A stretch of 21,433 nt of DNA from a virus, in IMG/VR virus record IMGVR_UViG_3300005265_000570, positions 1 to 21,433 of that record, one strand, 5' to 3'. Each line of letters starts with the position of its first letter. Position 1 is the stretch's first letter. The position numbers were made by a program, and so were the translations under genes. Of this stretch, positions 1 to 21,433 are shown piece by piece. The notes under the pieces are model-generated. The model ran no database searches. It had not been told where the DNA came from and saw nothing but the letters and a program-made list of their open reading frames with translations.

Positions 1-509
1 CTGATATTCGACGGCAACCACCCTTCGACCAGGACGCCCAGGACGTGGCTCTCCTCCTCGGCAGCAGTGTAGGTGATCACTACTTCCTCCGGTTCTCCCC
101 AGGTCACGCCGTCCTTGTCGATGGAGTAGGTGACCTTGTAATACTTACCTCCGAACTCTACGACGATGTAATCGGCATAGGTATCCACGATCCACGCCTC
201 GACGGGGTAGTCCCTGCCAGGCGGAATTTTCGGGGGAAATACCGCGCTGATGGCATCGCGGAGTTGGTTCTTGATCGTCTCATAAGAACCGGCTGCCTTT
301 TCCAGGATTTGGATGTATGTCATTGCATCCTCCTTCCCCTTTCCTCCAGGGTGTTTAGTTTTGCCTGCGGCCCGGATGCAGGCAAAAATGGCGTCTTGTT
401 CACTGCCACCATCGCGCAGGACAGCGTTGGCGGCCTTGACGCACTTCTTCTTTTCGGCTGTTGTCCAGTTCTTTGCGCAACTGGGGGGTGCTTTCACTGT
501 CCAGGGCAT
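1..509 (-). CDS. ChaB-like / head-associated phage protein (partial, C-terminus off window)
   Basis: Minus-strand reading frame that starts with ATG at 509-507 and runs open to the window edge, so about 169 codons are visible and the C-terminus is missing. Residues 1-55 (MPWTVKAPPSCAKNW, then AEKKKCVKAANAVL and AIFACIRAAGK) resemble the short ChaB-like domain seen at the N-terminus of phage head or scaffold-type proteins. Residues about 90-145 (YPVEAWIVDTYADYIVVEFGGKYYKV, given here only as key pattern D-Y-I-V-V-E-GGKYY) match a beta-rich segment often found in capsid-associated or prohead-protease-type phage proteins. An in-frame ATG at 323 with a better ribosome site (GGAGG, 5 bases upstream) could be an internal start. 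It is the last gene seen in the late operon, after terminase and portal, where capsid assembly genes are expected. Role is inferred from position and weak family resemblance. Confidence 0.6.
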   Translation of the reverse strand, partial: MPWTVKAPPSCAKNWTTAEKKKCVKAANAVLRDGGSEQDAIFACIRAAGKTKHPGGKGKEDAMTYIQILEKAAGSYETIKNQLRDAISAVFPPKIPPGRDYPVEAWIVDTYADYIVVEFGGKYYKVTYSIDKDGVTWGEPEEVVITYTAAEEESHVLGVLVEGWLPSNI

Positions 510-527
510 CGTAATATATCCTTGCTA

Positions 528-812
528 TTATGGTCGAACCGGCATACCTGGCCGGACAATCCGGCTTATGGTCTCCCGCTTATGAGACTGCTCCCACTGC
601 TGCTGGATGATATGGTGTGCTCGCATCTTGAGCCAGGTTCCGACCAGTAGCAGTTGGGCAGGGGTAACGTTGTGCACCTGAACTCCAAACTGCGCCGAGT
701 CGCGGCCTTTGAACGTGACGACCAGCACGCTGGCCTGGTCTGGGTTGTATTCGGCGGCGGGCTGATCCTGGGCCGCTTCTTCTGCGGCGGACGGTTTCTG
801 ATTCTGTGACAT
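528..812 (-). CDS. Small hypothetical protein between portal and head gene
   Basis: A 94-residue protein starting at ATG 812-810, with a purine-rich ribosome site (AAAGGGGG) just upstream. It begins 14 bases after the portal stop codon and is followed by the ChaB-like gene after 18 bases, so it is very likely co-transcribed with the head genes. The first 25 residues are rich in Ala, Gln, Glu and Pro and look disordered. The middle (SVLVVTFKGRDSAQFGVQVHNVTPAQLLLVGTWL in outline) reads as a beta hairpin followed by a hydrophobic helix. The C-terminus is basic. I do not recognise the family. Small proteins in this slot of phage genomes are often head accessory proteins, but nothing in the sequence shows that directly. 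Confidence 0.6.
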   Translation of the reverse strand: MSQNQKPSAAEEAAQDQPAAEYNPDQASVLVVTFKGRDSAQFGVQVHNVTPAQLLLVGTWLKMRAHHIIQQQWEQSHKRETISRIVRPGMPVRP

Positions 813-826
813 CTATCCCCCTTTGG

Positions 827-3028
827 TTACAATTCGACTATATCGCATCGGCAACGACCATCGCAGACGGTGCCGAATCCCGGCAATATCCCCCCCGTAG
901 CCGCGAGGAGGGCGGTCATGCTCTCGTAGATACCGGCAAACTCTGGGCATTGCCAGCAGTGTATGGCCGTGGGGTCGAGCACCCAGGCGACAGCCGGCGG
1001 CTTGATTCCCTGTCGTTCCATCTCGGCGTGCCGTTCGGCCATGCCTGCGTGGTAGGCGTGCCAGTGTTGGCCGGCATACAGCGGGATGCGCCAGGCTTCG
1101 CCCTCGAAGGCGGCCCCCAGAGTGGTGGCCGCGTCCTCGGTCTGCCCGTTCTTGAGCAGGAGCAGAATAGCCGCGACTCTGCCCTCGAGCTCGCCCCGAA
1201 TATCGTTCATGATCAGATTAGTCAAATAGTGATCGTTGTTCTCTTTCTCGGCGGTCAAGGCGGCATCCCCTTCGGGCGGAACGGCCTGGCTGCCGAAGCC
1301 GAGGTAGAAGGCAGCGGCCAAGTCGGTGTATCCCTTCTGCTTCATCAGCAGGAGGAGTACGGTCAGCCGGTCATCGAGGCGAGCCATGAACTCATCGTCG
1401 TTGTCGGGAAGTGGAGTGGAGGTCAAGATCTCGACGGTATCCTCGGCCCAGGCGTTGTACATGGCTCGCAGGTCTTTCTCGTACCTCTGGTTCGTCTTAA
1501 CCTTGACCGGGTCGGGTTTGTATTCTGGCGACTGCTCCAGGAGAACCGAGCCGGGGGCATCCTCCTGGCCGTTGCCCTTCGCGGCGGGTTGTGGCCGGCC
1601 GGCCGGCGGGGGAGCAATCTTCGGCACGGGCTGCACCTGCTCCCTGATCCGCTCCTGCAGAACCTCCCATTCCCGGTCCGTCATTTTCAAGCGGTTGTGG
1701 GCGATCCACTCTGCGTCGAGCACCCGCTGCTTGATGCGCAAGTCGTCGGCCCTGGCCCAGTAGAACTCGGTCTTGGCCTGCTCCGACTCGTCGATGCGTG
1801 AGGGGTTAGGCCACACGAGAGCGTAGGGAATGGTCTTGGGGTCTATCCCCGCCAGGATGAGTTGCAGGTCGATGATCTGGATCAGGCCGGCAGTGAGCAT
1901 CGCCTGCACACGGCGCTCCGTGCGGGCGAACTGGCGCTCCTCTTGCTCCAGGGTAGCACGGGCGTTGACGTCCCGTTCCAGGCCCAGGTAGGCCCTGGGC
2001 ACGCGGGAGCGCATGAGCAGCTTGGATCGGAAATATTCCAGGCTCTCTAGATTTTTGAATCCGGTGTTGGCCGTGTCCAGGACGGTGACGTCGTCGAGGC
2101 TCCGCTCTTTGCTGCCATCCTCTAAGATGTTGTAGGCGACGGGTAGATAGATGTCGCGAATGACAGTCAGCGGGTCGTCTGACAGAGTGCCGCTGGCCAG
2201 CTTCTTGGTCAACAGGGCTTGGCGAAACCTGCGGACGTGAGCTCTGGCCTCTTTGTCGCTCATGCCGGTGGTGTCTATCTTGAACAGCAAACGGGCGAAG
2301 GCGCGAGTGAGCCAGTTGATGGCCAGGGCCTCCTCCATCGCCTTCAGCTTTTTCCAAGCATTGCGTGTACTGTAGAACACGCCCCGGCCGTAGATGCTGT
2401 TTTCGGGTCTGCTCCATCGCAGGTGCACGATCTGCCAATCGTAGAATCCGGCGATGAATGCGGATGTGCCGATGCGATATTGCTCGAAGGCCCAGGCGCC
2501 TTGCCGGTCTCCTTGCTGCAACAGACCGGCCTCGTCCTCGTTACGCTTCATAGACCTGACCGGCATGGGCACTATTCGGCAGATCTGCATCGTCTGCCGG
2601 TCGACGACTACCTGCAGAAACTGATCGCCATACTTTAGCGTTGACCTGGCAATTTTATAGCTTTCCTCCTGAAGGTGAGTCTCGTCCAGGAGTGCGGCGA
2701 TGGCATCTTTGGCTCGCTGCGGGATTTCCTGATCGTCAGGAAACTGGACGGTAAAGGCAGTTTGACCGTCCTCAGCGGAGACGGCGCAGTCGGCGAGAAT
2801 ATCCAGGGCGGTAGCCACCTCGTCAACGGTGTCGTCCATCTCCTCCAGGTCGGCGTAGGCTTTGCTTCGCTCCGAGGAGACGGCAAACAGGCGCGACGTC
2901 CACTTGAGATACTCCGCACTGGGCGTGCCGGTGGATGAACTCTTCTCCACCGGGGGTTCGGCCTCGCGGCGTAGGCGGGCGAACGCTCGTGTGACGCGAG
3001 CTATGAGGCCACGGTCAGGCGTTGGCAT
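827..3028 (-). CDS. Portal protein with C-terminal head-morphogenesis (MuF-like) domain
   Basis: 733 residues. The portal forms the dodecameric ring at the capsid vertex through which the terminase pumps DNA. Residues about 45-420 look like a T4 gp20-type portal: an N-terminal helical segment with YADLEEMDDTVDEVATALDI, a YGDQFLQVVVD strand, RIVPMPVRSM, and a region RVPRAYLGLERDVNARATLEQEE that fits the portal crown and clip. A Pro/Ala/Gln-rich linker follows near residues 470-510. The last 230 residues resemble the SPP1 gp7/Mu gpF minor head protein family, ending with a cysteine-rich motif (HCWQCPEFAG, then TVCDGRCRCDI). At 733 residues it is longer than a typical portal of about 500, which suggests a fusion. 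The start codon overlaps the end of the terminase gene by 28 bases and has a GGAGGAAC ribosome site, indicating translational coupling. Confidence 0.85.
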   Translation of the reverse strand: MPTPDRGLIARVTRAFARLRREAEPPVEKSSSTGTPSAEYLKWTSRLFAVSSERSKAYADLEEMDDTVDEVATALDILADCAVSAEDGQTAFTVQFPDDQEIPQRAKDAIAALLDETHLQEESYKIARSTLKYGDQFLQVVVDRQTMQICRIVPMPVRSMKRNEDEAGLLQQGDRQGAWAFEQYRIGTSAFIAGFYDWQIVHLRWSRPENSIYGRGVFYSTRNAWKKLKAMEEALAINWLTRAFARLLFKIDTTGMSDKEARAHVRRFRQALLTKKLASGTLSDDPLTVIRDIYLPVAYNILEDGSKERSLDDVTVLDTANTGFKNLESLEYFRSKLLMRSRVPRAYLGLERDVNARATLEQEERQFARTERRVQAMLTAGLIQIIDLQLILAGIDPKTIPYALVWPNPSRIDESEQAKTEFYWARADDLRIKQRVLDAEWIAHNRLKMTDREWEVLQERIREQVQPVPKIAPPPAGRPQPAAKGNGQEDAPGSVLLEQSPEYKPDPVKVKTNQRYEKDLRAMYNAWAEDTVEILTSTPLPDNDDEFMARLDDRLTVLLLLMKQKGYTDLAAAFYLGFGSQAVPPEGDAALTAEKENNDHYLTNLIMNDIRGELEGRVAAILLLLKNGQTEDAATTLGAAFEGEAWRIPLYAGQHWHAYHAGMAERHAEMERQGIKPPAVAWVLDPTAIHCWQCPEFAGIYESMTALLAATGGILPGFGTVCDGRCRCDIVEL

Positions 3029-4779
3029 AGTTCCTCCTGCTCGGCGATTTCACGTTGCACCTCGTCGGGTAACTGATCACGGATGGCCTGGGCCTCCGGT
3101 GGCGCGGAATCCTCACCGAAGGTGTGGCTCTCCGCCTCCGGTGTCGGCGGGGACTCCCTCCTGGCGGCAGCGAAGGTAAGAGCGATTTTCCGCGCCTGCT
3201 CCAGGGCGTCCGGGCCGTCTTTGAGCTCGTGCTTTGGATATAATAGAAGCTGCTGCCCTAACGGATCGTCGAGTGTCTCGAATAGGATGTAGCCATTCTC
3301 GATGGCCGGCTGCAAACTCTGGATGCGCAGGTCTTTGTTCTTGACCGGATGCGTCGGTATGGTGTTGAGCGTAACTCCGGCGGCGGCGCAGGCTTTCAAC
3401 AGACCAGTGCGAAAGAGCTCCTGGAAAGCCACCGCTTCCACGCCGAAGGCGGTGTAGGTCATGCCTCGACCGGCCCACTTGCGGACGTGGTCGACGATGC
3501 GGGCGAGGGCCTTGTCGGGCGTTATAATGCGAATGTCAGGTTCGATGACGAACTGCTGGCCGGTCGGGGCATGTAGTACGTCGATGATGGCCGTGGCGCA
3601 ATCCTCGGCATCTTTGCCCAGGGCCGGATCACAGGCCCCGATCAGCATACAATCCCGCATCCTGACCGCTGCTCCCCAGTCAGCGGGCACCAGCCACACC
3701 TCGCCGTCGTCACGGAGCTCCCGGCGGGCCAGGTGCAGGGTCTGGAAATAGCGGTCGTCGGGGTCTACCGGCTCGTTCTGTTTTTCGCTGTTGAAACTAC
3801 CCCGGCCATCCACCAGTCGTTGTACCATGAGACTGTAGTAGTCCTCCCGCTCTGGCCAGGCGACTTTCGTGCCGGCCATCATCTCCGCTTCGTGCTCCTC
3901 GAAGAAGGCGCGAGCCGTCCCTTTGCGGTTCGGGTCGGAGAGGTCGACGAACAGTCGCTCCCATTGTTCCCACAGATCGCGTCGCTGACTCCAGGCGAGT
4001 ACGGCCTGGTGTTTGCGGCCGGTATACCCGGGGTTCTCCAAGAGACGGGCTAGGAGGCAATCGTAGTGCAGGATCGTACCAATTACAAAATAGTCGGTGG
4101 CGTCGGTGCCTGCCTTGCGAACGGCCTTCTCGTGCCAATTCCGCACCTTGCGGCGTTGGGCCGGTGACTGGACGTTCTCGTCGTTCTCGATGTCGTCCTC
4201 GATCACCAGGTCGGGCCGGAACTGCATGTACTTTCGGCCGCGCACCTTCATGCGTGCGCCCAGGGCCTTGATCTTGGCCATGCCGCCAGGCGTGCGCAGG
4301 ATAATCTCGTCCTGCTGCCAGGTCGGGCCTCGGACATCCCCGTAATGCTCGCGCAGGCGCTCGTTCGTCTCGCACTCTTCCTTGATCGCGGCCAGGTAAT
4401 CCTTGCTCTGGTCGTATGAATCAGAGAGGAGGAGCACGAACCTTTTCTTGCCGGTCAGGGTAGCCCACAAGGGCAAACCGAAGTTTACCCATGTCGTCTT
4501 TCCGCCGCTGCGAGGCCAAGCTACGGCCTGGTTATGGCCGGCCCGGTCATTTATGGCAGCTTCGATGTCGGCGCACAATTGCCAGTGCATCGCGGCCAGG
4601 GGTAGGTTGAAATAGTGCGGGAAGAAAAACCGGCAGAAATAGGCCAGGTCTGCCTCGATCAGGCTCCGGTGCAGCTCGATGGCCGGCACGTGGCCGAGGA
4701 GGGTCAGTTGTTCAGGTGCGAATCGTCGGGTCAGATGCTCGACGAGTAATCGTTCATCCCGGCGGGTCAGGCTGATCAT
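3001..4779 (-). CDS. terL: Terminase large subunit (DNA-packaging ATPase/nuclease)
   Basis: 592 residues from the ATG at 4779. It cuts concatemeric phage DNA and drives it into the prohead through the portal. The ATPase domain shows a Walker A at residues 88-96 (WPRSGGKTT) and a Walker B at 190-197 (DLVIEDDIE), with the strand VLLLSDSYDQSKDY between them. The RNase H-like nuclease domain begins near residue 400 with ACDPALGKDAEDCATAIIDV, whose first Asp is the expected metal ligand. The motif spacing fits the large-terminase family that includes psiM2-type terminases. The frame stays open upstream to 4905, but the extra residues are Arg/Ser-rich and overlap the preceding gene, so I prefer 4779, which begins MISLTRRDE and has a GGGAGC ribosome-like sequence. 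It overlaps the upstream gene by 26 bases and the portal by 28. Confidence 0.93.
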   Translation of the reverse strand: MISLTRRDERLLVEHLTRRFAPEQLTLLGHVPAIELHRSLIEADLAYFCRFFFPHYFNLPLAAMHWQLCADIEAAINDRAGHNQAVAWPRSGGKTTWVNFGLPLWATLTGKKRFVLLLSDSYDQSKDYLAAIKEECETNERLREHYGDVRGPTWQQDEIILRTPGGMAKIKALGARMKVRGRKYMQFRPDLVIEDDIENDENVQSPAQRRKVRNWHEKAVRKAGTDATDYFVIGTILHYDCLLARLLENPGYTGRKHQAVLAWSQRRDLWEQWERLFVDLSDPNRKGTARAFFEEHEAEMMAGTKVAWPEREDYYSLMVQRLVDGRGSFNSEKQNEPVDPDDRYFQTLHLARRELRDDGEVWLVPADWGAAVRMRDCMLIGACDPALGKDAEDCATAIIDVLHAPTGQQFVIEPDIRIITPDKALARIVDHVRKWAGRGMTYTAFGVEAVAFQELFRTGLLKACAAAGVTLNTIPTHPVKNKDLRIQSLQPAIENGYILFETLDDPLGQQLLLYPKHELKDGPDALEQARKIALTFAAARRESPPTPEAESHTFGEDSAPPEAQAIRDQLPDEVQREIAEQEELCQRLTVAS

Positions 4780-5374
4780 CACTGCCTGCTCCCTGGGGCT
4801 CCTCCTGCTGCTCCTGGACGTCGCGCATGATCTCGGCCAGGGTGCGGGGCGAAGCATATATCGCCGGCGGGAGGGGGTTGCCTTCCTCGTCGGAATGGAT
4901 GACACGCTGCAGGTGCAGGCCGGTTAGTTCCTCAACGCCCTTTAGGTTTTCCACGAGAACTCTATAGAGTCCAACCTTGCTGCGCATGGCCTGGCCAGGC
5001 TCGCCCATCGCCCGAAGCTCGGCCCGCATCATGCGATCCAGGGCCTGGCGACGTTGCACGGCCAGGGAGATAGCTGCATCGCTGCGCTCGAATTCGTCGG
5101 GGAAGGTCTGCATGTACAGGTGGATCGTCTCCCGAATTTGGCGCAAGTAGGTGTAGACCTGATACTTGCTCTTCCCTATAGCCTTGGCCACGGTGTCTAC
5201 CGTGTGGCCATCCTCGTATATCAGGCGGAATACCTGCCGGATTTTCGCGTCGAGGTCGGGATCGCGGTGAAAGACGAGGACGCCGCTCACCTGGTCAGGC
5301 GGTGCAGCCAGACGATTGCTGTTTGAGCGTTCTTCGATCATCTCTTCGTCAGATATTCGCGGTTTTCGTGTCAT
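4754..5374 (-). CDS. Probable terminase small subunit (HTH protein)
   Basis: 206 residues from the ATG at 5374, preceded by GAGG at 8 bases; a longer frame reaches 5416 but has a poor ribosome site. Residues 57-80 (GHTVDTVAKAIGKSKYQVYTYL) form a clear helix-turn-helix like those of small terminases and other DNA-binding phage proteins. The middle is helical with many Arg and Glu residues (RRQALDRMMRAELRAM) and could drive oligomerisation. The C-terminus is acidic and rich in Gln, Asp and Pro. The gene lies directly upstream of terL with a 26-base overlap, the usual place of the small subunit, which recognises the packaging start site and recruits the large subunit. The call rests on the HTH and the position; a transcription regulator is the alternative. 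Confidence 0.7.
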   Translation of the reverse strand: MTRKPRISDEEMIEERSNSNRLAAPPDQVSGVLVFHRDPDLDAKIRQVFRLIYEDGHTVDTVAKAIGKSKYQVYTYLRQIRETIHLYMQTFPDEFERSDAAISLAVQRRQALDRMMRAELRAMGEPGQAMRSKVGLYRVLVENLKGVEELTGLHLQRVIHSDEEGNPLPPAIYASPRTLAEIMRDVQEQQEEPQGAGSDDQPDPPG

Positions 5375-5394
5375 CCGAAAATCCTCTTTATCCC

Positions 5395-6042
5395 TTATGC
5401 CTCCACGATTTGCCATGTTCTGCTTGGCAATAGTACAAACACGTCCAGATCGGACGGGGCAACGATCCAGGTTGCATTTTCGTCCTTACGTACCAACCCC
5501 GCGCTGTGCTGCTCACCGCCCTTTGGCTGGCCCACAGAGGGGTGTTGCTGAGCAGCCCACTCGAAGCCACTCTGTCCGGGATGATCGCAATCCGCCATAA
5601 CGTCCCAAGTCCCATCGGCCCACAAGATGTAAATCGTCCCCGGCGTGGGGTCGGGCCACCAGAACATAATCGCGTTCTCAAATGATTGCTCCGCCATGCG
5701 AGTAGTCGGGATCAGGTTGGACGGCGTGGGCGGCGGGGATGGTTTATCTGGTGGGGGTGGTGAGGGTGGCTCTTCAGTTGGCTGCCCCGGCTCAGCATGA
5801 ACCACCACGAATACGTTCATCCCACCCTGCCGCCAGCGGCGGGTGTAACGTATGCCCTGGCCGCTGCGCCTTTGGAGTACGCGGTCAATGGCGGACAGGA
5901 ACTCCTCTAGTTCCCGCTCCGTGTCGGGTGACTGCATCGTGCCGACGCACTCACCGCCACGGGCAAACATCACCTCACCGGCCCGCACCTCGCCCAGGGC
6001 GGGATCATTGCAGATTATCCTCTCCAGTTCCTCCGCGTCCAT
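5395..6042 (-). CDS. Hypothetical two-part protein with proline-rich linker
   Basis: 215 residues starting at ATG 6042 with a GGGAGG ribosome site 6 bases upstream. The N-terminal 80 residues are acidic and helical (MDAEELERIICNDPALGEV, LEEFLSAIDRVLQRRS). They end in a strand FVVVHAEPG. A linker of about 30 residues is almost entirely Pro, Ser, Glu and Thr. The C-terminal 100 residues are rich in Trp (MFWWPDP, YILWADGTWDVM, ATWIVAPSDLDVFVLLPSRTWQIV) and look like a small beta domain. I do not recognise a family. It precedes the small terminase gene by 20 bases in the same direction and so belongs to the late operon. Pro-rich linkers with beta-rich ends occur in virion decoration proteins, but that is only a suggestion. 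Confidence 0.65.
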   Translation of the reverse strand: MDAEELERIICNDPALGEVRAGEVMFARGGECVGTMQSPDTERELEEFLSAIDRVLQRRSGQGIRYTRRWRQGGMNVFVVVHAEPGQPTEEPPSPPPPDKPSPPPTPSNLIPTTRMAEQSFENAIMFWWPDPTPGTIYILWADGTWDVMADCDHPGQSGFEWAAQQHPSVGQPKGGEQHSAGLVRKDENATWIVAPSDLDVFVLLPSRTWQIVEA

Positions 6043-6103
6043 GCTAAGCCTCCCAGTCCGACAGCTACTAACAGAGCAGTATGGAACAACTCCGAAATCC
6101 CTC

Positions 6104-6136
6104 TTTAGCGGGAGGGGTTGAATTTGCTTAAGTAGT
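6104..6136 (+). promoter_or_regulatory. 33-bp repeated element, copy A
   Basis: TTTAG at 6104-6108, eleven variable bases, then the invariant 17-mer GAATTTGCTTAAGTAGT at 6120-6136. The next start codon lies 40 bases downstream at 6177 (GTTAGATAGGAGG-type ribosome site, AGGAGG at 6165-6170). It sits between the divergently arranged minus-strand gene 5395-6042 and the plus-strand island 6177-6984. This is the only copy that does not follow a terminator, which fits its place at a divergent junction. Function as a promoter or activator site is inferred from the repeated, oriented placement. Confidence 0.75.
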
Positions 6137-6176
6137 ACAACGGATCAATACTCTACTTTCAGATAGGAGGTCTATT

Positions 6177-6620
6177 ATGACGAAACCACCGATGCGCGTG
6201 CTGTCTGATCAGGCAGCAGAGAACCTGGTCCGCGCCATTTTCGAGGGAAAGGAATCCCCAACGACTGCGGTCTCCGGCTGCATCCCCCCGGCTCGCAAGT
6301 TATATCGCGTGTTTGCTGATATGGGCGATCTGATCTCACCGTTCATCGACAAACTCGCGGCTGCCGAGGTCAAGCACGACCAACTGGTCGAACGGCTGGT
6401 CATGCTGGCCGAGATACGGGATGCCCTGGAATCAGTAGAGCTGCCCGACTCGCCGATCCGCTATAGCGGGACCATAACCCGCCTGGAAATGGCCGAGGGC
6501 CTGCTCTTCGAGCAAGTGCAGCAAGCTGAGACCGCATACTACGACGCCCTCACCAATCTCATGGATGAGATTTCGGCCATCCTGTTCGAGACAACCACGG
6601 ACGAGAAGGGAGGTGATTGA
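6177..6620 (+). CDS. Hypothetical helical protein, first gene of plus-strand island
   Basis: 147 residues, start ATG at 6177 with AGGAGG seven bases upstream. The sequence is acidic and mostly helical (AAENLVRAIFEGKES, VFADMGDLISPFIDKLAAAEVKHDQLVERLVMLAEIRDAL in outline, then LEMAEGLLFEQVQQAETAYYDALTNLMDEISAIL). It has no membrane segment, no signal peptide and no motif I recognise. Coiled-coil or helical-bundle character is likely. It follows copy A of the repeated 33-bp element and is separated from the next gene by one base, so the two form an operon that ends at the terminator at 7008. The pair is inserted, in the opposite direction, between two halves of the late minus-strand block. Confidence 0.65.
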   Translation: MTKPPMRVLSDQAAENLVRAIFEGKESPTTAVSGCIPPARKLYRVFADMGDLISPFIDKLAAAEVKHDQLVERLVMLAEIRDALESVELPDSPIRYSGTITRLEMAEGLLFEQVQQAETAYYDALTNLMDEISAILFETTTDEKGGD

Positions 6621-6621
6621 A

Positions 6622-6984
6622 ATGGGCTTTCCCCTCCAGGTAGGCGTCGCCCCTAGCCCTGGGTCTTACGTCTCGCCGAAGGACGGTGGCGATCATCTGC
6701 AACCCTTCTTCGATGCACTGACGGAAGCCGAGATCGCAAGCAAGCGCTTGCGTCGCCGCAGGGCTGCTTATACCCGCGAGGCGGCCTCGGTCGCTGCGCT
6801 GCTCAGCGGTACACGGCCCGACGCCACACTGCTCCTGCAAGAGTGCACCGAGGCTCTGCAAACTGCCGAGTGGTTTATGTCTCAGACGATGGCGCTATGC
6901 GATGACATTTTAGCGCAGGTACAGAGACAGAGCCTGGTGCCCCAACCGGCGGTCAACGAGGCGGCTTACGAACCGGCCTTGTAA
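6622..6984 (+). CDS. Hypothetical helical protein, second gene of plus-strand island
   Basis: 120 residues, starting MGFPLQVGVAPSPGSY with GGGAGGTGATTGAA directly upstream. The open frame extends further left to 6565, but that part only overlaps the preceding gene. After a short Gly/Ser/Pro-rich start the protein is helical (DHLQPFFDALTEAEIASKRLRRRRAAYTREAASVAALL in outline; LLLQECTEALQTAEWFMSQTMALCDDILAQVQRQSL). The pattern of an acidic helix, a basic patch SKRLRRRRAAY and further helices recalls the gene before it, so the two may interact. No family was recognised. Expression is probably coupled to 6177-6620, with transcription stopping at the hairpin 7008-7046. Confidence 0.65.
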   Translation: MGFPLQVGVAPSPGSYVSPKDGGDHLQPFFDALTEAEIASKRLRRRRAAYTREAASVAALLSGTRPDATLLLQECTEALQTAEWFMSQTMALCDDILAQVQRQSLVPQPAVNEAAYEPAL

Positions 6985-7007
6985 CTCGCGACCGCATCCC
7001 CTCTCCT

Positions 7008-7046
7008 GCCCCACTCTAGTGACCGCTAGAGTGGGGCTTTTCTTTT
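7008..7046 (+). terminator. Rho-independent terminator after plus-strand island
   Basis: Perfect 12-bp stem (GCCCCACTCTAG at 7008-7019 pairing with 7026-7037) around a 6-base loop, followed by TTTTCTTTT. It ends the two-gene plus-strand operon just before the converging methyltransferase gene stops at 7058. Confidence 0.92.
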
Positions 7047-7057
7047 AACCTATGGCG

Positions 7058-8113
7058 TTATGGTGAAAAGGCCATAACCAGATATTCGCGGTTCTCCTCG
7101 GTCTTCTGTGCCGAGGCAACGTTCCGCAGGTGGGCATACTTTACGATCACCGACCTGGAGACGGGACGGTATCGTTCTATTAGATGGGTTAGCTCGCGCA
7201 GGGTAACCTCTGCGTTGCCCAGGGAGATCACCCACAGCGGGATGTCCTCGGCTGCCTCCAAGATCTCGGCCAGGTATCGCCATCCCTGGCGATGGCTGAA
7301 CCGGCTTCTTACTCTGGGGATCATGTGGCCGGCAAGCAGACAGTCGATTGGCCAGTATGCCTCCTCATAGTCGAGGACGCCAGGATATGGCGGGTCCAGG
7401 TAGAGAACATCGCCGGTGTAGCGATCCAGGAAATCGCGGGCATCACCCTGGAAAGCCACGTGCTCCCGGCCGTTGCCGAATATCGCCTCGTTGATTGGGC
7501 CTGCTACCCCCATCAGGAACGGCAGGGGGCGCTGCCAGCGGGTGACTAAGCGCCGAACCTGCGAGCTCGTCAACCCCTCCTCGTTTCCAGCCGCCGCTTT
7601 CAACCCGACGGATGTACTCATTTGCCCGTACGGGGCGTTCAGGAAAATGAAACGGACGATCAGATAGCGACGCAGCCAGTAGCGATCATTCTCTGAGTCT
7701 GCATCCCGTTCCACGTTGGCGAGCATGGTGCGTACCAGATCGGCCACCTCGTCGGTGACGAACCAATTCAGGAGGCGACGGCGGCGGGCATAGACGTCGG
7801 TCAGGATGCCCTCGGTGTCGGTGCTGGCCACCAGGCCGGCAATGTCGTCGTCGCGGAGCTTCGTCGTATTGTTAACGATCAGGGCTCGGGCTGTGATATA
7901 GCTGCGGTCGGCTACATCGCCGCAGATGACTCGGAATCCCTGGGCCTTGGCATACAAGCTAACGCTGCATCCCCCGGCGAACGGATCGAGCAGGGTACAC
8001 TCCGGCCATTTCCGCTGTGGGATATAGCGGGCGATCTCCCGAAAAATGCGAGGACACAATTTGCGCTTACCGCCGAAATAGGAGGGTAGAGCGGCGAACG
8101 GCGACCAGGTCAT
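7058..8113 (-). CDS. dam: DNA adenine methyltransferase (Dam family, D12 class)
   Basis: 351 residues from ATG 8113; the longer frame upstream only shadows the ParB-like gene. It transfers a methyl group from S-adenosylmethionine to N6 of adenine in DNA. Near the N-terminus is the family's YFGGK signature (residues 12-16, PSYFGGKRKL). DPFAGG at 43-48 is motif I of the methyl-donor pocket, and DPPYPG at 240-245 is the catalytic motif IV (DPPY). Length is slightly above that of a typical Dam of 270-300 residues. The start codon overlaps the stop of the upstream ParB-like gene as ATGA, with GGAG upstream, so the pair is translationally coupled. In phages such enzymes protect DNA from restriction or mark it for packaging or gene control. 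The target site cannot be read from the sequence; GATC is typical of the family. Confidence 0.9.
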   Translation of the reverse strand: MTWSPFAALPSYFGGKRKLCPRIFREIARYIPQRKWPECTLLDPFAGGCSVSLYAKAQGFRVICGDVADRSYITARALIVNNTTKLRDDDIAGLVASTDTEGILTDVYARRRRLLNWFVTDEVADLVRTMLANVERDADSENDRYWLRRYLIVRFIFLNAPYGQMSTSVGLKAAAGNEEGLTSSQVRRLVTRWQRPLPFLMGVAGPINEAIFGNGREHVAFQGDARDFLDRYTGDVLYLDPPYPGVLDYEEAYWPIDCLLAGHMIPRVRSRFSHRQGWRYLAEILEAAEDIPLWVISLGNAEVTLRELTHLIERYRPVSRSVIVKYAHLRNVASAQKTEENREYLVMAFSP

Positions 8114-8991
8114 TTCTCCGGCTCCGCCTGGACCTCCTGGGTGACCTGCTCGAGGGCCTGCTGCGCCGGCTGTTCGTCGGTCACGGTGGCCAGATAGTGC
8201 TGCGCGATAGTGACCAGGGCGTAGCCCCGCTTGTTGCGGCCGGCGTGCCCTACGTCCTCGATGGCTCGTTTGACGGCGTTTTCTACGATTGCCTTGTCGG
8301 CGACCGCCACCTGGAACGTACAAACCGCGATGCGCCGTGTCTTCTTGTTGCGGTTGATCTGTACGTTTTTGAGCTCTGCCCCCCACATTGCGGCCAGCAC
8401 CTGCAAACTGGCCGTCATACGGGCCAGAGTTGCCTCCTGATCCGTGCCGACCACGAAGGACATCTCGACCGTGTCGTCTTTCTGGAGCTCCTCGACGATG
8501 CGCCGGATGTCGTCCACCGGCTGCTCCAGGAGGCGCATCGCGTCTTTGATCTCGCCCCGTGTCTCAGGGAGAATATTGGCCGCGTCCGATTCCGAAGTGA
8601 ACTTCGTGATCGCGTGTAGGAGCTCGGCCCGCTTGCGTGGGACGTTATCGCCCCAGGTGTTGAGCGTGGCCAGGAGGAGCAGGGCCTCCTCGTCAGTTAG
8701 AGGGCTCCAGTCCTCCAGAGTCACCAACTCGAATTCGGCCAGGCCCTCCTCCTCGTAGAGCTCGCGGAGGATGATCTTCCGTTGGTGTCCGTCCAGGATT
8801 TGGTAATAGCCAGGTTCCCCAGGATAATGCGCCGACGATTCGGTCAATTCGTAAGCGACCAGGGCCGGGTATCGTCCCGACCGCCGGATGTTGTTCTTCA
8901 GCCGATTGCGTTCCTTGCTCGTCGTGCGGTGCGCGTTCAGCGGGTGGTCGAGCAGGCGGTCGTGCGGAACTTGAATTATTGGTGTCGGCAA
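8110..8991 (-). CDS. ParB/Srx-like nuclease-domain protein
   Basis: 293 residues. I place the start at the TTG codon 8991-8989 because GGGGAGGCGAAC lies directly before it and the protein then begins PTPIIQVPHDRLLDHPLNAHR, a typical ParB-like N-terminus; the open frame reaches 9141 but those residues look like shadow. The ParB/sulfiredoxin-fold signature is seen at about residues 63-75 (YQILDGHQRKIIL, the G-H-x-R box). A helical middle (EALLLLATLNTWGDNVPRKRAELLHAI) may be the helix-turn-helix-like part. Such proteins sit next to methyltransferases in many phages; some bind or hydrolyse CTP or act as nucleases or DNA modifiers. Its stop codon overlaps the methyltransferase start. It is not adjacent to a ParA, so classical chromosome partition is unlikely. 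Confidence 0.8.
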   Translation of the reverse strand: MPTPIIQVPHDRLLDHPLNAHRTTSKERNRLKNNIRRSGRYPALVAYELTESSAHYPGEPGYYQILDGHQRKIILRELYEEEGLAEFELVTLEDWSPLTDEEALLLLATLNTWGDNVPRKRAELLHAITKFTSESDAANILPETRGEIKDAMRLLEQPVDDIRRIVEELQKDDTVEMSFVVGTDQEATLARMTASLQVLAAMWGAELKNVQINRNKKTRRIAVCTFQVAVADKAIVENAVKRAIEDVGHAGRNKRGYALVTIAQHYLATVTDEQPAQQALEQVTQEVQAEPEK

Positions 8992-9469
8992 GTTCGCCTC
9001 CCCACACGTCGTAGAATTTGAATGGGCCGATGGTGGCAGTCTGCCATTCTTCCCTGGCCCACGGCGGGTCGTTGGTGCAGTAGTGAGTAGCCGTGCCCAC
9101 CGGGTTCGGCTCGTTACCATTGAGTACCAAGGCGGCGACATCCAGGTCTTCTTGCCATTCCCGCTGGCCGAGCAGAGCCCGGGGCTCGCGCAGCACCTGA
9201 GCCGGCCAGGTCTCCGGGGGCAGGCTGAAGGCTGCGAACTCGCCGGAGGCTACGATTACGTGATAGTAGCTTCCGCCTCGGCGGTCGGCCCGGTTGCGAA
9301 TTGTCCAGGCAATGCCGGCCTTCACCTGCCGACTCTCGCCGGTGGCCTCGGACGCGATGGTGCGGGCGATGAGTTCCCGGCCGGCCAGATCGGACCACGG
9401 GTCGGCGTCCTGGAATTCACCGGCCAACACTGCGCCGGTATGCAAAAACCACGCCAGTGCTATAAGCAC
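8693..9469 (-). CDS. SleB-type cell wall hydrolase (probable endolysin)
   Basis: About 258 residues from GTG 9469; a TTG at 9514 would add 15 residues including three Arg and is equally plausible. The N-terminus (LIALAWFLHTGAVLAG) looks like a signal peptide or anchor, so the enzyme may be exported. Residues about 33-165 fit the SleB/CwlJ hydrolase family: IARTIASEATGES with the catalytic Glu at about 41, GIAWTIRNRADRRGGSYYHVI, ALVLNGNEPNPVGTATHYCTNDPP and FKFYDVWG. It cleaves peptidoglycan glycan strands. It follows the holin-like gene, as expected for a lysis cassette. Beyond WGGELAD the frame runs another 90 or so Arg/Pro/Gly-rich codons that overlap the ParB-like gene in a different frame; these are probably not a functional domain and may mark a lost stop codon. 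Confidence 0.75.
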   Translation of the reverse strand: MLIALAWFLHTGAVLAGEFQDADPWSDLAGRELIARTIASEATGESRQVKAGIAWTIRNRADRRGGSYYHVIVASGEFAAFSLPPETWPAQVLREPRALLGQREWQEDLDVAALVLNGNEPNPVGTATHYCTNDPPWAREEWQTATIGPFKFYDVWGGELADTNNSSSARPPARPPAERAPHDEQGTQSAEEQHPAVGTIPGPGRLRIDRIVGALSWGTWLLPNPGRTPTEDHPPRALRGGGPGRIRVGDSGGLEPSN

Positions 9470-9477
9470 GAGCGTGG

Positions 9478-9777
9478 TTACTGCTCTTTGAGTATGACGA
9501 CCTTGTCGAACCAATGTCCAAACTGTCCCGACGTGTATACGACTGCGGCGATAAAGATGGCCTGCCAATAGGGTTCTATCACTGCCAGGTACTGGTTGAA
9601 GTAAAGAAGGATGATGGTGGCCAGCAGGGGCAGACCGAAGGTCAGGCCGGTGATCAAGGCCCGCTTCTGGTTGGCTGAGAGATACCCGAAGGCGGGCACC
9701 CGTTCGATGACGAAGGCCAGGCCGGCGGCCAGGCCGGCGGGGGTGAGAACGTAGGCTAATGCCTGTTCCAGTGTCAT
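9478..9777 (-). CDS. Holin-like small membrane protein
   Basis: 99 residues from ATG 9777, which has GGAGGTGCTAC directly upstream; a start at 9798 would add seven residues but places the ribosome site inside the gene. Three hydrophobic segments are visible, near residues 5-25 (LAYVLTPAGLAAGLAFVIE), 38-60 (ALITGLTFGLPLLATIILLYF) and 70-88 (WQAIFIAAVVYTSGQFGHW). The end is charged (FDKVVILKEQ). Size, three membrane spans, and a place directly ahead of a cell wall hydrolase fit a class I holin, which opens the cytoplasmic membrane at lysis. It is the first gene after the minus-strand consensus promoter at 9846-9874. Another small membrane protein remains possible, as holins share little sequence. 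Confidence 0.7.
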   Translation of the reverse strand: MTLEQALAYVLTPAGLAAGLAFVIERVPAFGYLSANQKRALITGLTFGLPLLATIILLYFNQYLAVIEPYWQAIFIAAVVYTSGQFGHWFDKVVILKEQ

Positions 9778-9845
9778 GTAGCACCTCCATGCATACAAAT
9801 GTTAATGCGAGTCCAGTTCTAGGAGAGGGGAGGACTTTGTCTTAC

Positions 9846-9874
9846 ATTATACACCAACTCACCTATCGTGTCAA
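9846..9874 (-). promoter_or_regulatory. Consensus sigma70 promoter for the lysis/late operon
   Basis: Read on the minus strand: TTGACA at 9874-9869, a 17-base spacer, then TATAAT at 9851-9846. Both boxes match the housekeeping consensus exactly with ideal spacing. Transcription would start near 9839 and reach the holin-like gene at 9777 after about 60 bases. Confidence 0.9.
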
Positions 9875-9880
9875 GGCATA

Positions 9881-9899
9881 TAGCTATTATAACTAGCTA
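9881..9899. repeat. Paired TAGCTA palindromes, possible operator
   Basis: Two identical 6-bp palindromes TAGCTA at 9881-9886 and 9894-9899, 13 bases apart, just upstream of the minus-strand -35 box and between the two divergent sigma70 promoters. Their placement suits a regulator binding site; no regulator is identified here. Confidence 0.45.
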
Positions 9900-9979
9900 C
9901 AAACTCGGCTCTTTGGCGTTTTCATGGTACATTCTTAACTTGTTGACTAGTGGGAGGAGCACTTTGGCTATTTTGGGGA

Positions 9980-10008
9980 TTGACAGTAGCCGGTTTTTGT
10001 GATACTAT
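9980..10008 (+). promoter_or_regulatory. Sigma70 promoter for the ParM-like operon
   Basis: TTGACA at 9980-9985, a 17-base spacer and TACTAT at 10003-10008. Predicted start near 10015, so the repeats at 10015-10113 are transcribed as leader. It diverges from the late promoter at 9846-9874 with about 100 bases between them. Confidence 0.88.
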
Positions 10009-10014
10009 ACTTGT

Positions 10015-10113
10015 AGTACACAGTGAGCACAGGGGACGTACAGTGTGCTACAGCGGTATACCACAGGGGCCGGTTTGAAACTGAGATGTGCTAACGGGGT
10101 AAGCACACTGTAC
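10015..10113. repeat. Inverted and related repeats upstream of parM-like gene (parC-like)
   Basis: A 12-bp perfect inverted repeat, GTACAGTGTGCT at 10038-10049 and AGCACACTGTAC at 10102-10113, with a related copy AGTACACAGTGAGCAC at 10016-10031 and a partial copy GATGTGCTAAC near 10085-10095. In ParMRC systems the centromere parC is a cluster of repeats upstream of parM and is bound by ParR. Position and repeat content fit that role. Because they are transcribed, they could also fold into a hairpin ahead of the start codon. Confidence 0.6.
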
Positions 10114-10147
10114 TACTGGGAGGGATGGGCGGGAGAAAGGAGATTCT

Positions 10148-11122
10148 ATGTCAACTGTGAGGATAGTAGCCACCGACATCGGGAACGGCTTTTCGAAGGG
10201 GTGTTCTTCGACGGCGACGGCAATTTTCCCCTCTGTGGTTGGCCAGGCTGTCGAGACCGACTTCGAGGGTCTCGCCGAACGAGATGGGATGGTCATTCAA
10301 CCAGATGGGCTGGAGCCATACTTTGTCGGCAATTTGGCACGCAGGATGTCGCGCTTCAAAAGTGCAGTCCTCGACCGTTCCCGGATCGGGTCTCCGTTCT
10401 ATCGTGTTTTATTCGAGACGATGTTAACCCGATTATGCAAGCAACGCTCTAATCTGCGAGTAGTGCTCCAGCTACCCGTCGGCTGGTACTCCGACCGCCG
10501 GGAACTCGATGCACTGCTTGGCGAGCATCGAGGCACAATTAACGGACGGCAGTACATCTACCACGTGGACAAGCTCCTGGTAACACCAGATGGTTTTGGG
10601 GCGTTGTGTTCAGCCATGCTCAATCAGCGATGTCGAATCAAAGACCAAGCCCTGGCCGAGGGCCGAGTTGGGGTCATAGACCTCGGATCGAGAACGACCA
10701 ATCTCTCGCTGTACGACAGCATGACATTTATCCCGACTGCGTCGGGATCAGTTGACACCGGGTTAGTCAAGCTGTGGCAAGCGGTGCACGAAGACCTGTC
10801 ACGGCGGTTTCAGGTGGATTGGTCATTGCACGAGGTTGACGAGGCGATCCGCCGTGGTGGTGTCCAAGTAGCCGGGAAATTCCACGCGATTGACGCTGAG
10901 CCTCATGCAACGGCGATGGCGGAGGAGTTACGGGGACACGCTCAGACCATGTGGGGATTGGGACTGAAACTAGATCGCATCCTGCTCGCCGGCGGGGGCT
11001 GCGGGGTACCCCGGTTAGTGGAGGCTCTCACGAGCCTGATGCCTCACGCCCGGCCCGTCGCCGAGCCTGTCATGGCAAATGCCGTGGGCGGTTTCCGCTT
11101 CGGCTGCTTGGAGGTGTGGTAG
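10148..11122 (+). CDS. parM: ParM/Alp-like actin family ATPase
   Basis: 324 residues, ATG at 10148 with AAAGGAGATTCT upstream. Actin-like ATPases of this type polymerise into filaments that push plasmid or phage DNA apart. The fold signatures are visible: phosphate-1 motif ATDIGNGFSK (8-17), phosphate-2 motif VIDLGSRTTNLSLYD (176-190), and the adenosine-binding ILLAGGGCGVP (278-288). The closing MANAVGGFRFG matches the ANARG-type segment of ParM proteins. Length equals the usual 320-330 residues. The start and stop of this and the following ParR-like gene overlap by one base, and repeat sequences lie just upstream, giving a complete parC-parM-parR arrangement. Function as DNA segregation is inferred; some phages use related filaments to position replicating DNA. 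Confidence 0.85.
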   Translation: MSTVRIVATDIGNGFSKGCSSTATAIFPSVVGQAVETDFEGLAERDGMVIQPDGLEPYFVGNLARRMSRFKSAVLDRSRIGSPFYRVLFETMLTRLCKQRSNLRVVLQLPVGWYSDRRELDALLGEHRGTINGRQYIYHVDKLLVTPDGFGALCSAMLNQRCRIKDQALAEGRVGVIDLGSRTTNLSLYDSMTFIPTASGSVDTGLVKLWQAVHEDLSRRFQVDWSLHEVDEAIRRGGVQVAGKFHAIDAEPHATAMAEELRGHAQTMWGLGLKLDRILLAGGGCGVPRLVEALTSLMPHARPVAEPVMANAVGGFRFGCLEVW

Positions 11123-11466
11123 TGAAAACGAAAACGAAGAGGATATTGGGACTACCCGATTATCAGGCATTGCTAGAAGAGTTACGGGTTATGGGGCTAA
11201 ATTCCGAACGAGACCGGCTCCAGGTACGATTAACGGCCTCCGCGCGGGATCGCGTAGTGGCCATTATCCTCGATCATCTCCAGGCCGGCGGAGAGAACGT
11301 CAGCGAGTGGGTTAAGGAAGCCGTGCTGATGAGGATTGGGCTTCTTGACAATTTGCTATCTACCGTCGAGGAGGAGAAGGATGAAGCTCCTGTGGAGGTT
11401 GAACCTGAACTATCGAGGGACGTGATCCAGAATGTTCTCCAGTCATTCACTACGGGAGGGATGTAA
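11122..11466 (+). CDS. parR: ParR-like DNA-binding adaptor
   Basis: 114 residues from GTG 11122, which overlaps the last base of the parM-like stop codon and has GGAGGTGTGG upstream. The segment DRLQVRLTASARDRVVAIILDHLQAGGENVSEWVKEAVLMRI (described by its parts) fits a ribbon-helix-helix fold: a beta strand RLQVRLTA followed by two helices. The C-terminal 35 residues are very acidic and end in a hydrophobic helix ELSRDVIQNVLQSF, as in ParR proteins, whose tail contacts ParM filament ends. Position right after the actin-like gene supports the call. I infer that it binds the repeats at 10015-10113 and may repress the operon promoter that lies beside them. Confidence 0.7.
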   Translation: MKTKTKRILGLPDYQALLEELRVMGLNSERDRLQVRLTASARDRVVAIILDHLQAGGENVSEWVKEAVLMRIGLLDNLLSTVEEEKDEAPVEVEPELSRDVIQNVLQSFTTGGM

Positions 11467-11467
11467 C

Positions 11468-11719
11468 GTGACCGTCCTCGACCGTTTTCGGCACAGTGAA
11501 CAAATCCCGCTTCCTCTATCCACGATTCTGGCCGCCGAAGCCCAGATCGCGGTGAACGACGAGGTTATCTCCGTCGAGAACGATGCGTTCCTGGGTAAGG
11601 TAGTTGCGTTCGAGGGGGAGAAGGCACTGAAGGCACTGGTTAGGGTTATCCGCTGGCATGGGCCCACCATCCCGCGCTCCCCCGTACCGGTGCCCAGGGC
11701 GAAACTTCGGCGGGCATAA
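11468..11719 (+). CDS. Small hypothetical protein downstream of parMR
   Basis: 83 residues from GTG 11468, which follows GGGAGGGATGTAAC; the frame is open back to 11432 but that part overlaps the ParR-like gene. The protein starts TVLDRFRHSEQIPLPLSTILAAEAQIAVNDEV, then has strands ISVENDAFLGKVVAFEGEKALKALVRVIRW, and ends in a basic Pro/Arg-rich tail (PRSPVPVPRAKLRRA). It is one base downstream of the ParR-like gene and so is part of the same operon. No family recognised. The basic tail is compatible with nucleic-acid binding but proves nothing. Confidence 0.6.
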   Translation: MTVLDRFRHSEQIPLPLSTILAAEAQIAVNDEVISVENDAFLGKVVAFEGEKALKALVRVIRWHGPTIPRSPVPVPRAKLRRA

Positions 11720-11731
11720 GCATAAAAAGGA

Positions 11732-11757
11732 CCAGGTTGGTGGGGTGTCCAACCTGG
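11732..11757 (+). other. Hairpin in intergenic region after parMR operon
   Basis: CCAGGTTGG at 11732-11740 and CCAACCTGG at 11749-11757 form a 9-bp perfect stem with an 8-base loop. There is no T-tract after it, so it is not a standard terminator. It may slow or attenuate transcription between the partition operon and the FtsK-like operon or stabilise the mRNA 3' end. Confidence 0.5.
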
Positions 11758-11835
11758 CCGTGGCCAACACTTCCGAATTAGGGGGGTAAGCATAGGCCGT
11801 TTGTATTGTATCACATCCTGGCAAACGAGGCAAGT

Positions 11836-11994
11836 ATGCGCACTTTTCGTGATCTAAATCCAACCACTCGGTGGCTCGCCAGGCGGCGCTGGTGGGATCG
11901 GTGGGGGCCAGTTCTGGCCCTGGTCATTCCGCTGGTGGTGCTGGTAATCGTGGTCTTTGAATTGCTGCGATTGGGGAAGTATTATCATGGATAA
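11836..11994 (+). CDS. Small single-span membrane protein
   Basis: 52 residues from ATG 11836 (GAGG at 9 bases). A longer frame begins at 11806 but lacks a ribosome site. The first 20 residues are rich in Arg and Trp (TRWLARRRWWDRW), followed by one strong membrane span PVLALVIPLVVLVIVVFELL and a short basic tail. The positive N-terminus predicts that it stays inside. Its stop overlaps the start of the FtsK-like gene by 8 bases, so the two are translated together and may act together, for instance as a membrane anchor for the translocase, which has no span of its own. No family recognised. Confidence 0.6.
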   Translation: MRTFRDLNPTTRWLARRRWWDRWGPVLALVIPLVVLVIVVFELLRLGKYYHG

Positions 11995-13279
11995 GAGAGA
12001 ATTGTTAACGCGGTTTGCTAGTGAAATAATCCAGGCGGCGAGCATGGGGCAGTTGGACTCCAAGCCGATCACCATCAAACGGGCGGAATACGTGGCCGGG
12101 CCTCGGGCCGGAGCCATCGAACTGCACGCCGGGCTGGACGCGGCACGCCTGCTCCGCCGGCTCACGCAATCCAACTGCGCAATTTTGCGGCAGTTCGTGA
12201 CCTGGGATTTCGTCGGTGAGCCCTCGGCGTTCATGGCCGGCCGGGCCGTACGGCTAGAGGCCGGCTGGCCCAAGGGCCTGGCGCAAACCGATATCACGTT
12301 GGCCTCATTGGGCCAGCATCCTCACGGCGGAAACTGGGTGTTAGGCCAGAACGAGCAGGGCCAAACCTGCATCGCAGGTCTCAATCCAGATCACACTCCC
12401 CACTGGCTGTTGGCCGGGGCGACCGGCTCAGGGAAAACCTGGGCATTGCGTTCTTGTATCTGCCAGTTGGCCGGCCGGGAGGAAAACCGGCTCGTCGTCG
12501 TGGATGGGAAGAGGGGTGCACTATTCCACAACCTGCGGTTACAGGGCATGGTCGGACCGTTGGCAAAATCTCCAGAGGATTGGCGAGCCGCGCTGGTGTG
12601 GGCCAACAGGGAGATGCAACGGCGCTATACAGAAAGTTGCCTGGGGAATCAGTCGCCCCGGCTAGTGGTGATCGTCGACGAGGTGCAGGAGGTGATCTCC
12701 GATCCAACGTCGGCGGAGGCCCTGCGTCGGCTGGTCACCCTGGGGCGCGACGCTCGTGTTCACTGCGTCGTAGCCACGCAACACCCGACAGTTAAATTCC
12801 TGGGTGGTCCCACTGTGCTCCGTAACCTGGTGGGCCGCGTGGCGCTGCGGGTTAGCGACGCCAAGGCGTCAGAGGTGGCATTAGGTCACTCTTATCCGCG
12901 TGCCGACCGTCTTCTGGGCTGCGGCGACGCATACGCTACATCTCCGGGAGCTACACACCGCGTGCAGGTGGCCTACGCCGTTGATTCTGATTTCGTCGAA
13001 CGGGTGGGGGAGCCAATCTTAGATGACTGGCCGGTGACCGAGGCGGAGGACTTAGGTATCGCTCCGGTGGGCCGGCCCTCACCCTGGCCACAAAGCGCAG
13101 AGGTGGCGATGGCTCTGGTGGCAGCGAATGAAGATTTCGGCCGGCCCTGGTTGCGCAAACGGCTCCGCGAGATCACCGGCAAGGCACCCGGCTCCGGCCG
13201 GGCTGACCGGCTCCTGGAGCTGATGAGCAAGGCGCTGGACGAGCTAAGAGGGGCTGGCTGGCAGGTATCTCCTGCCTGA
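11987..13279 (+). CDS. FtsK/SpoIIIE/TraB-like DNA translocase ATPase
   Basis: 430 residues from ATG 11987 with GGGGAAG upstream. ATPases of this family pump double-stranded DNA as hexameric rings. Walker A is GATGSGKT at residues 144-151 and Walker B LVVIVDEVQEV at 226-236, followed by a sensor-like region RVHCVVATQHPT, which is typical of FtsK-HerA proteins. The start has no membrane domain, unlike cellular FtsK; the neighbouring 52-residue membrane protein could supply it. The last 60 residues (WLRKRLREITGKAPGSGRADRLLELMSKALDEL in outline) may form a winged helix like FtsK-gamma. Such stand-alone proteins occur on actinobacterial-type plasmids and integrative elements, where they move DNA between cells, and on phages. 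A role in transfer, segregation or replication is plausible; the exact one is unknown. Confidence 0.8.
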   Translation: MDKRELLTRFASEIIQAASMGQLDSKPITIKRAEYVAGPRAGAIELHAGLDAARLLRRLTQSNCAILRQFVTWDFVGEPSAFMAGRAVRLEAGWPKGLAQTDITLASLGQHPHGGNWVLGQNEQGQTCIAGLNPDHTPHWLLAGATGSGKTWALRSCICQLAGREENRLVVVDGKRGALFHNLRLQGMVGPLAKSPEDWRAALVWANREMQRRYTESCLGNQSPRLVVIVDEVQEVISDPTSAEALRRLVTLGRDARVHCVVATQHPTVKFLGGPTVLRNLVGRVALRVSDAKASEVALGHSYPRADRLLGCGDAYATSPGATHRVQVAYAVDSDFVERVGEPILDDWPVTEAEDLGIAPVGRPSPWPQSAEVAMALVAANEDFGRPWLRKRLREITGKAPGSGRADRLLELMSKALDELRGAGWQVSPA

Positions 13280-13291
13280 AATTGTGGTTAG

Positions 13292-13386
13292 TGCCTGCCT
13301 GCCCGAAATTCCAACACACACCCACCTATTTTCTGGGCCAATCGAAGGGTTTTTCAATGTGTGTCCGAATTAGAGGCAGGCAGGCA
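13292..13386 (+). promoter_or_regulatory. Long hairpin abutting a ribosome-binding site
   Basis: TGCCTGCCTGCC at 13292-13303 pairs perfectly with GGCAGGCAGGCA at 13375-13386. A second stem, ACACACA near 13314-13320 with TGTGTGT near 13358-13364, sits inside. The outer stem ends exactly at the ribosome site GGAGGTGAT (13387-13395) of the membrane-protein gene at 13398. If formed in RNA it could hide or present that site. No T-tract follows, so termination is unlikely. Confidence 0.55.
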
Positions 13387-13397
13387 GGAGGTGATCC

Positions 13398-13805
13398 GTG
13401 AAGGTAAAAAAGGTCAACTGGATGAGGATTTCCCAAGTACTGGTGGCCACCGCTCTGCTCTTTGGGATTCTCCTCGCAACGTTATACTGGCTCACCGGCA
13501 AGCTGTCCTGGTCGGGGCTGCGCTGGTGGGCTTGGGGCGCGACGGTGGCGCTGCCGCTGGCGAGTGGGCTGGCCTGGTATTACGGCCGGTCAACTGCGCA
13601 GGCGCAGATGACCGGCATCCAGTGGGGAGTCAACCAGGTGATGGGCGCGGCGCATAAGACCGCAGACCTGCGGGCCACCAGCGTGGGCGCGGTACGGCGC
13701 GAGGTGCGGGCGGCTGCTGCTCCTCCCGCCGGCGGGGTGACCATCGTCCAGCCGGTGATCTCCCCGAAGGCGCTGCCGACGGGGAATGATGTGCTCGAAT
13801 TGTAG
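13398..13805 (+). CDS. Two-span membrane protein, hypothetical
   Basis: 135 residues from GTG 13398 with GGAGGTGATCC upstream. A basic start (KVKKVNWMR) precedes a first membrane span ISQVLVATALLFGILLATLYWL (about residues 11-32), then a second LRWWAWGATVALPLASGLAWYYG (about 41-63). The rest is soluble: a helix TAQAQMTGIQWGVNQVMGAAHKTADL, a basic/Ala-rich part RREVRAAAAPP, and an end VTIVQPVISPKALP. It follows the FtsK-like gene in the same direction, so the two membrane proteins and the translocase may form one envelope-associated complex. This is inference from neighbourhood; no family recognised. Confidence 0.65.
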   Translation: MKVKKVNWMRISQVLVATALLFGILLATLYWLTGKLSWSGLRWWAWGATVALPLASGLAWYYGRSTAQAQMTGIQWGVNQVMGAAHKTADLRATSVGAVRREVRAAAAPPAGGVTIVQPVISPKALPTGNDVLEL

Positions 13806-13818
13806 AAAGGAGTGAAAC

Positions 13819-14001
13819 ATGGACAGATTAACGACGGCTCGATATCACGTAGCGAAAGTTGAGGGAGGCTGGGAGATCCGGCGCCCGGACGGAAGTCTCT
13901 GGTGTGTCCGGGACTCGGAGGCGGAGGCCCAGGAGTTCGCGAACGCTGCGAACAGGACGCTGGAAAAGACTCGGGGTCCTGGGGCCGAACAGGAGGGATG
14001 A
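13819..14001 (+). CDS. Small hypothetical protein (DUF2188-like pattern)
   Basis: 60 residues, ATG at 13819 with AGAAAGGAGTGAAAC upstream. The pattern of short strands followed by a helix (YHVAKVEGGWEIRRPDGSLWCVRDSEAEAQEFANAANRTLE in outline) resembles small beta-beta-alpha proteins that carry a W-x-V/x-G-S/T-E-A signature. It begins 13 bases after the membrane protein gene and its stop codon directly abuts the next start. No definite role can be given. Confidence 0.6.
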   Translation: MDRLTTARYHVAKVEGGWEIRRPDGSLWCVRDSEAEAQEFANAANRTLEKTRGPGAEQEG

Positions 14002-14250
14002 ATGGGACTGGACATCTGGTTTCGTGAAGACATCACCAACGCACTGAAAGCCGCCGAGGCTGCATCGGCCACCACCGTGGCGGCAATGGAACACGCACTG
14101 GTAGGAGCAGGACAGACTACAGCACCCGACCCTCGCTACCTGCGGGCATACCGCGAAGGGTGGCGTGCTGCTCTTGTTACGGTTGCCCTGGCGTTCGGTT
14201 TGGAGGATGACACCGCGAGGCGCTGCGAAGACAAACTGCTATTGCGTTGA
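14002..14250 (+). CDS. Small hypothetical helical protein
   Basis: 82 residues, ATG at 14002 directly after the upstream stop codon, with ACAGGAGGG upstream. The sequence is helical and rich in Ala (ITNALKAAEAASATTVAAMEHALV, YREGWRAALVTVALAFGLED), has no clear membrane span, and ends RRCEDKLLLR. Last gene of the operon that begins with the FtsK-like gene; a strong terminator follows at 14265. No family recognised. Confidence 0.6.
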   Translation: MGLDIWFREDITNALKAAEAASATTVAAMEHALVGAGQTTAPDPRYLRAYREGWRAALVTVALAFGLEDDTARRCEDKLLLR

Positions 14251-14264
14251 ACCTGATATCCCCT

Positions 14265-14296
14265 GCCCCGTCCTCGGTGTGAGGACGGGGCTTTTT
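14265..14296 (+). terminator. Rho-independent terminator
   Basis: GCCCCGTCCTC (14265-14275) pairs with GAGGACGGGGC (14281-14291) around a 5-base loop, followed by five T. It closes the operon of the FtsK-like gene and marks the start of the large non-coding region. Confidence 0.93.
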
Positions 14297-14336
14297 CATA
14301 GTATGCCTTTTTCCCATAGTATCATTTTCATAGTAT
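14297..14336. repeat. Three CATAGTAT repeats
   Basis: CATAGTAT occurs at 14297-14304, 14315-14322 and 14329-14336. The first and third are embedded in a longer shared sequence, TTTTCATAGTATGCCTTTT, so they look like a duplicated unit. They lie directly left of the 21-bp inverted repeat. Confidence 0.7.
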
Positions 14337-14380
14337 GCCTTTTCCTAGTACTAGGAAAGCTAGTACTAGGAAAAGGCATA
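14334..14380. repeat. 21-bp perfect inverted repeat
   Basis: TATGCCTTTTCCTAGTACTAG (first arm, 14334-14354; inner 20 bases shown only in part: ATGCC, TTTT, CCTAGTACTAG) matches the reverse complement at 14360-14380 with a 5-base spacer GAAAG. Each arm also contains the self-complementary core CTAGTACTAG. As DNA it could be a site for a dimeric protein; as RNA it would be a very stable hairpin. No T-tract follows on the plus strand. Confidence 0.85.
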
Positions 14381-14435
14381 GGCATAAAGAAGACACAGTA
14401 TTAAAGAAGAAGAAAGGGTGGAAGAAAACGAAAGG

Positions 14436-14454
14436 CGCGAGCCTGCGGCTCGCG
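14436..14454 (+). other. GC-rich 8-bp hairpin
   Basis: CGCGAGCC and GGCTCGCG form a perfect stem with a 3-base loop. It is followed by GAGGG rather than T residues, so it is not a typical terminator. Confidence 0.6.
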
Positions 14455-14531
14455 GGAGGGTGATCTTCTGCTATTCTGCCAAATACCGCCGAAATCCCTT
14501 TGACTTGCTTTCGGAATCCCCTCAAAAATCT

Positions 14532-14583
14532 TTTACAAATTATTTACGCAAAATTTACGCAATCTTTACGCATAGAATTCGCA
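14532..14583. repeat. Helically phased TTTACGCA direct repeats (iteron-like)
   Basis: Exact TTTACGCA copies start at 14543, 14554 and 14565, with degenerate copies at 14532 (TTTACAAA) and 14576 (AATTCGCA). All five are spaced exactly 11 bases, one DNA helical turn, so a protein bound to each would lie on one face of the DNA. The stretch is A/T-rich. It could be an array of iterons for a replication initiator, or operators controlling the promoter that follows, whose -35 region it covers. Confidence 0.75.
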
Positions 14584-14588
14584 AAACA

Positions 14589-14597
14589 TGGTATACT
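14589..14597 (+). promoter_or_regulatory. Extended -10 promoter
   Basis: TGGTATACT at 14589-14597 has the TGn extension and a strong -10 box. No good -35 box is seen at 16-18 bases upstream, where the phased repeats lie, so activation or repression by a repeat-binding protein is plausible. Transcription would start near 14604 and produce the structured RNA region. Confidence 0.6.
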
Positions 14598-14603
14598 ATA
14601 ACT

Positions 14604-14945
14604 AGTTCAAATAGGCAATCGGCTAAGAAGAGTAGCCCAATTTTTTTACCCTCGCTGACTACTCAAAATAGCCAAACAGCTAGACCGGAACTTGACAACA
14701 AAATAGCTCCCCCCGACAGGGCCAGGGGAAGAAACGCTCACCAGGGTGAGCTACCCGCAAGGGTCTGCGAAAGCGGAAGAGCCGGACGGGCCGGATAGGG
14801 AAGGGAGAGAGACAAGCCAAAAAAACGAATTCCGCTTTGGTGCTCGCTGCCGAGGTATCCAGGTAATCCTGGCGACGGGGCAGTGTAGGAGGTTCGAGTC
14901 CTCCTGGCGGCGAGCACCAGTGCAGAATTCGCTGCACGGGTCACA
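14604..14945 (+). ncRNA. Candidate structured non-coding RNA with tRNA-like 3' domain
   Basis: Three hairpins stand side by side at 14736-14751 (GCTCACC/GGTGAGC), 14753-14764 (ACCC-GCAA-GGGT) and 14765-14776 (CTGC-GAAA-GCGG); the last two have GNRA tetraloops, a sign of folded RNA. Further right, a 14-bp helix (14838-14851 with 14906-14919, one G-U pair) encloses a 5-bp hairpin CCAGG-TAAT-CCTGG (14859-14872) and a tRNA-like T-arm GGAGG-TTCGAGT-CCTCC (14888-14904). Another 6-bp hairpin GTGCAG/CTGCAC (14920-14937) abuts it, and GAATTC sites flank the helix. It cannot be folded as a standard tRNA, as the middle is too short and no 7-base anticodon loop is seen. The RNA ends just before the ribosome site of the gene at 14966, so it could also be a long leader. 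Boundaries are approximate and I know no matching RNA family. Confidence 0.5.
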
Positions 14946-14965
14946 ATCCTACAGGAGGGTTTCAA

Positions 14966-15274
14966 ATGGCAAGCTCAATAATCGCGACCGACGTAACTTC
15001 CACCATTAGGGCAGAGGATTTCGTAACGGAGTTCGATGTACCCGGCGACACTTACGATGTCGAACAGTACAACAAGGGGCTGCAGCTCACCCGTGACTAC
15101 AACGAAATCCACATCTCGATATACAACGTCTGGTCAGCAAGTGCAGCCAAGGATGGCAGCGACCGGGCCTGTTTCTCTTATGAGACGCTCGGTTTGCACA
15201 GGTCGACGGCTGCCCTAGTCCAGGGCTGGCTGGACGGTGGAATTAAGATCATCCGCCACACATTGGTGGACTGA
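14966..15274 (+). CDS. Hypothetical protein downstream of structured RNA
   Basis: 102 residues, ATG at 14966 with ACAGGAGGG upstream. The sequence alternates strands and helices (IIATDVTSTIRAEDFVTEFDVPGDTYDVEQYNKGLQ, LTRDYNEIHISIYNVWSAS, then HRSTAALVQGWLDGGIKIIRHTLVD in outline) and has no membrane segment or known motif. It is the first gene after the large non-coding hub and lies in its possible transcript, followed by two strong hairpins. Three genes here (14966, 15372, 15978) share almost the same ribosome site, suggesting similar expression levels. No function can be assigned. Confidence 0.65.
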   Translation: MASSIIATDVTSTIRAEDFVTEFDVPGDTYDVEQYNKGLQLTRDYNEIHISIYNVWSASAAKDGSDRACFSYETLGLHRSTAALVQGWLDGGIKIIRHTLVD

Positions 15275-15281
15275 TCACCCC

Positions 15282-15337
15282 GGAGCTCGGTTCCGAGCTC
15301 CACTGGTATGGCTGACTTCGGTCGGCCATACCAGTGG
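15282..15337 (+). other. Two tandem hairpins, one with a UUCG tetraloop
   Basis: First hairpin GGAGCTCGG-TT-CCGAGCTCC at 15282-15301. Second, 17-bp stem with one G-T pair, 15300-15316 with 15321-15337, loop TTCG at 15317-15320. The two share their boundary bases. No T-tract follows, so this may be an RNA-processing or stability element between the genes at 14966 and 15372 or a weak terminator. Confidence 0.6.
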
Positions 15338-15371
15338 CATTCGGAACTATCTGCAAAAACAGGAGGGTACA

Positions 15372-15935
15372 ATGGCTACGTTAACGAACGAGATAGTGGC
15401 AAGGTTGCAAGAACGAGTCACCCGCTCCGCCGAGACAGTGGCTGCCCGGTCGGGATGGGCAATCGAGGCTGACGAGGCCGAGCAACGCATCTGGCTCGCT
15501 ATTTGCGAGAGGGCGGCGGAGGACGAGACGTTCCTCGACCAGCAGGACGCTTACATCGTGGCCGCCGGGGAGTATGCTGCTCGAACCAGCCTATGGAAGC
15601 GTGTCTATCGTCATTCCTTGTCCGGCGCCCAGGAGATCGCCATCGACGACGAGACCTGGGAATGGATCCGGGCCGGCGATGCAGGCCCGATGGTGGGCCA
15701 GGCGCAGGAGGGTGAGGAGAGTACCTCAATCCTGGGCGCGATGGAAGCTATCTTCGATGGCCACCCGCCCGTCTGGCGGTTCATTGCGGAATCGCTGGTC
15801 GCCGGGCTGCAGAAAAAGGAGATCGCTGCCAGGCTCGAAGCGGCCGGTTTTCCTGCGCGATCAGGCGCATGGGTCGGCCAGGTGGCCAAGCGGCGGATCG
15901 CGCCGCTGGTGCAGCATTGCTGGATGGAGGCATAG
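15372..15935 (+). CDS. Sigma-factor-like DNA-binding protein
   Basis: 187 residues from ATG 15372 (ACAGGAGGG upstream); the frame is open back to 15237 across the hairpins, which I leave out. Residues about 33-82 (EADEAEQRIWLAICERA, YIVAAGEYAARTSLWKRVYRHS) resemble region 2 of sigma70-family (ECF-type) factors, the part that contacts the -10 element and core polymerase. Residues 140-180 (ESLVAGLQKKEIAARLEAAGF, GAWVGQVAKRRIAPLV) resemble the region 4 helix-turn-helix that reads the -35 element. An acidic linker joins them, as in small phage sigma factors. If real, it could redirect host polymerase to the repeated 33-bp elements. Match is by pattern only; an unrelated HTH protein is the alternative. 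Confidence 0.55.
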   Translation: MATLTNEIVARLQERVTRSAETVAARSGWAIEADEAEQRIWLAICERAAEDETFLDQQDAYIVAAGEYAARTSLWKRVYRHSLSGAQEIAIDDETWEWIRAGDAGPMVGQAQEGEESTSILGAMEAIFDGHPPVWRFIAESLVAGLQKKEIAARLEAAGFPARSGAWVGQVAKRRIAPLVQHCWMEA

Positions 15936-15977
15936 AAAACTAGGATTCGATTCGATATCGCAGACAGGAGGGAAAAA

Positions 15978-16250
15978 ATGTGCAATCCGATAGAGATCCA
16001 AAATCCCCACGCAGAATTCCATCACCTTTACTACCCGTACATCACCCGTGCCGCGCTGGACAACGAGGGCAATGCAACCGGCGAGCTGGAACTAATCGCG
16101 CCCGTTGAGATATTTGTGCGCATCAATGCCCAGGCATTAGCACCAAACGCTCGGCGGTTTCTAACAAATCGCGGGATGATATACCGGGCTGCCCCACGCT
16201 CTATCCAGAAAGTGCGAGCTGCAATCGCTAGTGCAAGCTGCAATCACTGA
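15978..16250 (+). CDS. Small hypothetical protein
   Basis: 90 residues, ATG at 15978 with ACAGGAGGG upstream. Parts include HHLYYPYITRAALDNEGNATGELELIAPVEIFVRI, a likely set of strands, then helical ALAPNARRFLTNRGMIY and a basic tail RSIQKVRAAIASASCNH. No membrane span or catalytic motif. The terminator at 16333 follows after a short gap. It shares its ribosome site type with the two genes before it. No family recognised. Confidence 0.6.
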   Translation: MCNPIEIQNPHAEFHHLYYPYITRAALDNEGNATGELELIAPVEIFVRINAQALAPNARRFLTNRGMIYRAAPRSIQKVRAAIASASCNH

Positions 16251-16332
16251 GGAAGAAGACTTTATTGATTTGATCCACGACCCGCCGCCGGGCAGACCAT
16301 CGCCCGGCACGAGGGTACTGGCTCGACCCCCA

Positions 16333-16364
16333 AGCCCCCCGGCTTTTTGCCGGGGGGCTTTTTT
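16333..16364 (+). terminator. Rho-independent terminator
   Basis: AGCCCCCCGGC (16333-16343) pairs with GCCGGGGGGCT (16349-16359) around five T, followed by a run of T at 16359-16364. It ends the operon that starts at 14966, just before repeat copy B. Confidence 0.95.
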
Positions 16365-16414
16365 GTGTTTTGCCCGCTTCTTTGCCGTTATCACCACAGT
16401 GTTATGGATTGCCC

Positions 16415-16447
16415 TTTAGCTGAGAGTGTCGAATTTGCTTAAGTAGT
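16415..16447 (+). promoter_or_regulatory. 33-bp repeated element, copy B
   Basis: TTTAG at 16415-16419, eleven variable bases, GAATTTGCTTAAGTAGT at 16431-16447. Start codon of the ERF-like gene follows 38 bases downstream at 16486. It lies 50 bases after the terminator at 16333-16364. Confidence 0.8.
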
Positions 16448-16485
16448 GACGGATAGTTTTATGTTACATACAAAGGAGGCATACT

Positions 16486-17427
16486 GTGACAGAAAGCATC
16501 AAACTGACGGCTCCTCCTCCTGTGCCTACGGTAACCCCGGCGCAGGCCCAGAAGGGCATCACCCAGGAGATGCTTAGCCAGGCGTTCCGTATCGCACTGG
16601 CCCACGTGAGTGATCGGTACGATCTGCTGGATTTCGTATCCTACATCCCTCGTCGAGCCAAGGTTGGAGGGAAATGGGTGACGACCGACGTCGGAGCTTA
16701 CATGAAAGTAGACGGCCGGCTGGTCGCGCTCGGCGGGCTGGAGGCCACGGGCGAGCAGGTAGGACTGATCACGCATATCAACGCGGAGGCCGTGACACTC
16801 AAAGTGCCGTGGTACAATGCCGAGGGCCTGCGGATCAACACCCTGCTTATCCCTCCCCGCGCCGCCGTCGCGGTACTCTACAATCTAGAGACGCGCAACA
16901 TCCTGCGCACCGGCACGGCCAAGGTTGGCGGGAGCGCAGGCGCAGCTAAGACCTGTCCCTACGAGGACGCCGAAACCTCGGCGGTCGGGCGCGTCCTGGG
17001 CTTTGCCGGGTTCGGGCTGATCGGCACCGGCGTCGCCACGGCGGAGGAGATGGCGAAGTCAAAACAGGCGGGTAATACCAAGAAGAAGCCCGCGAAGAAG
17101 AAGAAAGCCCCAGCCACCAACGGGGGGTTTGCAGACCTGGCAGCTCTGCGGTCCTGGGTCGGCGAGGCGATGCAGAAACTGGCGGCGGTGCCGAACGATC
17201 AACCACCTGACGACCGGCTGCGCAATAACCTGATCGGCGTCCTGGTTAAAGGCGGCCTGGATGAGGACTGCCTGTCGGCGTTGGTCGAGGTGATCTGGCC
17301 AGACCACCGTGAGCTCACACAACGCAAAGCGATGGTTTTGATCAACCTGATCGGTCGGCGCACCTGGGAGGCGGACAAAGCGCTTCTCTGGGACGCAGCG
17401 AAACTGGCCAGGAAGGGGGGAGAGTAA
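16486..17427 (+). CDS. ERF/Rad52-like single-strand annealing protein
   Basis: 313 residues from GTG 16486 with AAAGGAGGC upstream. The N-terminal 180 residues hold ITQEMLSQAFRIALAHVSDRY, a short beta-rich core and the diagnostic segment YEDAETSAVGRVLGFAGFG (159-177), which is the AETSA-GRALG-type motif seen in phage ERF/Sak-type annealing proteins. These coat single-stranded DNA and anneal complementary strands, and help phage recombination and repair. Residues 195-210 are a very basic linker (KKKPAKKKKAPA), followed by a helical domain of about 100 residues (LRNNLIGVLVKGGLDEDCLSALVEVIW). No exonuclease partner is visible in the window. It starts a repeat-B operon with the small basic protein that follows. 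Confidence 0.7.
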   Translation: MTESIKLTAPPPVPTVTPAQAQKGITQEMLSQAFRIALAHVSDRYDLLDFVSYIPRRAKVGGKWVTTDVGAYMKVDGRLVALGGLEATGEQVGLITHINAEAVTLKVPWYNAEGLRINTLLIPPRAAVAVLYNLETRNILRTGTAKVGGSAGAAKTCPYEDAETSAVGRVLGFAGFGLIGTGVATAEEMAKSKQAGNTKKKPAKKKKAPATNGGFADLAALRSWVGEAMQKLAAVPNDQPPDDRLRNNLIGVLVKGGLDEDCLSALVEVIWPDHRELTQRKAMVLINLIGRRTWEADKALLWDAAKLARKGGE

Positions 17428-17565
17428 ATGCTCAAATCTCTGAAACGACTGGTGAGGCTGCTCCGGCTTGGGGCTCCGGGCGTATTGATACGCAAGGAGT
17501 TGCGAATCTTATGGAGACGCCTCACCGGTCGTTTCCATAAGGCGATCCCTGCCGTTGTTACCTAA
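17428..17565 (+). CDS. Small basic protein (45 residues)
   Basis: Directly follows the stop codon of the annealing-protein gene with GGGGGAGAG upstream. It is very basic (MLKSLKRLVRLLRLG, LIRKELRILWRRLTGRFHKA). Basic amphipathic helices fit RNA or DNA binding or an antimicrobial-like peptide. The stop codon lies inside the terminator hairpin at 17547-17574, so the gene and terminator overlap, which makes the ribosome pass through the stem. Too short to be certain, but the tight spacing and ribosome site support it. Confidence 0.5.
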   Translation: MLKSLKRLVRLLRLGAPGVLIRKELRILWRRLTGRFHKAIPAVVT

Positions 17566-17582
17566 ACGGCAGGGATTTTTTA
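17547..17582 (+). terminator. Rho-independent terminator overlapping a stop codon
   Basis: CCCTGCCGTT (17547-17556) pairs with AACGGCAGGG (17565-17574) around an 8-base loop; T-run at 17576-17581. Its stem includes the end of the small basic gene, and repeat copy C begins only 4 bases after it. Confidence 0.93.
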
Positions 17583-17585
17583 GTG

Positions 17586-17618
17586 TTTAGCGGGGGTATC
17601 TGAATTTGCTTAAGTAGT
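17586..17618 (+). promoter_or_regulatory. 33-bp repeated element, copy C
   Basis: TTTAG at 17586-17590, eleven variable bases, GAATTTGCTTAAGTAGT at 17602-17618. Unlike the other copies it is followed by a structured leader of about 220 bases before the next start codon at 17843. Confidence 0.8.
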
Positions 17619-17842
17619 AGGAGGGGAACGGGTTAGGAGGCGGAGTACCCGCCGGGCGACGTGCTCGACAGGGGAAACCAGCCCGCTTCCCCACGGGGCG
17701 GAAACGAGGCATGGGCGTTGCCTGATAACACTCCCGTTGGAGGGCCTCGTTTCGTTCCATCCGGTGTGGGGAGTGCAGGCCAGGATCGCCTGCGCTCCCG
17801 CACACGACCAGTTTCGTTTCTAGTTTATTCAGGAGGTGTATC
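17619..17842 (+). ncRNA. Structured 5' leader or small RNA downstream of repeat C
   Basis: This stretch has no good protein gene but strong RNA-folding potential. Helices: GGCGG/CCGCC at 17639-17653, GGGGAA/TTCCCC at 17671-17692, GAAACGAGGC/GCCTCGTTTC at 17701-17753, and a 17-bp stem with one bulge at 17764-17805. The ribosome site AGGAGGTG at 17831-17838 lies outside them. It may be an untranslated regulatory leader (riboswitch-like or attenuator) or a separate RNA with the same promoter. Known riboswitch consensus was not recognised. Confidence 0.5.
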
Positions 17843-18259
17843 ATGGTATGTGACGCTATCGCCACCGCCAGGGCAAGGGTAACGGCCGGGCAGACGCTCC
17901 AGGCGCTGGAACCTCGGCAAATCCAGGAGCTGATCACGCAGTTCCTGAAGACGCAGGAGGGATTCGAGATCGCCTCGGCGGGAATTTGGGGCAACACAAT
18001 TACGGTCTACGTCAAGAGCCCGTATTTCTGCGTACAGTTCAACGTGAAAACCGGCGAGGTACTGATCCGCGCCTACGACACCCTGGCTTTCGATGAGCAG
18101 AAGCTGGCAGAGGCCGTCGCTGGATGGGTCGGCCAGGTAGCCGGGGCTGCTTACCAGGAGCAGGTGGCCAAGCTCCTGGCCAAAAAAATCGGGCACGTGA
18201 CCTCGGCGCAGCGGACGAAGGGCCACCATTCGGCCCTCGTCGTCAAGATGCGGATTTAG
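17843..18259 (+). CDS. DUF1257/Ycf35-like protein
   Basis: 138 residues from ATG 17843 (AGGAGGTGTATC). It contains helices (LQALEPRQIQELITQFLKTQEGF), strands VYVKSPYFCVQFNVKTGEVLIRAYD, a helical part AAYQEQVAKLLAKKIG and a final strand ALVVKMRI. The order of a beta core followed by a long helix and a last strand resembles DUF1257 (Ycf35). In plastids, cyanobacteria and several phages this protein is encoded next to DUF2997 and Ycf46-type AAA proteins, as seems to be the case here. Its biochemical role is unknown. The match is by eye and low to moderate in certainty. Confidence 0.55.
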   Translation: MVCDAIATARARVTAGQTLQALEPRQIQELITQFLKTQEGFEIASAGIWGNTITVYVKSPYFCVQFNVKTGEVLIRAYDTLAFDEQKLAEAVAGWVGQVAGAAYQEQVAKLLAKKIGHVTSAQRTKGHHSALVVKMRI

Positions 18260-18269
18260 GAGGTGCAGC

Positions 18270-18479
18270 GTGGAGATCGAAATCGTCATCTTACAGGATG
18301 GTAGCATTGCTTTTTTCACCCGCTCCGGGACGTTCGTCCAGGGCAAGGAGGCCATCGAGCGCCTGACCGCTGCCCTGGCCGAGAATGGGATTGAGTTCGA
18401 CTCCATCTCGGACGTCGAGCAGCACGCCCACGGCCCTGGTGAGACTGTCTGGAACTACGAGGCGGTCCACGAGCACTAG
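18270..18479 (+). CDS. DUF2997-like small protein
   Basis: 69 residues from GTG 18270, preceded by TTAGGAGGTGCAGC. The start EIEIVILQDGSIAFFTRSGTFVQGKEAIERLTAAL and the end ISDVEQHAHGPGETVWNYEAVHEH fit the small beta-alpha family typified by DUF2997 proteins (two strands, then a helix). It lies 10 bases after the DUF1257-like gene and is followed by a terminator, another repeat copy and the Ycf46-like AAA gene. The trio is inferred to work together, perhaps as an ATPase with two small partners, but no function is established for the family. Confidence 0.5.
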   Translation: MEIEIVILQDGSIAFFTRSGTFVQGKEAIERLTAALAENGIEFDSISDVEQHAHGPGETVWNYEAVHEH

Positions 18480-18493
18480 TAACCAGAACACTT

Positions 18494-18527
18494 AGCCCCT
18501 GGAGCATGAGCTCCAGGGGCTTTTTTT
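18494..18527 (+). terminator. Rho-independent terminator
   Basis: AGCCCCTGGAGC (18494-18505) pairs with GCTCCAGGGGCT (18510-18521) around ATGA, followed by seven T (18521-18527). It separates the DUF1257/DUF2997-like pair from the AAA gene, which has its own repeat copy D. Confidence 0.95.
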
Positions 18528-18554
18528 ATGGGGTTATCCTGCTAACAATTACTC

Positions 18555-18587
18555 TTTAGTGAGTGGCCTTGAATTTGCTTAAGTAGT
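18555..18587 (+). promoter_or_regulatory. 33-bp repeated element, copy D
   Basis: TTTAG at 18555-18559, eleven variable bases, GAATTTGCTTAAGTAGT at 18571-18587; the AAA gene starts 41 bases downstream. A second shared stretch, TATGGGGTTATCCT at 18527-18540, lies upstream and recurs almost unchanged before copy E. Confidence 0.8.
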
Positions 18588-18628
18588 AGGTTAGGTTACA
18601 TTCTTTCAGGCTTTCAGGAGGTGCTCAA

Positions 18629-20575
18629 ATGGGAAAAACCAACGGGATTGGCAATGGTCAGCCGTGGTCCCGGCGGCTGGCGACGATGTATCAATCAGGG
18701 ATGGCCGACGTTTTCATCCTGCACTTCAATGTGAGTGATTACGTCGGCGACAGTGGGTTGACGTTAGGTGAGTACTGCGACCAGGTGCTCTTCCGCAAGC
18801 GCGATGTGGTTGTACACTTCAACACGGCCGAGGGCATCACCTTCGCCCGGCCAGGGATGCGGGCCATCTTCGACCGGGCCGTGGGTCTGGATGGCGAGCC
18901 GGACGAGGCGCTGGCGGCGCTGGCGGCGCTGACCGGGGGCTCCGCTCCCACCAAGGAGGCGGAGACTCCCTTGCCCCAGGATACGGCGCAGGCGCTCGGA
19001 CTACTCACCAAGCTGCTCCAGGCGCAAACGGTTGGGGAAGACGGCCAACCGATCCGCGCTGCAGTGGTGATCGAGTACGCCGAGACCATCGCCCCGAACA
19101 CGGATTACGCGACTATGTCGGCGGTTGACCGCCAGACGGTGGTACAAATCCAGCAGTGGGCGAAGGACCCGGCGATCATTCGCAGCGGGGGGATCGTGCT
19201 TCTGCTCACCCGCAACCTGGCAGACATCCACGATTCGTTGCGCTCGGTGTCGGCGAGGATCGAGGCGGTGACCATCCCCCTGCCCACTTACGAGGAGCGG
19301 CTCTCGTATATCAACTACTACCTGGAAACTCACGCAGCCAACCGCCTGTCCATGATCGAGGAGCAGGCGCAGGCTGAGGTTGCGGTGGTTGTCGAGAAAA
19401 GCGACGACGCCATCGAGGAAGCAGAAGTCGAGAAGCTGCTCGACCGGGCGAGGGCGGCCATTGCAGCGGACGTTCCTTCTCTCTCCCTGGCAATGTCGCC
19501 GGAGGTGCTGGCCCGGCAGACGGCGGGGCTCAGCCGCATCCACATTGAGGATATCCTACTCCGGGCGCTCCATGCTGGCCAGCCGGTAACTGCTGAACTC
19601 GTCTCCGAGCGGAAGGAGGAGATCATCCGCTCCGAGTTTGCGGACGTTTTGGAGATCATGGAGCCGAAGATGGACTTTTCCCTGATCGGCGGCCATGCGA
19701 CGCTCAAAGCGTACCTGCAGAATTACGTAGTCAAGGCCCTGCGCGAGGGAGACGCGGAGATTGCTCCCCTGGGCGTGCTGTTGATGGGGCCGCCGGGGAC
19801 GGGCAAGACGGTGTTGGTCGAAGCTCTGGCCAAGGAGAGTGGGTTTAACTGCATCGTGCTGAACATGGCCCGCATTCTCGGCCAGTACGTAGGGAATTCC
19901 GAGCGTAACCTGGAGCGGGCATTGCAGGCTATCGAGGCGCTGAGCCCGTGTATCGTGTTCACGGACGAGGTGGATCAGAAGTTCCAGCGGGGCTCTGGTG
20001 GCGGCGGTGGCGGTTCCTCGGTGAATTCCAATATCTTTTCTCGCGTGATGGAGTTCATGAGCGACGAGGCGCATCGTGGCCGGGTAGTGTGGGTAGCGGC
20101 CACGAACCGGCCCGACATCATGGACGCGGCGTTACGTCGCCCAGGCCGGTTCGACCTGAAAGCGCCTATGCTCCTCCCCACGGCGGACGAGAGACCGGAG
20201 GTGGTCAGGGTACTGTTCCGGCAGTGCGGTATCAGGCCAGATGGTGTAGACATCGAGGGCCTAGCTGCCAAATTGGAGGGCTGGACGGGGGCCGAGATCA
20301 AAGCTTTGCTCCAGAAAGCCCGCCGGGTAGCCGGGCGCGAGGGGCGCAGGATAGTCACCCAGGCCGATGTGGACTACGCGCTCACGGTGGTAGTGCCTTC
20401 CACGGCAGATATCAAATTGATGACCGACCTGGCACTGGCCAACTGCTCCGACTTGGAACTCCTGCCCGTCTGGGCGCGTGATCGGGCAAGGGATCGCAAA
20501 GGTCTGGCGAAGGAGGTTAAGGCCGGCCAGGAAGCTGCGGCGGCCCCTGCTCGCCGAGGCCGGCGCGAGTTGTGA
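18629..20575 (+). CDS. Ycf46-like double AAA ATPase
   Basis: 648 residues from ATG 18629 (CAGGAGGTGCTCAA). The N-terminal half is a degenerate ATPase region (about 25-330) with only a Walker-B-like strand AAVVIEYAETIAP and no Walker A. The C-terminal AAA domain is intact: GPPGTGKT at 387-394, pore loop ILGQYVGNSE near 416-425, Walker B CIVFTDEVD at 441-449, sensor AATNRPD at 490-496, and arginine fingers in LRRPGRFD at 502-509. A glycine-rich loop GSGGGGGGSS sits after Walker B. Proteins of this layout match Ycf46 of plastids and cyanobacteria. They are ring ATPases that remodel proteins; targets are unknown. Its own repeat-D promoter and the small partners upstream suggest a conserved functional group within the phage. 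Confidence 0.82.
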   Translation: MGKTNGIGNGQPWSRRLATMYQSGMADVFILHFNVSDYVGDSGLTLGEYCDQVLFRKRDVVVHFNTAEGITFARPGMRAIFDRAVGLDGEPDEALAALAALTGGSAPTKEAETPLPQDTAQALGLLTKLLQAQTVGEDGQPIRAAVVIEYAETIAPNTDYATMSAVDRQTVVQIQQWAKDPAIIRSGGIVLLLTRNLADIHDSLRSVSARIEAVTIPLPTYEERLSYINYYLETHAANRLSMIEEQAQAEVAVVVEKSDDAIEEAEVEKLLDRARAAIAADVPSLSLAMSPEVLARQTAGLSRIHIEDILLRALHAGQPVTAELVSERKEEIIRSEFADVLEIMEPKMDFSLIGGHATLKAYLQNYVVKALREGDAEIAPLGVLLMGPPGTGKTVLVEALAKESGFNCIVLNMARILGQYVGNSERNLERALQAIEALSPCIVFTDEVDQKFQRGSGGGGGGSSVNSNIFSRVMEFMSDEAHRGRVVWVAATNRPDIMDAALRRPGRFDLKAPMLLPTADERPEVVRVLFRQCGIRPDGVDIEGLAAKLEGWTGAEIKALLQKARRVAGREGRRIVTQADVDYALTVVVPSTADIKLMTDLALANCSDLELLPVWARDRARDRKGLAKEVKAGQEAAAAPARRGRREL

Positions 20576-20581
20576 GAACGG

Positions 20582-20620
20582 CGGGGCCATCCGATCACAC
20601 CCGGATGGTCCCGTTTCTCT
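20582..20620 (+). terminator. Probable terminator
   Basis: CGGGGCCATCCG (20582-20593) pairs with CGGATGGTCCCG (20602-20613), one G-T pair, 8-base loop, followed by TTTCTCT. The T-tract is interrupted, so termination may be partial, letting some transcription reach the gene at 20669. Confidence 0.65.
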
Positions 20621-20668
20621 CAGTAGTCCTTTTGTATCCATCCCTATTATCCGAAAGAAGGAGATTCT

Positions 20669-20986
20669 ATGATGATCACCTACAGTGAAATCCAAGAACG
20701 GTGTCTGCTAGTCTGTGACTTGTGTGAGTTCGTCGTTCATGCTTTCCAGCAGCCCCGCGTCAAGGTAGAGTTGACGTTTAAGCTCACTCCCATGCCCCCT
20801 ACTCTTTGCCAGGATGGCTGGCGGATTATCGTGACTATTCCGAAGCGGATGAACGCGCAGCAGGTCGCTGAGACTGCGGAACGGGTAGCATCCGAATCCG
20901 GCCTGCGATGGAAGCAGACCAGCAGGACAGTAACGTTCTTTCCGGCCCGCTCGACAAAGACCTTGAAGGAAGTGCTTTTCCCGTGA
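20669..20986 (+). CDS. Small hypothetical protein
   Basis: 105 residues, ATG at 20669 with AAGGAGATTCT, nearly the same ribosome site as that of the parM-like gene. It has a Cys-rich start (ERCLLVCDLCEFVVHAFQ), strands VKVELTFKLTPMPPTLCQDGWRIIVTIP, a helix NAQQVAETAERVASESG, and a last strand TVTFFP. Three cysteines early on could bind a metal but no complete motif is clear. No repeat copy precedes it, so it is likely read through from the AAA gene. Terminator at 21003 follows. Confidence 0.65.
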   Translation: MMITYSEIQERCLLVCDLCEFVVHAFQQPRVKVELTFKLTPMPPTLCQDGWRIIVTIPKRMNAQQVAETAERVASESGLRWKQTSRTVTFFPARSTKTLKEVLFP

Positions 20987-21002
20987 ATTGACCGCCAAGC
21001 GG

Positions 21003-21039
21003 GGCCGCCCGACTGAACTTAATCGGGCGGCCTCTTTTT
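21003..21039 (+). terminator. Rho-independent terminator
   Basis: GGCCGCCCGA (21003-21012) pairs with TCGGGCGGCC (21023-21032) around a 10-base loop, then TCTTTTT. It lies ahead of repeat copy E. Confidence 0.92.
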
Positions 21040-21076
21040 GCTTTTCTTCTATGGAGTTATCCTCTTAATTTTAGTG

Positions 21077-21109
21077 TTTAGCGAGGGGCCTCGAATTTGC
21101 TTAAGTAGT
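21077..21109 (+). promoter_or_regulatory. 33-bp repeated element, copy E
   Basis: TTTAG at 21077-21081, eleven variable bases, GAATTTGCTTAAGTAGT at 21093-21109; start codon 48 bases downstream at 21158. TATGGAGTTATCCT at 21050-21063 precedes it, matching the sequence before copy D in 13 of 14 bases. Confidence 0.8.
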
Positions 21110-21157
21110 AGACCGAAATGCTATCTATCTACTCTTTACTCTCAAGGAGGTGTATCA

Positions 21158-21433
21158 ATGGCAACTCGTAAGACGCTCGACGTCGTCGAACAGGTCGTCC
21201 TCGTAGACGACGAGGGAATCCCCCTGACCGACGAACAACGGGGGGTGCTGGCTGCTCGTGACCGCCTGGCCGCCAGCATGGGCGAAGAGGCGGAAGCCAT
21301 CGCGGTGGCCAATTCTGATGTCGCGGCCAAGTTGATGCAGGCCGGCGTGGTGATCAATCTCCACATCGGATGCTGGACGGGCAAGCGAAAACTCCAACCC
21401 GAGGACCTGGGCCTGGATGACTACGGCGACGCA
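21158..21433 (+). CDS. Hypothetical protein, possibly DUF3150-like (partial, C-terminus off window)
   Basis: ATG at 21158 with AAGGAGGTGTATCA upstream; 92 codons visible and open at the window edge. The first half is acidic and helical (TLDVVEQVVLVDDEGIPLTDEQRGVLAARDRLAASMGEEAEAI in outline). The second half, LMQAGVVINLHIGCWTGKRKLQPEDLGLDDYGDA in outline, has a strand followed by W-T-G-K-R-K-L-x-x-E-D-L-G, a pattern I associate with DUF3150-type proteins that lie beside AAA/MoxR ATPases and von Willebrand domain proteins in phage and bacterial genomes. If so, a chaperone-like ATPase set would continue to the right. The resemblance is weak evidence. Confidence 0.6.
   Translation, partial: MATRKTLDVVEQVVLVDDEGIPLTDEQRGVLAARDRLAASMGEEAEAIAVANSDVAAKLMQAGVVINLHIGCWTGKRKLQPEDLGLDDYGDA

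Follow-up and report, generated by a model that had tools for sequence, protein, structure and literature searches.

The question raised by this locus is what function is served by 715 bases of phage DNA in which repeats, a long inverted repeat, A/T-rich stretches and a potential structured RNA are packed together, and which an earlier note regarded as a candidate replication origin and/or a new RNA locus. The record, IMGVR_UViG_3300005265_000570, is viral, linear and 21,433 bases long (hereafter the window). The window represents part of the genome of a tailed phage, as indicated by its recognised genes, which include a T4-like portal, a large terminase, a ParM-like actin, an FtsK/SpoIIIE-like ATPase and an AAA+ ATPase; genes in the left part lie mostly on the minus strand, and those in the right part, from about 10 kb, on the plus strand. 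The 715 bases (14251-14965) are exactly the space between the stop codon of the ORF at 14002-14250 and the ATG of the ORF at 14966-15274, and the ORFs within them lack the high third-position GC that is typical of most real genes of the window, so the region is a true intergenic gap and was correctly described as non-coding. From left to right, the gap contains a terminator, the CATAGTAT repeats, an inverted repeat, 11-bp repeats, a -10-like site, a leader and a stem (Table 1). Our analysis suggests a probable role as switchboard for the genes downstream rather than as a replication origin.

Table 1. Features in and directly after the intergenic gap
Feature	Position	Strand	Description	Basis
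Intrinsic terminator of the upstream genes	14265-14296	+	12-pair stem, then a T run; perfect 11-bp arms	
Array A	14297-14339	.	Three copies of CATAGTAT(G/C), spacing 18 and 14 bp	Repeat search
Inverted repeat, operator-like	14334-14380	.	Perfect, 21 bp, 5-nt spacer	Repeat search and shuffles
Array B	14532-14586	+	Four 11-bp repeats (TTTACAAATTA, TTTACGCAAAA, TTTACGCAATC, TTTACGCATAG) and a degenerate fifth; helix-phased; ends beside the -10	
Extended -10-like site	14589-14597	+	TGgTATACT; transcription start predicted near 14604	Read from sequence
Putative 5' leader	14604-14825	+	222 nt, weakly structured	Fold z = -0.71
tRNA-like element	14826-14931	+	106 nt, imperfect 26-nt arms	Repeat search, folding, model scans
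Shine-Dalgarno of the next gene	14952-14959	+	CAGGAGGG	Sequence and pairing analysis
Downstream gene	14966-15274	+	102 amino acids, no family recognised; presumably the leader's first target	ORF list, family searches

The left part of the gap begins with the terminator, which would end the upstream operon. The perfect inverted repeat that overlaps array A is the longest in the window (21 bp, against a maximum of 12 bp in shuffles of the region), and it contains two CTAGTACTAG palindromes (at 14345 and 14360) that are 15 bp apart; the tandem repeats and long inverted repeat reported earlier are thus confirmed. Array A and the CTAGTACTAG palindromes would together bind a dimeric DNA-binding protein.

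The right part of the gap is dominated by array B and the sequences that follow it. The direct repeats at 14532-14575 give 25 of 33 possible matches at a lag of 11 bp, the best value in the window (shuffles reach at most 19), and the repeat type, TTTACGCA, is absent elsewhere in the window. These repeats sit in the most A/T-rich stretch of the gap, and the gap holds both of the window's lowest-GC 100-bp stretches (29% and 33%), in agreement with the earlier description of A/T-rich DNA with helically phased repeats. The promoter that was proposed alongside them stands only in part: an extended -10-like sequence is present, but it has no -35 and is not listed by a sigma-70 consensus scan. Thus, of the dense features originally described, the repeats, the inverted repeat, the low GC and the RNA fold (see below) are upheld, whereas the promoter is weak. 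As read from the sequence, this site is a probable promoter, and it is the softest element of the gap. In PhoB-type promoters, an activator takes the place of the -35. Array B, which is phased at 11 bp and abuts a -10 without a -35, would most likely serve as an activator (or repressor) box; its helix pitch and its position a few bases from the -10 suit an activator that replaces the -35, and also a ParR-type centromere. The putative leader downstream contains a weak terminator-like hairpin (14621-14648) and is not significantly structured relative to shuffles.

The proposal of a replication origin is not supported. The cumulative GC skew climbs through the gap without a switch, and its slope changes near 9.5 kb, at the point where the genes switch direction; DnaA-like boxes in the region occur at the chance level, with no excess; and no initiator family is recognised among the proteins searched in this 21-kb fragment. 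An origin is rejected on these three grounds. The density of features had been taken as typical of an origin or of an RNA gene, and the RNA part is supported as a structure; the repeats, the A/T-rich DNA and the promoter, however, are no less characteristic of operators, activator boxes or a partition centromere. By analogy, the repeats could serve replication or segregation as a DNA element, either origin iterons or the parC centromere of a phage ParM-type partition system, and we consider this improbable. The window does encode a ParM-like actin (10148-11122; PF17989, with a partition-protein match), and a small gene (11116-11466) overlaps the end of parM in the position expected for ParR. 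ParR of plasmid R1 binds 11-bp direct repeats (PMC9426499), and array B likewise consists of four 11-bp direct repeats, placed in tandem beside a promoter, as in R1 parC (ParMRC), in the lowest-GC region of a replicon with a ParM-like gene. Unlike R1 parC, however, array B is not next to parM, and its four or five repeats all lie on one side. It is 3.4 kb from parM, while the usual site of parC, directly upstream of parM, is occupied here by another repeat-rich stretch (10013-10116). The product of 11116-11466 matches no family that would identify it as ParR, and the skew and the DnaA boxes argue against origin iterons as they do against an origin.

Both of these neighbouring sequences have features of their own. 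The product of 11116-11466 looks like a ribbon-helix-helix protein by sequence, with no family match, and structure predictions for it and for the product of gene 14966 (pLDDT of 47 and 35, respectively) are too poor to use. In the stretch at 10013-10116, upstream of the parM-like gene, a promoter close to consensus (TTGACA..TACTAT) is followed by an inverted repeat with perfect arms of 12 bp (GTACAGTGTGCT/AGCACACTGTAC) and by interspersed TGTGCT repeats; the stretch is likely to be an operator or parC.

The structured RNA is borne out as a predicted structure. The fold of 14825-14940 has a z score of -4.7 and none of 200 shuffles is as stable, and the core of the tRNA-like element alone gives z = -4.68. 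The predicted fold comprises a long end helix, which includes an inner helix of 16 bp (14837-14852/14905-14920), a hairpin CCAGG-UAAU-CCUGG (14859-14872) and a T-arm GGAGG-UUCGAGU-CCUCC (14888-14904). The T-stem, which has 5 bp and the loop TTCGAGT, runs without a gap into the 16 uninterrupted pairs, and a T-arm stacked on a helix in this gapless way characterises the acceptor/T half of tRNA. Covariance models for tRNA-Sec and mascRNA put acceptor and T-arm at 14845-14912 of this strand; the matches are weak and lie below the cut-offs of the models. We scanned 1.6 Mb of fetched loci for a T-arm with a directly stacked helix of at least 8 pairs; besides this element (present in L001 and L002, which are copies of the window), only one case was found, with 9 pairs (L050), and none is as long. 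Shuffles of all 1.6 Mb yielded a single match with at least 8 pairs.

Relatives of the element were sought in phage and plasmid DNA, among viral contigs collected with p14966, FtsK, ParM and AAA+, with the exact T-arm pattern, and through TerL and the portal. The best relatives share 45% identity in the portal and 41% in TerL; the searched records of these relatives lack the RNA and the other tested genes, and no near relative of the phage or homologue of the RNA element was found among the phage and plasmid DNA and viral contigs searched. The sole DNA match in a relative, of 20 nt in G010, lies inside its portal gene and was dismissed as chance.

Comparison with known RNA families also leaves the element without a match. 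A scan of the window at the Rfam gathering thresholds is empty, and lenient scans return mostly miRNA models on the long inverted repeat, together with weak tRNA-like models. For three further candidates, packaging RNA, retron RNA and self-cleaving ribozymes, neither a partner gene or core motif nor an Rfam match was seen. A true tRNA is rejected because the element has no D-arm and no 7-nt anticodon loop (its middle loop has 4 nt) and because ARAGORN reports no tRNA gene in the window; a tmRNA is rejected because neither ARAGORN nor Rfam finds one there. The element shares with tRNA and tmRNA a consensus T-arm stacked without a gap on an acceptor-type helix, but differs from them in the missing D-arm and anticodon loop, in an acceptor helix that is twice as long, and in ends that are not free. 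The predicted shape thus matches no known family and is supported as a structure far beyond chance.

Several explanations may account for such a structure. The best of them, which by analogy we place somewhat short of an even chance, is that the gap is a control region for phage transcription and translation, with a regulated promoter and a leader that carries a cis-acting tRNA-like domain. The terminator, repeats, -10, stem and Shine-Dalgarno stand in the fitting position and order for this, and a transcript from about 14604 would carry a 5' leader ending in the tRNA-like domain, just before the Shine-Dalgarno. Such a domain would most likely act in cis on the mRNA of gene 14966, either through better loading of ribosomes or because an enzyme that handles tRNAs, for example RNase P, recognises it and perhaps processes the transcript. 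A cis role is favoured because the stem lies just before the Shine-Dalgarno, with no convincing terminator on the plus strand between it and the gene, and because tRNA-like leaders are known to raise translation: such leaders, and real tRNAs grafted before a Shine-Dalgarno, do so 2- to 6.3-fold in vitro (PMC9142559). The element resembles the yjdF leader of that study in having a tRNA-like fold in an mRNA leader right before the Shine-Dalgarno, with a complementary 3' strand of the T-arm, but yjdF has a four-helix junction where the stem has three helices, and an acceptor helix of 4-8 pairs where the stem has at least 16. Counting against cis control are the missing D-arm and D-loop partner and the 4-nt loop of the middle hairpin, so that an elbow of D- and T-loops is not evident. 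This elbow is thought to be important in yjdF. The lack of a -35 at the promoter counts against the control-region reading as well. The closer analogy, a switch in which the folded T-arm leaves the ribosome site free and the opened 3' strand of the T-arm covers the Shine-Dalgarno, as in the competition by which yjdF works (PMC9142559), merits little credence on the modelled energies. Positions 14896-14906 can indeed pair with 14952-14962 over 11 contiguous positions (a core of 7 Watson-Crick pairs and 4 weaker ones), the best pairing among the phage genes compared, and an alternative helix (14846-14851/14879-14884) appears in simulated chain growth. The switch is rated low because the tRNA-like fold wins over this pairing by about 10 kcal/mol in the model and because CCTCC suits almost any Shine-Dalgarno: the scores of other genes come close (21 versus 24), and 4 of 400 shuffles reach the score. 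The Rfam model of yjdF, moreover, is not among the window matches up to E = 10.

Two other explanations remove the element from the control of gene 14966. That it is what remains of a tRNA gene, or of an attachment site within such a gene, would agree with a consensus T-arm that has 7 acceptor-like pairs behind it and with ACCA at 14916-14919; this is very unlikely, since decay would not preserve a 5' complementary strand over 16 perfect pairs, past the acceptor, and since ARAGORN finds no tRNA and no integrase is recognised among the window proteins searched. Alternatively, the stem may be a separate small RNA acting in trans, a tRNA mimic that serves as decoy or scaffold like bacterial Y RNA and is either cut from the downstream mRNA or independent of it. 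We regard this too as unlikely, although not to the same degree. YrlA RNAs combine a large stem, formed by their ends, with a tRNA-like part (PMC8394870), a plan that the 106-nt element resembles, and phage Y RNAs adjoin Ro60 genes in several phages. The stem, however, is not directly followed by a terminator, and the 21-kb fragment contains no TROVE/Ro60 gene. To obtain real phage Y RNAs for comparison, a Ro60 query from a distantly related phage, a 174-kb contig (G020), was used, which gave Ro60-like matches in 359 phage records, and ten loci were fetched. The YrlA model (RF02553) detects RNAs next to Ro60 in five of the ten (L119, L120, L122, L124 and L125; 33-47 bits), yet finds nothing in the window up to E = 10. 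The YrlA RNAs are alike in their large 5'/3' end stem, their copy of the tRNA T-arm, their similar length and their occurrence in phages; their order, from model matches and folds, is T-arm, acceptor-like hairpin and D-arm, whereas the window element runs from acceptor strand through hairpin and T-arm to acceptor strand and contains no D-arm motif (TAGCTC..GAGC). The Ro60-binding motif is GNCGAAN0-1G in a stem, and no instance occurs in 14500-15000 on either strand. Identity with YrlA is therefore rejected on arm order, Ro60 motif and covariance model.

The loci examined along the way contain further RNAs and genes of note. In G020 itself, a Ro60/TROVE protein (L118 7127-8713) occurs in a phage with a distant T4-like portal and has no YrlA-like RNA next to it; the Y RNA of this phage may be of another type. 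The Gordonia phages GMA2 (L120 3207-3618) and Sixama (L124 3444-3865) have tmRNA genes (94.6 and 88.1 bits) that stand among tRNAs behind Ro60 and are unannotated in the records, and GMA2 also has a Pistol ribozyme match between tRNA genes (L120 3928-3984; 56.8 bits, cut-off 34.5). In Rhodococcus phage Trina, a pseudo 'tRNA-OTHER' (L126 1113-1321) is annotated directly before Ro60; other phages have their Y RNA at this site, and the annotation probably misnames one. Within the window, the next intergenic gap (15283-15340) holds a strong hairpin, GGAGCTCG-GTTC-CGAGCTCC, and a second one with the stem CCACTGGTATGGC/GGCCATACCAGTGG and no T run; these may be a structured mRNA spacer or a processing site.

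The locus has implications beyond this phage. One lesson is that non-coding phage DNA so densely packed with features is not necessarily an origin. If the stem acts in cis, it would be a natural tRNA-like leader that controls translation, an effect so far demonstrated with yjdF and with grafted tRNAs. It is also conceivable, if doubtful, that the element represents a phage RNA of a new class, a mimic of tRNA that keeps the standard (unpermuted) order and has a T-arm on an extra-long acceptor-type helix, and which as an mRNA leader controls or processes phage transcripts. To our knowledge, few tRNA-shaped RNAs of DNA phages are known besides true tRNAs, tmRNA and Y RNAs.
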